Shown here: positions 1 through 64,000 of the stretch, one piece after another
Layout of the letters: each line of letters opens with the position of its first letter
How positions within the stretch are numbered: the first letter of the stretch is position 1
Source: Acidobacteriota bacterium
GTDB lineage: Bacteria > Acidobacteriota > Aminicenantia > Aminicenantales > Saccharicenantaceae
DNA length: 64,000 nucleotides
Direction: 5' to 3'
NCBI GenBank assembly: GCA_029569255.1
Contig: JAKQUO010000048.1
Span: 81,055-145,054 of the forward strand
Notes under the pieces: generated by a model
What the model saw: only the letters and a program-made list of their open reading frames with translations
What the model was told of the DNA's origin: nothing
Database searches by the model: none
Program-made: the position numbers and the translations under genes

Positions 1-1
1 C

Positions 2-211
2 GCCCCCGAGCCCTTGCCCTCCGCCCTTCTCAAGAAGCTGTCCCCGCGTGAGCGGGCGGCCCTGACGCTCTGGGCCAACGAAGGCTTGACGGCCAAGGAC
101 ATCTCGGCGGTCCTGGCCTGCTCGGCCTCGACGGCCCGGGTCTTCCTTTTCAACGCCCGCCGCAAGATCAAGGCCCTGCTGGAGAACGCCCATGTTTTGC
201 AGAACGGCTGA
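2..211 (+). CDS. ECF-type RNA polymerase sigma factor, C-terminal part
   Basis: The frame is open from the left window edge, so the gene is partial. The visible residues LSPRERAALTLWANEGL..DISAVLACS..ARVFLFNARRKIK form a sigma-70 region 4 helix-turn-helix, which binds the -35 element. The TTG start at 14 in the ORF track is an artefact of the window edge. The stop overlaps the next gene by 20 bases, and that gene encodes a membrane anti-sigma-like protein, which fits a sigma/anti-sigma pair made by coupled translation. The domain call is firm; the target promoters are unknown. Confidence 0.8.
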   Translation, partial: APEPLPSALLKKLSPRERAALTLWANEGLTAKDISAVLACSASTARVFLFNARRKIKALLENAHVLQNG

Positions 212-647
212 CCTTCTTCATGCCGCCCTGCCCCTGCGGCCCTTCCGGGACTGGCTCATCCGGAGCCACATGGAGGGCTGTCCGCGCTGCCAGGCCCGGC
301 TCCTCAGCCGGGAAGAGGCGCGAGGGCTTCTCGTCGCCCCGGACCGGGCGGGAGACGCGCGGGGCCTCTGGCCGAGGATCGCCGCGGAACGGGAGCGTTC
401 GGGGCGCGTTCCGGAAACGCCCCGGGCCGCCGGCGCCGCGTGGCGGGCGGTGGCCGTCTCGGCCTTGGCCCTGGTCATCGCGGTCACCGGCTTGTGGGTC
501 CTCCGCGAGACCGAAACGCCGGCCGCGGCCGCGCCCGACCGCTTCGAGATCAGCTATGTCAACGTGGGCGGCGCGCCCGCCCAAACGTTCGTCTATCAGC
601 CGCAGGGCTCGGACTCGGTCTTCGTCTGGGCCCAAAAAACCCCATGA
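192..647 (+). CDS. anti-sigma factor-like membrane protein
   Basis: This 151-residue protein has an N-terminal cytoplasmic part with H..CPRC, resembling the zinc-binding anti-sigma motif. One transmembrane helix follows (about residues 86-104, AVAVSALALVIAVTGLWVL), then a short periplasmic tail. It overlaps the 3' end of the sigma factor and precedes a TonB-family gene. That order and topology suggest it sequesters the sigma factor at the inner membrane. The periplasmic tail is only about 45 residues with no recognisable sensor domain. The function is inferred mainly from position and the cysteine motif. Confidence 0.65.
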   Translation: MFCRTADLLHAALPLRPFRDWLIRSHMEGCPRCQARLLSREEARGLLVAPDRAGDARGLWPRIAAERERSGRVPETPRAAGAAWRAVAVSALALVIAVTGLWVLRETETPAAAAPDRFEISYVNVGGAPAQTFVYQPQGSDSVFVWAQKTP

Positions 648-658
648 GGAGGGTGGTG

Positions 659-2308
659 ATGAATAAGCGACATTGGAGCCTTTTCGCGGGAACGCTCCTC
701 GCCGTCGGCGTCCTGGCCGCGTTCGCCGCGGCCGAGCCGCCTCAAACCTCATCGTCCCCCGTGACCGCGTTCGCGCTGACGATGAGGATCCTCGAAGGAT
801 CGCGAGAGGCGGCGCCCGCGCCGGCCAAACCCGTCACGTCCTCCTATCTGAAGTTCATGAGCTTCTCCAATTACGAGCTCGAGGAGGACGTCAAGGCCGA
901 CCAGCAGATCAAGAAGGTCTACGGCCTCGAGGACCTCGGCCTGATCGCCACCGCGGACCTGGGCTGGGAGAAAGGGAAGAACGACAAGGCCCTGTACATG
1001 TTCCGGCTGAACGGCCAGGAATACCTGCTCATCGTCACCCCCGGCCGGCGCCCCGAAAAGAACCAGTTCCGGATCGAGGTCTGGGAGCAGAGCCGCGACC
1101 GGCGGGCCAACCTCTTGGACACGGAATTTTCGCTCCCGGCGAAGGCCGCGGCTGTCTTCGGCTTCGAGAACACGGAGCAGAAGCCCTACTTCATCACCCT
1201 CAGGGTCGAGCGCTGGGTCGGCGATCCGGCCGCGGCCGCCGCCAGGCCCGCGGGCGGAACGGTCGGCGGGGTCGTCGGGGGCGTGATCAGGGCCGGCGCC
1301 GACAAGGTCAAGCCGCCCCAGCTCATCAAGGAGGTCCCGGCGGTCTATCCCGAGGAGGCCAGGAAAGCCGGCGTCCAGGGCGTCGTCATCATGGAAGCGA
1401 CGACCGACACCTACGGCCGGGTCGCGAGCGTCAAGATCCTCCGGGGCATCCCCCTTCTCGACCAGGCGGCCCTGGACGCCCTCAAACAGTGGGTCTACGA
1501 GCCCATGGTCATCGACGGCAAGCCCCAGCCGGTCACATTCACGGTAACGATGAGGTTCCAGCTCGACGATAAGAAAAAGCCCCAGGTCGAAGGCGGCGTC
1601 AGCGGCGGCGTCGCCGGGGGAGTCCAGGGCGGGGTCGAAGGTGGCGTCGAGGGGGGTGTCGTCGGCGGCGTCGCCGGAGGCGCCGTTCAATTCGAAGGCG
1701 GCGCCGTCCGGGCCGTCGGCAAGGTCCAGCCGCCCAAGCTCGTCATGTCGGTCCAGCCGGTCTACCCGAAAATCGCCAAGCAGGCCCACGTCGAGGGCGT
1801 GGTCATCCTCGAGGCCAAGACCGACGAGCAGGGCGACGTCATCGAAACGCGCGTCCTGCGCTCGATCCCGCTGCTCGACCAGGCCGCGATCGACGCCGTC
1901 AGGCGGTGGAAATACGAGCCCCTGGTCATCGACGGCAAACCGCACAAGGCCGTTTTCACCGTGACCGTCAGGTTCACCCTCGATGAACCCGAACACAGGG
2001 CCGCCGACAAGTTCGCCGAAGGGGCCGTCAAAGCCACCGGCGACATCAAGCCGCCCGCTCTGCTCAAGGAAGTCCAGCCGGTCTACCCTGAGGTCGCCCG
2101 CCAGGCCGGCGTCGAGGGAGTGGTCATCCTCAGCGTCAAGACCGACGAGACCGGCAAGGTCGTGGAAACGATGGTCCTGCGCTCGATCCCTCTCCTCGAC
2201 CAGGCCGCCATCGACGCGGTCCGCCAGTGGGTCTACGAGCCGTTCGTCCACGAGGGCAAAGCCCGGCCCATCGTGTTCACGGTGACCGTCCGCTTCCAGC
2301 TCAAGTAG
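659..2308 (+). CDS. TonB-family protein with three TonB C-terminal domains
   Basis: The protein is 549 residues from ATG 659, chosen because GAGGAGG lies just upstream and a signal peptide (LLAVGVLAAFAAA) follows. The ORF-track start at 440 lies inside the anti-sigma gene. After a roughly 150-residue domain I do not recognise come three near-identical TonB C-terminal modules. Each has a PxYP motif, a GVV(I)xxxxTD segment, IPLLDQAAxDAxxxWxYEP, and a closing strand. Gly-Val linkers (repeats of GGV) separate them. Canonical TonB has one such domain and an N-terminal anchor; here the N-terminus looks like a cleavable signal, so a stand-alone periplasmic scaffold or multivalent partner of outer-membrane receptors is possible. 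The gene probably belongs to the sigma/anti-sigma operon. Confidence 0.8.
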   Translation: MNKRHWSLFAGTLLAVGVLAAFAAAEPPQTSSSPVTAFALTMRILEGSREAAPAPAKPVTSSYLKFMSFSNYELEEDVKADQQIKKVYGLEDLGLIATADLGWEKGKNDKALYMFRLNGQEYLLIVTPGRRPEKNQFRIEVWEQSRDRRANLLDTEFSLPAKAAAVFGFENTEQKPYFITLRVERWVGDPAAAAARPAGGTVGGVVGGVIRAGADKVKPPQLIKEVPAVYPEEARKAGVQGVVIMEATTDTYGRVASVKILRGIPLLDQAALDALKQWVYEPMVIDGKPQPVTFTVTMRFQLDDKKKPQVEGGVSGGVAGGVQGGVEGGVEGGVVGGVAGGAVQFEGGAVRAVGKVQPPKLVMSVQPVYPKIAKQAHVEGVVILEAKTDEQGDVIETRVLRSIPLLDQAAIDAVRRWKYEPLVIDGKPHKAVFTVTVRFTLDEPEHRAADKFAEGAVKATGDIKPPALLKEVQPVYPEVARQAGVEGVVILSVKTDETGKVVETMVLRSIPLLDQAAIDAVRQWVYEPFVHEGKARPIVFTVTVRFQLK

Positions 2309-2317
2309 GGGAGAGCG

Positions 2318-3112
2318 TCAGCCCAGCTTCGAGTAGTCGAGCTCCGAGCCCAGGAGGCTGTGCGGGATGAGGAAGATGACGAGCGTCACGAGCGACGCGG
2401 CGACGACGAAGGGCCGGGCCGGCTTCCCCTTGCGCCCGGCGGCCAGGGCGACGATCCAGAAGAGGAAGGCGATGAGCGTCTTGTTGTCGGTCAGGTCGGT
2501 CCCGAGCGGGAACCCGGCCCAGGCGACGCCGAAGGCGAACTTCTGCATGAGCGGGCCGAGGATGAAGCCGCCGAGAAAGAGCAGCCCGACCGCCCAGAGG
2601 ACGAGCCGCCGCGGGTTCCTCTTCCTGTCGAGGGCCGCGAGGCCGGCCGCCGTGGAGAAGAGCATGCCGGCGAACATCACCAGGACGTGGGGGACGACGA
2701 TCCAGCCGGGGACCGGGTCCTTGAAGCGGAGGATGACGGGCTCGCGTCCGCCGATCACGGCCCGGCCCGCCCCTTCCCCGACGGCGACCCGGTAGGCGAC
2801 CTTGCCGGCCGCCGGCTGCCGGGGCAGGCGGCCGACCAGCCGGTCGCCCTCCCGGGCGAGCGGCAGCCTCTCCCAGGCGTCGCCCGTCGGGTAGCGCTTC
2901 CATTCGATCCAGCCCTCGAGCGGCGCCGGCGCGGGCACGGCCACCTCGGCGTCGGCCGTCGTCTCGGCGCTCCGGGGCAGCTTGTACCGGACCTCCGTCC
3001 CGCCGACGGCGGCCCGGCCCTTCAACGGATAGGTCGGGCCGGTCAGCCGCTGATGGACGAGCGAGGCCAAGGTGAGGAGGACGGCCAGGGCCCAGAGGAG
3101 TCCCTTGCGCAT
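2318..3112 (-). CDS. hypothetical multi-pass membrane protein
   Basis: I do not recognise a named family. The 264 residues begin with a membrane helix (LLWALAVLLTLASLV), continue with a roughly 100-residue soluble stretch that looks extracytoplasmic and beta-rich, and end with four hydrophobic helices (for example VVPHVLVMFAGMLFSTAAGLAAL and FVVAASLVTLVIFLI). It starts six bases after the stop of the LiaF-like gene upstream on the same strand, so the two are probably co-transcribed. A role in envelope sensing is only suggested by that neighbour. Confidence 0.6.
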   Translation of the reverse strand: MRKGLLWALAVLLTLASLVHQRLTGPTYPLKGRAAVGGTEVRYKLPRSAETTADAEVAVPAPAPLEGWIEWKRYPTGDAWERLPLAREGDRLVGRLPRQPAAGKVAYRVAVGEGAGRAVIGGREPVILRFKDPVPGWIVVPHVLVMFAGMLFSTAAGLAALDRKRNPRRLVLWAVGLLFLGGFILGPLMQKFAFGVAWAGFPLGTDLTDNKTLIAFLFWIVALAAGRKGKPARPFVVAASLVTLVIFLIPHSLLGSELDYSKLG

Positions 3113-3118
3113 GGCGGG

Positions 3119-3808
3119 CTAGTCCTTGACCTCGATCGAGCCCAGGACGGCCGATCCCCTGACGGTCAGGACCTCGGCCGCCGGCTCGCTCGGGGCCTTC
3201 CTGCGGCTCTCGACGGAGCCGAGGACGGGCGTCCCCTCCAGGACGACCTGCCATTCGCGCGGGACATGGACCTCGACGCTCCCGAAGACGGCCGACAGCG
3301 CCAGCTCGGCCTGCCCGCCGGCGAGCCGGGCCCCGCGGAGGTCGATCTCGGCCGCGCCGAAGACGACTTCGGCCGCGCCGCCCCGGAAGCTCTGCGACAC
3401 GACCTTTCGGCTCGTCCCGGAGAAGACCTGCTTGATGTTCAGGTCGTCGGCCGTCGATTCCGAGGCCGACTGTCTGTCCGGATGCCAGGCCGGCCGGAGC
3501 AGGACCCAGAGGCCGGCCCCGATGATGGCCAGCGGCCAGACGAAGTGCCAGAGGGCCCGGTCGAAGACCCGCAGGCGGATGAGCAGGAAGAAGGCGCCGA
3601 AGAGGATGAAGAAGGCCCCCGCCCCGACGTTCCTGAAATTGTTGCTGAGAAGGATGGAGACGCCGATGAGGATGAAGATCGCCGGCCAGTAGCGGCCGAC
3701 GAAGTCCCCGAAGACGATCCGGCCCATCTGGTCCAGGAGGAACAGGACCCCGAGGAAGATGAGAAGGATGCCCCAGAAGATGCGGCCCTGCGTCTTTTGC
3801 GCGCTCAT
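3119..3808 (-). CDS. LiaF-like membrane protein with cell-wall-active antibiotic response domain
   Basis: The true start is ATG at 3808 (MSAQKTQGRIFWG), preceded by GGAGGGAAC; the ORF track overextends to 4528. The 229-residue protein has four N-terminal transmembrane helices in short pairs (FWGILLIFLGVLFLLD, YWPAIFILIGVSILLS and so on) followed by a beta-rich soluble domain with repeated GSVE/GAAEI turns. That arrangement is typical of LiaF/DUF5668-type proteins. Family members sense or modulate envelope stress in Firmicutes; the role here is unknown. It is first in a two-gene unit with the downstream membrane protein. Confidence 0.65.
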   Translation of the reverse strand: MSAQKTQGRIFWGILLIFLGVLFLLDQMGRIVFGDFVGRYWPAIFILIGVSILLSNNFRNVGAGAFFILFGAFFLLIRLRVFDRALWHFVWPLAIIGAGLWVLLRPAWHPDRQSASESTADDLNIKQVFSGTSRKVVSQSFRGGAAEVVFGAAEIDLRGARLAGGQAELALSAVFGSVEVHVPREWQVVLEGTPVLGSVESRRKAPSEPAAEVLTVRGSAVLGSIEVKD

Positions 3809-3987
3809 GTGTTCCCTCCGTTCGGGCTTAGGATACCACAGCCCCTCGGCCCCCGCAAAAACGGGCCTCTCCGCGACCCCGGTCCCCCCTCTCCCGCGGC
3901 GGCGATGGGCGTCGCCCCGGCGGTCCCCGCTGTCGGAGGAGGGGGAGCGCGCGGCTGGGCGAGCGAAGCCCGGGTCGAGGCGCGCGC

Positions 3988-4800
3988 TCAGAGCCGGCGG
4001 ACGTTCATGCCGCCGCTCACCTCGATCACGGCCCCGGTCGAGAAGGCGAAGTCGCCCCGGGCCAGCGCGGCCACGGCCCGGCCGACGTCCTCGGGCCGCC
4101 CCCAGCGGCCCTGGGGAACGAGGCCCTCGGCGATGAGCCGGTCGTATCTCTTCTTCACCCCGGCGGTCATGTCCGTGGCGATGATGCCCGGCCGGACCTC
4201 GTAGACGCCGATGCCCTTCGCGGCCAGGGCGTCGGCGAAGACCGTGGCCGCCATGCTCAGGGCCGCCTTCGAAATGCAGTACTCGGCCCGCGAGGCCGAG
4301 GAGACGGCGGCCGAGATGGAGGTGATGAAGACGATGGCCGGGGCGGGGCCGTTCTCGAGGGGCTTCTGGGCGAGCATCCGTTTCGCCGCGTTCTGGCTCA
4401 GGAAGAACGGCCCCCGGGCGTTCGTCGAGAGGAGCCGGTCGTAGCTCGCGGGGCCCGTCTCCAGGACGCCGACGCGCTCGGCCGGGGCGACCCCGGCGTT
4501 GTTGACCAGGACGTCGATCCGGCCGCACACCCCGGCCGCGGCGTCGAGCATCCGGTCGTGGTCCTCGATCCTGGCGATGTCCCCGGCGACGGGCAGGAAC
4601 CGGCCGCCGAGCTCGCGGACGCGCTCCTTGACCTCGAAGAGGCCCTTCCTCCGGTCCCCCGGCTCGAAGACGATGTCGATGCCGACGACGTCGAAGCCCT
4701 CGCGGGCCAGGGCCAGGACGATCCCCCGGCCGATGCCTCGCCCGGCCCCGGTGACGACGGCGGCGGGGCGTGAGCCGCGCGGTTTCTTGGGCACGATCAT
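3988..4800 (-). CDS. short-chain dehydrogenase/reductase (SDR)
   Basis: This is a classical 270-residue SDR with the nucleotide-binding motif TGAGRGIG near residue 18, NNAG near 105, and the catalytic Ser and YxxxK (SISAAVSSASRAEYCISK). It ends with GxxxxVSGGM as in FabG-like 3-oxoacyl reductases. Its ATG overlaps the stop of the FAD oxidoreductase gene by four bases (ATGA), making it the last gene of a four-gene unit with an isomerase-like protein, an OYE-type reductase and a flavoprotein. That setting argues for a sugar or polyol substrate rather than fatty-acid synthesis. Substrate unknown. Confidence 0.85.
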   Translation of the reverse strand: MIVPKKPRGSRPAAVVTGAGRGIGRGIVLALAREGFDVVGIDIVFEPGDRRKGLFEVKERVRELGGRFLPVAGDIARIEDHDRMLDAAAGVCGRIDVLVNNAGVAPAERVGVLETGPASYDRLLSTNARGPFFLSQNAAKRMLAQKPLENGPAPAIVFITSISAAVSSASRAEYCISKAALSMAATVFADALAAKGIGVYEVRPGIIATDMTAGVKKRYDRLIAEGLVPQGRWGRPEDVGRAVAALARGDFAFSTGAVIEVSGGMNVRRL

Positions 4801-6815
4801 TCCTCCTCGGCGACGATGCGGTCGTTGCGGAAGTCGTCCCAGACGGTCTCGAACCAGGCCTCGGCCGGAGGGACGGGCCGGACCGGGACCCAGCGCTTTT
4901 CGGGCCGGCCCCGGCCGCCGAGGCGGACCTCCAGGATGTTCCGCCCGACGAAGTCGTCCGGTCCGGCGAGCGAGAAGGCCCAGCGCCCGCCGAGGCGCGG
5001 GTGGGGGGGCTCGCCGGCCGGGTCGGGCACGAGATAGGAGCCCCGGCTCTTACCGCCCCGGTCGAGGTACTCGGCGATGGCCTCGAGGTAGACGGCGTGG
5101 GTCAGGGCCAGGTCGAGGGACTTGAAGGCCCGGGGCAGGTCGCGGGGCGAAGCGGCCCGGAGCCCGCGGCGGGCCCGGAGCCACAGCCCGCGGGCTGCGT
5201 CTTTCCCCGCCCTGACGGCGGCGGCGTCCCGGACGACCGCGCCGCAGGCGGACATCCGCCGCCGGACCTCGGCGAGGCAGGCGGCGGGGTCGAGCGAGCC
5301 CGCTTGTTCCCGGCCCAGCATGGCCTCGGCCAGCTCCCGCCTGGCCCGGACGAGCGGGCCGGCGGCCCGGGCGAACGCGGCGTCGGAGAGAGGCCGGCCG
5401 GCCCGGCGGCGGGCGATGAACAGGGCCGCCCGGGCGCCGCCGACCTGCCCGGCGTTGAGGGCCGAGCCGCCCGGCCGGGTGACGCCGTGGGTGCCGCAGA
5501 CCTCGCCGACCGGGAAGAGCCCGCGGACGTTCGACTCCCACCAGACCGAGGCCCTGAAGCCGCCGTTGTTGTGCTGGGCGCAGACGGCGATCTCCAGCGG
5601 CTCGCGGGCGAGATCGATCCCGTGCGCCCGGTAGAGGGCGACGGCCGGCGGGTTCATCTTCCTCAGCCGGGCGATGGGCGTGGCCATGAGCGCGCCCGAC
5701 CGCTCGAGATAGGCGAAGGCCTCGGGGCCGAGGAGCGCCGGCGCGAACGGCGCCAACCGGCCGTCGCCGCGGGGGTCGGCGCGGAAGTCGAGGAAGACGC
5801 GCCGCCCCTTGACGACCGTCTCCTCGTGGACGAGGACGTCGATGAGCGACGAGCCGCCGCCCCGGGCCTTGCGCGGGTCGAACGGCCACTGGTAGCCCTT
5901 GAGGAAGACGGCCGTGGCCAGCGCGCCCATGTCGGGGAAGTAGTCGTTGAGGAACTCGCGCTCGTCGCCGCCCCGCGCGTCCGTCGAGACGTAGCGGGGG
6001 ACGGCCTGCTGGTAGGCGCCGGAGACGTTCCAGCGGAACTTGGTCGAGGCCAGGCCGAACTGGGACTCGGTCAGGTTGTGGGCCGTGGCGCCGGCCTCGA
6101 AGAGCAGGCCGTGGGACCCGGTCTGGCTCTCCGGGTAGACCGAGTGCTCGTACAGGCCGCCGGGGCCGCCCGTGGCGGCGATGACGTTCACGGCGTTGAA
6201 GAGGATGAAACCGCGCTCCCGCGAGCCGAGCCCGGCCCGGTCGAGGGCGACGGCCCCGAGGACCCGGCGGCGGACGCCCCGCCCCCCGGCGAGGAGCGCG
6301 ATGGCCTCGTGGCCGTCGAAGACGCGGACCCGGCGGCGCCGGCACTCGGCGAGGAGCTTCTCGAACATCATCCTCGAGGTCAGCGGCCCGGCCGAGGTGG
6401 CCCGCTGGCGCGGGTCGTGGTCGGTCTTGTAGCCGACGTAGGCGCCGAAGCGGTCGTGGGGGAAGGGGACGCCCAGGGCGACGAGGTGGAAGAAGGCCTC
6501 GAGCGAGCCCTGGGCCTCGGCCAGGGCGATGTCGCCGTGCGCCGAGCCGCCCGCCGCCAGGTCGCGGGCCATTTCGGCCGCGGAGTCGGGCCGGTCGCCG
6601 GAGAGCGAGAGCTTGTAGTAGGTCTGTTTGTCCGAGCCGGACTCGGCCGAGGCGCCGGCCCCCAGGCGCGATGTGACCACCGCGACGTCGGCCTGCCCGT
6701 GCTCATGGAGGCGGACGGCGGCGTTGAGGCCGGCCGCGCCGCTGCCGATGACGAGGGTGTTGAGGGAGTGGAGCGGATAGGTCCGCCCGCCGATCCGGAC
6801 GCGGCTCGTCCTCAT
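4797..6815 (-). CDS. FAD-dependent oxidoreductase, fumarate reductase/succinate dehydrogenase flavoprotein type
   Basis: The start is ATG 6815 (MRTSRVRIGG), overlapping the stop of the OYE gene by four bases; the longer ORF reads antisense-like sequence. The 672-residue protein carries the dinucleotide motif VIGSGAAGLNAA near residue 23, ATGGPGGLY in the middle, and late GEVCGTHGVTRPGGSALNAGQVGGARAA, the FAD-contacting region of the fumarate-reductase-like family. No heme or membrane domain is visible. It is sandwiched between an Fe-S flavin reductase and an SDR, so it may oxidise or reduce a sugar-derived intermediate together with them. Exact reaction unknown. Confidence 0.8.
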   Translation of the reverse strand: MRTSRVRIGGRTYPLHSLNTLVIGSGAAGLNAAVRLHEHGQADVAVVTSRLGAGASAESGSDKQTYYKLSLSGDRPDSAAEMARDLAAGGSAHGDIALAEAQGSLEAFFHLVALGVPFPHDRFGAYVGYKTDHDPRQRATSAGPLTSRMMFEKLLAECRRRRVRVFDGHEAIALLAGGRGVRRRVLGAVALDRAGLGSRERGFILFNAVNVIAATGGPGGLYEHSVYPESQTGSHGLLFEAGATAHNLTESQFGLASTKFRWNVSGAYQQAVPRYVSTDARGGDEREFLNDYFPDMGALATAVFLKGYQWPFDPRKARGGGSSLIDVLVHEETVVKGRRVFLDFRADPRGDGRLAPFAPALLGPEAFAYLERSGALMATPIARLRKMNPPAVALYRAHGIDLAREPLEIAVCAQHNNGGFRASVWWESNVRGLFPVGEVCGTHGVTRPGGSALNAGQVGGARAALFIARRRAGRPLSDAAFARAAGPLVRARRELAEAMLGREQAGSLDPAACLAEVRRRMSACGAVVRDAAAVRAGKDAARGLWLRARRGLRAASPRDLPRAFKSLDLALTHAVYLEAIAEYLDRGGKSRGSYLVPDPAGEPPHPRLGGRWAFSLAGPDDFVGRNILEVRLGGRGRPEKRWVPVRPVPPAEAWFETVWDDFRNDRIVAEEE

Positions 6816-8164
6816 GGGGCCTGGCCTCCTTTCCGGGCCGACGCGGCGGCGCTCTTGTAGAGCGGGTCCCGGACGACGCAGCCCACCGGTTCCTGGCGGC
6901 GGAGGAGGTCCGAGCAGAGCGAGCAGGTCGTACAGACCTTCCCGGGATCGAACCGGCCCTCGCGGACGAGGTCGGCGGCGAAGTCCGGGTAGGCCAGCGC
7001 GCCCCGTCCGAAACCGATAACGGCGGTCCGCCCGGCGGCGACCATGGCCGCGCCGACGCCGGGGGCGAAGGCCCGGAGCCAGGAGTAGCCGGCGCCGACG
7101 ACGGCGATTCGGGGCGAGGCGAGCTGGATCTCCGAGGCGATCCGCAGATGGCGGGCCACGCCCTCGAGCGGGTGCTCGTCCGGGACGGGCCCGCCCGGGA
7201 CCGGCCGGTCGAAGGGCCGGCCGAAGTGGGGCTTCCAGGCCGGGACGCCGAGCGACAGGGCCAGGACGCGGACGCCCGCCTCGGCCAGCCCGGCCACGAG
7301 GGCCTTGGGCTCGTCGAGGTCGACGTTCCCGGGCGCGTCGGGGTCCATGCCGAAGCCGAAGGGGAAGGGGACGAGGTCGGCCGCCGATAGCCGCGAGGTC
7401 ACGATCAGGCTGGGCGTCTCGCCGCGGACGCGCCCGACCGTCTCGAGGAGGAAGCGGGCCCGGTTCGCGAACGGCCCGCCGTAGCGGCTGTCCTCGCGGC
7501 CGTGGGCGGCCAGGATCTCGGAGACGAGATAGCCGTGGCAGGCCTTGATGTCGACGCCGTCGAAGCCGGCCGCCGCGGCCAGGTCGGCCGCCTCGACGAA
7601 GTCGTCCCGGATCGCGTCGAGCTCGTCGTCGGGAACGAGGGGGTAGTCGGCCGGCAGGCCGAGGAGCGGGTCGAGGTGGGGATTGTGCTGCACGATCCGC
7701 GGCCGCGGCGTCCCCTCCGGCTTGGCGAAGCGGCCGGAGTCCGTCAGCTGGAGGACGAGGAGCGGCCGGTGGCCCGGGCCCCATTCCGCGGCGGCCGCGG
7801 CCCGCGTCTCCTCGGCCAGCCGGGCGAAGGCGCCGACGGTGCTCCCGGTGAGCCGGAGCTGGCGCGGGTTGGAGCGCCCGTCGGGGCGGACGGCCGCCGC
7901 CTCGATCCAGATGAGGCCGGCGCCCCCGGCGGCGTAGCGGCGGTAGCGGCGCCGGGTCCGCTCGGACGGCCCGCCCGACGCGTCGGCGTCCGCTCCCTCC
8001 ATCGGGAGGACGGCCAGGCGGTTGGGGACCGTGCGGCCCGCGACGACGGCCCTTTCGGCGAGGATGGAGGGATCGTCTTCATAGGGGATATCGAGCCCGA
8101 GGCGGCCGGCCTCGGCGAGCAGGCTCCCGGCCGAGCGGAGGCGGAACCGGGCGTGCGCGGCCAT
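6812..8164 (-). CDS. Old Yellow Enzyme-family NADH:flavin oxidoreductase with Fe-S motif
   Basis: This 450-residue protein has a TIM barrel with the OYE hallmarks GFDGVDIKACHGYL and RYGGPFANRARFL. Near the C-terminus lies a cysteine cluster, CTTCSLC followed by a fourth Cys eleven residues on, which fits a 4Fe-4S site as in 2,4-dienoyl-CoA reductase relatives. It lacks the C-terminal FAD/NAD(P) domain of those fused enzymes. The separate flavoprotein encoded immediately downstream may substitute for it. The usual histidine pair is altered: QLxHxGR reads QLTDSGR, and the first His of the HxxHGY segment is Lys. It starts six bases after the isomerase gene. Confidence 0.8.
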   Translation of the reverse strand: MAAHARFRLRSAGSLLAEAGRLGLDIPYEDDPSILAERAVVAGRTVPNRLAVLPMEGADADASGGPSERTRRRYRRYAAGGAGLIWIEAAAVRPDGRSNPRQLRLTGSTVGAFARLAEETRAAAAAEWGPGHRPLLVLQLTDSGRFAKPEGTPRPRIVQHNPHLDPLLGLPADYPLVPDDELDAIRDDFVEAADLAAAAGFDGVDIKACHGYLVSEILAAHGREDSRYGGPFANRARFLLETVGRVRGETPSLIVTSRLSAADLVPFPFGFGMDPDAPGNVDLDEPKALVAGLAEAGVRVLALSLGVPAWKPHFGRPFDRPVPGGPVPDEHPLEGVARHLRIASEIQLASPRIAVVGAGYSWLRAFAPGVGAAMVAAGRTAVIGFGRGALAYPDFAADLVREGRFDPGKVCTTCSLCSDLLRRQEPVGCVVRDPLYKSAAASARKGGQAP

Positions 8165-8170
8165 GGCCGG

Positions 8171-9166
8171 TCACGCCGCCGTCCCGCCGGCGACGCGCCG
8201 GACGGCCCGGATGTCGCGCCTGACCCGGCCTTCGCAGACGGCCGGCCAGCGGTCCCGCGGCAGGGGAGAGAGCTTGCCCGCGTCGCGGAGAGACCGTGTC
8301 CGGGCCGCGAGCCCGAGGAGCCGGACGAGCTCGGGGACCGCGAGGTCGGGGAAGCGGGCCAGGAACTCCGGGTCGTGGACGGGGATCCGGAAATCGCCGC
8401 CGTGGTCCTCGACCGTCAGGGCGATGCCGGGATGGGCGGCGCCGAGGGCCTCGATGATCGCGGCCAGGTCGACGACGCCCTTGCCGGCCTCGGCGGTGAA
8501 GGACACGAAGCCGTCCTCCGTGAGCAGGAGCCCGCCGTCCTTGATGTGGGTCGTCACGGTCCAGGGGAGGAGGCGGCGCGCCGCCAGGACGGGGTCCTCG
8601 AGCATGGTCAGGAGGTTCATGGTGTCGAGGCAGACGCCCAGGTACTCGCCGGGGGCCGCGTCGCACATGTCGAAGAGGCGGAGGAGCTCGAACGAGGTGA
8701 ACTCGAAGTGGGTCTCGATGGCCAGGACGACGCCGAAGTCGCGGAGCATCGGCCTCTGGGCCCGCAGGGCCGCGGCCGCGGCCCGGAGGAACTCGTCCGT
8801 CGACGGAGACTCCTTCCGCCAGCGCATCAGGCCGCCCGAGCAGGACCGGACCGTGGCCGCGCCGGCGTGGAAGGCCTGCTCGGCCGCCCGGCGGTTCGTG
8901 GCCGCGATGTCCCTGGGCCCGCCCGTGGCGAGATCGAGGGGGATGTGCTCGCCGCCGCCCCACTCGACGTAGAGGCGGTTCTCCTCGGCGAAGCTGCGGA
9001 CCTCGCGGAGGAAGGTCTTGTCCACGGCCGTCCCCGGCGGGACGTTGATCTCGGAGAACTGGACCCCGTCGGCCTCGTTGAGCACCGCCCACTCGAGGAG
9101 CTCGAAGGGGCTGAGGTCGAGGGGCTTGAGGCTGTAGCTGTCGACGCCGACCTTGAATTCTCTCAT
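8171..9166 (-). CDS. sugar phosphate isomerase/epimerase-like TIM-barrel protein
   Basis: Starting at ATG 9166 (MREFKVGVDSYSLKP), the 331-residue product fits the xylose isomerase-like TIM-barrel (AP-endonuclease 2) superfamily. It shows GVQFSE near the start, an early glutamate strand (LYVEWGGGEH), VLAIETHFEFTS, GVCLDTMN, THIKDGG and LTVEDHGGD, all consistent with metal-binding acidic and histidine residues of that fold. The ORF-track extension to 9787 crosses a repeat and the divergent gene and is rejected. It heads the four-gene minus-strand operon. A TATGAT -10-like box preceded by TGN lies at 9186-9191. Confidence 0.8.
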   Translation of the reverse strand: MREFKVGVDSYSLKPLDLSPFELLEWAVLNEADGVQFSEINVPPGTAVDKTFLREVRSFAEENRLYVEWGGGEHIPLDLATGGPRDIAATNRRAAEQAFHAGAATVRSCSGGLMRWRKESPSTDEFLRAAAAALRAQRPMLRDFGVVLAIETHFEFTSFELLRLFDMCDAAPGEYLGVCLDTMNLLTMLEDPVLAARRLLPWTVTTHIKDGGLLLTEDGFVSFTAEAGKGVVDLAAIIEALGAAHPGIALTVEDHGGDFRIPVHDPEFLARFPDLAVPELVRLLGLAARTRSLRDAGKLSPLPRDRWPAVCEGRVRRDIRAVRRVAGGTAA

Positions 9167-9225
9167 GGCCCCGTCCGGCGGCCTTATCATATCAGCAAGG
9201 CCCGCCTCTTGAACAGCCCCGGGCC

Positions 9226-9348
9226 GAGGCGCGTGTCGGGACATGTACCGCCCCGGTACGTGTCCCGCATGTCTGAACGGCGACACGTACCGGGAGGACA
9301 TGTCCCCGTTTGCCGGCCCATCCGACCCACACAACATGGAAGAGAACC
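9226..9348. repeat. family C palindromic element, left-truncated copy
   Basis: Two adjacent near-palindromes fill this intergenic stretch. The first (9237-9267) reads CGGGACATGTACCG, then its near-inverse around CCC; a second lies at about 9279-9308. The right end ACCCACACAACATGGAAG matches, inverted, the terminal repeat of the copy at 30834-30977. A core of about 40 bases starting GAGGCGCGTGTCGGG is shared with that copy. No matching left terminus is found here, so this copy looks truncated. Confidence 0.75.
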
Positions 9349-9399
9349 TGCTTCCCCGGCGCGCCGCCCCGCGCCGCTCCGCGGTGCGGCCGGGACGTC

Positions 9400-9428
9400 T
9401 TGCAAACGCGGCCTGGTTGGGATATCCT
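9400..9428 (+). promoter_or_regulatory. candidate promoter for the beta-barrel gene
   Basis: TTGCAA (9400-9405), a 17-base spacer and TATCCT (9423-9428) lie just before the GTG start at 9438. Transcription would begin within a few bases of the start codon, leaving no room for a ribosome-binding site. Inferred from sequence only. Confidence 0.4.
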
Positions 9429-9437
9429 CTCGTAATC

Positions 9438-10154
9438 GTGAAGAAGGCGGCGCGCGCGCTCACGCTCATGCTGGCTGTCCTGGCCGCGTCCGGCGGCGGA
9501 GCCTGGGCCCAGTCCTCGATCGTCGGCCAGATCGCCGGCGACACGGCGGCCTCGGAGAAGCTCAACTTCGGGCTGAAGTTCGGCTTCGACTGCGGCCGGC
9601 TCCGGGGCCTCGGCCAGGGCGACCGGCTGGGCGCCTTCAGCTTCGGCCTGGCGGCCAGGATCAAGCTGGGCCCGAGGCTCTTCCTGACTCCCGAGCTCGG
9701 CCTGTTCTCGCGCAAAGGGGCGACCGGGATCCCGTTCGTCACGACCGGCGACCCGGCCCTCGACCCCATCTTCGCCGATCCGGCCAAGTCGGCCGTCGTC
9801 CTGGATTACCTGGAGGCCCCGGTCCGGCTCATGTACCGGCTCGGGCGCTTCGAGCTCGGCGGCGGCCTTTTCGCCGGCGCCCTGACCTCGGCCGGCGAGC
9901 GCTTCCGGGCCGAGCCCGGGACGGGCCGGGAGCTCCTCCACGTCCGCGACGCCGCGGCGTCCTTCAAGAAAGCCAACTACGGGGTCCTCCTCGAGGCCGC
10001 CTGGATCATCACCATGCCGCGCCGCGGGGCGGGGCTCATCTTCCACGTCCGCTATCAGGGGGGGCTGGCCGATATCGCCAGGGACCCGGCCGGGGCCGGT
10101 CCGGTCCGGACGGAGGGCTTCCAGATCGCCCTCAGCTTCCCCTTCATCCGCTGA
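9438..10154 (+). CDS. secreted outer-membrane beta-barrel-like protein
   Basis: I take GTG 9438 as the start because a signal peptide follows directly (ALTLMLAVLAASGGGAWAQ) and the upstream frame runs through repeat sequence. The mature part of about 215 residues alternates short amphipathic strands (LNFGLKFGFDCG, AFSFGLAARIKLG, FELGGGLFAGALT) and ends in ALSFPFIR. This looks like an eight-strand outer-membrane barrel of the PorT/OmpA-like type. No specific family is recognised. The corrinoid protein gene begins 16 bases downstream. Confidence 0.6.
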   Translation: MKKAARALTLMLAVLAASGGGAWAQSSIVGQIAGDTAASEKLNFGLKFGFDCGRLRGLGQGDRLGAFSFGLAARIKLGPRLFLTPELGLFSRKGATGIPFVTTGDPALDPIFADPAKSAVVLDYLEAPVRLMYRLGRFELGGGLFAGALTSAGERFRAEPGTGRELLHVRDAAASFKKANYGVLLEAAWIITMPRRGAGLIFHVRYQGGLADIARDPAGAGPVRTEGFQIALSFPFIR

Positions 10155-10170
10155 CCCGAGGAGGACCGAG

Positions 10171-10797
10171 ATGCTCGCCGCCATGCAGGAGGCCCTGATC
10201 GCGGGGAAGAAGGCCGAGGTCGAATCGCTCGTCGACGGGGCCCTGGCCGGAGGTGTCGCCGCGGCCCGGATCCTGGACGAAGGGCTCATCCCCGGCATGG
10301 AGCGCCTCGGCGAGCAGTTCAAGAGGAACGAGGTCTTCATCCCCGAGGTCCTGGTCGCCGCCCGGGCCATGCAGGCCGGGCTGGCCAAGCTCGAGCCGCA
10401 CTTGGCCAAGGCCGGGGTCAAGCCCCGCGGCATCGTCGTCATCGGCACGGTCAAGGGCGACCTCCACGACATCGGCAAGAACCTCGTGGCCATGATGCTC
10501 CGCGGCAACGGCTTCAAGATCGTCGATCTCGGCGTCGACGTCGCGCCCGAAAAGTACCTCGACGCGGCCCGGGCCAGCGGCGCCGGGGCCATCGCCCTCT
10601 CGGCCCTGCTGACGACGACCATGGTCCAGATGAAGAACGTCGTCGAGGCCGTGAAGAAGGCCGGCCTGGCCGTCCCCGTGGTCGTCGGCGGGGCCCCCGT
10701 CACCCGCGACTACGCCGACCGGATCGGGGCCGACGGCTTCGCCCCCGACGCCGCCTCGGCCGTCGAAGAGATCGGCCGGATCATCGCCGCCCGATGA
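10171..10797 (+). CDS. corrinoid (B12-binding) protein of a methyltransferase system
   Basis: The 208-residue protein has an N-terminal four-helix cap domain (residues 1-85) and a cobalamin-binding Rossmann domain. The latter shows GDLHDIGKN, the DxHxxG motif with the lower-ligand histidine, then SALLTTTM and GGAPVT. This is the MtaC/MtbC/MttC layout. It carries the methyl group between a substrate methyltransferase and tetrahydrofolate or another acceptor. The next gene overlaps it by four bases and encodes a UroD-family methyltransferase, the usual partner. No reductive activator (RACo) or MtrH-like gene lies in the window. Confidence 0.9.
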   Translation: MLAAMQEALIAGKKAEVESLVDGALAGGVAAARILDEGLIPGMERLGEQFKRNEVFIPEVLVAARAMQAGLAKLEPHLAKAGVKPRGIVVIGTVKGDLHDIGKNLVAMMLRGNGFKIVDLGVDVAPEKYLDAARASGAGAIALSALLTTTMVQMKNVVEAVKKAGLAVPVVVGGAPVTRDYADRIGADGFAPDAASAVEEIGRIIAAR

Positions 10798-11810
10798 CCT
10801 CGCGCGAGCTCGTCGTCGACACCCTCGAGTTCCGCGGCCCGGCCCGCGTCCCCCGCCAGCTCTGGACCCTGCCCTGGGCCGAGATGACCTGGCCGGCGGA
10901 GCTGGCCGCGCTCCGGGCGCGCTTCCCCGACGACATCGTCAGCTCGCCGGCCTTCCTGCGGGAGCCGCCGCGGACGGAGGGCGAGGAGTACGAGCCGGGG
11001 GTCTTCGTCGACGAGTGGGGCTGCCGCTTCGAGAACGCGCAGAGGGGCATCATCGGCCAGGTCAAGGAGCCCCGGCTCCGGGACTGGTCCGGCCTCGACG
11101 GGCTCCGCGTCCCCCGGGAGCGGCTGACCGTCGATCTCGCCGAGGTCGACGGCTTCTGCGCCGCCTCGGGCGCTTTCGTCCTGGCCAAGACGGGGGCCCG
11201 GCCGTTCGAGCTTCTCCAGTCCCTGCGCGGCCCGGAGAACCTCTACGTCGACCTGGCCGAGCGGCCCAAGGGCCTCTTCCGCCTGATCGATGCGGTCCAC
11301 GCCTTTTTCAGGGAGGAGATGGAGCTCTGGGCCTCGACCGAGGTCGACGCCCTCGTCTTCGCCGACGATTGGGGCGGGCAGACGGGGCTGCTCGTCGCGC
11401 CGGGCCTGTGGCGCGAGCTCTTCAAGCCGCTCTACCGGGAGTACGTCGAGATCGCCCACCGCAACGGCAAGTACGCCTTCATGCACTCCGACGGCCATAT
11501 CGCCGCCATCCTGCCGGACCTCGTCGAGATCGGCCTCGACGCCCTCAACGCCCAGATCTTCTGCATGGACGTGGCCGAGATCGGCCGCCGCTTCGCCGGG
11601 AAGCTCACCTTCTGGGGCGAGGTCGACCGCCAGCGGCTGCTGCCCTCCGGCACCCCGGCCGAGGTCGCCGCGGCGGTCGGGGAGGTCCACCGGGCCCTCT
11701 GGCGCGGGGGCGGGGCGATCGCCCAGTGCGAGTTCGGCCCCGGGGCCCGGCCGGAGAACGTGGCCGCGGTCTTCGAGGCCTGGGAGGCTTTGACCCGACC
11801 GGCGATGTGA
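10794..11810 (+). CDS. uroporphyrinogen decarboxylase-family (MtaA-type) methyltransferase
   Basis: The 338 residues match the UroD/MtaA/CmuA TIM-barrel family. FADDWGGQTGLLV and MHSDGHIAAILPDLVEIGLDALN supply the HxD-type and later Cys/Glu positions used for zinc in methylcobamide methyltransferases (NAQIFCMD, QCEFGPG). It is translationally coupled (ATGA) to the corrinoid protein gene. I therefore read it as methyl transfer to or from the corrinoid protein, not heme synthesis. Substrate unknown; methoxylated compounds or methylamines are possibilities. Confidence 0.8.
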   Translation: MTSRELVVDTLEFRGPARVPRQLWTLPWAEMTWPAELAALRARFPDDIVSSPAFLREPPRTEGEEYEPGVFVDEWGCRFENAQRGIIGQVKEPRLRDWSGLDGLRVPRERLTVDLAEVDGFCAASGAFVLAKTGARPFELLQSLRGPENLYVDLAERPKGLFRLIDAVHAFFREEMELWASTEVDALVFADDWGGQTGLLVAPGLWRELFKPLYREYVEIAHRNGKYAFMHSDGHIAAILPDLVEIGLDALNAQIFCMDVAEIGRRFAGKLTFWGEVDRQRLLPSGTPAEVAAAVGEVHRALWRGGGAIAQCEFGPGARPENVAAVFEAWEALTRPAM

Positions 11811-11816
11811 TATAAT
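11790..11816 (+). promoter_or_regulatory. promoter for the CBM9-like gene
   Basis: TTGACC at 11790-11795 and TATAAT at 11811-11816 are separated by 15 bases, with TGA directly before the -10 box (extended -10). It overlaps the 3' end of the methyltransferase gene and gives a leader of about 45 bases before the ATG at 11869. Confidence 0.6.
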
Positions 11817-11868
11817 CGGAACGGAACTGTGTCATAGCAAGCGGGCCTTGCGGCCCGAGGAGGTCGTA

Positions 11869-12774
11869 ATGAAAAGGATGCTCATCGCTCTCACGGCCGC
11901 AGCGCTCGCGGGCGCTCTGGCGGCGGCCCCCGCCGCGGCGGCGGATGTTCAGAAGGTCCAGAGCATCTGGCAGGCCGCGCCCATGACCATCGACGGCGTC
12001 GCCCAGGAGTGGGACACTTCCGAGCCCGTCACGGACGACGGCTCCGGGGTCCAGTACGCCCTGAGGAACGACGGCCGCAACCTCTACATCATCATGGTCT
12101 TCCGCGCCCCCCAGCCCGGCTCGGGCTCGCGCGTCTCCTCCAAGTCGACCCTCGATTACACGGGCATGAAGATCTACTTCGCCGCCGGGGGCAAGAAGGC
12201 CAAGGACCACGGCGTCCTCTTCCAGAAGAAGCAGTACACGGCCGAGGCCCTCATCGCCAACATGGAGAAGCGGGGCCAGGCCGTGAGCGAGGCCGAGAAG
12301 GCCGAGATCCGCAAGAAGCCGACCCACATCGTTTTCACCGAGGAGGTCATCAGGCCGAAGAAGGCCCCCGCCGCCGTCGAGCTCGCGGGCGGACAGATCG
12401 ACTCGCCGATGTACCGGCAGATCGACAAGGGCCCCCTGACCGTCTGCGAGTTCCGCGTTCCCCTCGCCTTGATCCGGGCGGCCGGCGGCGCGCGGTCGGG
12501 CGACCCGATCATGTCCGGCGACCCGATCATGCTCGGCTTCGAGTGGGGCGGCATAACCCAGCAGATCATGCGCGACATGATGGCCGGCCGGGCCGACCAG
12601 AGCGTCAGCGCCAGAGACCGGGGCGTTTCAGCCGAAGGCGGCTGGCGGGACTCCAGCGGCGATTCGGGCGGCGAGATCGGGGGCATGGGCGGCGGGGTCG
12701 GCGAGATGGGCCGCAGCTCCCGTTACCCGAAGCACTCCTTCTGGGTCGCGGCCGCCCTGGCGGCGGGAAACTGA
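11869..12774 (+). CDS. secreted CBM9-like domain protein
   Basis: The start at ATG 11869 follows GAGGAGGTCGTA and precedes a clear signal peptide ending AAAPAAAA. The 301-residue protein opens with MTIDGVAQEWDTS...YALRNDGRNLYIIMVF, the first strands of family-9 carbohydrate-binding-like domains, as in the large barrel protein at 39768. The C-terminal third is Ser/Gly-rich (GGEIGGMGGGVGEMG). A tandem GDPIMSGDPIM repeat sits near residue 218. It is probably periplasmic or surface-exposed; ligand unknown. Confidence 0.65.
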   Translation: MKRMLIALTAAALAGALAAAPAAAADVQKVQSIWQAAPMTIDGVAQEWDTSEPVTDDGSGVQYALRNDGRNLYIIMVFRAPQPGSGSRVSSKSTLDYTGMKIYFAAGGKKAKDHGVLFQKKQYTAEALIANMEKRGQAVSEAEKAEIRKKPTHIVFTEEVIRPKKAPAAVELAGGQIDSPMYRQIDKGPLTVCEFRVPLALIRAAGGARSGDPIMSGDPIMLGFEWGGITQQIMRDMMAGRADQSVSARDRGVSAEGGWRDSSGDSGGEIGGMGGGVGEMGRSSRYPKHSFWVAAALAAGN

Positions 12775-12778
12775 CAGA

Positions 12779-13684
12779 TCAGGGGTTGGCCGCGAGCCAG
12801 GCCCCGGCGAAGGCCAGGGCCACGGCCAGCGCTTTCCAGCCCGTCAGCCGCTCGCGCAGGAAGATCGCGGCGATGACGACGATGAAGATCGAATTGAGCT
12901 GGCTGAGGATCGCCGCGACCGAGGCCGGGGCGTACTTCATCCCGCCCGTCCACAGGAGCAGGGAGAGGTAGGAGCCGAAGAAGGCCGCGGGGACCAGGGC
13001 TTTCCAGTTGCGGCGGTCGAAGAGCGGGCCGACGACGGCCCTTCTCGACTTGAGGGCCGGGACGAGAAGGGCCAGGGCGGCCGTCCCCCCGGCCATCCTG
13101 ACGAGCGTGGCCCAGTAGACCGAGACCGTTCCCAGCACCGGCTTGACCATGACGATCCCCAGCGCCGTGAAGAACATGGCCGCGACGCCGTAGGCGATGC
13201 CGGCGGCGAGCTCCCGGGGATCGAGCTTCTCGGCCTTCCCCTCTTTCGAGACCGTCAGGACCGCCGAGACGACGAGCCCGGCCCCGGCGAGCTGGATGAG
13301 CGTCAGGCGCTCGCCGAGAAAGGCGAACGACAAGACGATGACGAAGGGGCTGTAGAAGCAGTCGACGACGGCCGTCAGGCTGGCCCCGAGCCGGTTGAGG
13401 GCGTTGAAGAAGAGCGTGTCGGAGACGGCGATGCCGAGGACGCCGCTCAGGACGAGAAGGCCCGTCGTCGCGGCCGGGACGGCCGGCGCGAGCGGCTCCC
13501 CGAGGAGAACGAGCGTCGGGACGAGCAGGGCCAATCCGAGGACGTTCTTGCCCAGGTTCAGGGCGACGGGGTGGACCGTGCGGCCGCTGACGCGGAAGAG
13601 GACGACGGCCACGGCCCAGGCGAGGCCCGAGGCCAGGGCGAGCGACTCGCCGAGGAAGCGGACGGAGGACGGCTGTCCGGACAT
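12779..13684 (-). CDS. EamA/DMT-family transporter
   Basis: From ATG 13684 (MSGQPSSVRF) the product has 301 residues and ten hydrophobic helices arranged as two EamA repeats. Typical segments are GLAWAVAVVLFRVSG, FFNALNRLGASLTAVV and SYLSLLLWTGGMKYAPASVAAILSQ. This is the drug/metabolite transporter family, exporting or importing an unknown small metabolite. The ORF-track start at 13723 would lie upstream of the likely transcription start. The promoter position suggests an mRNA with almost no leader. Confidence 0.85.
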   Translation of the reverse strand: MSGQPSSVRFLGESLALASGLAWAVAVVLFRVSGRTVHPVALNLGKNVLGLALLVPTLVLLGEPLAPAVPAATTGLLVLSGVLGIAVSDTLFFNALNRLGASLTAVVDCFYSPFVIVLSFAFLGERLTLIQLAGAGLVVSAVLTVSKEGKAEKLDPRELAAGIAYGVAAMFFTALGIVMVKPVLGTVSVYWATLVRMAGGTAALALLVPALKSRRAVVGPLFDRRNWKALVPAAFFGSYLSLLLWTGGMKYAPASVAAILSQLNSIFIVVIAAIFLRERLTGWKALAVALAFAGAWLAANP

Positions 13685-13693
13685 GGGCTCCCA

Positions 13694-13723
13694 CCTATAG
13701 CAGAGTCGCCCGGGGGGCGTCAA
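13694..13723 (-). promoter_or_regulatory. promoter for the EamA transporter, nearly leaderless
   Basis: On the minus strand TTGACG (13723-13718), an 18-base spacer and TATAGG (13699-13694) are followed ten bases later by the ATG at 13684. No ribosome-binding site fits between the expected transcription start and the ATG. Confidence 0.55.
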
Positions 13724-13772
13724 TGAGCGCCGGCCCGGGATCCCCGGGCCCGGAAGGCCGGGGGGGTTAGCC

Positions 13773-13841
13773 TTCAGGGGTGAGAAAAGTCATCGGAATA
13801 TCACCCCTGAAATAGCCTCGCGCGATGATTTCGGGGGTGAG
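13773..13841 (+). promoter_or_regulatory. three alternating TCACCCCTGAA boxes upstream of the PEP-CTERM gene
   Basis: TTCAGGGGTGAG (13773-13784), TCACCCCTGAAAT (13801-13813) and GATTTCGGGGGTGAG (13827-13841) are the same box in alternating orientation, with centres about 28 bases apart. They lie 30-100 bases before the small PEP-CTERM gene. Adjacent boxes could form hairpins or be operator sites for a dimeric regulator. The regulator is unknown. Confidence 0.5.
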
Positions 13842-13873
13842 GCGCCGGCCTACGATGGCGGCGGAGGACATCC

Positions 13874-14107
13874 ATGAAAAAAGCGGCAGGGATCCTTGGC
13901 ATGGGATTGGCGGGCGCGTCGTTGCTGGCCTGGGTCGCGTCTTCGGCCGCCGGGGCTTCGCTCGAAGGCCCGCGCCGGGGAGGCGGCAGGAACAGGCCCG
14001 GGAATCCGACCTACTCGGTCGCCGAGCCCGCCTCGGTCGCCCTTCTCGGGGCCGGGCTGGTCGTCCTGGGCCTCTACGCCAAGAAGAAGAACGGCAAGAA
14101 GAGCTGA
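13874..14107 (+). CDS. small PEP-CTERM sorting-domain protein
   Basis: The 77-residue protein consists of a signal peptide (GMGLAGASLLAWVASSAAGA), about 25 residues rich in Arg, Gly and Asn, and a C-terminal tail AEPASVALLGAGLVVLGLYAKKK. That tail is a PEP motif, one hydrophobic helix and a basic end, the architecture of PEP-CTERM exosortase substrates. Almost nothing remains for a functional domain between the two signals. No exosortase gene is in this window, so its processing enzyme must lie elsewhere. A strong terminator follows. Confidence 0.8.
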   Translation: MKKAAGILGMGLAGASLLAWVASSAAGASLEGPRRGGGRNRPGNPTYSVAEPASVALLGAGLVVLGLYAKKKNGKKS

Positions 14108-14170
14108 GCCCCGAGCCCGGCCGGTCTCGCGGGGCGGCCGGCTGAAGGCTCGTCAACTCCCTCTCCTCCT

Positions 14171-14207
14171 GGGGGGTCGTTTCTCCGAACGCCCCCCCCT
14201 TTTTTTC
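14171..14207 (+). terminator. rho-independent terminator after the PEP-CTERM gene
   Basis: GGGGGG with CGTT pairs with AACG and CCCCCC across a short loop (one bulged T), followed by a run of seven T residues. This is a textbook intrinsic terminator about 65 bases after the stop codon. Confidence 0.75.
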
Positions 14208-14231
14208 TCCGCGGCGAATCCCGGCCCCGGT

Positions 14232-14261
14232 TTGACCGGCGTCGCGGGGGCGTGCTATAAC
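14232..14261 (+). promoter_or_regulatory. promoter for the C69 dipeptidase gene
   Basis: TTGACC (14232-14237), 18 bases and TATAAC (14256-14261) with a TGC just before the -10 box. The ATG at 14282 follows a GGAGGAG ribosome-binding site. Confidence 0.6.
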
Positions 14262-14281
14262 CGCCCCGGAGGAGACGCGCG

Positions 14282-15874
14282 ATGAGCAAACCGAGAACCC
14301 TGTCCTTTCTCGTCCTCGGGCTGGCCGTCCTGGCCCTGTCGTTCCCGCCGCCCTCCCCGGCGCCGGGCGCCCCGGCGGACGCGCCTCCCGGCTTCGACTC
14401 GTGCACGAGCATCCTGGTCGGGCGGGGGGCCTCCGTCGACGGCTCGACCATGACCTCCCACTCGTGCGATTCCGGGACCGACCGGACCTGGATGGCCATC
14501 GTCCCCAACGCCCGGCACAAGCCGGGGGAGACGGCCAAGGTCTATCACGAGTCCAAGCGGACCAAGGGCCCCAACGACCCCGACCGCCTGGAGACGGGCG
14601 AGATCCCCCAGGTGGCCGAGACCTACGCCTACCTCGACGCCGCCTACCCGATCATGAACGAGCACCAGCTGGCCATCGGCGAGACGACCATCGGCAGCCG
14701 CCGCGAGCTCGTGAGCGACAAGGGCCTCATCGACGCGCCCGAGCTCTACCGCCTGGTCCTCGAGCGGGCCCGGACGGCCCGCGAGGCCATCCGCGTCGCC
14801 GACGAGCTGACCAGGGCCCACGGCTACAACGACTGGGGCGAGTGCCTCACCTTCGCCGACCCCAGGGAGGTCTGGCACTTCGAGATCCACGGCCCGGGCA
14901 AGGGCCGGATCGGGGCGGTCTGGGCGGCCCAGCGCGTCCCCGACGACGAGATCGGCGTCTCGGCCAACGCCGGGCGCATCCGCGAGATCGACCTGGCCAA
15001 CCCCGAGTTCTTCATGGCCTCGGGGAACGTCCACGCGCTGGCCGAGGAGATGGGCTTCTGGTCCAAGGCGAGCGGAAAGCCCTTCGAGTTCTGCTATGCC
15101 TACAATCCGGACTCCCGGACGAGCCTGTACTGCCGCCGACGCGAGTGGCGGGTGCTGAGCCTGCTCGCCCCCTCGCTCCGGCTCAATCCCGAGTCCGAGA
15201 ATTTCCCCTTCTCGGTCAAGCCCGAGAAGAAGGTCGGCGTCGCCGACGTCCTGGCCATCTTCCGCGACACCTACGCCGGGACCGAGTACGACATGACCCG
15301 GACGCTGACCGCGGTCAACCGCAAGGGGGAGACGGTCAAGAGCCCCGTGGCGACGCCGTTCATGAACGCCGACACGCTGGCCCTCTTCCGCCTGAAGCGG
15401 GAGCGGACGATCTGCTCGCCGGCCGCGACCTACCTCCAGGTCACCCAGTCGCGCGAGGGGCTGCCCGGCCCGATCGGCGGCGTCGTCTGGCTCGGCTACG
15501 ACAACCCGGCCGCGACGCCCCACGTGCCCATCTACATCGGCATCGCCCAAATGCCGGCCTCTTACATGGTCGACGGCCGCTGGGCCTTCAGCCGGGACTG
15601 CGCCTGGTGGGCCTTCCGGACCGTCAGCCGGCTGGCCAACTTCCGCTGGCAGGAGATGTCGCAGGACGTCCAGAAGGTCTGGAAGGGGATCGAGGACAAG
15701 GCCTTCGCCGGCCAGGCCGCGTTCGAGGCGGAGGCCCTGGCCCTCTACAAGAAGGACCCCCGCAAGGCCCGCGACCTCCTGACGAAATACTCGCACGACC
15801 TGGCCAACGGCGCCGTCGCCGCCTACTGGAAGCTCCTCGACGACCTCTGGCTCAAGTACTCCGGGTCCTTCTGA
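14282..15874 (+). CDS. secreted C69-family (PepD/U34-type) dipeptidase
   Basis: The 530-residue protein has a signal peptide (LVLGLAVLALSFPPPSPAPG), then FDSCTSILVGRGASVDGSTM. In that segment Cys becomes the N-terminal nucleophile in the Ntn-hydrolase fold of C69 peptidases. Further family features are EHQLAIGETTIGSRRELV and HGYNDWGECLTFADPREVWHFEI. It probably cleaves dipeptides in the periplasm. Its TGA stop is fused to the first repeat copy (TGATGGGGGACA), and the sodium symporter that starts inside the next copy may import the released products. Confidence 0.85.
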   Translation: MSKPRTLSFLVLGLAVLALSFPPPSPAPGAPADAPPGFDSCTSILVGRGASVDGSTMTSHSCDSGTDRTWMAIVPNARHKPGETAKVYHESKRTKGPNDPDRLETGEIPQVAETYAYLDAAYPIMNEHQLAIGETTIGSRRELVSDKGLIDAPELYRLVLERARTAREAIRVADELTRAHGYNDWGECLTFADPREVWHFEIHGPGKGRIGAVWAAQRVPDDEIGVSANAGRIREIDLANPEFFMASGNVHALAEEMGFWSKASGKPFEFCYAYNPDSRTSLYCRRREWRVLSLLAPSLRLNPESENFPFSVKPEKKVGVADVLAIFRDTYAGTEYDMTRTLTAVNRKGETVKSPVATPFMNADTLALFRLKRERTICSPAATYLQVTQSREGLPGPIGGVVWLGYDNPAATPHVPIYIGIAQMPASYMVDGRWAFSRDCAWWAFRTVSRLANFRWQEMSQDVQKVWKGIEDKAFAGQAAFEAEALALYKKDPRKARDLLTKYSHDLANGAVAAYWKLLDDLWLKYSGSF

Positions 15875-15977
15875 TGGGGGACATGATACCCGTTTCCCCA
15901 TTTCGGGCGGATCTGATGCCGCGTGGCGAACGGACAGTAGAGAAGGAATAGGGAAACGGGTATCGTGTCCCCCATTT
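15874..15977. repeat. family A repeat pair 1 (between C69 dipeptidase and symporter)
   Basis: A reverse unit (ATGGGGGACATGATACC, 15874-15899) faces a forward unit (GGGTATCGTGTCCCCCATT, 15951-15977) across about 50 bases of unrelated DNA. The arms can pair over about 25 bases with one G-T position. The left arm overlaps the dipeptidase stop codon; the right arm contains the GTG start codon of the symporter. Confidence 0.9.
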
Positions 15978-18079
15978 TCGGGCTGCACCCGCTCGACTTC
16001 GCCATCGTCCTCGTTTTCGTCGCCGCCGTCCTGTGGCTCGGCTGGCGGGCCTCGCGCAAGACCAAGACGGCCGAGGACTTCTACGTCGCCGGCCGCCGCC
16101 TGGGCAAGTTCTACCAGTTCTTCCTCAACCTGGGCACCTCGACCAACGCCGACCAGGCCATCGTCGTCTCCCGCGAGGTCTACCGCCAGGGCGTCGGCGG
16201 GATGTGGATCCAGTACCTCGTCCTCTTCCTGACCCCCTTCTACTGGTTCACCACGGCCTTCTTCCGCCGCGTCCGCCTGGTCACCATCGGCGACTTCTTC
16301 ACGGAGCGGTTCAAGAGCCGGTTCCTCGGCGCGGCCTTCGCCGTCTTCACCCTGTTCATGGCCTTCCTCGGCAACGGCGTCGGCTACATGGTCGCGGCCA
16401 AGACGATGATGGCCCTGACGCCCAAGCCCGCCGCGCGCTACACCGTCGAGGAGCGCCGGGCCGTCGACCTCTTCGAGGAGTACCGGGCCCTCCGGGCCCG
16501 CTCCGAGCGCGGGGAGCTCGCCCCGGCCGAGTCGGCGCGCCTGGCCGAGCTCGTCGAGCGGGAGAAGAAGGGCGAGCTGCGGGCCTTCGTCTCCTACACG
16601 GACGCGGTCTCGATCTACCTCGTCTACACGGTCATCGTGGCCGTCTACACGATGATGGGCGGCTTCCTGGCCGCGGCCATCACCGACGTCATCCAGGGGT
16701 TCCTGCTGACGGCCTTCTCGCTCCTGCTCATCCCCATCGCCCTCCACCGCGTCGGCGGGTTCGCCGGGCTCCACGCCGCCGTCCCCGATTTCATGTTCAA
16801 GCTCTTCGGCTCGGCGGCGACGAGCGAGTACGCCTGGTACACCATCCTGGCCATGGCCCTGGCGAACCTCGTCTCCATCATCGCCGTGGCCACCGGCATG
16901 CAGACGGCCGGCTCGGCCAGGAACGAGATGACCGCCCGGGTCGGCATGATCGGGGGCATGTTCTTCAAGCGCGTCATCATGATCTTCTGGGCCCTGACCG
17001 GCCTCCTGGCCATCGCCCTCTACGCCGGCCGGCTCCACGATCCCGACCTCATCTGGGGCCGCATGACCATGGACCTGCTCTTCCCCGGCGCCATCGGCCT
17101 GATGATGGCCGGGATCCTCTCGGCCAAGATGTCCAGCCTGGCCGGGTCGAGCGTCTCCTACTCGGCCCTCTTCATCCGCAACCTCTACCAGCCCTTCGTC
17201 AAGCCCAAGTCGGACCGCCACCTGATCCGGGTCGGGCGGGCCGCCATCGGCGCGACCCTGCTCGGCGGCGTGGGCGCGGCCCTGTTCATCGGCAACCTGC
17301 TCGACTTGTTCAAGTACTTCATCTCCCTGCCGGCCATCTTCGGCGCGGCCATCTGGCTGGGCTTCCTGTGGCGCCGCGTGACCCGGGCCGCGGTCATCGC
17401 CCAGGTCGTCGTCTGCTTCGCCGTCTACGCCCTCGTCCCCAACGTCTTCCAGTCGCTCGAGTGGGCCCGGACGCGGCCCTCGTTCCTGCGGGAAACGCGG
17501 GCCCGGATCGTCAACATCACCACCCGGGCCGTCGAGGAGGACGTCGCGGCGGGGCGCGCGGCCGCGGTCGGGGAGGTCATCCGCAAGGAGCACCGCAACC
17601 CGCCCGAGGGCATCTTCTACGAGAAGGTCGCCCGGAGCGACCCCCGGGACCCGGATTCGCCCAAGGTCGGGATCGGCCGGTTCCACGCCGAGCTCTGGAT
17701 CCTCGGCTGGTGCGGGGTCGATTTCACGGGCTTCTCCAAGGCCCAGCTGAGCGCCGTCCGCTTCGGCTTCGACGCTCTGTTCCCGTTCGTCCTGCTCTTC
17801 TTGCTGAGCGCCGTGACCCGGCCCGTGCCCAAGGCCGACCTCGACCGCTTCTTCGCCCGCGTCCACACGCCCGTCCAGCCGACGCCAGAGGAGGAGGAGC
17901 GGGCCCTGCGGCGCGCCGTCGAGCGCTACGAGGAGATCGAGTCGCGCAAGCTCAAGGCGGGGTCGAACTGGGAGATCATGAAGCCTCGGCTAGTCGATGT
18001 CCTCGGCTTCGCCGGCTGCTGGGCCCTCGTCGGGGTCGTCGTCCTGCTCCTCTGGCTCGTGGTAAAATGGGGGACATGA
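15965..18079 (+). CDS. sodium:solute symporter (SSS) family protein
   Basis: This 704-residue, roughly 13-helix protein begins with FGLHPLDFAIVLVFVAAVLWLGWRASRKTKTAEDFYVAGRR, the usual SSS opening, and has SAKMSSLAGSSVSYSALFIRNLY, the conserved helix-8 region. Two long soluble insertions (about residues 155-205 and 500-590) make it longer than typical members. Both termini come from family A repeats. The only available start, GTG 15965, reads GTG TCC CCC ATT (MSPI), and the last codons AAA TGG GGG ACA TGA give KWGT and stop. Substrate unknown; peptides or amino acids from the upstream dipeptidase are plausible. Confidence 0.85.
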   Translation: MSPIFGLHPLDFAIVLVFVAAVLWLGWRASRKTKTAEDFYVAGRRLGKFYQFFLNLGTSTNADQAIVVSREVYRQGVGGMWIQYLVLFLTPFYWFTTAFFRRVRLVTIGDFFTERFKSRFLGAAFAVFTLFMAFLGNGVGYMVAAKTMMALTPKPAARYTVEERRAVDLFEEYRALRARSERGELAPAESARLAELVEREKKGELRAFVSYTDAVSIYLVYTVIVAVYTMMGGFLAAAITDVIQGFLLTAFSLLLIPIALHRVGGFAGLHAAVPDFMFKLFGSAATSEYAWYTILAMALANLVSIIAVATGMQTAGSARNEMTARVGMIGGMFFKRVIMIFWALTGLLAIALYAGRLHDPDLIWGRMTMDLLFPGAIGLMMAGILSAKMSSLAGSSVSYSALFIRNLYQPFVKPKSDRHLIRVGRAAIGATLLGGVGAALFIGNLLDLFKYFISLPAIFGAAIWLGFLWRRVTRAAVIAQVVVCFAVYALVPNVFQSLEWARTRPSFLRETRARIVNITTRAVEEDVAAGRAAAVGEVIRKEHRNPPEGIFYEKVARSDPRDPDSPKVGIGRFHAELWILGWCGVDFTGFSKAQLSAVRFGFDALFPFVLLFLLSAVTRPVPKADLDRFFARVHTPVQPTPEEEERALRRAVERYEEIESRKLKAGSNWEIMKPRLVDVLGFAGCWALVGVVVLLLWLVVKWGT

Positions 18080-18316
18080 TCCCTTCGGGGACCGCGACGG
18101 ATTCCGTATTTCCTGGCCGCCCGGCCTATCAACGTGAGAGAGAAGAAGACGCGTTGGCGACGGTTGCCTCTTTGGATCAGGTGATGCGGACACCCGGGGA
18201 CGACAGCCCGCGCGAATCTCGGCATGATCGACCTCCTGCAATAGAGAGGACGATTGGAGCGGGGCGTTTTTTTTCAGCGGCGGAAAAATCAGGAAACAGG
18301 TATCATGTCCCCCATT
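18067..18316. repeat. family A repeat pair 2 enclosing a RAYT fragment
   Basis: A reverse unit (ATGGGGGACATGATCCCTT, 18067-18085) faces a forward unit (AGGAAACAGGTATCATGTCC, 18291-18316). About 200 bases lie between them, including the first 28 codons of a RAYT transposase on the minus strand. The left arm supplies the symporter's stop codon. This is the copy that links the repeat family to a transposase. Confidence 0.9.
18142..18225 (-). pseudogene. RAYT transposase N-terminal fragment
   Basis: Translation gives MPRFARAVVPGCPHHLIQRG then NRRQRVFF, matching the first 28 residues of the RAYT genes at 33786 and 58023 (for example PHHIIQRGNRRQPVFF). The homology then stops abruptly, well before the HUH motif. 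The fragment lies inside repeat pair 2 and looks like an internally deleted, non-autonomous derivative. Confidence 0.8.
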
Positions 18317-18337
18317 CAGCGAAGGCCGGCGCTCTTG

Positions 18338-19378
18338 TCATGCTCCGCTCCTCTCCTCGAAGCGACCGGCCAGCTGGCCGCAGGCCGCAGCGATGTCGCT
18401 GCCCTTGGACAGCCGCACGGTCGTCCCGACCCTGCGCTCCTCGAGCCAGCGCTTGAAGCGCGAGAGGTCGGCGTCCGTCGGGGTCTTGAACTCGAGCCCC
18501 TCGACGGGGCTGTAGGCGATGAGGTTGACCTTGGCCCGGAGGCGCCGGGCGATCGCGGCCAGGCCGTCGGCGTCGTCGAGCGCATCGTTGAGGCCGGCGA
18601 GGAGACAGTATTCGAGTGTGATCATCCGGCCGCCCGAGCGGACGTAGCCCTCGGCCGCCCGGACGACCGCGTCGAGCGGGAAGCGCCGGTTGATGGGCAT
18701 GAGCCGGTCGCGGAGACGGTCGGTCACGGCGTGGATGGAGAGCGAGACGTTGATCTGGATATCGAGTGCGGAGAGCCGGGGGAAGGCGTCGGCGAATCCG
18801 GCCGTCGAGACGGTGATGCGCCGGGCCGCGACGGCCATGCCCTCGGGGGCGTTCATGATGCGGACGGCCTTCTCCACGTGGGCCCAGTTGTCGAGGGGCT
18901 CGCCCATGCCCATGAAGACGTAGTTGGTCGGCTCGCGGCCGAGCGCGGAACGGACATGGACGGCCTGGCCGACGATCTCGGACGGACGGAGGTCGCGCCG
19001 GAAGCCGCGGCGGCCGCTGGCGCAGAAGGCGCAGGCGAACTTGCAGCCGACCTGGGTCGAGAGGCAGACCGTCAGGCGGCGGCCGGCGGGGATGATCACG
19101 GTCTCGACGTGCTCGCCGTCGCCGAGCCGGAAGAGGAGCTTGGTCGTGCCGTCTCCGGACGACCGCGTGTCGGCGACCTCGAGCCCGGCGAACGTGAACC
19201 GCGCGGCGAGCCTCTCCCGGAGCGCCTTTCCCAAGGTCGTGATGGCCTCGAACGCCGCCGCCCGCTTCTTGTAGAGCCCCTCGAAGATCTGGACCGCCCG
19301 GTAGCGCCGTTCCCCGAGCTTCTCGAGCTCGTCCTGGAGCTCGCGAAGCGTCAGGTCGCGGACATCAATGGGGGACAT
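18338..19378 (-). CDS. rlmN: 23S rRNA (adenine-C2)-methyltransferase RlmN, radical SAM
   Basis: The 346-residue protein has the radical SAM cluster CKFACAFC, GMGEPLDN, the SxHA segment (SLSIHAVTDRLRDRLMPINRR), and late cysteines in EYCLL and AACGQL that include the methyl-carrier Cys position. It modifies A2503 of 23S rRNA and, in characterised homologues, A37 of some tRNAs. The start codon and first four residues (ATG TCC CCC ATT, MSPI) come from a family A repeat, after which the usual N-terminus DVRDLTLRELQDEL follows at once. The stop lies 22 bases from another copy. Confidence 0.95.
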   Translation of the reverse strand: MSPIDVRDLTLRELQDELEKLGERRYRAVQIFEGLYKKRAAAFEAITTLGKALRERLAARFTFAGLEVADTRSSGDGTTKLLFRLGDGEHVETVIIPAGRRLTVCLSTQVGCKFACAFCASGRRGFRRDLRPSEIVGQAVHVRSALGREPTNYVFMGMGEPLDNWAHVEKAVRIMNAPEGMAVAARRITVSTAGFADAFPRLSALDIQINVSLSIHAVTDRLRDRLMPINRRFPLDAVVRAAEGYVRSGGRMITLEYCLLAGLNDALDDADGLAAIARRLRAKVNLIAYSPVEGLEFKTPTDADLSRFKRWLEERRVGTTVRLSKGSDIAAACGQLAGRFEERSGA

Positions 19379-19498
19379 GATACCTGTTACCCGATTCTAT
19401 CACAGGTGAGGAGATCTCCGCCGGGGGTCCGCCGGGGGTCTCCCTCCGCGCCGCGGGCGCTTCGGAAATGGGGAAACGGGTATCATGTCCCCCATTTT
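19367..19498. repeat. family A repeat pair 3 (between rlmN and the TrmA-type gene)
   Basis: The reverse unit at 19367-19392 carries the rlmN start codon (minus strand). The forward unit at 19471-19498 carries the stop codon of the upstream minus-strand methyltransferase. About 78 bases of unrelated sequence separate them, including a short tandem CCGCCGGGGGT. Confidence 0.9.
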
Positions 19499-20766
19499 AG
19501 GATCGCCAGGGTCTCGATGTGGGGGGTGTGGGGGAAGAAGTCGTAGACGCGGAGCGCCTCGAGCTCGTAGGCCCCGAGGAGCGCCTTCAGGTCGCGGGCC
19601 AGCGTCGCCGGGTTGCAGGACAGGTAGAGCAGCAGCGGCACGGGCGCGGCAACCAGCCCGGCGACGACCGCCGGCGCAAGGCCCCGCCGCGGCGGGTCGG
19701 CGACGACCACCCCCGGCCCCCGGCCCAGGATCTCCTCCAGCCACTCCTCGGCCGTCCCCTCGCAGACGGCGAAGTTGCCGACGCCGTTGAGGGCCAGGTT
19801 CCTCTTCAGGAAGCCGATGTTCCCCGGGTCCGGCTCGACGCCGAAGACCTCGCGGGCCCGCGCGGCCAGCGGGATCCCGAACGTCCCCACCCCGCAGTAG
19901 AGGTCGGCCACCGTCTCTCCGGCCCTCGCCGCGGCGGCCGCGGCGACGTCGTCGAAGACCCGCTCGAGGATGCCGACGTTGGCCTGGAAGAACGACCGGG
20001 CGCCGGCGCGGAAGGTCCGGCCGCCGACGGTCTCCTCGAGGAAGTCCCGGCCGAAGAGCCGCTCGTCCCGGCGGCGCTTGCCGTCGAAGACGGACGCGAC
20101 CGCCCCGGCCAGGGCGAGTTCCTTCCGCGCCCCGGCCAGGGCCTCGCCGAGAGCCGCCTTCTCCGCCTCCGAGGCCAGGTCGAGCGCGACGAGCGAGTCG
20201 CCGCGCGTCCGGCTGGTCCGAACCTCGATCGCCTCGACCGAGCGGAACGGCCCGGCCTCGATCGTCTCCCGCAGGCGGGCCAGCAGGCCGTTCACCCGCT
20301 CCGGGACGAGGTAGCAGCGGTCGACGGGCACGAACGAGGCCCGCTCGCCCGGCTCGTGATAGACGAGCTCGGCCCGCCCGGCCTCGCTCCACCGGACCCG
20401 GAGCCGGATCCGGTTCCGGTACCCCCAGCTCTCGGGCGAAGCCGTGACCGGCGGCGGGCCGCAAGGGCGCCGGAGCTCCCGGCCCATGATCTCCGCGACC
20501 TGGCCGCGCTTGACCTCGAGCTCGAGCCCGTCGTCCATGTCCTGGTAGGGGGAGCAGGCGAGGTAATGGCCGCACCTCGGCGCGACCCGCCGCGGCGAGG
20601 GCTCGACGACCGCCACGGTCCGCGCCTCGGCGTAGCTCCTCCTGTCCCTGACGACCTCGACCTCGACCGTCTCCCCGGGCAGGCCGGCGTCGGTGAAGAC
20701 GACCTTGCCGCCGGCGAGCCCCAGCCGCCGGCCCGGGTAGACGATCTTGTCGACGCGGATCCGCAT
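19483..20766 (-). CDS. TrmA/RlmD-type 23S rRNA or tRNA uracil-5-methyltransferase
   Basis: The 427-residue protein starts with a TRAM-like RNA-binding domain (IVYPGRRLGLAGGKVVFTDAGLPGE). A partial Fe-S cysteine cluster follows (CGHYLAC, third Cys missing), then FFQANVGILERVFDDV, a SAM site (VADLYCGVGTFGIPLA), VVADPPRRGL and the catalytic Cys in YLSCNPATLARDL. It ends FFPHTPHIETLAILKWGT. The last residues and the TGA stop come from a family A repeat, so the natural C-terminus (usually a few residues after VE/IET) has been replaced. Start ATG 20766. Confidence 0.85.
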   Translation of the reverse strand: MRIRVDKIVYPGRRLGLAGGKVVFTDAGLPGETVEVEVVRDRRSYAEARTVAVVEPSPRRVAPRCGHYLACSPYQDMDDGLELEVKRGQVAEIMGRELRRPCGPPPVTASPESWGYRNRIRLRVRWSEAGRAELVYHEPGERASFVPVDRCYLVPERVNGLLARLRETIEAGPFRSVEAIEVRTSRTRGDSLVALDLASEAEKAALGEALAGARKELALAGAVASVFDGKRRRDERLFGRDFLEETVGGRTFRAGARSFFQANVGILERVFDDVAAAAAARAGETVADLYCGVGTFGIPLAARAREVFGVEPDPGNIGFLKRNLALNGVGNFAVCEGTAEEWLEEILGRGPGVVVADPPRRGLAPAVVAGLVAAPVPLLLYLSCNPATLARDLKALLGAYELEALRVYDFFPHTPHIETLAILKWGT

Positions 20767-20791
20767 GCGGCCGCTCTCTCGGCTCTCCGCC

Positions 20792-22033
20792 CTACCGCGA
20801 CGGGTAGCCCGGGTAGTCGCGGAGACCGACGACGGCGCCCCGGGCGCTCCAGGAGAAGTCCATCTCCGAGGGGAGGCGCCAGGTCTCGTAGCATTTCATC
20901 AAGGCCTTGTCCAGCCCCTCGACGACCAGGCGCTTCGCCCCGGGCGTTTGGACGCTCAACCGCCGCGCGCCCGGCCCTTCGACGGCCCGGACGAGCTCGG
21001 CCGGGAACTCCCGGACCTCCGGCATCGAGTCCTGCATGCCGTTGACGCACAGGGTCTGGCTGGCCGCGGCCTCCAGGCCGCAGAGCGGCCGGGCCCCGGC
21101 GACGCCGACATCGGCGATCGACCTCCAGAGCTTGTTCATGGGCTCGTCGTCGGGGACGCCGTAGCTGCGGCGCGCGCCGTCGGAGAGCTCGGCCCACAGG
21201 CCCGAGGTCCGGCTCTCGCACCGGACGACCCCTTTTTCGAACTCGTAGCGGACGACCGGCCCGCGGTCCTCCTCCGAGGCGTGGCTCACGAGGAACAGGA
21301 TCTCGACGCCCTCCTCGGTCCGGACCCGCGCCGCCGCCGTGTCGAAGTTCTCGATGGCGTTGGCCCTGTAGAGCTCGGCCTCGACCTCGGCCGGCCGGGC
21401 GCTCGTCTCCGGCTCCTTCCCCAGGATATAGAACATGTTGTGGAGGTCGTGGGCCATGGCGTTCTGGGCCGGGCTGTCGAGGACCCAGGCGCCCTCGGCG
21501 TCGGTTCTCTTCCCGGCCCAGTCGTTTCGCTCGTAGTAGGCCGTGTCGCGGGGCCAGAGGTAGAGGCACTTGAACCGCTTGGGCGCGCCGAAGAGCCCGG
21601 CCCGGATGTCCTCTTTCAAGGCCTGGACGGCCGGGCTGAACGACCACTGGTAGCCGACGGCCACCCAGCGCCCCGCCGCCCGCTCGGCCTCGATGGCGTT
21701 GCGGACCTCCTGGACCGTCCCGGCCGCCGGCTTCTCGCAGAGGACGTGGCTGCCCTTGGCCAGGGCGAAGGCCGTCTGCGGCATGTGGAGGTGGATGGGC
21801 GTCGACAGGACGGCCAGGTCCGCCCGCCGGTTCCTGTAGAAGTCCTGGAGGCTGATGAAGCAGGGCACGCCCATGGCCCGCATCTCGACGTACTGCGGGC
21901 AGCGGTTGGGCTGCGGGTCGACCGCCCCGACGATCCGGAACAGGCCCGCGTCCTTCTTCCCGAGAAGCGCCTGGAGGTAGACGGCGCCCATTCCGCCGAT
22001 GCCGACGAGGACCAGGGATGCGGGTTCGCCCAT
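20792..22033 (-). CDS. Gfo/Idh/MocA-family oxidoreductase
   Basis: The 413-residue protein shows an N-terminal NAD(P) Rossmann fold (LVLVGIGGMGAVYLQAL), ADLAVLSTPIHLHM and the family signature HVLCEKPAA near residue 98. A beta-sheet substrate domain follows. Members oxidise or reduce sugars or inositols. It is the third gene of a minus-strand unit after GH38 and a UroD-like protein, with a 15-base gap, which places it in glycan or glycoside breakdown. Substrate not determinable from sequence. Confidence 0.85.
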   Translation of the reverse strand: MGEPASLVLVGIGGMGAVYLQALLGKKDAGLFRIVGAVDPQPNRCPQYVEMRAMGVPCFISLQDFYRNRRADLAVLSTPIHLHMPQTAFALAKGSHVLCEKPAAGTVQEVRNAIEAERAAGRWVAVGYQWSFSPAVQALKEDIRAGLFGAPKRFKCLYLWPRDTAYYERNDWAGKRTDAEGAWVLDSPAQNAMAHDLHNMFYILGKEPETSARPAEVEAELYRANAIENFDTAAARVRTEEGVEILFLVSHASEEDRGPVVRYEFEKGVVRCESRTSGLWAELSDGARRSYGVPDDEPMNKLWRSIADVGVAGARPLCGLEAAASQTLCVNGMQDSMPEVREFPAELVRAVEGPGARRLSVQTPGAKRLVVEGLDKALMKCYETWRLPSEMDFSWSARGAVVGLRDYPGYPSR

Positions 22034-22048
22034 CTCGGCTCCTTCAGG

Positions 22049-23188
22049 TCAATATTGGCACAGTTTGGCGTGCTCGTCCAACAGGGCCATGAAGTTGTCG
22101 TACTTCGCGCCCACGGCGACGCTGTGGCTCGAGCCGAGGATGAACCGGCCGCCCGGCTTGGCGCAGGCCATGGCCCGGCGGACGTCGGCCCGGACGTCCC
22201 CGGGCGTCCCCCCGACGAGGTTCTCGACTGCGACGCCGCCCCAGAGGGCCATCCGGTCGCCGTGCGTCCTCTTGACGCGGCAGATGTCCATGCCCGCCGT
22301 GGGCTGGATGGACTGGTAGGCGTCGAAGCCGATCTCGACGAAGAAGTCGAGGAGGAGGCCGATGTTGCCGCAGCTGTGCTTGAGGATCTTCTTGCCGTGC
22401 TTCGCCTTGACGTTCCGGGCCCGCTCCTTGTTGGCCTCGAGGAAGAGGTCGCGGAACATGGCCGGCCCGATGAGGGGGCCCGTCTTGAAGCCGAGGTCCT
22501 CGGCCCACATCACGGCGTCCGAATCGGGGTGGATCATGATCTCGTCGGCCAGGTTCTGCTCCCGGACGAGGAGCCGCGTCGCCGCCCGGACCGCCTCGGG
22601 GTTGGCGGCGAGCTCGTAGAGGCCGCGCTCCATGCCGCCGAGCAGGACGATGCCGACCGACCCGCCCGACGGGCCGCAGATGTACTTCTCCCCCTTGAGC
22701 GCCCGGACGACGGCGTCGAGGATCCGCCAGGACCGCTCGTCGCGCCGCGGCGGCTCGGGCTCCTTCTCGAACTCGGCCGCGGTGAAGACGCGCCGGTCGC
22801 GGACGGGGTCGTGGACGCAGGTGATGTCCTGGGTCGCCTCGGACAGCTTGTAGATCCGGCCCTCGCGGTCCTCCCATGTCGTCGGGTCGATCCGCCGCGG
22901 CGGGGGAGGCCCGTCCTCGGGCGCGAGCTCCCACGTCGCCATGGGGAAGGTGACGATGTCGAGGGGCAGCTTCCGGTGCAGGGCGATGTGGTCCTCGAGC
23001 CAGCTCGCCGCGACCTCGCCGGCCCGCCCCTCCCAGAAGGCGATCTGCGACCTGGCCTTGGCCCGGAGGTAGGTCTCGTGGCCGAGGACGCGCTCGACCG
23101 TGTCGAAATCGACGGCGAACTCGGCGTAGGGGACGCGGTCGGGGACCCGGCCCTCCAGGACCGCCGCGACCCGCTCCTTCGGGGTCAT
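22049..23188 (-). CDS. uroporphyrinogen decarboxylase-family protein
   Basis: I use ATG 23188 (MTPKERVAAVLEGRVPDRVP), which overlaps the GH38 stop by four bases; the ORF-track extension is antisense-like sequence. The 379-residue protein has the UroD-family opening, MWAEDLGFKTGPLIGP and LKHSCGNIGLLLDFFVEIGFDAYQSIQP, with His/Cys at the zinc position (HSCGN) of methylcobamide methyltransferase relatives. It sits in a glycoside operon and is not next to hem genes, so a methyl transfer or demethylation role is more likely than heme synthesis. Confidence 0.75.
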   Translation of the reverse strand: MTPKERVAAVLEGRVPDRVPYAEFAVDFDTVERVLGHETYLRAKARSQIAFWEGRAGEVAASWLEDHIALHRKLPLDIVTFPMATWELAPEDGPPPPRRIDPTTWEDREGRIYKLSEATQDITCVHDPVRDRRVFTAAEFEKEPEPPRRDERSWRILDAVVRALKGEKYICGPSGGSVGIVLLGGMERGLYELAANPEAVRAATRLLVREQNLADEIMIHPDSDAVMWAEDLGFKTGPLIGPAMFRDLFLEANKERARNVKAKHGKKILKHSCGNIGLLLDFFVEIGFDAYQSIQPTAGMDICRVKRTHGDRMALWGGVAVENLVGGTPGDVRADVRRAMACAKPGGRFILGSSHSVAVGAKYDNFMALLDEHAKLCQY

Positions 23189-25692
23189 CCTTTCCCCGCC
23201 CTCCGCTCGAGGAGGTCGGTCTCGCGGAACGACTTCGTCCGCCTGTCGACGCGGAGCGTCTTGATCTCGAAGCCCCCGAGCCGGACCGCCGCCTTGGCGC
23301 CGAGGGCCGGGACCTTGACCGTGACCCGCCGCGGCGCCCCCGTGGGCTCGAAGAGCCGGACGACCGCGTCCCGGCCGTCCTCGGACCGCTTGAAGGCGGC
23401 GAGCTCGACGGCCTCGCCCTCGACCACGACGCCGGGGAGCGAGCGCTTCCGGCCCCGGCCGCCCGGCGGGAAATAGGCCAGGGCGTAGGGCGCCTCGTTG
23501 CGGGCGAGGGCCTCGCGGCCGATCCGCTCCAGGCGCTCGGCCGACGGGCCGCCGTCGAGCCAGAACCGGAACGTCCGTTCGCCGACGTCCTGGCGCGCGA
23601 CGAACCGGTCCCCGGCCACGGCCAGCCTGTCCTCCCACGTGTCGGCGGCGTAGGCGGGCGAGCGGAGGAGCGTCAGGCGCAGCTCGGCGCCGTTCCAGTC
23701 CGAGCCGTAGGTGCCGTCGTTGGCCACCGTCAGGGCCAGGCCGTCTTCGGCCGAGGCCAGGGCCAGCCACTTCTGGGCCACGGCCTCGTCGCCGTTGGAG
23801 GGCAGCTCGTCGGCGCCGTAGGCGACCTGGCCGAGGAACCGCGGCGCGCGCAGCTTCGGCGCGAGGCCGAGCTTGAGCATGGCGTCCCGCTCGGCCCAGA
23901 ACACCCGGACCCCGACCTCGATCTCCGTCCCCCGCTTGGGGACCTTGTAGTGGAAGAGCAGGCGCGAGGCGCCGTAGGCGAAGACGGCCTCGACGACGGT
24001 CCGGACAGGGCCGTCCTCGACGACGCGGACCGGGGCGAGGACGCCGTCGCGGAGGCCGCAGAAGCGGGCCGTTTCCTCGGGCGTGGCCGGCTTGAACGTC
24101 CCTTCGAGGGCCCGGAAGGCGCGGACCTTCATGCCCCAGGGATCGGCGTTGTCGCGGATGACGAGCGGGATGAAGGCGCCCGGGGCGAGCAGGTCCGCGC
24201 CGCCGGCCCGGTAGGCGTCGAGGAGCCCGGTCCGGACCCCGACCGACGCGACGAGGTCGGCCGTGGCCACGGTGATGGCGCCGCTCTCCTCGGCGGCCGC
24301 CGGCTTGGGCCTTTCGGCGGCGCGCTCGAGCCGGCACGAGAAGCGGGTCAGCCGGTTGGCCGGGAGCTCCGCTTCGAAGACGACGCGCTTGCGCCACTCG
24401 ACGCTGAGGTTGCTCTCCTCCTTCTCGAGCTGGACCGGGAGCTCGCGGCCGCCCGGCCCGAAGAGGCGGGGGACCCAGAAGCCCCCCTCCGTGTTCGGCT
24501 CCCAGGGCTCGAACTCGCACTCGACGAGCGTCCGCAGGGCCTGGCCGTGGGGATTGAAGACGAAGAGGGGGACTTCGCCGGCCGCGGCCCTGGGCTCGCC
24601 GGCGGCCAGGGCGAAGAAGGCCCGGGCCTTGACCCGCGACAGGATCTCGAGCCCGTGGCCGATGGTCCGCAGGGCGCCGTCCTCGCCCGACGGGATGGCC
24701 GAGCCGGGCAGGATGTCGTGGAACTCGACGAAGGCCAGGTCGCGCATGGCCTCTTCGAACTCCTCGCGGGGGTAGGCCATGAGCCCCTGGACCCAGGCCG
24801 CGGCGGCCATCTTCTCGGCCGAGTAGAGCTCGTTCTCGAGCCGGCGGTGTCCCTGCTTGACCCGGGCCATGGACGTGTAGCAGCCGACGGCCCAGGGGTT
24901 GAGGTCCTTCTCGCGGCGGGGGAGGGAGGGCCGTTCGGCCTCGAGCTCGCGGAAATAGTCGTCGGGCGTCGAGTGGACGAGTTCGAGGCCGCGGCGCTCT
25001 CTCCGCAGCGCCTCGAGGCCGGCCAAGTCCCGCCGTGACGGCCCGCCGCCGTGGTCGCCGACGCCCCAGAGGTGGATGGCCAGGCCGCCGTCCGGGTTCT
25101 CGGCCAGCCAGGCCTCCAGCCGGGCCCGCTCTTTGCCGCCGGGCGAGCAGTAGTGGGCCGAGGCCCGGTTGGCCAGGACCTCGGAGCCGTCGTAGCCGAC
25201 CCAGACGAACTCGTCCCGGGGCAGGGGGCACTGCGAGTCGCCGGGCCGGCAGCAGAGATAGGCCGTGTAACCGCTCTTGGCCAAGATCTGGACCAGGCCC
25301 CGGGTGTGGCCGAAGGGGTCGAGGTTGACCGCCGTCCGCGGCTCGACGCCGAACTTGTCCTTGAAATACCGGCGCCCGAGGAGGATCTGGCGGACGAACG
25401 ACTCGCCGCTCGGCATGTTGCAGTCGGGCTGGACGTGCCAGCCGCCCATGACGTGCCACTTCTTCCGCCGGACCAGAGCCTTGATGCGGCGGAAGAGCGC
25501 CGGCTCGTGCTCCTCGACCCACCGGTAGAGGACGGCCTCGTTGTGGCAGAAGACGAAATCGCCGCGCTTTTCGCAGAACTCGGCCGCCTGCCGGAACGTG
25601 GACAGGGCCTCGCCGGCCCCCTCCGGCCACTCCCACAGCCAGACCGGGTCGATGTGGGCGTTGGCGACGAGATGGATCCTTCGCTTGGCCAT
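23185..25692 (-). CDS. glycoside hydrolase family 38 (alpha-mannosidase-like)
   Basis: The chosen start is ATG 25692 (MAKRRIHLVANAHIDPVWLW), with AGAGAGG upstream and a promoter about 70 bases away. The 835-residue protein has the GH38 signature HIDPVWLWEW (zinc His and Asp), NLDPFGHT with the nucleophile-region Asp, then the central three-helix and C-terminal beta domains. No signal peptide is visible, so it probably acts in the cytoplasm on imported mannosides. It is first in an operon with UroD-like and Gfo/Idh genes. Confidence 0.9.
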   Translation of the reverse strand: MAKRRIHLVANAHIDPVWLWEWPEGAGEALSTFRQAAEFCEKRGDFVFCHNEAVLYRWVEEHEPALFRRIKALVRRKKWHVMGGWHVQPDCNMPSGESFVRQILLGRRYFKDKFGVEPRTAVNLDPFGHTRGLVQILAKSGYTAYLCCRPGDSQCPLPRDEFVWVGYDGSEVLANRASAHYCSPGGKERARLEAWLAENPDGGLAIHLWGVGDHGGGPSRRDLAGLEALRRERRGLELVHSTPDDYFRELEAERPSLPRREKDLNPWAVGCYTSMARVKQGHRRLENELYSAEKMAAAAWVQGLMAYPREEFEEAMRDLAFVEFHDILPGSAIPSGEDGALRTIGHGLEILSRVKARAFFALAAGEPRAAAGEVPLFVFNPHGQALRTLVECEFEPWEPNTEGGFWVPRLFGPGGRELPVQLEKEESNLSVEWRKRVVFEAELPANRLTRFSCRLERAAERPKPAAAEESGAITVATADLVASVGVRTGLLDAYRAGGADLLAPGAFIPLVIRDNADPWGMKVRAFRALEGTFKPATPEETARFCGLRDGVLAPVRVVEDGPVRTVVEAVFAYGASRLLFHYKVPKRGTEIEVGVRVFWAERDAMLKLGLAPKLRAPRFLGQVAYGADELPSNGDEAVAQKWLALASAEDGLALTVANDGTYGSDWNGAELRLTLLRSPAYAADTWEDRLAVAGDRFVARQDVGERTFRFWLDGGPSAERLERIGREALARNEAPYALAYFPPGGRGRKRSLPGVVVEGEAVELAAFKRSEDGRDAVVRLFEPTGAPRRVTVKVPALGAKAAVRLGGFEIKTLRVDRRTKSFRETDLLERRAGKG

Positions 25693-25759
25693 GGCCACCT
25701 CTCTCGGGGGATGACGGCGCGGACCCGGGGTCGAGGGCGGCCGCGCCTCCTCGGCCGGG

Positions 25760-25789
25760 ATTATATGTGCGGGATAGCCCCGAAAGCAA
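25760..25789 (-). promoter_or_regulatory. promoter of the GH38 operon
   Basis: On the minus strand TTGCTT (25789-25784), 18 bases and a perfect TATAAT (25765-25760). The leader to the ATG at 25692 would be about 60 bases. Confidence 0.55.
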
Positions 25790-25924
25790 ACCGTCCGGCG
25801 CCCGCCGGCCCCCGCCCTCAACGGACGGGGAGCGCGGGGGGCGGCATCCCTCGCCGTCTCGGAGCGGGAACTCGGAGATGGGAGAAGGGCCAAGAAAACG
25901 GGGCGTTCTTGCGAGGGGCCCGGC

Positions 25925-26125
25925 TCAGGCCCGGGAAGGGCCGCGGAGGAGGCGGGCCGGCAGGGTGATGATGGCTCCGATGAGATCGAAGACCGCTTTG
26001 ACCGTGACGCCGAGGAGCCGGAGCGGCAGGAGCAGGAGCCAGACGAACGGATAGAGGACCAGGGCCAACAGGGCGATCGGCCAGCAGATCACGAGCAGGA
26101 TGAGCCAAAGAAGGAATTTGGTCAT
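25925..26125 (-). CDS. small hydrophobic membrane protein
   Basis: Starting at ATG 26125 (MTKFLLWLILLVICWPIALLA), the 66-residue product is almost entirely hydrophobic, with two likely membrane helices and a short basic tail (ARLLRGPSRA). No family is recognised. It stands alone between the GH38 operon and a UroD-like gene. The hydrophobic pattern and regular codon use make it a probable real gene, though its size limits confidence. Confidence 0.5.
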   Translation of the reverse strand: MTKFLLWLILLVICWPIALLALVLYPFVWLLLLPLRLLGVTVKAVFDLIGAIITLPARLLRGPSRA

Positions 26126-26248
26126 CGTCGGCCTCCTCGCCTGGATATACGGACGGCCGCACGCCAAGGTTCCCTGGATCGGCGGCGCGCAGCTCGATTC
26201 GCTCGGTCGCCCGGGACCGGAGCGTCGATCGGCCTGTCGAGCCGGGTG

Positions 26249-27289
26249 TCACCGGAACGGGGGCCGGCCGAAGGCGTCGCGGGCCTCGCGCAGGGCGACG
26301 ACGTGGCTTGGCTCGCAGTCGTAGGCCACGACGCCGCAGCCGAAGAGGAGCCCCGGCTGTCCGGCCGCCGCCTCGAGGACCCGCCGGGCCTCGGCCCGGA
26401 CGGCGTCCGGCGGCCCGGCATGGACGAGCCGGGCGTCCACCGAGGCCCGCAGGGCCCGCTGCTCGGCCCGGCACCGCCTCAGGAACAGCCCCAGGTCGGC
26501 GCCGGCGTCGCAGAGGAGCTGAGGCGCCCCGGTCCGGAGGAGGTCCTCGAGGATGGCCGTCGTGTCGCCGCCGACGATGAGCGGCGTCAGGCGCGCTCCC
26601 GCCCGGCGCAGGGCGGGGACGACGGCGTCGCGGTAGGCCGGCAGGACGAACTCGCGGAAGACCCGGGGCGAGGCCGCCGCCGGCGAGGCCTTGGAATCGA
26701 AGAGGACCGGCTCGACCCCGCGCTCGAGGAAGGCCGCCCCGAAGTCCGCGGCGGTCCGGGCCGCCCAGTCCATGAGCCCGCGGACAAAGGCCGGGTCCTC
26801 GACCGTCGCCACGAGGAGCGCTTCCGACCCGGCCACGGCCGAGGCCAGCGAGAACGGCCCGGTCACGGCGCCGCGGACGACGAGGTCGCGGCCCCGCGCC
26901 TTACGGAGCCGGGCCGCCGTCTCCAGGAAGAGCGGCAGGCGTCCGTCTTGGGCCGGGTCGATCCGCCCGAGCTTCCGGAGGTCGCCGGGCCCGCGGACGA
27001 GCGGCGCCGCCACCGCCGGGACGTCCGGGCCGGCCCCGAAGAAGCGGACCTCGCAGCCGGCCGCCTCGGCCTCGACGTTGTAGACGTCGAGCCCGACCGT
27101 GAGCGCGTCGGGGTCGTAGAGGGCGAGCTCCCTCTCCAGGGCCTCGCCGAGGAGGCCGGCGTCGCGGCAGACCTCGGACGGGGACCGGCCGACGAGGCGG
27201 GCCTTGTGCTCGTAGACGGCCGGGACGAAGGGGACCTTGTCGGCGGGCTCGAGCGCCAGGGTCCGCTCGAGCCTCTCGCGCTTGGTCAT
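26249..27289 (-). CDS. uroporphyrinogen decarboxylase-family protein
   Basis: The 346-residue protein begins MTKRERLERTLALEPADKVPF, the standard opening of UroD-like methyltransferases, and has VVRGAVTGPFSLAS and LLCDAGADLGLFL. The histidine of the usual HxCG zinc motif is not obvious (VGGDTTAILEDLLRTG), so activity is uncertain. It follows a LysE-type exporter gene by six bases. It is the third member of this family in the window besides 10794 and 22049; none is next to heme genes. Confidence 0.75.
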   Translation of the reverse strand: MTKRERLERTLALEPADKVPFVPAVYEHKARLVGRSPSEVCRDAGLLGEALERELALYDPDALTVGLDVYNVEAEAAGCEVRFFGAGPDVPAVAAPLVRGPGDLRKLGRIDPAQDGRLPLFLETAARLRKARGRDLVVRGAVTGPFSLASAVAGSEALLVATVEDPAFVRGLMDWAARTAADFGAAFLERGVEPVLFDSKASPAAASPRVFREFVLPAYRDAVVPALRRAGARLTPLIVGGDTTAILEDLLRTGAPQLLCDAGADLGLFLRRCRAEQRALRASVDARLVHAGPPDAVRAEARRVLEAAAGQPGLLFGCGVVAYDCEPSHVVALREARDAFGRPPFR

Positions 27290-27295
27290 CCACGG

Positions 27296-27934
27296 TCAGA
27301 TGAAGACGGTGGCCAGGGTGTAGACGGCGAAACCGATCAGCGCCAGCCCGAGAGCGAAGAGGATCCTGCGGAAGGTCTCCTGCTTGATGCGCTGGTGCCG
27401 GGAGCTGATGAACCGGACGAGGCCCATGTACCAGCCGAACGAGGTCAGGCCGACCACGACGGCGAAGGCCACGGCCGTCCAGGTGCCGTAGCGGACCAGG
27501 TTATGGCCGAGGAGGTTATGCCCGGTGACGACCCCGGCCACGAAGATCCAGTACATGTAGAGGGTCGGGTTGGTGAGGTAGAGGAGCATGACGCCCAGGA
27601 TCGGCTTGGGCGCGGCCGAGGGGACGCTGTTCCGGTCCTGGGGGATCTCGAAGGTCTTGGAATCGATGATGAGCTTGCGGGCCAGCAGGAAGATGACGAC
27701 GGCCGCGACGAGCTTCAGGACCGACATGGAATAGGCCGGCAGGCGGAGCTTGATCCTGAAGAACCCGGCCAGGGCGACGAAGCAGAAGACGGCGTCGAAG
27801 AAGGAGGCGGTCGCGCCGGCCAGGACGCCGTGGAGGAAGTCGCGCTTGAGGGCCTGGGAGGCGACGAAGAAGTTGATCGGGCCGAGGGGGACGGAGGCCA
27901 TGAGGCCGAAGAAGATCCCTAGCAGAGCGAACAT
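27296..27934 (-). CDS. LysE-family exporter
   Basis: The start is taken at ATG 27934 (MFALLGIFFGLMASVPLGPIN), which opens directly with the first membrane helix. The 212-residue protein has about six helices, the LysE/RhtB-type PLGPINFFV motif and a conserved YLTNPTLYMYW segment. Members export amino acids or related small molecules. It is co-directional with and six bases from the following UroD-like gene, so both may serve one pathway. Substrate unknown. Confidence 0.75.
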   Translation of the reverse strand: MFALLGIFFGLMASVPLGPINFFVASQALKRDFLHGVLAGATASFFDAVFCFVALAGFFRIKLRLPAYSMSVLKLVAAVVIFLLARKLIIDSKTFEIPQDRNSVPSAAPKPILGVMLLYLTNPTLYMYWIFVAGVVTGHNLLGHNLVRYGTWTAVAFAVVVGLTSFGWYMGLVRFISSRHQRIKQETFRRILFALGLALIGFAVYTLATVFI

Positions 27935-28029
27935 CTCGCCGGGAGTGTAGCGGAAACCCCGGCCGGGAGTCAATCACCGGAGCCGGGCATCGGGAGGGGG
28001 GCGGGGGCGGGACGGCGGCCGCGGCCGCC

Positions 28030-28275
28030 TCACATCTTGGCGATGCTGGCGGCCTCGTCGCCGGAGTCCTCCTCGGACTCGAGCTCGATGCCGAGGAGCT
28101 TGGCCGTCCCCTCGTAGACCATCTTCAGCGACTTCTTGGACTCCTGGAGCTCGGCCAGGCGCTTCCGGACCTTTTGGAGTTCCTTCTCGACTTCCTCGTC
28201 GAGATGCTCCAGCTGGTGCTTCACCTCGGCCATCGTCTTCTTGTAGAGGTCCTCTTGTTCCTTGCTCAGAGCCAT
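28030..28275 (-). CDS. small coiled-coil protein
   Basis: This 81-residue protein is mostly a charged coiled coil (EQEDLYKKTMAEVKHQLEHL, then EKELQKVRKRLAELQES) with an acidic Ser/Glu tail. No named family is recognised. It begins 30 bases after the stop of the receiver-TonB fusion gene on the same strand and may be co-transcribed with it. Heptad spacing is visible, and no membrane segment or signal peptide is present. Confidence 0.6.
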   Translation of the reverse strand: MALSKEQEDLYKKTMAEVKHQLEHLDEEVEKELQKVRKRLAELQESKKSLKMVYEGTAKLLGIELESEEDSGDEAASIAKM

Positions 28276-28305
28276 GCGAAACTCCTTCCCGCCGGATTAT
28301 ACCAT

Positions 28306-30300
28306 CTATTCCGAGGCGCCGGAATCGCTTTTCTCGGCCTTGAAAGCGATGACGAACGGCTTCCAGACCTTGACGGCGACGCCGTCCTTGCGGGCCGGCT
28401 CGAACTTCCACTTCCTCACGGCGGCCTCGGCCGCCTTGCCCAGGCCCATGTCGTCCTGGATGCCCTTGAGGATGCCGGTGTCGACGACGTTGCCCTTCTC
28501 GTCGATCAGGGCGTTGACGGTGATCGAGCCTTCGAGGCCGCGCGCCTGGGCGCCCTGGGGATAGACCGGGTTGACCTTCTTGGTCAGGGCCGGCGGGCTG
28601 GTCACCGAGCCCAGATCGACCAGGTCGCCTTCCTTGACGGGGGGAGCGGCCGGCGGCGAGGCGACCGCGGCGGGCGGCTCGGCTTCCGTCCTGGCCGCCG
28701 GGGGCTGGGCCTCGGCCTTCGCCGCGGCCGCGTTGCCGTCCCGCTCGCTCGCCGGCGGGGTCAGGGCGAGGACGCCGGCCGGGACGACGGGATCGACGAT
28801 CCCTTCGGCCACGGGGGGGGCCTCGGCCGCCTTGGCGGCGGGCTTGGGCTTCGGTTTGGCCGGAGCGGGCTCGACGACGGGCGGCAGGGTTTCGACGGGC
28901 GGCGGGGCCGGGACTTCGATCGCGGGCACGGCCCGGGAAGCGCTCGGGACCGGAACTGGCCTGGGCGCGGGCTTGGGCCTCAGGACGAGGAAGGCGGCCG
29001 CGGCGACGGCCACGACGCCGACGGCCGCGAAGACGAGCTTCGGGAGGCCTTTCTTCTCCTTCCCCTCGCCGATGTGTTCGAAGATCTCCCGGTGCTGGAA
29101 GATGTCGCCGGAGGGGGTCGGGGAGACCTCGGGGATCTTGACTTCGGTCCGGACGGGCTCCCGCATGGCCGGCTCGGGGCGGGCGGGCTCGGCCCCCCGG
29201 GGCTCGCGCCTGGCCGGCTCGGGCCTCGGCGTCTCCGCCGGGCGGGCCGGCTTCACCGGGGCCGCCGGCATGACCGGCCGCGCCGGGGCCTGGGCCTTCG
29301 GCGGGTCCGGGGGCGCCTGAGGCTTCGGCTTCGCGGGGGTGAAGAAGGGCGAGATGTCGGAGCCCGGGTCGCCGGGCGTCAACGTGTTCCTGGCGGCCGG
29401 CCCGGGCACGGCGGGCCCGGATTCCGGGGCCGGCGCCGGGGCGGGCTTGGGCCTTTCGGCGGCGGGTTTGGCGGCCGCGGGCTTCTCGGCCTCCGGGGCC
29501 GGGGGCGGCGGCGCGGGCGCGGGGGGCCGGGGCGCGGGCCGGGGGGCCTTGACCTTGTCTTTCTCGATCTCGAACCCGGCCAGGGCCGACTTGAGGAACT
29601 GATCGATGTCGGCGCTCTCGCTGCCGTTGCCGTTGCCGCCGCCCGTCCGCTCGGCGGGCCTCTTCGCCTCGGGGACGGGCCGGGCCGCGACCGTCTTGAG
29701 AAGATCGTCCGCGAGCGACTCGAACCTGGCCTCCGCGGGCGTCTCGCGCCGGGCCGGGGCGGGGGCGGACTTCCGCAGCTTGGGGATCTCCCGGGCCAGC
29801 TTGTCGATGTCGGCCGGGATCGAGAACAGGTCCTCGTCGGACCTGGGCTTATCGCGCTTCGACGCGTCGGCCGTGACGGGCTCGGGCCGGACGGGCCGGG
29901 CCCGCTCCGGCTCTTGCCTCGGCTCGGGCTTGCCCAGGACGGCCTCGATCGAGCTCAGAAGCTCGGCCACCTTGAGCGGCTTCTCGAAGTATTCCGACGC
30001 GCCGTAGGTCCGCAGGGCCTCGGTCCGATAGACGCGGTCCTTGTAGACCCCGGTCATGATGAAGACGGTGGCCTGGGAGTTGCGCTCCGAGGTGATGCGC
30101 TGGCAGAGCTCGAAGCCGTGGACCTTCGGCAGCATGGCTTCCATGAGGACCAGGTCGGGGGACTCCTTGTTGTACCTGTCCCAGCCCGCCTGGCCGTCGG
30201 TCGCCGTGACCACCTCGTACCCCTCCTTGGCCAGGGTCCCCTGGAGGGAGGCCAGCGAGTTCTGATCGTAGTCGATGACGAGGATCTTTTTCATGCCCAT
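28306..30300 (-). CDS. pseudo-receiver domain fused to a TonB-type protein
   Basis: The 664-residue protein joins an N-terminal response-regulator receiver (residues 3-122; KILVIDYDQ, FIMTGVY, YFEKPLK), a long Pro/Ala-rich cytoplasmic linker, one membrane helix (about 420-440, KLVFAAVGVVAVAAAAFLVL), a Pro-rich periplasmic stretch and a single TonB C-terminal domain (about 570-655, VNPVYPQGAQARGLEGSITV). At the phosphate-accepting position the receiver reads VLMEAMLP, so the usual Asp is Glu54. It may be locked in an active-like state or bind partners without phosphorylation. Energy transduction or envelope signalling is possible; no histidine kinase is adjacent. Confidence 0.8.
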   Translation of the reverse strand: MGMKKILVIDYDQNSLASLQGTLAKEGYEVVTATDGQAGWDRYNKESPDLVLMEAMLPKVHGFELCQRITSERNSQATVFIMTGVYKDRVYRTEALRTYGASEYFEKPLKVAELLSSIEAVLGKPEPRQEPERARPVRPEPVTADASKRDKPRSDEDLFSIPADIDKLAREIPKLRKSAPAPARRETPAEARFESLADDLLKTVAARPVPEAKRPAERTGGGNGNGSESADIDQFLKSALAGFEIEKDKVKAPRPAPRPPAPAPPPPAPEAEKPAAAKPAAERPKPAPAPAPESGPAVPGPAARNTLTPGDPGSDISPFFTPAKPKPQAPPDPPKAQAPARPVMPAAPVKPARPAETPRPEPARREPRGAEPARPEPAMREPVRTEVKIPEVSPTPSGDIFQHREIFEHIGEGKEKKGLPKLVFAAVGVVAVAAAAFLVLRPKPAPRPVPVPSASRAVPAIEVPAPPPVETLPPVVEPAPAKPKPKPAAKAAEAPPVAEGIVDPVVPAGVLALTPPASERDGNAAAAKAEAQPPAARTEAEPPAAVASPPAAPPVKEGDLVDLGSVTSPPALTKKVNPVYPQGAQARGLEGSITVNALIDEKGNVVDTGILKGIQDDMGLGKAAEAAVRKWKFEPARKDGVAVKVWKPFVIAFKAEKSDSGASE

Positions 30301-30833
30301 CTCTTGCCGCGTCGCGCCGCCTTACGACCGGCCTTCCCGTCGCCGGAACGGGCCGGCGGACGGTCCTTCGGACAGCGCTCTCGTTCGCATGGACCCATTT
30401 TTTCCTCACCCCCCGGCCGGGTCAATCACCCCTCAAGGTGAATACCGGGATGATTTCCCCCCCCCACCCCGGGGGGACCGGCCCCTCGGGGGGCGCCCCG
30501 AGGGCCCTCGCCGCCTCGCCTCATCCGCCGGGGAGGCCGACGAGGGACCTCGGGTGTCGTCTCCGCTCGCTGCGGTGAAACGTCACGCCGTCCCGGGGCC
30601 TGAAAACGGGACATGTCCTTGCACGTGTCCCGGGCTTTCAGACACCGAGGCCGGCTAGTTCACCGCTTGATGCTCACTCCGACGACACCTTCGGCCCCTT
30701 CTTCCGTCGGCCTCCCATGGCCGGGCGGCCGAGCTCGCTCGAGGTGATGCCTCATGATAAAAGCGCGGCGGCCGGTCGAGCGCCGGGAGCGGCGGGCTGA
30801 ACCGCCGGGGCGCGGGCGCGTAATCATCAATCA
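30301..30833. other. intergenic region with inverted repeats, no gene seen
   Basis: No convincing coding sequence is present. Visible structures are TCACCCCTCAAGGTGA at 30426-30441, similar to the boxes at 13773, and an imperfect hairpin at 30601-30640 whose core GGGACATGTCC..ACGTGTCCC resembles the family C palindromes. Homopolymer C and G runs occur near 30457-30476. Confidence 0.5.
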
Positions 30834-30977
30834 GGTTCTCTTCCATTTTCTGTGGGTGGCTATGGGATCGGTTGCCAGGTGCTCGAGGCGCGTGTCGGGA
30901 CATGTACCGCCCCGGTACGTGTCCCGTGGGCCTCCCATTTGCCGGCCCATCTGACCCACACAACGTGGCAGAGAACC
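30834..30977. mobile_element. family C MITE-like element with terminal inverted repeats and 8-bp duplication
   Basis: The 144-bp element starts GGTTCTCTTCCATTTTCTGT and ends with its inverse (20 of 24 terminal bases match). It is flanked on both sides by ATCAATCA (30826-30833 and 30978-30985), which looks like a target-site duplication. Its core carries the palindrome GGGACATGTACCG..CGGTACGTGTCCC shared with 9226-9348. No transposase is encoded. It lies directly before the ribosome-binding site of the C1 peptidase gene. Confidence 0.8.
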
Positions 30978-31002
30978 ATCAATCATAAGAAAGGAGGAGG
31001 AC

Positions 31003-31896
31003 ATGGACGGGACGAGAACGCGCGGTTTGGGCTGGATCCCGGACTTCCCCGATTTCCGGGACTACACCGAGGCGACGCCCGATGTCCGCGACGCGCTCGC
31101 GCCGACGGGGCTCGGCGCCGCCGCCCGCGGCCGTCCGGGCCCGCCGCGGCTCGCCGCCGCCGTCGACCTCCGGCCCTGGGCCTCGCCCGTCGAGGACCAG
31201 GGCGCTCTCGGCTCCTGCACGGCCCAGGCCGGCGCCGGGGTCATCGAGTATTACGAGCGCAAGGCCTTCGGGCGCCACATCGACGCCTCGCGCCTGTTCC
31301 TCTACAAGGCGACCCGGAACCTCATGAAGGCCAAGGGCGACTCGGGCGCCTTCCTCCGGACGACCATGGGGGCCATGGTGCTCTTCGGCGTCCCGCCCGA
31401 GAAGTACTGGCCCTATTCCGACGCCGGGGAGGCGTTCGACCGCGAGCCGCCCGCCTTCTGCTACGCCTTCGCCCAGAGCTACAGGACGCTCCTCTATTAC
31501 CGCCACGACCCGGCCGGGGCCGACCGGTCCGACGTCCTCGACCGGCTGAAGGCCCATCTCGCCGCCGGGCACCCGGCCATGTTCGGCTTCACCGTCTACA
31601 GCTCGATCGACCAGGCCGAGGCGACCGGCCGCATCCCGGTCCCGCACGGCCGCGAGCGCGTCGAGGGCGGCCACGCCGTCGTGGCCATGGGCTACGACGA
31701 CGCCATGGCCATCGCCAACGCCGCCGGGGGCGAGGCCTGCCGCGGCGCCCTGCTCGTCCGCAACTCCTGGGGCAAGGGCTGGGGCGAGGCGGGCTACGGC
31801 TGGCTGCCCTACGCCTACGTCCTGCGGGGACTGGCCGAGGACTTCTGGTCGGTGCTGAAGAAGGACTGGATCGACACCGGCGAGTTCAAGCTCTGA
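31003..31896 (+). CDS. papain-like C1 family cysteine peptidase
   Basis: The 297-residue protein has the papain catalytic elements: oxyanion Gln and nucleophile in EDQGALGSC (Cys72), GGHAVVAMGYDD (His224) and RNSWGKGWGEAGYGW (Asn254). The start is supported by AAAGGAGGAGGAC. There is no signal peptide and only a short N-terminal stretch instead of a full propeptide, so it may act in the cytoplasm or leave by another route. It stands alone, with a MITE-like element immediately upstream. Confidence 0.85.
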   Translation: MDGTRTRGLGWIPDFPDFRDYTEATPDVRDALAPTGLGAAARGRPGPPRLAAAVDLRPWASPVEDQGALGSCTAQAGAGVIEYYERKAFGRHIDASRLFLYKATRNLMKAKGDSGAFLRTTMGAMVLFGVPPEKYWPYSDAGEAFDREPPAFCYAFAQSYRTLLYYRHDPAGADRSDVLDRLKAHLAAGHPAMFGFTVYSSIDQAEATGRIPVPHGRERVEGGHAVVAMGYDDAMAIANAAGGEACRGALLVRNSWGKGWGEAGYGWLPYAYVLRGLAEDFWSVLKKDWIDTGEFKL

Positions 31897-31906
31897 GGCG
31901 GGCGCC

Positions 31907-33655
31907 TCACTTCGCCGCGCGGTCTTCGATGAGGACCTGGAGGACCTCCATCTCGTCGGCGTCGAACCAGATCTTGGAGCACGACAGGCACTTGTCGACC
32001 GGCACGAAGTACTGGTAGTTGTACGGCCGGGCGACCATCCGGTAGCCGCAGCTCGGGCAGGGGACGCCCGCGTCCAGGGCGGCCTCGATCTTCTGTCTCT
32101 TCAAAGGATTGAGGGTGACCTTGTCCCGGAAGGCCCGGGCCTTGGCGACGAGGGCCTCGGAGAAGGCGAGCTCGCGGCGGGCGACGATCCGGTCGACCGA
32201 GGCGGCGTCGACCAGGCGGCCGCGGCACCGTCCGCAGACGCGGACGGCGACGCCTTCGTAGAACGCCTCGGCCAGGGGGACGCGGCAGCGCGGGCAGAGG
32301 TTCTCCCGGCCCGGCGACAGGGGCTTCTTGCGGGCCAAGTTGAAAAGGGCCGTCCGGACCTGAGGGAACTCGCGGGCCCGGGCCTCGATCCCTTCCTGGG
32401 TGTTCTTCACCCGCATCGCCGGCGAGAAGCGCGGCCGGCAGAGGAGCTCGGGAACGGTGAACGGGCCCTCCCAGGGCCCGTCCCCGGCGCCGGCCAGCAT
32501 CCAGACCCGGGCCTCGTCCCCGGCGGCCGGCGGCGCGTCCCCGGCCCCGGGCGCGGCCGGGAAGAGCTCCAGCTGCTCCGTCCGCTGCTCCTCGTAGGAC
32601 CGGAGGACGCCGCGGGCGTCGGCCCGGGCCTTGTCCTCCGCCCACACGGCGTGGGCGATGGCCGGGGGCTTCTTGCGGACCATGGCCGCGAGGAGGCCGA
32701 TCCGCTTCATGAGCGGCGGGTGGGAGCTGAGGATCCGGCCGGCCAGGGTGTCCGGAGTGTCGCGGGCGTCCGGCCGGACGATGAAGAGGGGCGCGTAGCT
32801 CAGCGGGAAATCCCCGACGAAGGAGTTCTTGACGTGGGCCTTGTAGATGATCCGGGCCAAGGCCTCGGGGGCCCGGCTGAGCTCGACCGCGGCCGCGTCG
32901 GCCAAGAGCTCGCGCTCGCGGCTGACGAGCATGCTCAGCAGGCGCATGACCAGGGCCGAGACGGCCACGGCGGCGTAGAACAGGACGGGGGGGAAGCCGG
33001 GGCCCGTCCTGCGGCCGGCGGGGGGGCAGTCGGCCCGGTCGTCGGTCTCGGGCTCAAGGGCGTCCTTGAGCTTCTCGAACAGGTGGGCCAGGGAGCAGAC
33101 GAGGGTCAGGTAGAAGGCGTCGCCGCGGGCGATGTGGGCCAGCTCGTGGGCGGCCACGGCCTGGAGCTCGTCCCGCGTGCCCTCGGCCAGGAGCCCCTCG
33201 GTCACGGCCACGGCCGGCGTCCCGTCCTCCTCGATGACGGCCAGGGAGTTGACGGCGAACGAGGGCAGGACGTAGGCGTTGACCCGGGGCAGGCCGGCGG
33301 CGATGCGGATCTCGTCGACGGTGTTGAGGAGCTGGAGATGGTAGCGGTCGGAAGCGTCCGGCGTTTGGGCCTGGAGACGCTTGAGGATGAAGCGCGGGCC
33401 GTTCTTCCGGGCGTCCAGGAAGTGCAGGGCGGCCGTGACGACGGCCACGGCCAGATCGGCCAGGAGGAAGCGCGGCCAGAAGCCGGGCGCGGAGAGAAGG
33501 CCGCCGCGGAAGGCGAGGCCGAAGGTGGCCAGCAGGGCCAGCCCGATGAGCCCGAAGCCGACGAAGTGGAAGGCGAGGACCGCCCCGAAGAGGGGGAGGC
33601 TGCGCCGCCGTTGGCGCCTCTGGACCTCGTAGAAGTCGCGCGGCCGTGTCGCCAT
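31907..33655 (-). CDS. M48-family membrane metallopeptidase with C-terminal zinc ribbons
   Basis: The 582-residue protein has two N-terminal membrane helices, then the M48 core with AAHELAHIARGD (HExxH) at about residue 172 and a further helix pair. The third ligand lies in SRERELLADAAAV. The C-terminal third carries two zinc-ribbon-like cysteine sets: CPRC..CGRC, and CPSCGYRM..CLSCSKIWFDADEME as in zf-TFIIB proteins. HtpX-type M48 enzymes remove damaged membrane proteins. The zinc-ribbon extension is not part of standard HtpX and may recognise substrate or partner. Single-gene unit. Confidence 0.8.
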   Translation of the reverse strand: MATRPRDFYEVQRRQRRRSLPLFGAVLAFHFVGFGLIGLALLATFGLAFRGGLLSAPGFWPRFLLADLAVAVVTAALHFLDARKNGPRFILKRLQAQTPDASDRYHLQLLNTVDEIRIAAGLPRVNAYVLPSFAVNSLAVIEEDGTPAVAVTEGLLAEGTRDELQAVAAHELAHIARGDAFYLTLVCSLAHLFEKLKDALEPETDDRADCPPAGRRTGPGFPPVLFYAAVAVSALVMRLLSMLVSRERELLADAAAVELSRAPEALARIIYKAHVKNSFVGDFPLSYAPLFIVRPDARDTPDTLAGRILSSHPPLMKRIGLLAAMVRKKPPAIAHAVWAEDKARADARGVLRSYEEQRTEQLELFPAAPGAGDAPPAAGDEARVWMLAGAGDGPWEGPFTVPELLCRPRFSPAMRVKNTQEGIEARAREFPQVRTALFNLARKKPLSPGRENLCPRCRVPLAEAFYEGVAVRVCGRCRGRLVDAASVDRIVARRELAFSEALVAKARAFRDKVTLNPLKRQKIEAALDAGVPCPSCGYRMVARPYNYQYFVPVDKCLSCSKIWFDADEMEVLQVLIEDRAAK

Positions 33656-33701
33656 GTCCGCCGGGAATCATAACGGAATCCCGGCCCGCCGGTCAATTGA
33701 A

Positions 33702-33734
33702 GAAAGGGGACACACACGGTGTGTGTCCCCTTTC
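33702..33734. repeat. family B palindrome, left of RAYT 1
   Basis: GAAAGGGGACACACAC is followed by one central G and its exact inverse, giving a perfect 16-bp stem. It lies 52 bases before the RAYT start codon. Confidence 0.9.
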
Positions 33735-33785
33735 CGATTTCAATGAGAATCCTCGATGAGAACGAGCGTCTATATAGATGCCCCC

Positions 33786-34391
33786 ATGCCCCGAACAGCC
33801 AGATTGGTCATCCCTGATGTGCCGCATCACATCATTCAGCGTGGAAACCGCAGGCAACCCGTGTTTTTTACGGATGAGGATAGGAAGTTCTATCTAACAC
33901 TGCTGCTCAAATGGAGTAACATAGCCCGGCTATCCATTTGGGCTTATTGCCTGATGGAGAACCACGTGCACTGCGTAGGCGTTCCGCATCTCCCGACAAG
34001 TCTGGTTATGACCTTTGCCCAAGTGCATAGGCGATACTCTTCCGTCATCAATAAGCGCTATGGCTGGCGGGGCTATCTCTGGCAGGGCCGGTTCCTTTCC
34101 TATCCGATGGACGAGGCCTATCTTTACAGGGGCATTCGTTATGTTGAATTGAATCCAGTCCGGGCGGGACTCGTACCAACGGCCGCAGATTATCCTTGGT
34201 CAAGCGCCCGGGCCCACATCTTCGGAGAGGAGAGCATGATCCTAGGCCGAAATCCTTTGGGAATGTCAGGCGTGGAATGGGCAAAATACCTTGCCGAAGG
34301 GAACCAAAAGGTCGAAGCCGAGGTCTTCAGAGAATGTGCTCGGTCTGAGCGGCCCTTGGGCGGCGAAGCTTTCCTGAAAAGGTTTAGATAA
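33786..34391 (+). CDS. REP-associated tyrosine transposase (RAYT 1)
   Basis: I use ATG 33786 (MPRTARLVIPDVPHHIIQRG). The 201-residue protein belongs to the Y1 transposase family: HVH at residues 60-62 gives the HUH metal site, and IRYVELNPVRAG provides the candidate catalytic Tyr119. Such enzymes cut and join single-stranded palindromic REP DNA. The gene is visibly AT-richer than its neighbours, which suggests recent arrival. It sits between two family B palindromes, and its TAA stop is part of the right one, so gene and palindromes look like one mobile unit. Confidence 0.9.
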   Translation: MPRTARLVIPDVPHHIIQRGNRRQPVFFTDEDRKFYLTLLLKWSNIARLSIWAYCLMENHVHCVGVPHLPTSLVMTFAQVHRRYSSVINKRYGWRGYLWQGRFLSYPMDEAYLYRGIRYVELNPVRAGLVPTAADYPWSSARAHIFGEESMILGRNPLGMSGVEWAKYLAEGNQKVEAEVFRECARSERPLGGEAFLKRFR

Positions 34392-34420
34392 GGGGACACA
34401 CACCGTGTGTGTCCCCTTTC
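34390..34420. repeat. family B palindrome, right of RAYT 1
   Basis: AAGGGGACACACAC, a central C and the inverse arm: the same palindrome as at 33702 in inverted orientation. Its first bases are the RAYT stop codon TAA, and it ends six bases before the -35 box of the next gene. Confidence 0.9.
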
Positions 34421-34425
34421 TTTGG

Positions 34426-34454
34426 TTGACCTGGGGTGGCGGCGGACGTATAGT
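34426..34454 (+). promoter_or_regulatory. promoter of the tricorn-like protease gene
   Basis: TTGACC (34426-34431), exactly 17 bases and TATAGT (34449-34454), followed by a ribosome-binding site CAGGAGG and GTG at 34485. It begins immediately to the right of the RAYT unit. Confidence 0.65.
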
Positions 34455-34484
34455 GGAGGGACTTCCCGCTTTCAGGAGGCCGCC

Positions 34485-37400
34485 GTGAAGAGACCCCACT
34501 GCCGTTCCGAAGCCCGCGCGTTCGCCCTGGCCGCTCTCGCCGCCGTCTCGCTGGCCGCCGGCGCCGCGCCGCTCGCGGCCGTCGACACGTTCGACACGAG
34601 GATGCTGACCCAGCCGGCCGTCTCGGCCGAGCGGATCGCCTTCGTCTACGCCAACGACATCTGGACGGCCGACCTCGAGGGCCGGGACGTCCGGCGCCTG
34701 ACCTCGGACGTCGGCGCGGAGACGGCGCCGGCCTTCTCTCCCGACGGCCGCCTCGTCGCCTTCAGCGGCCAGTACGACGGCAACACCGACGTCTACGTCG
34801 TCCCGGCCGGGGGCGGCGTCCCCAAGCGCCTGACCTGGCACCCGGCGGCCGACATCGTCCAGGGCTTCACGCCCGACGGACGGTCCGTGCTCTTCACCTC
34901 GTCCCGGTTCTCCGACAACCGCTCCTACTCCCAGCTCTTCACCGTGCCCGTCGCGGGCGGCGAGGCGACCATGCTCAATGTCCCCTACGCCTTCAAGGCC
35001 GCCGTCTCGCCCGACGGGCGCTCGATCGCCTACAACCCCTTCCCGGAGGCCTTCACCCAGTGGAAGCACTACCGCGGCGGCCGCTTCTCGCGGATCTGGA
35101 TCTTCGACAACGCGGCCGAGTCCGTCGTCAAGGTGCCCCAGCCGGAGGGCCGGTCCAACGACGTCGACCCGATGTGGTTCGGCCCGCGGATCGTCTTCCG
35201 CTCCGACCGCGACGGCGAGTTCAACCTCTACGCCTACGACCTCGCCTCCAAGTCGGTCAAGCGGCTGACCGAGTTCAAGGACTTCCCGGTCCTGTCCGCT
35301 TCCGGCGGCGCGGGCAAGGTCGTCTTCGAGCAGGCCGGGGCGCTCCACCTCTACGACGTGGCCGGCGGCACGTCCAGGCGCCTGACCATCGGCATCGCCA
35401 CCGACCTCCCCGAGCTCCGCGAGCGCTTCGCCAAGGGCTCGCAGTGGGTCCGCGGCGGGTCCGTCTCGCCGGCGGGCGCCCGGGCCGCCCTCGAGTTCAG
35501 GGGCGAGATCGTCACCGTGCCGGCCGAGAAGGGCGATCCCCGCAACCTCACCCAGACGCCCGGCGTCCACGAGCGCCACCCGGCCTGGTCGCCCGACGGC
35601 GCGTCCATCGCCTACTTCTCCGACGCCTCGGGCGAGTACGAGCTCCACGTCGCCGCCCAGGACGGCAAGGGGGCCGTGAGACGGTACAAGCTCGGCGGGG
35701 CCGGCTTCTACGGCTCGCCGACCTGGTCCCCGGACAGCCGCAAGATCGCCTTCAGCGACAACTCCCTGACCCTCTTCTGGATCGACCTCGCGACCGGCGC
35801 GGTCAAGAAGATCGCCTCCGAGGCCCTCTATCAGACGGGCGGCCAGGCCGAGATGCGGTCCGACTGGAGCCCCGACTCCAAGTGGATCGCCTACACCCTG
35901 GGCACGCCGACCTTCTTCCGCCGCGTCCACGTCTATTCGCTCGACCAGGACAGGTCCTATCCCGTCACCGACGGCCTGAGCAGCGTCGAGGAGCCGACCT
36001 TCGACGCCGAGGGCAAGCACCTCTGGTTCCTGGCCTCGACGGACGCCGGCCCCGTCGCCCAGTGGTTCGACATGTCGAACTCCGACCTGCGGCTGACGTC
36101 GTCCCTCTACCTGGCCGTGCTGCGCAAGGACCTGCCCAATCCGCTGGCCAAGGAGAGCGACGAGGAGAAGCCCAAGGAGGAAAAGAAGGAGCCCGACAAG
36201 CCGGCGGCGAAGCCGGGCGCGCCGGCCCCGGCGGCCGTCCGCATCGACTTCGACGGCCTGGAGAACCGCATCGTCACGGCGCCCATCCCGGCCGGGGTCT
36301 ACAACAACCTCGCCGCCGGCGACGGCGGCAAGCTCTTCTACCGCAAGGTCGATCCGCCCCCGACCCCGACCTCGGGCGGCCAGGGCGAGTCGTCCATCCG
36401 CGTCTACGACCTGGCCAGCCGCAAGGACGAGGCCTTCGGGCCGGCCTGCGACGGCTTCGAGCTCTCGGCCGACCGGAAGAAGATCCTCCTCGCCTCCCGC
36501 GGCGCCTGGTCGATCATCCCGGCCGCCGGCAAGCCCGAGCCGGGCAAGGGCCGGCTCGACCTCGACGCCGTCAGCGTCCGGGTCGTCCCCGAGGCCGAGT
36601 GGAAGCAGATCTTCGACGAGGCCTGGCGGATCAACCGCGACTATTTCTACGACCCGGGCATGCACGGCGCCGACTGGAAGGCCGTCAAGGCCAAGTACGC
36701 CGCCTTCCTGCCGCACCTGGCCTGCCGGGCCGACCTCAACCGGCTCATCCAGTGGATGTGCTCCGAGCTCGGCGTCGGCCATCACCGCGTCGGCGGCGGC
36801 GACACGCCGGCCCAGCCGGCCCGGGTCCCCGGCGGCCTGCTCGGCGCCGACTACGCCGTCGAGAACGGCCGCTACCGGTTCAAGAAGGTCTTCGGCGGGC
36901 TCAACTGGACGCCCGAGCTGCGGGCCCCGCTGGGCGAGCCCGGCGCCGAGGTCCGGGCCGGGGAATACCTCCTGGCCGTCGAGGGCCGCGACCTCGTCCC
37001 GCCCGAAGACCTGTTCGCGCGGTTCGAGGCCACGGCCGGCAAGATCGTCGAGGTCACGGTCGGGCCCGACCCGAACGGCGCGGGCGCGCGGACGATCAAG
37101 GTCGTGCCCGTCGCCGACGAGGGGGCGCTGCGCAACCGCGACTGGGTCGAGGGCAACGTCCGCAAGGTCCGGGAAGCGACGAACGGCCGCGTCGCCTACG
37201 TCTACGTCCCCAACACCTCGACGCTCGGCCACGTCTATTTCAAGCGCTACTTCTTCCCCCAGGCCGACAAGGAGGCCGTCATCGTCGACGAGCGCTTCAA
37301 CGGGGGCGGGCTGGTCGCCGACTACTACCTCGACTGGCTGCGCAAGCCCGTCTCGGCCTACTGGGCCATGCGCTACGGCGCGGACCTCAAGACCCCGAGC

Positions 37401-37793
37401 GCCTCGATCCAGGGCCCCAAGGTCATGATCATCAACGAGTCGGCCGGCTCGGGCGGCGACCTCCTGCCCTACATGTGGCGGAAGTTCGGGGCGGGGAAGC
37501 TCGTCGGCACCGCGACCTGGGGCGGCCTGGTCGGGACGCTGGGATTCCCCGTGCTCATGGACGGCGGCAGCGTCACGGCGCCCAACCTGGCCTTCTGGGA
37601 CGTCGGCGAGGGCTTCGGCATCGAGAACGTCGGCGTCCCGCCCGACATCGAGGTCGAGCAGACGCCCAGGGACGTCATCGCCGGACGCGACCCGCAGCTC
37701 GAGGCGGCCATCAAGGTCGCGATGGACGAGCTCGAGGCCAACCCCCCGGCGAAGCCCAAGCGCCCGCCCTACCCGGTGAGGGTCAAGAAATAA
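34485..37793 (+). CDS. tricorn-like S41 peptidase with beta-propeller repeats
   Basis: The start is GTG 34485 after CAGGAGGCCGCC, and a signal peptide follows (ALAALAAVSLAAGAAPLAA). The 1102-residue protein has N-terminal WD40-like propeller repeats (SPDGRLVAFS, SPDGASIAYFSD, SPDSRKIAFSD), a tricorn-type C1 region, a PDZ domain (about 790-880) and an S41 catalytic domain. The likely nucleophile is Ser in NESAGSGGDLLPY. It is probably a periplasmic, oligomeric protease that trims peptides. A Lys/Glu/Pro-rich linker (about 560-580) separates propeller and protease parts. Confidence 0.9.
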   Translation: MKRPHCRSEARAFALAALAAVSLAAGAAPLAAVDTFDTRMLTQPAVSAERIAFVYANDIWTADLEGRDVRRLTSDVGAETAPAFSPDGRLVAFSGQYDGNTDVYVVPAGGGVPKRLTWHPAADIVQGFTPDGRSVLFTSSRFSDNRSYSQLFTVPVAGGEATMLNVPYAFKAAVSPDGRSIAYNPFPEAFTQWKHYRGGRFSRIWIFDNAAESVVKVPQPEGRSNDVDPMWFGPRIVFRSDRDGEFNLYAYDLASKSVKRLTEFKDFPVLSASGGAGKVVFEQAGALHLYDVAGGTSRRLTIGIATDLPELRERFAKGSQWVRGGSVSPAGARAALEFRGEIVTVPAEKGDPRNLTQTPGVHERHPAWSPDGASIAYFSDASGEYELHVAAQDGKGAVRRYKLGGAGFYGSPTWSPDSRKIAFSDNSLTLFWIDLATGAVKKIASEALYQTGGQAEMRSDWSPDSKWIAYTLGTPTFFRRVHVYSLDQDRSYPVTDGLSSVEEPTFDAEGKHLWFLASTDAGPVAQWFDMSNSDLRLTSSLYLAVLRKDLPNPLAKESDEEKPKEEKKEPDKPAAKPGAPAPAAVRIDFDGLENRIVTAPIPAGVYNNLAAGDGGKLFYRKVDPPPTPTSGGQGESSIRVYDLASRKDEAFGPACDGFELSADRKKILLASRGAWSIIPAAGKPEPGKGRLDLDAVSVRVVPEAEWKQIFDEAWRINRDYFYDPGMHGADWKAVKAKYAAFLPHLACRADLNRLIQWMCSELGVGHHRVGGGDTPAQPARVPGGLLGADYAVENGRYRFKKVFGGLNWTPELRAPLGEPGAEVRAGEYLLAVEGRDLVPPEDLFARFEATAGKIVEVTVGPDPNGAGARTIKVVPVADEGALRNRDWVEGNVRKVREATNGRVAYVYVPNTSTLGHVYFKRYFFPQADKEAVIVDERFNGGGLVADYYLDWLRKPVSAYWAMRYGADLKTPSASIQGPKVMIINESAGSGGDLLPYMWRKFGAGKLVGTATWGGLVGTLGFPVLMDGGSVTAPNLAFWDVGEGFGIENVGVPPDIEVEQTPRDVIAGRDPQLEAAIKVAMDELEANPPAKPKRPPYPVRVKK

Positions 37794-37835
37794 GAACGGG
37801 GGCGAGGTCCCCGACCCGCGACTAATATAGAAGAC

Positions 37836-38741
37836 ATGAAGTATCGCGTTCTCGGCCGCACCGGCCTCACGGTCTCGGTCGTCGGCCTCGGCACCTGGCA
37901 GCTCGGCGGCGAGTGGGGCAAGACCTTCACCCAGGCCGAGGCCGACGCCATCCTCGACAAGGCCGCCGAGTGCGGCGTCAACCTCATCGACACGGCCGAG
38001 TGCTACGGCGACCACGCGGCCGAGCGCCTCGTCGGCGACTATCTCTCCCGCCGCGAGCGCGACCGCTGGATCGTGGCCACCAAGTTCGGCCACGCCTTCA
38101 GGGGCTTCATGGACCGGGCCGACCGCTTCAAGCCGGAGGAGGTCAGGGCCCAGCTCATCGCCTCGCTGCGGGCCCTGCGGACCGACCGCATCGACATCTA
38201 CCAGTTCCACTCGGGGCCGGACGAGGCCTTCCTCGACGACGGCCTCCAGGCCGTGCTCGAGGAGGCCCGCCGGGCCGGCATGGTCCGCAACCTCGGCGTG
38301 TCCATCCGCGGCGAGGGGAGCGACGTCCAGGCGCGGGAGGCCTTCGGCCGCGGCTTCGGCGTCCTCCAGGTCGTCTACAACCGCCTCGACGCCCGGGCCG
38401 AGTCGGCCGTTTTCCCCCACGCCCGCCGCTTCGGCCTGGGCGTCATCGGCCGGGTCCCGCTCGCGAGCGGCCTCCTCAGCGGCAAGTACGGGGCCCTCGA
38501 CACGTTCGGCCCGGACGACTACCGCTCGACGCTGGGGCAAGAGGAGGTCGCCCGCCGCGTCCGCGAGGCCGAGCGGCTGGCCGGCGGGGACCCGCCGCTC
38601 GGGGTCAGCCGGGCCCGCTGGGCCCTGGCCTGGTGCCTGCGCGACCCCGTCGTGGCCGCGGTCATCCCCGGGGCCAAGACGCCGGAGCAGGCGGCCGAGA
38701 ACGCCTCGGCGGCCGACCTACTTTCCGGCCGCATCCCCTGA
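37836..38741 (+). CDS. aldo/keto reductase
   Basis: The 301-residue protein opens MKYRVLGRTGLTVSVVGLGTWQLGG and carries the AKR elements NLIDTAECYG (catalytic Tyr), IVATKFG, IDIYQFHSGPD and C-terminal VIPGAKTPEQAAEN, as in the AKR11/12 group. It probably reduces a carbonyl with NADPH. The gene follows the tricorn gene by 42 bases with a TATAGA-like box just before its ATG. Its 3' end overlaps the convergent lipoprotein gene by 24 bases. Confidence 0.85.
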   Translation: MKYRVLGRTGLTVSVVGLGTWQLGGEWGKTFTQAEADAILDKAAECGVNLIDTAECYGDHAAERLVGDYLSRRERDRWIVATKFGHAFRGFMDRADRFKPEEVRAQLIASLRALRTDRIDIYQFHSGPDEAFLDDGLQAVLEEARRAGMVRNLGVSIRGEGSDVQAREAFGRGFGVLQVVYNRLDARAESAVFPHARRFGLGVIGRVPLASGLLSGKYGALDTFGPDDYRSTLGQEEVARRVREAERLAGGDPPLGVSRARWALAWCLRDPVVAAVIPGAKTPEQAAENASAADLLSGRIP

Positions 38742-39605
38742 GCCGGGCCCGAGGCACTCGTTCCGGAACCTCGCGGCGAACTCGTCCACGTCCTTCGGCG
38801 AGAGGACCGTCCTCTTCTCGGCCAGATAGGCGTTGAGAATCCGGTTGAAGCAGGACTGGAAGCGGAGGCGGTCGGTCTTGCCCCTCACGTCGACGGCCGG
38901 CTCGTCGTAGAGCCGGACCGAGATGAGGTCCTCGCGGTCCTGGGCCAGGCTGTAGACGTAGCTGGCCGCGGCGACGCAGCTTTCGGTCGCGCCCTCGAGG
39001 TCCTCGTGGGGATTGAGGTCGAAGGGCCTGTCGAGGAGGGCCAGGCCGAGCAGGCCGATGGGCGTGAGCTCGCGCGAATAGAAGAACTCGTCGCCTTCCA
39101 TGCGCTGGGACTGGATGCCGCCGTCGCAGGCGCTGCCCTCCTCCCAGGCCCGGACGAGGCCGAGCCAGGAGCCGGACTTCCGGAGAAGCAGGATGGTGTC
39201 GATGTCGGCCTCCTCGCCGGCGTTGAAGGTGACCGAGAGGATGTAGGTCTCGGCCCCGCCGGTCTGGGGCCCGGCCCAGGCGGAGTAGGCGAAGAAGGGC
39301 GCCCGCTTCGTCATCGGGTCCTCCTCGTACTCGGTCACCCACCAGCCGGGCTGGGCCTCCCACTGGAGGCAGTCGTAGCGCGTCTTGAACGCCGCCAGGT
39401 CCAGCTGGCCCTCGCCGGAGCGGTACAGGGCGTTGACCGCGGCCGGGTGGACGGCCACGCCCCGGAAGGTGAACTCGCCGGGGACGTCCTCGGGGACGGG
39501 GGCCTTGCAGGCGGCCAGGCCGGCCGCGAGGGCCAGCAGGAGAAGGGGGGCCAAGACGGGAGAGGTCGGAAGGGCGGCCGCGGTCCGGCGGTTCGGTGTC
39601 GTCAT
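38718..39605 (-). CDS. hypothetical lipoprotein
   Basis: The start is ATG 39605 (MTTPNRRTAAALP), chosen for AAAAGGAGC seven bases upstream; another ATG at 39623 lacks a good site. The 295-residue product has a lipobox (LALAAGLAAC), so it is likely membrane-anchored in the periplasm. No family is recognised. Several Trp and Cys residues are spread through a beta-rich central part (WWVTEYEEDPM, ETYILSVTFNAG). It converges on the aldo/keto reductase and diverges from the CBM9/barrel gene. Confidence 0.6.
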   Translation of the reverse strand: MTTPNRRTAAALPTSPVLAPLLLLALAAGLAACKAPVPEDVPGEFTFRGVAVHPAAVNALYRSGEGQLDLAAFKTRYDCLQWEAQPGWWVTEYEEDPMTKRAPFFAYSAWAGPQTGGAETYILSVTFNAGEEADIDTILLLRKSGSWLGLVRAWEEGSACDGGIQSQRMEGDEFFYSRELTPIGLLGLALLDRPFDLNPHEDLEGATESCVAAASYVYSLAQDREDLISVRLYDEPAVDVRGKTDRLRFQSCFNRILNAYLAEKRTVLSPKDVDEFAARFRNECLGPGSGDAAGK

Positions 39606-39767
39606 CGTCCAGCTCCTTTTCATCTTTAGACGCCCGGACGGCGCGCCATCTTCCCCTCCCGCCGGGGCCGGGCCGCGCCCCCTCCCCCCGCGAGGGAACT
39701 TTTTCGGGCGTCCCCCCGTCATTACTCGAAACGAGATGTGTTCGCTCAAGCCCGAACGGAGGCGGAA

Positions 39768-41990
39768 TTGAAGAAGCTCCCGGCTCTCACGGCCCTCGGG
39801 GCCCTCGGCCCGATCCTCCTCGCCGCGGCCGCCTTCGCGGCCGCCCAGACGAGGCCCGCGCCCGCCGCGGACCGGCTCGCCGAGACCGGGCCGCCCCTGC
39901 CCTTGACGGCGACCCCGCCGAAGATCGACGGCGTCCTCGACGACGAGGCCTGGCGGACGGGCCTCAAGTTCGACGGCTTCAAGACCTTCAAGCCCGACTA
40001 TGGCAAGGACGCCAGCCAGCGGACCGAGGCCTGGATCGCCTGCGACGCCTCGAACCTCTATTTCGCCTTCCGCTGCCACGACAGCGAACCGGCCAAGGTC
40101 AAGGCGGCCATCAGCAAGCGCGACGCCATCTTCCAGGACGACCTCGTCTTCGTCATCCTCGACCCCTTCAACGATCAGCAGAGCGGCTTCTCCTTCATCG
40201 TCAACCCCCTCGGCATCCAGGGCGACGGCATGGTCAACGTCCAGGGGAATCTCGAGCTGTCCTTCGACGCGGTCTGGTACAGCGCCGGCAAGATCGACGA
40301 CCAGGGCTGGACGGTCGAGGCCCGCGTCCCGCTGCAGAGCCTCCGCTTTCCCGGCCGCAAGGTCATGACCTGGCGCGTGATATTCGTCCGCTTCTTCACC
40401 CGGACTTCCGAGCAGGTCAGCTTCCCGCCCCTGGACCCCGAATACGGCTCGATCCTGGGCCAGGCCCAGCCCTTCCAGGTCTCGGGGCTCAAGTGGAAGC
40501 GCGTGGCCGAGCTGCTGCCCGCCTTCACTTTCGGCCGGACCCAGGAGGCGACGGAGGCGAGCGGAGGACGGCCCGTCCGGGACAGGGCCCTCGACATCGG
40601 CGACTTCAGCCTGACCGGCAAGATCGGGTTGACCTCGGAGCTGACCCTCGACGGCGCCTACAACCCCGACTTCAGCCAGGTCGAGGCCGACGCCGGCCAG
40701 GTCGACTTCAACCAGCGCTACTCGCTCTATTACGAGGAAAAGAGGCCCTTCTTCCTGGAGCGCAGCGACCTCTGGCAGTTCGGCGGCGCGGTCGAGGAGG
40801 GGCCCCTGCAGTCGGTCGTCTACACCCGGACCATCGTCGACCCGGACTTCGGCTTCCGGCTGACCGGCAAGGTGACGCCCCGCGACACCGTGGCCGCGAT
40901 CTACGCCCGGGACAACCTGCCCGGAGACCCGGTCGACCCCAGGCCCGACGTCATGATCGCCCGCTACAAGCACTCGCTCAGGGATGACGCCTACGTCGGC
41001 GCCTTCTACACGGGCCGCGAGGCCGGGAGCTCCTACAACCGGGTCGGCGGCCTCGACGGCCGGTTCCGGCTGAGCCCCCGGAACACGGTTTCCTTCCATC
41101 TTTTCGGCTCGCTGACCAAGGCCCCGGACGCCGGTCCGGTCGACCGGGACCACGCCCTGGGGCTGGACTACCGCTTCAGCAACCGCAAGTGGGAGCTCGA
41201 CCTCGGCTACCAGGACATCTCGAAGGACTTCCGGATCGACACCGGCTTCGTCTACCGGACGGGCTTGCGGCGGCTGTCCGCGTTCGCCATGCACGGCATC
41301 TACCCGAAGTCGAAGCTCTTCCAGAAGATCGAGCCGTTCTACTGGGGCTACCATCTCTACGACACCGGTTACGGCATGTGGGAGACCCTCAACCTCTTCG
41401 CCCTGCGATTCCGTCTGCCGCGGAACACGATGTTCCGGATCGACACGCTGCTCGCCAACGAGGTCTACGCCGGCCGGATGTTCGACATCAGCGGGATCGG
41501 GATGCAGGGCGAGACCCAGATCGCCAAGTCCCTCTACCTCCAGCTCTTCGGCCGCCGGACCGGGCGCGCCTTCTACGACCCGGACGACCCGTACCAGGGG
41601 TGCGGATGGCGGGCCATGGGCGCGGTCGTCTACCAGCCCGTGACGCAGCTCGACTTCACCCTGTCGCTGACCTACATGGACTTCACCCGCAAGCTCGACC
41701 GGGCCAAGATCTACGACTACCTCATCGTCCGCAGCCGCAACACGTTCCAGATCAACAAGTACCTCTTCGTCCGGGGCATCGTCGAGTACAACGACTTCCA
41801 CAAGCGGATGACCCTCGACGGCCTGGTCTCGTTCACCTACATCCCGGGCACGGTCGTCCACCTGGGCTACGGGTCGGCCCTGGAGAAGCGGGAGTGGGAC
41901 GGGGGGCTGCCGGGGTTCGCCCCGAGCGCCCGGTTCCACGAGATGAAGCGCGGCTTCTTCTTCAAGGTCAGCTACCTCCACAGGTTCTGA
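39768..41990 (+). CDS. CBM9-like domain outer-membrane beta-barrel protein (DUF5916 type)
   Basis: I choose TTG 39768 because GGAGGC lies eight bases upstream and a signal peptide follows. The 740-residue protein starts with a CBM9-like domain (PPKIDGVLDDEAWRTGLKFDGF, YFAFRCHDSEPAKVKA). A DUF5916-like region follows (DGAYNPDFSQVEADAGQVD, EEKRPFFLERSD). The second half alternates amphipathic strands to a terminal Phe (KVSYLHRF), the outer-membrane insertion signal. Probably a surface glycan-binding or uptake barrel; no TonB box is visible. Confidence 0.8.
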   Translation: MKKLPALTALGALGPILLAAAAFAAAQTRPAPAADRLAETGPPLPLTATPPKIDGVLDDEAWRTGLKFDGFKTFKPDYGKDASQRTEAWIACDASNLYFAFRCHDSEPAKVKAAISKRDAIFQDDLVFVILDPFNDQQSGFSFIVNPLGIQGDGMVNVQGNLELSFDAVWYSAGKIDDQGWTVEARVPLQSLRFPGRKVMTWRVIFVRFFTRTSEQVSFPPLDPEYGSILGQAQPFQVSGLKWKRVAELLPAFTFGRTQEATEASGGRPVRDRALDIGDFSLTGKIGLTSELTLDGAYNPDFSQVEADAGQVDFNQRYSLYYEEKRPFFLERSDLWQFGGAVEEGPLQSVVYTRTIVDPDFGFRLTGKVTPRDTVAAIYARDNLPGDPVDPRPDVMIARYKHSLRDDAYVGAFYTGREAGSSYNRVGGLDGRFRLSPRNTVSFHLFGSLTKAPDAGPVDRDHALGLDYRFSNRKWELDLGYQDISKDFRIDTGFVYRTGLRRLSAFAMHGIYPKSKLFQKIEPFYWGYHLYDTGYGMWETLNLFALRFRLPRNTMFRIDTLLANEVYAGRMFDISGIGMQGETQIAKSLYLQLFGRRTGRAFYDPDDPYQGCGWRAMGAVVYQPVTQLDFTLSLTYMDFTRKLDRAKIYDYLIVRSRNTFQINKYLFVRGIVEYNDFHKRMTLDGLVSFTYIPGTVVHLGYGSALEKREWDGGLPGFAPSARFHEMKRGFFFKVSYLHRF

Positions 41991-42026
41991 GGGGGGCGAC
42001 TCGGCCCGCGCCGGCCCGGCCGGGCT

Positions 42027-42055
42027 TTGATTCCGCGGCGGCGGGCGGGTATAGT
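42027..42055 (+). promoter_or_regulatory. promoter of the APC permease, leaderless
   Basis: TTGATT (42027-42032), exactly 17 bases and TATAGT (42050-42055). The GTG start is at 42062, so transcription is expected to begin at or next to the start codon. Confidence 0.6.
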
Positions 42056-42061
42056 AGCCTT

Positions 42062-43321
42062 GTGCCTTCCCCGACCGGCCCCGGCCCCAAGCTGACGCTC
42101 TTCGACGCCGTCAACATCTCCCTGGGCTCCATCATCGGCGCCGGCATCTTCGTCATCCTCGGGGCCGCCGCCGCCGTGGCCGGGCCGGCGCTCATCCTGT
42201 CGGTCCTCATCGCAGCCGCCGTCTCGCTCCTGACCGGATTCACGACGGCCGAGCTCAGCCGCCGGTACCCCCGGAGCGGCGGCGTGTACGTCTTCGTCCG
42301 CGAGACCTTTTCCGTCTTCCCCGGCTTCCTCGTCGGCTGGGTCTGGCTGTTCTCGAACGTGGTCGGCGGGGCGACCGTCGCCGTCGGCTTCGGGCATTAT
42401 CTGACCTACTTCGTCCCCGGCCTGCCGACGGCCGTGGGCATCGTCGCCGTCGTGGCCTTCACGGTGGCCGTCCACCTGGCCGGGGCCAAGGAGTCGAGCC
42501 GGTTCAACAACGTCCTCGTCCTGGCCAAGGTCGCCGTCCTGATGTTCTTCGCCGCGGCCGCGTTCCTCCATTTCCGGGGCGCGAACCTGCGGCCGTTCGC
42601 GCCGTTCGGCTTGCGGGGCGCCTGGGCGGGGGCGGCGACCATCTTCTTCGCCTACGCCGGCTTCGCCCGGGTGGCCATCGTCGCCGACGAGATCGAGGAG
42701 CCGCGAAAGAACGTGCCCCGGGCGACCCTGCTGTCGATCTTCATCTCGACGCTCATCTACCTTCTCGTCGCCGCCGCGGCGGTCGGCGCGGCCGGTTACA
42801 AGCTCCTGGCGGGGTCGGGGTCGCCGCTGGCCGACGCGATGGCCGGCGTGGGCCTGAGCTCCGGCGCGCGCCTCGTCGCCCTGGGAGGCCTGGCGGCGAC
42901 GGGGACGGTCGCCCTGGCCTCGGTCCTGGGCATCTCCCGGCTGGCCATGGTCATGGCCGGCGACGGGGAGCTGCCGGCCTTCGTCGGCCGGGTCGGCGGG
43001 AGAGCGTCCGTTCCCCGGAACGCCGTCGTGATCGGGGGAGCGGCCATGCTGGTCCTGGCCTTCGCCTCGGACCTGCCCCACATCGCCTACATCAGCAGCT
43101 TCTCGCTCCTCCTTTATTACGCGGCCCTCAACGTCAGCGGGCTGAAGGCCCTCAGGGGAGGGGCGCGGGTCGCGACCGCTTTCGGCCTGGCCAGCTGCGT
43201 CGTCCTGATGGCCAGCCTGCCGCGGTTGTCCTGGATCGTCGGCGCGGCGGTCGTGGCGGCCGGCGCTCTCTTCTACGCGGCCGGCCGGGCCGGCCGGCCC
43301 GGGCGCCCAGGTTCCTCTTGA
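42062..43321 (+). CDS. APC-superfamily amino acid permease
   Basis: From GTG 42062 the protein has 419 residues and about twelve helices. DAVNISLGSIIGAGIFVILG is the classic APC opening with the substrate-binding GAGIF motif, and FFAYAGFARVAIVADEIEEPRKNVPRA is the conserved helix 6-7 segment. It probably imports an amino acid or amine with a cation. The longer ORF-track frame belongs to the upstream barrel gene's other frame. The start codon sits seven bases after the -10 box, with no ribosome-binding site. Confidence 0.85.
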   Translation: MPSPTGPGPKLTLFDAVNISLGSIIGAGIFVILGAAAAVAGPALILSVLIAAAVSLLTGFTTAELSRRYPRSGGVYVFVRETFSVFPGFLVGWVWLFSNVVGGATVAVGFGHYLTYFVPGLPTAVGIVAVVAFTVAVHLAGAKESSRFNNVLVLAKVAVLMFFAAAAFLHFRGANLRPFAPFGLRGAWAGAATIFFAYAGFARVAIVADEIEEPRKNVPRATLLSIFISTLIYLLVAAAAVGAAGYKLLAGSGSPLADAMAGVGLSSGARLVALGGLAATGTVALASVLGISRLAMVMAGDGELPAFVGRVGGRASVPRNAVVIGGAAMLVLAFASDLPHIAYISSFSLLLYYAALNVSGLKALRGGARVATAFGLASCVVLMASLPRLSWIVGAAVVAAGALFYAAGRAGRPGRPGSS

Positions 43322-43369
43322 GCGTTTCGAGTGAGCCGCCCGGGGACGGGCCTTGATGTAAAATAGGCG

Positions 43370-46300
43370 GTGATGGAAAAGACGCCGGGACAAGGAGCCC
43401 GGCCGCGGGCCGGGGCGCGGGCGCGGTTCGAGGCCTGGCTCGAGGCCCGGGCCGAGAACGTGCCGCGCGTCGCCTATCCGCCCGGGCTGCCCATCGCGGC
43501 CAAGGCCGCGGAGATCGTCGAGGCCCTGCGCTCGCCGCGCCGCCGCGTCCTCATCGTCGCGGGCGAGACCGGCTGCGGCAAGAGCACCCAGATCCCGAAG
43601 ATGTGCCTCGAGGCGGGGCGGGGCGTCCGCGGGCGCGTCGGCGTCACCCAGCCGCGCCGGATCGCGGCCGTGACCATCGCCCACCGCATCGCCGAGGAGC
43701 TGGGCGAGCCGCTGGGCCGGTCGGTCGGGTACAAGATCCGCTTCCAGGACCGGACGCACCGGGACAACTACGTCAAGGTCATGACCGACGGCATCCTGCT
43801 CGCCGAGACGCAGGGCGACCGCGGCCTCCACGAGTACGACACCATCGTCATCGACGAGGCCCACGAGCGCTCCCTCAACATCGACTTCCTGCTCGGCATC
43901 ATGCGCCGGCTCCTGGACGAGCGGCCGGACTTGAAGCTCGTCATCACCTCGGCCACGCTCGACACGGAGAAGTTCTCCAAGGCCTTCAAGAACGCGCCGG
44001 TCATCGAGGTCAGCGGGCGGATGTTCCCGGTCGAGGTCGAGTACCGCGTCCCCGGCGAGGAGGAGGCCGAGGACAGGGACTACGTCGGCCAGGCCGTCGA
44101 GGCCGTCGAGTACCTGCGGCGGGAGAAGCCGCCGGGCGACGCGCTGGTCTTCATGCCGACCGAGCAGGACATCCTGGAAACGTGCCGGATGCTGGAGGGG
44201 CGGAAGTGGCCGGCGGTCAAGGTGCTGCCGCTGTTCTCGAGGCTGCCGGCGGGGGAGCAGCGGCTCGTCTACACGGTCGCGCAGCCGAAGATCGTCGTGG
44301 CCACGAACGTCGCCGAGACGTCGCTGACCATCCCGGGGATCCGCTACGTGGTCGACACGGGCGTGGCGCGGATCGCCCGGTACCAGCCGGGGACGCGCAT
44401 CAACAGCCTGCCCATATCGCCCATCTCCCGGGCCTCGGCCGACCAGCGGAAGGGGCGGTGCGGGCGGGTCAAGGCGGGGCTGTGCGTCCGGCTCTACAGC
44501 GAGGACGATTACGAGAGGCGCGACGAGTTCACCTCGCCGGAGATCCTGCGGTCGGACCTGGCCGAGGTCGTCCTGAGGATGCTGGACCTCGGGCTGGGCG
44601 ACCCGCTCGAGTTCCCGTTCATCGACAGGCCGGCGGCCAAGGCCGTCCACGACGGCTACGACACGCTCGTCGAGCTCGGGGCGGTGCGGAAGACGGGGCG
44701 GGGGAGCGGCCCGGCCCCGGCCTCGAGGTGGGAGCTCACGGACAAGGGGCGAGCCATGGCCCGGATCCAGCTCGACCCGCGGATCTCGCGCATGCTGCTC
44801 GAGGCGGGCGAGGAACGCTGCCTCCCCGAGGTCGCGGTGCTGGCGGCGGCGCTGAGCATCCGCGACCCGAGGGAGCGGCCGCCGGAGAAGGCCCAGCAGG
44901 CCGACGCCGTCCACGCCGCGTTCAAGCACCCCGATTCCGACTTCCTGGTCCTGCTCAACATTTGGAATCGCTATCACGGCGATTTCGAGAAGCTCGGCTC
45001 GCTCGTCCAGAAGCGCCGCTTCTGCCGCGAGAACTTCCTGTCGTTCCCGCGCATGCGCGAGTGGACCTACCTCCACGCGGAGATCGGAAACGCCTTGAGA
45101 GAGCTGGAGATGGGTCAGGCGGCGGGGCGGGGAAGGAGGCCTCGTCGGGGCCGGGCCGTAGATAGGGGCCACGCGGAGAGAGAAGGGGGGAAGGGAAATA
45201 GGGAAATAGGTATTGTGTCCCCGATTTTGCACGCGGACATATCGCCGGCGCTTTACGGGGCCATCCACCGGTCCGTCCTCAGCGGCTATCTCTCGAACAT
45301 CGCCGTCCACAAAGAGAAGAACGCCTACGCGGGGGCCAAGAACCGCGAGCTCCTGCTCTGGCCCGGCTCGGTCCTGTGGGGCAAGGGCGCCGGCTGGATC
45401 GTCTCGACCGAGGTCGTCCGGACCTCGCGCCTCTTCGCCCGCACGGCCGCCCGCATCGACCCGGCCTGGCTCGAACGCCTCGGCGGCCCGCTCTGCAAGC
45501 GCTCCTACTCCGAAGCCGCCTGGGACCGGGCCCGCGGCGAGGTCACGGCCAAGGAGCGGGTCACGCTTTTCGGGCTGGAGATCGTCCGCGACCGCCGCGT
45601 CTCCTACGCCCGCGTCAACCCGGCCGAGGCCCACGGGATCTTCGTCATGAGCGGCCTCGTCGGTGGCGAGATCGACGACCCGCCGCCCTTCCTCGTCCAC
45701 AACCTGGCCCTCCAGCGCCGGGTCGAGGCGATGGAGGAGAAGCTTCGCCGCCGCGACATCCTCGTGGCCGAGACCGAGATCGCCAGGTTCTACTCGGAGA
45801 AGCTCCCCGGCATTCACGACGTGCGCTCGCTGCGCAAGCTCCTCCGCGACGTCGGCGACCGGGGCGGCGACGACGCGTTCCTGCGCCTCGAGGAGGAGGC
45901 CCTCCTCAACTATCGCCCGGAGGAGGGGACAGTCTCGGCCTTCCCGGACACGGTCGAGGTGTCCGGCCGCCCCTACCGCGCCGTCTACAGGTTCGCGCCG
46001 GGGGAGGAGGACGACGGCGTCACGCTGACCGTGCCGCCCGAGCTGCTGAGCGCCATCCCGCCGGACCGGCTCGAGTGGGGCGTCGCCGGGCAGTTCGCGG
46101 AGAAGATCGCCGCGCTCATCAAGGGCCTGCCCAAGCGCTACCGCAAGCTCCTCGTCCCGGTGGGGGAGAAGGCCGAGACGATCGCCCGCGAGATGCCCCG
46201 GGCGCCCGAGGAGACGCCGCTCTTCAAGGCCGTGGCCGAGTTCGTCAAGCGCCGCTTCGGGGTCGAGGTCCCGGCCCGCGAGTGGGCCTTGGCCGACGTG

Positions 46301-47575
46301 CCGCGCCACCTGCGCCTGCGCGTCGCCGTGACCGATCCCGCGACGGGGAGGGTCATCGACGCCGGGCGCGACGTCGAGCTGCTGCGGAAGAAGCTGGGCG
46401 CGGCCGACGAGGCGCCGTCCAAGGTCGAATCGCCGGCCTGGAAAGAGGCCCAGCGGACGTGGGAGAGGGACGGGATCGAGGAGTGGAGCTTCGGCGACTT
46501 GCCCGTGAAGGTCGCCGTCGGCACCTCGCTCACGGCCTACCCGGGGCTGAAAATGGGGGACATGATACCCGTTTCCCGGATTTCGGCCGGAGCCGGGGCC
46601 CCCGCGCCAGGCCCAACCGGGGGCGGGGCCGCGCCGGGCGCGACGGTCGCCGTGCGGCTTTTCCCGACCCGGGCCGAGGCCGAGGCGTCGCACAGGAAAG
46701 GCGTCCGGGCCCTTCTCATGCGCAAGTTCGCCAAGGAGCTGGCCTTCGTCCGGCGCTACCACAGGATCCCGGCCGAGCTCGACCGGGCGGCGCTCTTCTT
46801 CGGCGGCCGCGAGGCGGTCGAGGCGGCCATCGAGGAGGCCCTGGCCCGCGACGTCTTCGAGCGTGACATCCGGGCCCAGGCCGAATACAAGGCCTACGAG
46901 ACCGAGGTCGGCCGGACGCTCTTCGAAAAGGGCCACGCCCTGACCCAGACCGTCGTCAAGATCGTCGGGCTCAACGCCAGGCTGCGGGCCGGGCTCGCGG
47001 CGGCGGGCGGCGGGGGGAGCGGGGGAGGGGCCGGCGGGGCCGCCCCCAAGCTCAGCCTCTACGAGCTCAGCCGCCTCAAAGCCAAGGTCAAGCCCGAGTA
47101 CCTCGACGCCATCGCCGCCGACCTCGAACGCCTCGTCCCGCGCGACTTCCTCTCCGTCTATCCGCTCTCGCGCCTCGCCCGCGTCCCCCGCTACCTCGAG
47201 GGGCTCGAGATCCGCCTCGGCCGGGCCCGCGTCGATCCCGACAAGGACAGGGCCAAGGCCGCCCAGCTCGAGCGCTACGCCTTCGAGCTCGCCCGCCTCG
47301 AGGCCGACCTGGCCAAGAGAACGGGGGCACGATCTTCATTGCCCGGCTCCGGGCCGCGCTCGACGGCGAGCGAGACGGGGCGCGCTTCTTTCCCTCCGAA
47401 TAGGGAAATAGGTATCATGTCCCCCATTTCGGCCGCGGTCGACGAGCTGCGCTGGATGCTCGAGGAGTTCAAGCTCTCGCTCTTCGCGCCCGAGATCAGG
47501 ACCGCCTTTCCCATCTCGGCCGTCCGCCTGGCCCGCAAGATCGCCGAGATCGACGCGCTTCAAATCGTCGCGTAA
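43370..47575 (+). CDS. hrpA: DEAH-box ATP-dependent RNA helicase HrpA with three repeat-derived insertions
   Basis: This 1401-residue helicase has GETGCGKST (Walker A), VIDEAHERS (DEAH), TSATLDT, TNVAETSLTIPGI and QRKGRCGRVKAG in order, followed by the long HrpA-specific C-terminal region. Bacterial HrpA is about 1300 residues; the excess includes three family A repeats read in frame. They encode NREIGIVSPI at 610-619, KMGDMIPVS at 1061-1069 and NREIGIMSPI at 1344-1353, each in a poorly conserved loop with extra low-complexity residues. The frame stays open throughout, so the gene looks functional. GTG 43370 or ATG 43373 may be the start. Confidence 0.9.
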   Translation: MMEKTPGQGARPRAGARARFEAWLEARAENVPRVAYPPGLPIAAKAAEIVEALRSPRRRVLIVAGETGCGKSTQIPKMCLEAGRGVRGRVGVTQPRRIAAVTIAHRIAEELGEPLGRSVGYKIRFQDRTHRDNYVKVMTDGILLAETQGDRGLHEYDTIVIDEAHERSLNIDFLLGIMRRLLDERPDLKLVITSATLDTEKFSKAFKNAPVIEVSGRMFPVEVEYRVPGEEEAEDRDYVGQAVEAVEYLRREKPPGDALVFMPTEQDILETCRMLEGRKWPAVKVLPLFSRLPAGEQRLVYTVAQPKIVVATNVAETSLTIPGIRYVVDTGVARIARYQPGTRINSLPISPISRASADQRKGRCGRVKAGLCVRLYSEDDYERRDEFTSPEILRSDLAEVVLRMLDLGLGDPLEFPFIDRPAAKAVHDGYDTLVELGAVRKTGRGSGPAPASRWELTDKGRAMARIQLDPRISRMLLEAGEERCLPEVAVLAAALSIRDPRERPPEKAQQADAVHAAFKHPDSDFLVLLNIWNRYHGDFEKLGSLVQKRRFCRENFLSFPRMREWTYLHAEIGNALRELEMGQAAGRGRRPRRGRAVDRGHAEREGGKGNREIGIVSPILHADISPALYGAIHRSVLSGYLSNIAVHKEKNAYAGAKNRELLLWPGSVLWGKGAGWIVSTEVVRTSRLFARTAARIDPAWLERLGGPLCKRSYSEAAWDRARGEVTAKERVTLFGLEIVRDRRVSYARVNPAEAHGIFVMSGLVGGEIDDPPPFLVHNLALQRRVEAMEEKLRRRDILVAETEIARFYSEKLPGIHDVRSLRKLLRDVGDRGGDDAFLRLEEEALLNYRPEEGTVSAFPDTVEVSGRPYRAVYRFAPGEEDDGVTLTVPPELLSAIPPDRLEWGVAGQFAEKIAALIKGLPKRYRKLLVPVGEKAETIAREMPRAPEETPLFKAVAEFVKRRFGVEVPAREWALADVPRHLRLRVAVTDPATGRVIDAGRDVELLRKKLGAADEAPSKVESPAWKEAQRTWERDGIEEWSFGDLPVKVAVGTSLTAYPGLKMGDMIPVSRISAGAGAPAPGPTGGGAAPGATVAVRLFPTRAEAEASHRKGVRALLMRKFAKELAFVRRYHRIPAELDRAALFFGGREAVEAAIEEALARDVFERDIRAQAEYKAYETEVGRTLFEKGHALTQTVVKIVGLNARLRAGLAAAGGGGSGGGAGGAAPKLSLYELSRLKAKVKPEYLDAIAADLERLVPRDFLSVYPLSRLARVPRYLEGLEIRLGRARVDPDKDRAKAAQLERYAFELARLEADLAKRTGARSSLPGSGPRSTASETGRASFPPNREIGIMSPISAAVDELRWMLEEFKLSLFAPEIRTAFPISAVRLARKIAEIDALQIVA
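45201..45228 (+). repeat. family A repeat, forward unit inside hrpA (1)
   Basis: The unit (ATAGGTATTGTGTCCCCGATT region) is translated as NREIGIVSPI. It lies between the helicase core and the segment ISPALYGAIHRSVLSGYLS. About 90 bases of low-complexity Gly/Arg codons precede it, without an obvious partner unit. Confidence 0.85.
46551..46577 (+). repeat. family A repeat, reverse unit inside hrpA (2)
   Basis: The reverse unit (ATGGGGGACATGATACCC) is read as KMGDMIPVS, directly after the conserved TAYPGL. About 25 Gly/Ala/Pro codons follow before homology resumes at VAVRLFPT. No forward partner is visible. Confidence 0.85.
47320..47429 (+). repeat. family A repeat pair inside hrpA (3)
   Basis: A diverged reverse unit (AACGGGGGCACGAT, from 47320) and a well-conserved forward unit (ATAGGTATCATGTCCCCC, 47403-47429) enclose about 57 bases. 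The 110-bp span is close to the intergenic pairs in size and is translated in frame between DLAKR and VDELRWMLEE. Confidence 0.75.
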
Positions 47576-47955
47576 CCGAATTCGGCGAAGTGCGGATCGT
47601 AGGCGAAGGCCGTCTGCATGCCTGCCCGCCGCATGACCTCGAAGCTGGCGCAGTCGACCAGGCTCAAGCCGCGCCTCCCCGCCGCCAGCAGGGCGGCCAC
47701 CGCCGCCGCATGGATGTCGCGCGTCACCCACACCACCTTCAGCACCGGCACGATGTCTTTTTCGAACTCGTGCACGGCCCCGGGCCCGAACCGCCTCATC
47801 AGGACAGCCGCAGTTTCGACGAGGATATAGTTGTGGCAAACAGGGAATTCTCCCCGGTCCCTCAGCCATTCCCAGGACCCCTTGGCCGCCGCATGCCGCT
47901 CATCGTCCCGGTCGAGGACCGCTATGAGGGCGCTGGTGTCGACGAACACGCTCAT
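47560..47955 (-). CDS. VapC-like PIN-domain toxin
   Basis: The 131-residue PIN protein has the acidic metal-binding set: Asp6 in VFVDTSALIAVLD, Glu in LVETAAVL, Asp in LSLVDCASFEVMRR and Asp in AFAYDPHFAEFG. PIN toxins cleave tRNA or other RNA. Its ATG overlaps the stop of the antitoxin gene by four bases. Its 3' end overlaps the 3' end of convergent hrpA by 16 bases. Confidence 0.85.
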   Translation of the reverse strand: MSVFVDTSALIAVLDRDDERHAAAKGSWEWLRDRGEFPVCHNYILVETAAVLMRRFGPGAVHEFEKDIVPVLKVVWVTRDIHAAAVAALLAAGRRGLSLVDCASFEVMRRAGMQTAFAYDPHFAEFGYATI

Positions 47956-48401
47956 CGGGCTTTCCCTTTGCCGTCCTGCCGTTCCCGGCGCCTGTTCCGT
48001 GCCCCGGGCCCTGCGCCCGAGCCACCCTGGGCCCCGCTTTGCCCGGCTGTCTCGTTTTCGGCGTCACCGGCGTCGCCAGGTTCCCCCCAAGCATAGCGGT
48101 CATGCTCGATGGACAGATTCGGCAAGCCCGAAGAGAACCTTCCCGCCGCAGCTACAGCTCGGGCCCAGAGTTCCTTCTTGTCGACGATGCCCGCGAACGG
48201 ATCGTGGCCGTATTCGGAGTTCTTCTCGGCGATGCGCGCCAAGCCCAGGCGCCGGTCCTCTCCCTCAGTGCGCCGCCGCAGCTCCCGAAGGCAAAGCCGG
48301 ACGACCTCGGCGCCCGAGACCTTCCTTCGCCGGCTCTCCGCCTCGACCCACTTTTTGTCCTTATCCGACAGCGAAACGAGCATTCGGACCATACGTGCCA
48401 T
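47952..48401 (-). CDS. ribbon-helix-helix antitoxin with long disordered tail
   Basis: The 149-residue protein begins MARMVRMLVSLSDKDKKWVE with a beta strand and two helices (RKVSGAEVVRLCLRELRRR), the RHH/CopG DNA-binding fold. The DKKELWARAVAAAGRF..LSIEHDRYAWG segment is typical of the toxin-binding part. About 45 extra residues of Gly, Ala, Asp and then Arg/Lys follow (GDAGDAENETAGQSGAQ), which such antitoxins usually lack. The ribosome-binding site GGAGG, a strong promoter and a palindromic operator lie upstream. It neutralises the downstream PIN toxin and probably represses its own promoter. Confidence 0.8.
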   Translation of the reverse strand: MARMVRMLVSLSDKDKKWVEAESRRRKVSGAEVVRLCLRELRRRTEGEDRRLGLARIAEKNSEYGHDPFAGIVDKKELWARAVAAAGRFSSGLPNLSIEHDRYAWGEPGDAGDAENETAGQSGAQGGSGAGPGARNRRRERQDGKGKAR

Positions 48402-48411
48402 GGAGACCTCC

Positions 48412-48437
48412 GCGGATATATATCGAATATATATCGC
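48412..48437 (-). promoter_or_regulatory. palindromic operator of the toxin-antitoxin operon
   Basis: The AT-rich palindrome GATATATAT..ATATATATC, with GC at both ends (11-bp arms apart from one extra G), covers the -10 box and the expected transcription start of the antitoxin gene. This is where ribbon-helix-helix antitoxins normally bind. Confidence 0.6.
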
Positions 48438-48454
48438 AAGTGATATGATGTCAA
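48426..48454 (-). promoter_or_regulatory. promoter of the antitoxin-toxin operon
   Basis: On the minus strand a perfect TTGACA (48454-48449), 17 bases and TATATT (48431-48426). It is the best consensus promoter in the window; the leader to the ATG at 48401 is about 18 bases. Confidence 0.7.
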
Positions 48455-48479
48455 GCTGAAAAAAGGGGTATTCGTTTTA

Positions 48480-48488
48480 TGGTAAAAT
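48480..48488 (+). promoter_or_regulatory. extended -10 promoter of the LOG-family gene, leaderless
   Basis: TGGTAAAAT is an extended -10 box (TGN plus TAAAAT) with no good -35 hexamer. The ATG at 48495 is only six bases further on, so the mRNA should be leaderless. It is divergent from the toxin-antitoxin promoter within 93 bases. Confidence 0.5.
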
Positions 48489-48494
48489 CGCAGC

Positions 48495-49730
48495 ATGCCC
48501 AAAGATCCCGATCTTCCCGCCAAGAACCACGACGTCGACACGCCGTCCTGCTCCGTGCCAGCATCCCCTTCCTCTCCGTCCGCTCCGTCCTCTCCTTCCT
48601 CGCCGCCCGCGAGCGGCCCCCGTGCCGCCCCTCCCGCGGATTCCCGGGCCGGCGCGCCCAGCGGTGTGCGCCGAGCGCCCTCCGACTGGGCCGCGGCCCG
48701 CGACGCCGCCATCGACGACTTCCTCTCCCGCTTCGCCTCGGACTGCGCCGACCGCGACGTCCTGGCCGACCTCATGGTCGCCATCACCCGCCTGGCCCGC
48801 GACGGCGCCCACCGCGGCGACCTCAAGCTCCTGACCAACGCCTTCAAGGAGCTGCGCTACGCCTTCAAGGTCTTCGCCCCCTACCACGGCGTCCGCAAGG
48901 TTTCGGTCTTCGGCTCGGCCCGCACCCCGGCCGACCACCCCGAGTTCCTCCAGGCCGTCGACTTCGCGCGGCGCATGCGCGAGCGCCGGTGGATGATCAT
49001 CACCGGGGCCGGCGACGGCATCATGGGCGCCGCCCAGCGCGGGGCCGGGCGCAGCGGCTCCTTCGGCGTGGCCATCCGCCTGCCCCACGAGCAGAGGACC
49101 AACCCCGTCATCGCCGACGACCCCAAGCTCGTCAACTTCAAGTACTTCTTCACCCGCAAGATCCTCTTCCTCAAGGAGGCCTCGGCCGTGGCCCTCTTCC
49201 CCGGCGGCTTCGGCACCCAGGACGAGGGCTTCGAGGCCCTGACCATGATCCAGACGGGCAAGACCAACCTCATGCCCCTGGTCATGATCGACGCGCCCGG
49301 CGGCACCTACTGGCAGCACTGGCGGACCTACATCAAGGCCGAGCTCGTCCTCAACGGCATGATCGACGACGACGACCTGGGCCTGTTCAAGCTGACCGAC
49401 GACCTCGACGAGGCCGTGGAGGAGATCACCGGCTTCTACCGCCGCTACCACTCGATGCGCTACGTCGGGCCGCTCCTGATGTTGCGGCTGAATTCGCCGC
49501 TTTCGCCCGAAGCGCTCGAGCGCCTCAACGACACCTACGCCTCGGCCCTGCTGAGCGGGGGCCGCATCGAGCAGCATCTCACCCCGCTCGAAGGGGAAGG
49601 GGAGGAGGCCGAGCGCCCCGAGCTCCCGCGCCTGACCCTGGCCTTCAACCACAGGAGCATCGCCACGCTCCGCCGCCTGGTCGACGACGTCAATAATTGG
49701 GCATTTCCGGGAGGTATTCATAATCAGTAG
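48495..49730 (+). CDS. LOG-family (lysine decarboxylase-like) Rossmann protein, 3' end altered by an insertion
   Basis: The 411-residue protein has a Pro/Ser-rich N-terminal tail (about 60 residues), then a helical region and the LOG fold with VSVFGSAR, ITGAGDGIMGAA and PGGFGTQDE. The last is the signature of phosphoribohydrolases that release cytokinin-type bases or nucleotides. The last ten or so residues (WAFPGGIHNQ) come from an inserted island: the final 36 bases of the conserved part recur at 52141, where the frame would end VDDVNHWGT and stop. The original C-terminus was probably that one. Confidence 0.8.
   Translation: MPKDPDLPAKNHDVDTPSCSVPASPSSPSAPSSPSSPPASGPRAAPPADSRAGAPSGVRRAPSDWAAARDAAIDDFLSRFASDCADRDVLADLMVAITRLARDGAHRGDLKLLTNAFKELRYAFKVFAPYHGVRKVSVFGSARTPADHPEFLQAVDFARRMRERRWMIITGAGDGIMGAAQRGAGRSGSFGVAIRLPHEQRTNPVIADDPKLVNFKYFFTRKILFLKEASAVALFPGGFGTQDEGFEALTMIQTGKTNLMPLVMIDAPGGTYWQHWRTYIKAELVLNGMIDDDDLGLFKLTDDLDEAVEEITGFYRRYHSMRYVGPLLMLRLNSPLSPEALERLNDTYASALLSGGRIEQHLTPLEGEGEEAERPELPRLTLAFNHRSIATLRRLVDDVNNWAFPGGIHNQ
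49666..49701 (+). repeat. 36-bp direct repeat, left copy (in LOG gene)
   Basis: The sequence starting CGCTCCGCCGCCTGGTCGAC is repeated at 52141-52176 with one mismatch. Together the copies flank the 2.4-kb AT-richer island. Confidence 0.9.
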
Positions 49731-49865
49731 CCGCGCCTGGTCCGTCGAATACCTCTTATATGCTTCAACGGCATACGCCCGAGCCTGGCAATAGTCGCCG
49801 TCCGCAACCGCTTTCTGGGCGCAAACCGCCGAAGGATACGGCCGGCTCGCTCGATCCGGCATCAC
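49702..49865 (-). pseudogene. truncated gene remnant at the island's left edge
   Basis: On the minus strand a protein-like sequence (SAVCAQKAVADGDYCQARAY, AVEAYKRYSTDQARLLIMNT) runs straight into the direct repeat and has no stop of its own. A neighbouring frame upstream (FVKNAQAWGLIVEAQALMPR) may be an earlier part of the same decayed gene. Family not recognised. Confidence 0.4.
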
Positions 49866-49989
49866 CCCGAGGCATCAGCGCCTGGGCCTCGACAATGAGG
49901 CCCCAGGCTTGGGCGTTTTTGACGAAGTCGGCCGGCGACGTCAGCCGCTACTGCGGCTTTGAAGGAGGCGCGTTCTGCTCATTAACGGG

Positions 49990-50409
49990 CTATCCTTCCG
50001 CCTCGTCAGGCGGCTTGTCCGAAACCGCTTTCTTCGAATCGGTCGTGAGCCCGCCGATCAACGCGAGGATCAGCCCGATGATCGTTCCATAGCCGCCGAC
50101 CTGGAGCTCCAAGCCCATCTGGCGCGCCTCCCCTTTCGTGATCGGGCCGAGGATCTTGATGAACAGCAAGAGCAGGCCACCGAGCGACGATATGACGGCA
50201 ATGACCCTGGCCCGTTCTTTGACGGCCAGATAGCCGATCAGCATGGCCAGGCCGGCCAGCGGCACGAGCCAGAGCAGCGCACCATCGAAATCCTTGTCGG
50301 TCGCCAGTTGGATGCCGGTGATATCGACGTTGCAAGCCCTGACCCAGGGGAGAAAAAAGCAAATGATGATCAGGATGCCGCCGGCCGGAATAAGAATTCT
50401 CTTGTTCAT
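49990..50409 (-). CDS. small multi-pass membrane protein in the island
   Basis: The 139-residue protein has about four hydrophobic helices (RILIPAGGILIIICFFLPWV, ALLWLVPLAGLAMLIGYLAV, VIAVISSLGGLLLLFIKIL, GTIIGLILALIGGL) and a short charged tail. No named family is recognised. It follows the TPR/CsgG-like gene by 37 bases on the same strand, so the two are probably one operon. Base composition is lower in GC than the flanking chromosome. Confidence 0.6.
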   Translation of the reverse strand: MNKRILIPAGGILIIICFFLPWVRACNVDITGIQLATDKDFDGALLWLVPLAGLAMLIGYLAVKERARVIAVISSLGGLLLLFIKILGPITKGEARQMGLELQVGGYGTIIGLILALIGGLTTDSKKAVSDKPPDEAEG

Positions 50410-50446
50410 GAGGCTCCTCCTCGGCCCGTCTTGGGGCCTGCGACGG

Positions 50447-51955
50447 TCAATATTTCAGAGTGCCCGGGTCGGTCGTCCCCGTTGGCCTGTCGATGGCGGA
50501 AAGCACCTTGCTGGCCACCGAATTAGAGATGTCCGCTATCATAGTGTTGGTGACGCTTACCTCGTCCGCCAGCGTCTGCCGGGCCTGCAACAGGGTGACG
50601 ACGTCGTTGTCCAGGATGACGCTGTCGATCGGGTGCCTCATGCGGACGTTGGTAGCGAAAACGACCTTGTCGCCCGCTTCCTGAACGATCGGCTCTTCGA
50701 GGACGACGCGGCCGGTCTTGACGGCGATGACCTTGACGCTGCCTCCGATATGAAGCGTGTAGCCGTCCCTGACTATATCGAAGTACATCGGGGCCTGCCG
50801 ATATTCCGTTCTTGTCTTTTGGCGGCCCTTGGAATCCGTGTAGGGGACCTCGAAGGAGAATTCGTAGGTCGCCGAAGCATTTTCGAAGGTTCGGCCCGGC
50901 CGGGAATGACGGACCTGGTTCAGCTTGCCGAAGACGAGATAATCTACGCCCTCGAGTTTCAGGGGGGAGCTCAGGCTCTCGTTGAGTTGCCCTTCCGAGA
51001 TACGTTGCTCCCGGGCCACGGTCGAGAGCTCGTCCCGGTCAATCGTACGGATGAATTGGCTTCCGTTCGCCGAAACCCGGCTCTTTACGCCGTCCATAAT
51101 GACATCGGCCAGGGCCATGCCAGCTATGTTCACGCCCGTGATATTGTCGAAGCGGACAAAGGCGACACGGACCGTGGCCATCTCCTTCGCGACTGCGGCC
51201 TTTTTCCTGACATCGGAGAACTCCGCTTCGATGGCTTGAGCCTTGCTGAGATCCTCATAGGCCTTGCGATAATAGCCGGCGTCCAGGAAGTACGAGCCGA
51301 GCGCGTAGTAAATGGCCGCCGCTTTCTGTCTAGCGTCTTTATAATTGGGCCTAGCCGTGCACGATTCAAGATAGAGATCGGCGGCCCTTCGGAAAGAGGA
51401 TCCTGATTCCGATTCAGCGCCCATGCAATAATTAGACTCAGCGATCTTATCCAGGCAGTCCTTGTAGGGTGTTTTTAGGTTGAGGGCCGCTTTGTACTCA
51501 ACGATGGCCTTCGAATAATTGCGAGAATCGAAGTATCCCTCGGCGGATTGATACCGGAGTTCCGCGGCCGATTCGCTGACATCAGCCATCGTAGATCGGA
51601 AGTCGATAGTCACGAAATTCAAGGGGACGTAGGCCCGCAGCCTGGACGTGAAGGCCTCCAGCTCGCGGAATTGCGCTATGGCCCCTTCAAGGTTGCCGTT
51701 GGCCCGATACTGCTCGGCCAGGCCGAGCTTTTGTTCATAGGCCTGTTTGGCAATCTCGGCGAGCTTGTCTTTGGTCTTTACGCTCTTCGGCTTCTTGCCG
51801 AGAGAGCCAAGATAGGACAGGGCCGCATTGTAGAAGTCCCCTTTGGCGACCGCCTTGTCCCCGGACTTGGCCAAGGCGCCGGCACTCTGGCCGGCGGCCG
51901 TCAGTGAGCCGATCACCAAGAACGAGACGACCGCACAGGCGACATAACGTTTCAT
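50447..51955 (-). CDS. secreted TPR and CsgG-like domain protein
   Basis: The 502-residue protein begins with a signal peptide (VACAVVSFLVIGSLTAAGQ). Tetratricopeptide-like repeats follow (GDFYNAALSYLGSL, YSKAIVEYKAALNLK, YRKAYEDLSKAQAIE). From about residue 270 comes a CsgG-like domain (VRVAFVRFDNITG, ALADVIMDGVKSRV, RTIDRDELSTVAREQRISEG, VDYLVFGKLNQV). CsgG-like domains occur in outer-membrane secretion or lipoprotein-regulator proteins. A strong ribosome-binding site (AAAGGAGGAAGGATCC) precedes the ATG. It forms most of the island between the 36-bp repeats. Confidence 0.7.
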   Translation of the reverse strand: MKRYVACAVVSFLVIGSLTAAGQSAGALAKSGDKAVAKGDFYNAALSYLGSLGKKPKSVKTKDKLAEIAKQAYEQKLGLAEQYRANGNLEGAIAQFRELEAFTSRLRAYVPLNFVTIDFRSTMADVSESAAELRYQSAEGYFDSRNYSKAIVEYKAALNLKTPYKDCLDKIAESNYCMGAESESGSSFRRAADLYLESCTARPNYKDARQKAAAIYYALGSYFLDAGYYRKAYEDLSKAQAIEAEFSDVRKKAAVAKEMATVRVAFVRFDNITGVNIAGMALADVIMDGVKSRVSANGSQFIRTIDRDELSTVAREQRISEGQLNESLSSPLKLEGVDYLVFGKLNQVRHSRPGRTFENASATYEFSFEVPYTDSKGRQKTRTEYRQAPMYFDIVRDGYTLHIGGSVKVIAVKTGRVVLEEPIVQEAGDKVVFATNVRMRHPIDSVILDNDVVTLLQARQTLADEVSVTNTMIADISNSVASKVLSAIDRPTGTTDPGTLKY

Positions 51956-52140
51956 TGGATCCTTCCTCCTTTGGCAGCTAAGTTTTTAGTGGGGAATGGC
52001 GCACAAATAGAACAGATATGGAATCACGCCTGCCATCTATCTATGTAGACAGGAATGAAGCCGCTTTGTCCCGCCACGGGATAATTTTGGACTGGGAGTA
52101 GGATAGCGGGCCGCCAGCGGAGGGGAAGGGCGCCGGGAAC
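51956..52140. other. island right flank, no gene seen
   Basis: AT-rich intergenic DNA upstream of the TPR/CsgG-like gene, which must contain its minus-strand promoter. I cannot pick a convincing -35/-10 pair. The right copy of the 36-bp repeat follows. Confidence 0.4.
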
Positions 52141-52176
52141 CGCTCCGCCGCCTGGTCGACGACGTCAATCATTGGG
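52141..52176 (+). repeat. 36-bp direct repeat, right copy
   Basis: Same sequence as 49666-49701 with A to C at one position. Read in the LOG frame it continues into the adjacent family A repeat as NHWGT and a TGA stop, so this copy keeps what looks like the original end of the LOG gene. Confidence 0.9.
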
Positions 52177-52265
52177 GGACATGATACTCATTCCCCCACT
52201 GTTTCGATTGCGCCAGGGCGGCAGGCGCCGCGGTAAACAGGGGGATAGGGATCATATCCCTCATT
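52171..52265. repeat. family A repeat pair 5
   Basis: A reverse unit (ATTGGGGGACATGATACTC, 52171-52197) faces a more diverged forward unit (GGGATCATATCCCTCATT, 52240-52265) across about 42 bases. The left unit overlaps the end of the 36-bp direct repeat. Confidence 0.85.
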
Positions 52266-52499
52266 CAGGGCTGGAGAGTGCGCCCCCGAAATCCTTCCTA
52301 ATCCCATCCTCAATGTAGACCCGCGAATCAGGGTTTTGTCCCATCCTGACCGTGCCCTCATCATCGCCGTGATCCCATGCCGGCTTCACGAACAGCCATT
52401 CGATCGGGAAGCAAGCCAAGCCCGGGCCGAAACCGGCCAACGAAAATTGGCATTTACTTATCCCGGGTTCTTGGGTTATCATCCCACCCTGCCAAGGTC
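52266..52499. other. leader region of the sigma factor gene, no gene seen
   Basis: About 230 bases without a convincing ORF. AT-rich segments near 52446-52490 (TTTACTTATCCC, GGGTTATCATCCC) probably include the promoter of the sigma factor, but no clear consensus pair is visible. Confidence 0.4.
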
Positions 52500-53093
52500 A
52501 TGGACCTCCAAGACGCTCTCACGGCCGGCCGTTTCTTCGACGAGGTCTCCCTGTCCGTCAAGAAGATCGTTTTCGCGAGTTTTCCCGGCCTCACGGAGGA
52601 GGAGAGGGAGGAGATCGACCAGGACGTCAAGCTCAAGCTCCTGAAGATGGCCGCCCGCGGGAAAAAGATCGCCAATCCCAGGTCTTACATTTGGAAGATG
52701 GTCTACTCGACGGCCCTCGATATCATCACCCGGCGGAGCCGGGCTCTCTGTCTCGACGATGTCGTCAAGACGCAGCGAACCGCCCTCGCCGCCCACGTCG
52801 ATACGCTCTCCCCCGAGCATCTCTTCGAGGAAAAGGAGCTCCTCTCGCTGGTCGAGGCGTCCATCGTCGCCCTGCCTCCGCGCCGGCAGACGGCCGTCCT
52901 CCTCCATCTCCAGGGCCTGGGCCTCGAGGAGATCGCTACCTACATCGGGGAAAGCCTGAACGCCGCCCGGCACCTCCTCTACCGCGGCCTCGACGCGGTC
53001 AAGCAGGAGCTCGAGGCCGCTTACGGCAAAGCCCGGCGCGACCGGGAGCGAGCCAAGGAACCCGGACCGCGCCTGGAATGGAAACGGACATGA
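52500..53093 (+). CDS. ECF-like RNA polymerase sigma factor
   Basis: From ATG 52500 (MDLQDALTAGRFFDEVSLSV) the product has 197 residues. Region 2 covers about residues 25-85 (EEIDQDVKLKLLKMA, NPRSYIWKMVYSTALDIITR). Region 4 covers about 115-170 (IVALPPRRQTAVLLHLQGLG, EEIATYIGESLNAARHLLYR). It overlaps the following gene by four bases (ATGA), and that gene encodes a membrane protein with a zinc-finger-like N-terminus, the expected anti-sigma partner. The pair converges with the CHAT protease gene. Confidence 0.85.
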   Translation: MDLQDALTAGRFFDEVSLSVKKIVFASFPGLTEEEREEIDQDVKLKLLKMAARGKKIANPRSYIWKMVYSTALDIITRRSRALCLDDVVKTQRTALAAHVDTLSPEHLFEEKELLSLVEASIVALPPRRQTAVLLHLQGLGLEEIATYIGESLNAARHLLYRGLDAVKQELEAAYGKARRDRERAKEPGPRLEWKRT

Positions 53094-53785
53094 GCGGCAA
53101 TTGCCCCAAGGACAACGCGCTCGTCGCCCTGGCCATGAACGAGGCTGGGCCGAGCGCGGGCCAACGGCTGCTGCGTCACCTGGCCGTTTGCCCACGCTGC
53201 GCCATCCGTTTCCGCGTGCTCAGGGACCTTGGAAGGGATCTCGGCCCGGCCGTCGAGAGCTATATCGGCGCGGTCGACGCTTCGAAGGCCGGCGCGCTCC
53301 TGCGGCAGGCGGCGGCCCGAGAGCTCGACCGTCTTGACCCCTCGGCGTCCCTCTCAGCCCGGTTCTCGCGCGGGGCCCGCTCCCTTCGCTCGTTCGGCCT
53401 CGAGTTCGCCGGCGGCTTGCTGATCGCTCTTTTCATCGCCCTCGGGGCGGGCTACTTCGCCGTCTATCGGCCGTTCGTCCGGACGGGGGAGCGGAGCCCC
53501 TCGGCCAACCTGGAGCTCATCTCTCCCGCGGGCCGCCAGGCGCGCGTCCCCGGCGTCTTCCGCTGGTCCCCGGTTCTCCAGGCCGAGGATTACACGATCG
53601 AGGTGCGCGACGAATCGCTTGCCCGGGTCTTCCAGGGCTCGACCTATCTCGTCAACGAGCTTGTCTGCCCCGCGGAACTTCGCTCCAAGCTCGTCAGGGG
53701 GAAGACCTACCTCTGGACCGTCTCGGCCCATGACGAATCCGGGACGCTGCTGGCCTCGCGATCGGCCACGTTCGTCGTCGAATAG
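53090..53785 (+). CDS. membrane anti-sigma factor with extracytoplasmic FN3-like domain
   Basis: The 231-residue protein starts at ATG 53090, coupled to the sigma gene. Its N-terminus has the anti-sigma pattern RLLRHLAVCPRCAIRF. A membrane helix spans about residues 105-128 (FAGGLLIALFIALGAGYFAV). The periplasmic part (about 140-231: LISPAGRQARVPGVFRWSPV, YTIEVRDESLARVFQ, TYLWTVSAHDESGTLLA) looks like a fibronectin-III-type beta sandwich. Proteolysis of this part would be a natural release signal. The secreted CHAT protease encoded next door is a candidate. Confidence 0.75.
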   Translation: MSGNCPKDNALVALAMNEAGPSAGQRLLRHLAVCPRCAIRFRVLRDLGRDLGPAVESYIGAVDASKAGALLRQAAARELDRLDPSASLSARFSRGARSLRSFGLEFAGGLLIALFIALGAGYFAVYRPFVRTGERSPSANLELISPAGRQARVPGVFRWSPVLQAEDYTIEVRDESLARVFQGSTYLVNELVCPAELRSKLVRGKTYLWTVSAHDESGTLLASRSATFVVE

Positions 53786-53792
53786 CCCGGCC

Positions 53793-56393
53793 TCACTCGT
53801 CGCCCGCCGTCCCGAGCAGGACGAAGGGGGCCCAATAGAAGGGGTTTCTCAGGCCCGCTTGGATCATCCTGGACTTCGTCCGGGCCAGCGCCTGAGCCGG
53901 ATTGTCGCCTTGGGCGAGGGACGAGTAGAACTTCCGCATGAACGACGCCGTCGTCCGGTCGTCGACGTTCCACAGGCTGACCAGGACGTTCCTCGCCCCG
54001 GCCGCCAGGAACGCGCCGCTCAGTCCTCTGAGCCCCTCGCCCTCGTGAAGACGGCCCAGCCCCGTTCCGCACCCGGACAGGACGACCAGCCGGGCGTCGA
54101 GCTCGAGCTCGGCCGCCTCGAGCGCGGTCAGGAAGCCGTCCTCGGCCCCGTCTTTCTCCGGGGCCAGCAGGAACGCGGACCTCCACCAGTTGGCGTCGTC
54201 TATGACCCCGTGCCCCGCGAAATGGATGAGGCCGAATCTCCTCAAGTCCGCGGACTTGACCCTCGCCTCCCGGGCCTGCCGGTCGAGGAGGACCGTCACG
54301 TCCGCCTCGGGAAAAAGCCGGGCCAGGGTCCGGACCTCCCGCTTCACGTGAGAAAGGGGAGGGAACATCTGTCTGCGGTATCTGGACCGATTGTCGCACG
54401 CGATCGCGCCCGAATTGCCGACGATCAGGACACCCGCCTCCGGTCCGTTCGACGGCCCCTGGCGCGGCGTCACCGCCTGCGTGGCCGAGGAGGCGTAGCT
54501 GATGACCCTGGATTCGCCCCAGAAGCCCGCCTCGGAGTTGCCCTTGGCTTCGGCCGCGGAGACAAGGGCCTCGAACGGCAGGTAGCGAAGGCGTCCTTCC
54601 GGGACGATGACGACACGGCGCGGCAGCTCCGCGAGCTTCGGGCCGAACGCCCCGAGAAGGCGGTCGAAAAGGATCTCGCCGGCGCGCTTTCCCGCGAAAT
54701 CACCACGGTTGCCGGGAAGGCGGAGGAAGCGAAGGTAACTCTCGGCCAAGTCCTCGATCTCGGAAGTCGCGCCCAGCCGGGCGCAGGCCAGGCCTTCCGC
54801 GGTCGCGAGAAAGGCGTACGCTTCCTTGGCGCCGAGGACATAGGATATGACGGCCGCGCCCTCCGCCAGCCTGGGCTTGACGCCGCCGAAATCGAGGGGG
54901 GCTATAAGCCGTCCGGCCGGGGCTTCCGCCCGGCGCGCATCCGAGGCCGCGCGCTCCTCCGCCAGGAGGGCGCCGTGATAATCCTCTTCGGCTTCCTCGA
55001 GGAGAGCGATCAGCTTCTGCTTCTCCTCCGGAGCAAGCCCGGGGTCCTGCAGCTTCAGCTGCGCGGAAGCGATCCGCCTCGCGGCCCCGGCCTTGGCCTG
55101 CCGCGTTTCGGGGCCCCCGGCCCCGAGGCCCCCGCGTTCCAAGGCCGGGGACAGGCGTGACAACGCCTTCAGCCTCTCCGCGCAGGCGAACGCCCTCTCG
55201 CCGAAACCCTCCCCGGGCGACCGCCCGTGCCTCGCGAGGAGGAGCCCGATCAGCGTCTCGTGGACCGGCGTCTTGTCCCTCAGGAAGCCGACGCGCGTGA
55301 TGCCGGTCGGCACGCTGGCTGCCCAACTCTCGACGAAGTCGATGGCGGCTTCGTGACGGCGGAAGGCCCGCTCCTCCTCCTCCTCCTCCTCCCGCGATCC
55401 CTCCAGGCGGGCCAGGCGGGACAATGCCTGCCAGACGAGTTCCCCAGATCCGGACCTCTCGGCGGCGGCAACGGCGGCCTCATACACGCGCTCCGCGGCC
55501 GTCGGCTCCGGTCCGCGCTCGGCGACCCCGCCGAGGACCAAGCCGATGAGCGACTCGGCCGCGGACCGGTCGGGAGACGACATCGCCCCTCTCCGTCCGG
55601 CCTCGACCACGAAATCCCGCAGAAACGCCGCGAACTCCCTGCGGCGCCGCGGCTCCCTCAGATCCTCCGATCGGAACTCCCTGAAGCCGCTGCCAGTCAC
55701 GATCCTGCTGTTCGCGGGCGGAACGGGGCGATGGAGCGTGCTTTCGCGCGAGACCCCGAGGCAATCCAGGGCCACGGAATCATCCGCCTCGAAAGAAAGG
55801 TGGTTGTAGCCGTCGAAGGCGGCGCGGCAATTCAGGAACAGGCTCCGGGCGACGTCGATGCGGCCGGCGTCGTTCGAGGAGACGCCGGTTGTCCGCTCGG
55901 CGCCGAAAACGACGACGTTGCGGATGACGGCCGAGCCGATATTGGTCCACCTGTCGTTGACGGAAAAGCCCACATTGCATCCGAAGACCGCGATATCCCG
56001 GGCTTCCCAGCGAACGTCCGGGCTGTCGCGCTGCTCGATGCCGACGTTGCTGCCCTTCAAGATGAACCCTTCGATCCTGGCCGCTGCCCTGACGACGAAG
56101 ATCGCGTCCCGCGCGGCGGGGTCGCCGCAGATCACGGCCCCGAAAAGGTTCCTCGACCTGACGACGATGGCCCGGGAGACGACGATGTTCCGTTCGAGAT
56201 AGACGCCGTCGTCGGCCAGGACGGTGTCTCCTTCGGCCGCCCGGGCCACCGCGGACTTGATCGTGGGGAAATCCTGGGGCACCCGGAGCGTCGCGGCCTC
56301 GAGCCGCCCCGCCCCGGTCATCAGGGCCAACGCCCCGAGGACCGCCAGTGAGGCAGCCCGGCGGGCCGGCCCTCGCTCATCTCCGGCCCGCAA
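53793..56393 (-). CDS. secreted CHAT-domain protease with N-terminal beta-helix
   Basis: The 866-residue protein has a signal peptide (SLAVLGALALMTGAGRLEA). A right-handed parallel beta-helix of the pectate-lyase-like type follows (about 35-235: TLRVPQDFPTIKSAVARAAEG, VYLERNIVVSR). Next is a helical region of about 250-470, including an acidic EEEEEE stretch, and a C-terminal CHAT (caspase-like) domain. The catalytic pair is visible: HFAGHG (His728) and LSGCGTG (Cys775). The gene ends seven bases from the convergent anti-sigma gene, and its start overlaps the M19-like gene by 17 bases. Cleavage targets are unknown. Confidence 0.85.
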   Translation of the reverse strand: MRAGDERGPARRAASLAVLGALALMTGAGRLEAATLRVPQDFPTIKSAVARAAEGDTVLADDGVYLERNIVVSRAIVVRSRNLFGAVICGDPAARDAIFVVRAAARIEGFILKGSNVGIEQRDSPDVRWEARDIAVFGCNVGFSVNDRWTNIGSAVIRNVVVFGAERTTGVSSNDAGRIDVARSLFLNCRAAFDGYNHLSFEADDSVALDCLGVSRESTLHRPVPPANSRIVTGSGFREFRSEDLREPRRRREFAAFLRDFVVEAGRRGAMSSPDRSAAESLIGLVLGGVAERGPEPTAAERVYEAAVAAAERSGSGELVWQALSRLARLEGSREEEEEEERAFRRHEAAIDFVESWAASVPTGITRVGFLRDKTPVHETLIGLLLARHGRSPGEGFGERAFACAERLKALSRLSPALERGGLGAGGPETRQAKAGAARRIASAQLKLQDPGLAPEEKQKLIALLEEAEEDYHGALLAEERAASDARRAEAPAGRLIAPLDFGGVKPRLAEGAAVISYVLGAKEAYAFLATAEGLACARLGATSEIEDLAESYLRFLRLPGNRGDFAGKRAGEILFDRLLGAFGPKLAELPRRVVIVPEGRLRYLPFEALVSAAEAKGNSEAGFWGESRVISYASSATQAVTPRQGPSNGPEAGVLIVGNSGAIACDNRSRYRRQMFPPLSHVKREVRTLARLFPEADVTVLLDRQAREARVKSADLRRFGLIHFAGHGVIDDANWWRSAFLLAPEKDGAEDGFLTALEAAELELDARLVVLSGCGTGLGRLHEGEGLRGLSGAFLAAGARNVLVSLWNVDDRTTASFMRKFYSSLAQGDNPAQALARTKSRMIQAGLRNPFYWAPFVLLGTAGDE

Positions 56394-57513
56394 CGCGCTC
56401 GACCTCCTTGAACGCCCTCATGATGTTCCCGCCCCACAACGACTCGACGTCGCTCTCGGCGTATCCCCGGCGCAGGGCCTCCCAAGTGAGATTGAAGATC
56501 TCGCTGACGTCCCGGCAGTCGGGAAGGCCGCCTTCTCCATCGAAGTCCGTGCCGATCCCGACCGATCCGGCGCCGGCCACTCTCCGCAGGTGATCGATGT
56601 GGTCCAAGGCGTCGGAGAGGCGGGCCGCGCGGCGGGCCGCGCCCCGCGCCGTCTGACGAACGAGGAGCCGGGGGACAAGGCAAACCTGGATCACGCCGCC
56701 CTTGGCGGCGAGCGCCCGGGCCATCGCGTCGGTCAGGTTCTCGGGGCGGTCGCAGAGCGCCCGGGCGGCGCCCCGGGACACGATCACGGGCGCCCGGCTT
56801 GCGGCCAGAACGTCGAAAAAGCTCTTCTCGGAGGCGTTGGCCAGGTCGATGATGATGCCGAGCCGGTTGCATTCGGCGACGACCAGGCGGCCGAACTCGC
56901 TCAAGCCCCGGTCGTCCGGGGCCCCGCGGCCGGCGGCGGCGTCGCAAATGAGATTGTCCCGGCCGCCGCAGAGCGTCAGCATCCGGACGCCGTGCGCGTG
57001 AAGGTCCGCCAGGACGGACAGGTCGCGGCCGAGGATGCAGCCGTTCTCGATCCCCAGGAAAAGCGCCCGCCGACCTTCCTTTTCAGCGCGGTAGGCGTCC
57101 TCCGGCGCCACGGCCAAGCTGACGAGGGCCGAGCGCTCATTGGCCAGGCCCGCGAGGGCTTCAACGGCCGAAAGGACCGATTCCCTCGCCGCGGCAAGAC
57201 CAAGACCCTCGGCCGTCGGCTCGACCTGGCGGACGGGGATGAGCAAGAAGGCCGCGTCCAAACCCCCGGCCTTCATCCGGAGAAGGTCGAACCGTCCGGA
57301 GGCCGGGCCGCGGCTTCTGGGCCGGCCCTCGGTTCTCCGGTCCGTCCCCAGGAGCTCGAGGGAGGCCCGGCAGGCCGAATCGACGGTCAGGATGCGGTCG
57401 TGGAACTCGCGGACGAGCTCGAGGGTCGAAGGGTCGGGGCCTTTGAGGCCGCAGGCCGCGAGGAGCCAGAAACCGGCCAGAGAGAAAGCGGCCGCCAGCT
57501 TCCCACCCGCCAT
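56377..57513 (-). CDS. M19 dipeptidase-like lipoprotein, metal site mostly lost
   Basis: The 378-residue protein has a lipobox (GFWLLAAC, Cys21) and the overall M19 (membrane dipeptidase) fold: GIENG, IIDLANASEKSFFDVLAAS, RPENLTDAMARALAAKGGVIQ and GIGTDFDGEG. Compared with the canonical metal ligands, HxD at the N-terminus reads AxR (VDSACRA), DLSH reads DLAN and SHS reads SRG. Only Glu and the late Asp remain, so the usual two-zinc site cannot form. It is probably a non-catalytic binding protein, co-transcribed with the CHAT protease. Confidence 0.8.
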   Translation of the reverse strand: MAGGKLAAAFSLAGFWLLAACGLKGPDPSTLELVREFHDRILTVDSACRASLELLGTDRRTEGRPRSRGPASGRFDLLRMKAGGLDAAFLLIPVRQVEPTAEGLGLAAARESVLSAVEALAGLANERSALVSLAVAPEDAYRAEKEGRRALFLGIENGCILGRDLSVLADLHAHGVRMLTLCGGRDNLICDAAAGRGAPDDRGLSEFGRLVVAECNRLGIIIDLANASEKSFFDVLAASRAPVIVSRGAARALCDRPENLTDAMARALAAKGGVIQVCLVPRLLVRQTARGAARRAARLSDALDHIDHLRRVAGAGSVGIGTDFDGEGGLPDCRDVSEIFNLTWEALRRGYAESDVESLWGGNIMRAFKEVERVAGRR

Positions 57514-57532
57514 GGCGGCAAAATCATATCAT

Positions 57533-57630
57533 AAAAGGGGGACATGATACCTATTTCCCTATTAACGACGCTGCCGGCTGCCCGGATACAACCAGAGAAA
57601 TTGGGAAACGGGTATCATGTCCCCCTTTTT
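57533..57630. repeat. family A repeat pair 6
   Basis: A reverse unit (GGGGGACATGATACC, 57533-57560) faces a forward unit (GGTATCATGTCCCCC, 57603-57630) across about 42 bases. The left unit lies 20 bases upstream of the M19-like start codon. Confidence 0.9.
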
Positions 57631-57634
57631 CGGT

Positions 57635-57845
57635 CCCGGACGGCCAGATCATGGACGTTCTGGGCCTCTTCGGCGGCGCCGAGGCCAGCAACGTCCGCTA
57701 CCCCGGATAGGCCCCCCTGCTCAACATCTACGAAGAGCCCCGCGGCGGGGACTTCGATTTCGTCAAGATCTGCTACCCTCTATCGGGTCCGCTTCGCGGC
57801 CACCAACTTCATGGGGAACGGGATTGGCTGGGCCAAAAAATGTCG
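57635..57845 (+). pseudogene. decayed gene fragment
   Basis: One frame gives GQIMDVLGLFGGAEASNVRY, PG, a TAG stop, then APLLNIYEEPRGGDFDFVKI. A second frame continues YRVRFAATNFMGNGIGWA. This reads like one protein broken by a stop and a frameshift. The family is not recognised. It lies between repeat pair 6 and a degenerate repeat-like sequence at 57838. Confidence 0.5.
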
Positions 57846-57861
57846 CTGTCCCCATTTTCCC
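57838..57861 (+). repeat. degenerate family A-like unit
   Basis: AAATGTCGCTGTCCCCATTT shares the GTCCCCATT core and T-rich end with the forward unit but not the GGTATC part. It closes the decayed segment that begins at pair 6. Confidence 0.45.
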
Positions 57862-57891
57862 TTGACAGTCTCTCTCCTCCTATTCTAATAT
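57862..57891 (+). promoter_or_regulatory. promoter upstream of RAYT 2 and gmd
   Basis: A perfect TTGACA (57862-57867), 18 bases and TAATAT (57886-57891). The leader downstream (57894-57950) folds into a nested hairpin (GGACACTCTGGG with CCCAGAG..GTCC, inner GAGGGA with TCCCTC). It could drive RAYT 2 and the following sugar genes. Confidence 0.6.
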
Positions 57892-58022
57892 CTGGACACT
57901 CTGGGTACCGGAGGGATGATTTCCCTCAGGTCTGCCCCCAGAGTGGGTCCTGCTTTCCATGAGCAGACGCACCGGCGGCCTATCGGCGCTCCCCAGCGCT
58001 CAACGGCGGTAGCCTGAAGTCA

Positions 58023-58709
58023 ATGGCCAGATTAGCCCGTTGCACTGTCGCCGGCTACCCGCATCATGTCATGCAGCGAGGAAATTGCGAGCAACGGGTC
58101 TTTGAAGAAGAGGCCGACTATCGGCACTATCTTGATCTTCTTAAAGAGTGCTCGTCTCGATATCAGGTGGATATCTGGGCCTACTGCCTGATGCCGAATC
58201 ATGTCCACCTCATCTGCGTCCCCAAGAGCGGCGAAGGGTTGGCCCGAGCCAGCAACACACTGCATATGCGCTTCGCCCAGCACTTCAATAGCCGACGCTC
58301 ACTGCAGGGCCATCTCTGGCGGGCCCGATTCATGTCTTGCGTCCTGGATGAAGCCTGCGCCCTGGAAGAGATCCGTTTCGTCGAAAACAATCCTGTCCGC
58401 GCCGGTCGAGTCGCTTTGGCTGAAGAGTATCGCTGGTCAAGTGCCAGGGCCCATGTCCTGGGCGGATCCGATCCTGTCCTGTGTGATGGCTTTGCCCTGG
58501 CCCGAGAGATCGGCGACTGGCGCACTTACCTCCGAAGCCCCGGTGACCCGGCCCGGCTCCTTCTGGTCCGATCCTGCCTCAAGACGGGCCGTCCAGCCGG
58601 ACGGGTCGAATTCGTCCGCCAGCTCGAAAGCATCCTCGGCCGTCGTCTCAAAGCCTTGCCGCGGGGAAGACCCCGGAAAACAACCCGGATTCGATATCAA
58701 GATCGATAG
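58023..58709 (+). CDS. REP-associated tyrosine transposase (RAYT 2), catalytic Tyr replaced by Phe
   Basis: The 228-residue protein has the RAYT core: [12 protein letters not shown] motif NHVHL (residues 60-62), [11 protein letters not shown] and a basic C-terminal tail ([15 protein letters not shown]). Where RAYT 1 has IRYVELNPVRAG, this copy reads [12 protein letters not shown], so residue 119 is Phe instead of the expected catalytic Tyr. It is therefore likely unable to cleave DNA, although the frame is intact. The gmd gene starts 11 bases after its stop. Confidence 0.85.
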
Positions 58710-58720
58710 AGAGGTTCGTT

Positions 58721-59761
58721 ATGAAGAAGGCTCTCATCACCGGCATCACCGGCCAGGACGGATCTTATCTCACCGAGTTGCTCCTTTCCAAGGGCTATGA
58801 GGTCCATGGCATCATCCGGCGATCAAGCAGCTTCAACACGGGGCGGATCGATCATCTCTACGAAGACCCTCACGGACCGGATGTCCGTCTCCATCTGCAC
58901 TATGGCGACCTGACCAACTCGGAGCAGCTGACCTCGCTCATTTACAACATTTCACCAGACGAGATCTATAATCTCGGGGCCCAATCTCATGTCCGGGTCA
59001 GCTTCGACATGCCCGAATACACCGGCGATGTGACGGCCATCGGCACGACCCGGTTCCTTGAAGCCATCCGCCGCAGCGGCATCAAGACCCGGTTCTACCA
59101 GGCCTCGAGCTCGGAGATGTTCGGCGCCGCGGACCCTCCCCAGAACGAGAAGACGCCCTTTCGGCCCCGGAGCCCCTACGCCGCCGCCAAGCTCTATTCG
59201 TACTGGATGACGGTCAATTACCGCGAGGGCTACGGTCTCTGGGCCTCGAACGGCATTCTGTTCAATCACGAAAGCCCGCGGCGCGGCGAGACATTCGTCA
59301 CTCGCAAGATCACCAAGGCTATCGCCGCCATCCGGGCCGGCCAGCAGGACAAGCTGTTCCTCGGGAACCTCGATGCCAAACGGGACTGGGGTTTCGCCCC
59401 TGAATACGTCGAGGTCATGTGGAGGATGCTCCAACAGGACCTTGCGGACGACTTCGTTATCGGAACCGGAGAATCCCACTCGGTCCGCGAGTTCCTCGCG
59501 GCCGCTTTCGCCTACGCCGGATTGGATTGGTCCAAGTACGTGGAAATCGACACCAAGTATTTCCGCCCGACGGAGGTTGACAGCCTGAAGGCCGATTGCA
59601 GCCTGGCCAGCCAGAAATTGGGCTGGGAGGCCCGCGTCCTGTTCGACGATCTCGTCAAGATCATGGTCGACAATGATCTGGAGAGGGCTGGTCAGTCCGG
59701 CCCCGGGCTCGGCAAGAAGATCGTCCTCGACAAAGGCTTTGGCTGGATCAAGGGCGCCTGA
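58721..59761 (+). CDS. gmd: GDP-mannose 4,6-dehydratase
   Basis: The 346-residue SDR-type enzyme has [19 protein letters not shown] (NADP binding), [18 protein letters not shown] (Thr/Ser and Glu catalytic region) and the YxxxK motif in [12 protein letters not shown]. It converts GDP-D-mannose to GDP-4-keto-6-deoxymannose. The next gene encodes GDP-L-fucose synthase, so the pair makes GDP-L-fucose for surface glycans. It starts 11 bases after the RAYT 2 stop and is probably read from the same promoter. Confidence 0.95.
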
Positions 59762-59768
59762 TAGGTGA

Positions 59769-60722
<954 letters not shown>

Positions 60723-60806
60723 CCTGTCGCCCATGCAAAAGAGAACGCCATACTTATGAGGTACGCCCAGCTCTTCTATGACTAGGGCTAGTTCCAAGCC
60801 CTTCTC

Positions 60807-61195
60807 TTCGGGTCCGATTTATGTCTTGCTTCCAATCCGAGCGTCCATGAGGAGGTCCGATTCATTGAGGCAAGTTTCGTATACGCCGGTCAGGCCGAAC
60901 GCGCCGAGGACTATCCGTGGTCGAGCGCCCGGGCTCACATGACCGGCGAAACTGATCCCGTCTTGACTGACGGGTTCTTTATGAACCGGGAGATCAGCGA
61001 CTGGAAGACCTGTCTCGAAGGGCGGGGCGACGAGGCCCTCCCGGCTCGTGTGCGCTCTTGCCTGAAGACTGTCCGTCAGGCCGGCGACTCCGAATTCGTA
61101 AAGAAGCTCGAGGGTATCCCCGGTCGCCGCTTGGAGGAGTTACCGAGATGCCGGCCGCGGAAGGCCCCCAAGTTCACTCATCGAGACGATCAGAC
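60807..61195 (+). pseudogene. RAYT remnant (C-terminal half)
   Basis: The DNA aligns with the second half of RAYT 2: GGTCCGATTTATGTCTTGC, then a decayed VRFIEASFVYAGQAE, AEDYPWSSARAHMTGETDPV, RSCLKTVRQAG and the tail PGRRLEELPRCRPRKAP. The first half with the HUH motif is absent and frameshifts are present. Together with intact-length RAYT 2 it brackets the gmd-fcl pair. The 80 bases before it hold nothing recognisable. Confidence 0.75.
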
Positions 61196-62488
61196 ATGAG
61201 CTCCGCCATGCTGACACGGGCCATGGACTTCGTTGGCGCGAGAAGGGACTATGTCACGACCTTCGTCAGCACCATTATCATCCAGGCCTGCGGGGTTATC
61301 ACGGGGATCTTGACCGCCCGCTTGTTGGGCCCGGTCGGAAAAGGGGAGGTCGCAACGGTCCTCTGGCTCCCAAACCTGATGGTGTCGGTCGGAATCCTCG
61401 GGCTTCCCCAAGCGGCCGCGTTCCTGGTGAGCCGCCAACGCGATAGGGGAGACGCATTGACCGCCGTCGGCTTCTGGATCGCCCTGGCCTCTGGGGTGGT
61501 CCAGGCCGCTATCCTCTATCTGCTTGTCCCGTTGATCCTAGGCCCCCGGGCGGTCCATCTCGCCGGGATCAGCCGGCTGTTCCTGTTGTACATCCCGGTG
61601 GCATATTTCGGCCTGACGCTCCTGGGGATCGACCAGGGCCATCAGAAATTCGGCCGCTACAACCTCCTAAGGATGCTCCCTCCTCTCCTGTATGTCTTCG
61701 GCCTGGTCTTCCTCATCTTGGCCAAGAACGCCAACGTCACAAGCGTCCTGCTGGTCAACCTGGCGGCCCAGTTGATCGCGAGCGCCATCAGGGCCTGGGT
61801 CGCGGGGAAAAGGCTGTTCCACGTCCGTTGGCCGGCCATCCTGGAGTACGGCCGGGACATGTTCGAGCAGGGCTTTGTCTTCTTCTGGCCGGCGCTAGCC
61901 GGCATCGTCCTGATGAAGACGGATCTCGCCCTGCTGATCCATCTCGAGACGTCGGAGCAGCTGGGCTATTACACGGCGGCCATGGCCATCGCGATGGGCC
62001 AGACTGGCGTCTCAACGTCGCTCATCCAGGTGAGCTTTCCAAAGGTCTCCTCGATCTCCCGGCCCGAAGCCGTGACTATGCTGCGGCGGCATTTGGCCAA
62101 GTCGCTGGCCCCGATCGCCGGCATGGCGCTGATCGTGGCCCTCTTGTCTCCGTTCATCATCAAGTCCCTGTTCGGCCCCAGCTTCCTGCCCGCCCTCCCC
62201 ATAACCTATGTCCTGATTGCGGCCATATCGATCTGGGGGATTGGGCAGGTGCTGGAGAACGGTCTTCGGGCCATGGGCTACGGCGCTCCCGGCGCGTTGG
62301 CCAACGGGATCGGGATCCTGGTCCTGGCGGCGAGCTCGCTCGTTCTCGTGAAGCCCCTTCGGGGGCTGGGGATGGCGGTCTCCATGGGACTGGCGCTGTT
62401 GACCGCCGTCGGCATCCTGGGGATCTGCCTGCGCCGCGTTTCCCTCGAATGCGATCTAGAGGCGGTGGAGTCGACCCATGGCCGTTAA
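61196..62488 (+). CDS. oligosaccharide flippase (Wzx/MATE-like)
   Basis: From ATG 61196 (MSSAMLTRAMDFVGARRDYV) the product has 430 residues and about 12-14 hydrophobic helices. The opening FVSTIIIQACGVITGILTARLLGPVGKGEVAT is typical of polysaccharide-biosynthesis flippases of the MOP superfamily. It would move lipid-linked oligosaccharides across the inner membrane. Its neighbours, GDP-fucose genes and an O-antigen ligase-like gene, support a surface-glycan role. The ORF-track start at 61058 lies within the RAYT remnant. Confidence 0.85.
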   Translation: MSSAMLTRAMDFVGARRDYVTTFVSTIIIQACGVITGILTARLLGPVGKGEVATVLWLPNLMVSVGILGLPQAAAFLVSRQRDRGDALTAVGFWIALASGVVQAAILYLLVPLILGPRAVHLAGISRLFLLYIPVAYFGLTLLGIDQGHQKFGRYNLLRMLPPLLYVFGLVFLILAKNANVTSVLLVNLAAQLIASAIRAWVAGKRLFHVRWPAILEYGRDMFEQGFVFFWPALAGIVLMKTDLALLIHLETSEQLGYYTAAMAIAMGQTGVSTSLIQVSFPKVSSISRPEAVTMLRRHLAKSLAPIAGMALIVALLSPFIIKSLFGPSFLPALPITYVLIAAISIWGIGQVLENGLRAMGYGAPGALANGIGILVLAASSLVLVKPLRGLGMAVSMGLALLTAVGILGICLRRVSLECDLEAVESTHGR

Positions 62489-62616
62489 GGATCCAGTGAC
62501 CTGGCTTCTATGGCGGGGTGTTTCCTGCTCTGTATTCTCCTGCTCAGGACTGTGGGAATATTAAACAGGGCACGATAGCTTTCTTTCGCTTCCTGGTGCT
62601 CAAGAATAAGAAGTTT

Positions 62617-63864
62617 ATGAAGAACAACTCAGGAATATCCATTCTCAAAAAGGGAAATGATAAAAACACAATTTTTTCTTTTTCCTTTGCATTGTGGATG
62701 GCTTCTGGCTATCCTCTACGTCAAATCTTAAGCAAAGAATCCAACACCTTGATACCTGGCATTTGTATGCTCTTGGCTGCCTATCTCTTTTTCATACTGA
62801 TATTAGGGGCAAGGCAGAAACTCAAGATCCACACATTTTCAAAAGCAGGCCGGATTAATATTGTACTCTGGGCAGTGTTCTTGGCACTGGGATTGCTCTC
62901 TAGTTTATTGGCAGGCCCCGAGTCTATTTTCTATCAAGGCACTTTGATTGCTGGTGCGATATTAACTTTTTCTGAATGCTATTTTGGACTGCTACCATTA
63001 AGGGCGGCCAGCCTAGTATGCCTGACGATGGTGATTCCTTTTAATTTCTTATGGCTGCTAGTTCGTTTGGGCCGTATCTGGTTTCCTGCTTATACTATTC
63101 GAAACTCGTCTTATGGTGTCATATCGCTTTCGAGTATTGCCGCAGTAAGTTATGTGATAAGGCGGCCTTATAATTTCATTGTCGAAGCAGCGATCTTGGT
63201 CTCCCTTCTTATAAATGGCCATAGGACCTCATTTCTGGCAGCACTTGCCTTCATTATGGTCCAAAACGCGTTTAGTCTAAAAAAAGCAAGGAAAAAGCGA
63301 AGCTTAAAGGGATTACTGATTGCTGGGGCTTGTCTGGTTGTAGTCGCTTCCTTTCGATACTATGAAAAGGCCACTCAATATGTCATTGATAATGTGCTCT
63401 TACTGAATGATGTTCATCGTGGCTACGCATCTGGATTTTCTAATCGAATAGAGATTTGGAAGATTGCCTTCCCTCTAATAACCGAAAAGCCCATCCTGGG
63501 CTGGGGATCACACGAAAACGAGAATATTGTTAGAGATAGAGAACCGACGGCAAGTTCTGCTCATAATGGAATATTGGCGAGTTTTATCGATTATGGAATC
63601 GTTGGAGGCAGCCTAGGGCTCCTCTTGATGGCGTTTCCCTTGATCTTAGCGGGTAAACGAGCTTGGTCAACGGGAGAGAAGGAGTTCGTTTTCATATCAG
63701 GGTATGGCATAGGCTATATAATTCTGTCCCTGGGAGAGAGATATTGGTTTAATGTTGGAAATCCGACTAGCCTTATGATGCTATATTTAATTTTTTATAC
63801 TCTAATAAAAACAAATAGGATGCAAGGTAGGGCAAACCTGACAACAATGATGGCTCATAGCTAG
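62617..63864 (+). CDS. O-antigen ligase/polymerase-like membrane protein
   Basis: I prefer ATG 62617 (MKNNSGISILKKGN); a GTG at 62518 is an alternative. About 415 residues hold around ten helices and the O-antigen ligase family pattern: a large loop with ILGWGSHENE, then SSAHNGILASFIDYGIVGGSLGLLL. It attaches or polymerises surface oligosaccharides. The gene is strikingly AT-rich compared with everything to its left, implying recent transfer. Its stop codon lies against the end of an IS630-type transposase gene. Confidence 0.75.
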   Translation: MKNNSGISILKKGNDKNTIFSFSFALWMASGYPLRQILSKESNTLIPGICMLLAAYLFFILILGARQKLKIHTFSKAGRINIVLWAVFLALGLLSSLLAGPESIFYQGTLIAGAILTFSECYFGLLPLRAASLVCLTMVIPFNFLWLLVRLGRIWFPAYTIRNSSYGVISLSSIAAVSYVIRRPYNFIVEAAILVSLLINGHRTSFLAALAFIMVQNAFSLKKARKKRSLKGLLIAGACLVVVASFRYYEKATQYVIDNVLLLNDVHRGYASGFSNRIEIWKIAFPLITEKPILGWGSHENENIVRDREPTASSAHNGILASFIDYGIVGGSLGLLLMAFPLILAGKRAWSTGEKEFVFISGYGIGYIILSLGERYWFNVGNPTSLMMLYLIFYTLIKTNRMQGRANLTTMMAHS

Positions 63865-64000
63865 TGTAGTGTCTCAATGACGGGTTTACAATGGGCGATT
63901 TTAGATAGAATCTGATCAACCCTCTTTACCCAGACAAAGGGTTTTGGTTCTCGATTATGAACACGGATATATTCTTTGATCGCCCTGATCAGGTCTGCTG
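63861..64000 (-). mobile_element. IS630-family transposase, C-terminal part
   Basis: Reading leftward from the window's right edge gives ADLIRAIKEYIRVHNREPKP, FVWVKRVDQILSKIAHCKPV and IETLH before a TAG stop. This is the conserved C-terminus of IS630-type DDE transposases. The gene continues outside the window, so the insertion sequence ends and integrity cannot be seen. Confidence 0.8.

Follow-up and report, generated by a model that had tools for sequence, protein, structure and literature searches.

How does a dispersed palindromic repeat come to be read in frame, three times over, inside one helicase gene, and what keeps the copies there? This question is raised by hrpA in the window (the whole 64-kb stretch of DNA analysed here), which comes from the 2.74-Mb genome of an uncultured Aminicenantes bacterium (G000; assembly 94% complete). 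The encoded protein passes the full-length HrpA model TIGR01967 with 1170 bits against the NCBIfam cut-off of 722.75. It contains the Pfam domains DEAD, Helicase_C, HA2_C, OB_NTP_bind and DUF3418, together with the motifs GETGCGKST, DEAH and QRKGRCGR.

Family A units in the loops of HrpA

A sequence-only reading of this DNA had assigned three peptides of HrpA to units of a repeat, here called family A. Indeed, NREIGIVSPI (residues 610-619, nucleotides 45197-45226), KMGDMIPVS (residues 1061-1069, nucleotides 46550-46576) and NREIGIMSPI (residues 1344-1353, nucleotides 47399-47428) all fall within the one hrpA frame, and they are encoded by family A units with 2, 0 and 0 mismatches to the core of the family, respectively (Table 1). 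The frame is preserved at each insert, as had been claimed, and alignment of orthologues identifies the segments as insertions relative to distant Aminicenantes.

The multiple alignment and the structure prediction that had been proposed as checks were both carried out. The alignment comprised the HrpAs of other Aminicenantes and of Desulfobacterota, plus 12 genomes of the same genus, in 11 of which hrpA was found. It borders four loops that are expanded in the genus (L1, L2, L4 and L3, in gene order) and mostly short outside it, where the orthologues lack these inserts. AlphaFold models, made of both HrpA halves, place all insert sites in low-confidence loops (pLDDT <50); the earlier assignment of the inserts to poorly conserved loops is thus upheld by alignment, genome census and structure prediction alike. 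In particular, L1, the linker from the helicase part to the OB fold, has pLDDT <50 over residues 582-618 and maps between residues 609 and 614 of E. coli HrpA. L2 is a beta-hairpin turn (pLDDT <50 from about residue 1068-1072 to 1088), while L3 is the turn of a long helical hairpin (pLDDT <50 at residues 1321-1349). L4, whose insertion was absent from the earlier reading, is of equally low confidence at residues 1215-1227, and the homologous loop of the sister species G008 holds a palindrome of a second family, described below.

Table 1. Position of hrpA, its expanded loops, family A elements and transposase genes in the window
Feature	Position	Strand	Details
hrpA, DEAH-box RNA helicase gene that carries the inserts, product of 1401 aa	43370..47575	+	single ORF
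Loop 1 (L1) expansion, residues ~581-619	45110..45226	+	family A unit 45195-45230 (+), no partner arm; alignment
Loop 2 (L2) expansion, residues ~1061-1091	46550..46642	+	family A unit 46548-46583 (-), reverse orientation; alignment
Loop 4 (L4), Gly-rich lineage-specific insertion, residues ~1208-1229	46994..47056	+	alignment
Loop 3 (L3) insertion, residues ~1317-1354	47318..47431	+	decayed left arm 47320-47344 and intact family A unit 47397-47432 (+)
Family A inverted pair, intergenic, intact long hairpin (reference element)	15869..15980		fold z -6.6
Family A inverted pair, intergenic, intact long hairpin, ~400 bp upstream of the RAYT-like gene	57530..57632		fold z -7.8
Family A inverted pair, intergenic	19363..19500		core matches
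Single family A unit, variant AGTATCATGTCCCC	52167..52202	-	core match
Decayed family A transposase unit	18062..18320		A unit (-) 18062-18097, RAYT relic (-) 18100-18225, A unit (+) 18285-18320
RAYT-like (Y1_Tnp) transposase gene, other lineage	58023..58709	+	PF01797 42 bits, over cut-off
Complete RAYT unit	33686..34436	+	gene 33756-34391 between inverted repeats 33686-33732 and 34390-34436

The sequence-only reading had held that the same residues in close orthologues free of the repeat family would speak against an insertion. The residues are in fact common to relatives. Insert 1 in L1 is shared by G000 and G010, with a decayed counterpart in G014; insert 2 in L2 is shared by G000, G004, G009 and G014, with a decayed counterpart in G011; and family A remnants are present in L3 throughout most of the genus. 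Among the latter, G005, G008 and G013 have a decayed remnant at site 3, yet no family A copy within one mismatch. Since genera outside lack the segment, these common residues are inherited fossils of an old insertion and not native to HrpA.

The hairpins inside the hrpA of G000 have decayed to single arms, a point that the earlier reading had missed. Their fold z is about 0 (about -0.1 for insert 3), against the values of -6.6 and -7.8 of the intact intergenic pairs. Among the three, only insert 3 retains both halves of a pair, as had been described for 47320-47429; its left half (47320-47344) is real but too decayed for a hairpin. This left arm is homologous to the better-preserved left arm of G011 (0 of 1000 shuffles) and resembles the family A unit (5 of 500 shuffles), while a search for the partner arms of inserts 1 and 2 detected none. 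Core dN/dS of hrpA is 0.15-0.29, with 0.19-0.29 for the gene of the window compared with sister species, and the gene is therefore under purifying selection, while the differences in the shared L2 peptide mostly change amino acids; together, these values fit inserts that are neutral at the protein level within a constrained gene.

The family A unit (AAATGGGAAACGGGTATCATGTCCCCCATTT, with the core GGTATCATGTCCCC) is a dispersed, multi-copy, short palindrome that often occurs as inverted pairs, as do REP and REPIN elements. In the window, the core has 12 matches with up to two mismatches, against a mean of 0.27 and a maximum of 2 in dinucleotide shuffles; in the G000 genome, 66 sites match the core and 4 match the reversed pattern. 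When up to one mismatch is allowed, 11 of the 48 units of G000 lie inside this 64 kb, against 1.1 expected. The corresponding copy numbers are 41 in G007, 38 in G014, 25 in G009, 9 in G010 and 0-3 in the rest of the genomes; all copy counts given here cover families A and C within the stated limits of mismatch.

The window contains further repeats. A 36-nt direct repeat (49666-49701 and 52141-52176) is 97% identical, its second copy abutting a family A unit. Near-identical duplicated stretches at 9225-9348 and 30884-30977 (43 nt at 100% and 44 nt at 91%) hold the palindrome CGGGACATGTACC..GGTACGTGTCCCG, and one of them directly precedes the start of a papain-like peptidase gene. At 57838-57864, another REP-like stretch (AAAAAATGTCGCTGTCCCCATTTTCCC) separates a family A pair from the RAYT-like gene 58023-58709.

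Transposase genes and the state of hrpA in sister species

RAYT genes are known to be flanked by inverted REPs (Nunvar et al. 2010, PMC2817692). The same arrangement, a RAYT gene between inverted units of its own family, is found for family A in G009 (a 224-aa frame) and G011; in G010 a unit is present on the retained side of a RAYT gene, where the contig ends, and in G014 a truncated RAYT copy stands beside a unit. Family C, the second palindrome, flanks a different RAYT lineage in G010 and adjoins one in G009. Overall, Y1_Tnp genes are present in 10 of 13 genomes of the genus, and none was found in G008.

In the window, the RAYT relic between two family A units is 81% identical, over the matched part, to the family A-flanked RAYT of G009, and the 94% complete G000 assembly yielded no intact RAYT of family A. 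Judged by position, the stop codon of the sodium:solute symporter ORF upstream (15965-18079) comes from the left unit beside the relic. The role of family A transposase was considered for the RAYT-like gene 58023-58709 (NF047646 64 bits, under the cut-off of 80; 44% identical to the family A RAYT) and rejected, the lineage of the relic being the better match. The inverted repeats of the complete RAYT unit at 33686 are of the GGGGACACACACCGTGTGTGTCCCC type, a REP family distinct from A and C.

RAYTs are defined by a His-x-His motif and by a Tyr beside NP(L/V)(R/K)xG (PMC2817692). By inspection, the G009 protein has both, as NHVHL and RYVEKNPVRAG, and it scores over the Pfam Y1_Tnp cut-off. The curated NCBIfam RAYT model is not passed (54-64 bits against a cut-off of 80), and inspection of the same protein found no conserved Thr near the N-terminus, where the region reads IQRGN; the proteins are therefore called RAYT-like and regarded as a divergent group. 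At the end of the family A unit no GTAG or CGTC tag was seen on inspection, and family C contains GTAG, though not as a recognisable hairpin head. The elements are therefore filed as REP-like and RAYT-linked, not as GTAG or CGTC REPs. Most likely, family A has spread through mobilisation by a RAYT, an HUH/Y1 tyrosine transposase.

Family C (AAGAGGGGGTCAAACCTACCTTTTGCTGCAAAAGGTAGGTTTGACCCCCTCTTG, translated as K(R/M)GSNLPFAAKGRFDP(L/I)L) is unrelated to family A, equally RAYT-linked, and did not figure in the sequence-only reading. In sister species it occupies hrpA loops used by family A, and the fourth loop in addition. In G008, three near-identical copies are present in L1, L2 and L4, the L4 copy replacing about 20 residues in the alignment instead of being a clean insertion; G006 has family C in L2 and a variant in L1, while G005 has in L1 a relative with a 34-base stem. 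The palindrome of family C is perfect, with a fold z of -11.6. Empty states are also found, as G009 has no L1 insert and G013 no recognisable insert in L2. Copies of family C (up to three mismatches) number 97 in G008, 44 in G010, 41 in G011, 27 in G006, 3 in G000 and 0 in G007, and the family present in hrpA is usually, though not always, the one that is abundant in that genome. In G007 (94% complete, 7 contigs, 41 family A copies) no hrpA match was found; all genomes of the genus are metagenome-assembled and some are incomplete. On the core tree, roughly nine or ten insertion events would be needed, a count that depends on weakly supported branches (0.03 for G010) and on possible refreshed copies.

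The concentration in hrpA was quantified in a census of about 180 element clusters from six genomes, in which a codon-usage classifier was uniformly applied and gene calls rest on codon usage. Eight of the nine intact in-frame insertions lie in hrpA. The ninth, a family C palindrome in another reading phase, lies inside the DNA polymerase III alpha gene of G006 (L314:630-684), and its discovery ended an initial view that hrpA was the only gene to host the elements. By genome, in-frame insertions account for 3 of the 51 clusters called in G000, where about 45 calls are real, and 3 of 48 in G008, all in hrpA; 1 of 20 in G009, again in hrpA; 0 of 25 in G007, where hrpA was not found; and no genuine one among 28 in G014. 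In G006, where 10 clusters were examined, one is in hrpA and the other in the polymerase gene. Three family A calls (C25:84170 and C30:64855 in G000, C11:10851 in G014) were rejected as chance core matches, the rest of the unit being absent. By length, about 0.07 hrpA insertions would be expected in G000 and in G008, and three were observed in each (P about 5e-5 each); the G000 enrichment is biased because the finding was selected for its repeats, while the G008 figure played no part in that selection.

Recurrent capture as the probable explanation, and its alternatives

The best explanation, to which we assign a probability of about 0.75, is recurrent capture of REP/REPIN-type mobile palindromes in permissive HrpA linkers. 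Insertion relative to orthologues, a multi-copy family, association with RAYTs, location in loops, recurrence and decay are all documented here. Elements would enter hrpA as inverted pairs, as in intergenic DNA, and the survivors would be only those insertions that keep the frame, contain no stop codon in the phase in which they are read and land in a disordered linker. The pair would later decay, one arm losing its palindrome and becoming low-complexity coding sequence, while the other could stay recognisable. HrpA has at least four linkers of this kind, namely the junction between helicase core and OB fold, a beta-hairpin turn, the stretch after a long helix and the turn of a helical hairpin, and members of the genus have repeatedly acquired such inserts, from no fewer than two unrelated families. 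Tolerance rather than benefit probably keeps the inserts in place, although pure tolerance does not easily account for the share of intact in-frame insertions that hrpA has taken. Also weighing against the explanation are the failure to find an intact family A RAYT in G000 or any Y1_Tnp gene in G008, and the replacement of residues at L4 of G008.

That concentration in one gene, seen across species and with two element families, could instead mean that the copies are kept for a function: hairpins or rare codons in the message would slow or collide ribosomes and thereby let HrpA tune its own synthesis, or the peptides would alter HrpA. The long in-frame stems kept in G008, G006 and G005 are in line with this, as is the role of E. 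coli HrpA as a rescue helicase for ribosomes that have stalled or collided (Campbell et al. 2025, as cited in PMC11633108 and PMC13159725). However, all three hairpins are destroyed in G000, the differences in the L2 peptide mostly change amino acids, G009 and G013 do without an insert in L1 and a recognisable one in L2, respectively, and G007, rich in family A, appears to lack hrpA altogether, so that a function is unlikely. Similarly unlikely is hrpA as a functional landing place, where elements would be recruited or selectively kept, fresh hairpins would serve as a stall sensor tuning HrpA synthesis, and decayed inserts would be replaced. Insertions might also be more frequent for physical reasons, with hrpA as a preferred target or as part of a local hopping zone in which RAYT genes and REPs cluster around it. 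The excess of family A units in the window points in this direction, as do the 8 of 25 RAYT-like genes of the genus that lie within 40 kb of hrpA (in G000, G005, G011, G013 and G014; 0.7 expected) and the presence of family C at one L2 codon position in G006 and G008 despite a fourfold-site divergence of 0.40. We regard such a zone as doubtful: the window was chosen for its repeats, some of the neighbouring RAYTs look orthologous between species and are thus not independent but partly shared by ancestry, and the G008 contig with hrpA has neither a RAYT nor family C copies outside the gene.

Compatible with recurrent capture, and a possible addition to it, is the refreshing of old insertions, with other copies in the genome acting as donors in gene conversion or as the source of a re-insertion. 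It is suggested by the L2 element of G004 and G009, identical at 28 of 28 bases despite a fourfold divergence of 0.44 in hrpA; by the L1 family C palindrome, perfect in G008 and decayed in its near relative G013 (fourfold divergence 0.10); and by the right arm of L3 in G000, which equals the consensus while the left arm has decayed. The sites are few, however, and a similar pattern would be left by horizontal exchange of hrpA or by independent insertions at one spot, so that refreshing is proposed tentatively. Removal of the segments after transcription or translation, in the manner of intervening sequences, would suit their palindromic origin and loop location, but it is very improbable, as the palindrome is gone in G000, no intron or intein architecture is present, the frame is kept as translation requires, and an Rfam search of the window returned no known RNA family. 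Finally, the peptides might be native to HrpA and their likeness to the repeat a coincidence, a reading for which nothing speaks but their shortness. The long DNA identity to a multi-copy element, the decayed partner arm, the absence in outgroups and the unrelated repeats in the corresponding loops of sister species leave this practically without credit, and the alignments refute it. Recurrent capture in tolerant linkers thus remains the preferred reading.

Relation to known repeats

The inserts had been likened to the Rickettsia palindromic elements. In-frame palindromic insertion is common to both, but the parallel is one of analogy only, the present element being REP/REPIN-like, tied to RAYTs and almost confined to hrpA. 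In the account given by PMC10969869, the Rickettsia elements are about 150 bp long and lie in many unrelated genes (Ogata et al. 2000), a wide entry that was not found in the six genomes of the census; lineage, element length, gene distribution and the RAYT link set family A apart.

A closer match is provided by the intragenic REPs of the GTAG and CGTC families that Di Nocera et al. (2013, PMC3733652) described, short palindromes that lie in frame within genes either as units or as inverted dimers. Their hosts often act on nucleic acids and include uvrA, recB, dnaE/dnaE2 and, in O. terrae, RNA helicases; some tagged genes, uvrA among them, have two insertions, some are the sole REP-tagged gene of their species, and two Xanthomonas species have different REPs at nearly the same place in recB (PMC3733652). 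The elements described here similarly are short palindromes or inverted dimers in frame, with a DNA polymerase III alpha gene and an RNA helicase gene as hosts. They differ in lineage and units, with no GTAG or CGTC tag recognised, and in that two unrelated families enter one gene at four sites in about ten species, with stages of decay and an empty site. Inverted pairs of short units in tens of copies, together with a flanked Y1/HUH transposase, also recall REPINs, BIMEs and RAYTs (PMC2817692; Bertels and Rainey 2011, PMC3116915), although REPINs and BIMEs are classically extragenic and often headed by GTAG, and the RAYT here scores under the NCBIfam cut-off. None of the papers searched joins 'repetitive extragenic palindromic' with Aminicenantes. 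The kind of insertion has thus been known since 2013, while the concentration in one gene, the two families, the four loops and the visible stages of decay set the present variant apart.

An initial restriction of the phenomenon to Aminicenantes was given up after repeats had been found in L1 of Desulfobacterota HrpAs, six of which have repeat-like expansions of this loop. A GGAATTCGGAATGCGGAAT-type repeat is present in L036, L040 and L044 (39, 143 and 31 matches in their genomes), CCCCCTTTCTTAAAGGGGG in L058 (738 matches) and a related motif in L077 (69 matches), while L1 of L038 looks repetitive.

Collectively, these data indicate that mobile DNA has repeatedly rebuilt one protein at the same four loops. 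Fresh and decaying copies, fossils and an empty site coexist, so that a comparison of sister species lets the life cycle of such an intragenic element be followed. Mobile DNA that elsewhere is found almost only between genes is captured by hrpA again and again, which sharpens a question raised in 2013, namely what makes nucleic acid-acting proteins the favoured hosts of intragenic REPs; the presence of other repeats in L1 of Desulfobacterota makes this question testable across phyla.
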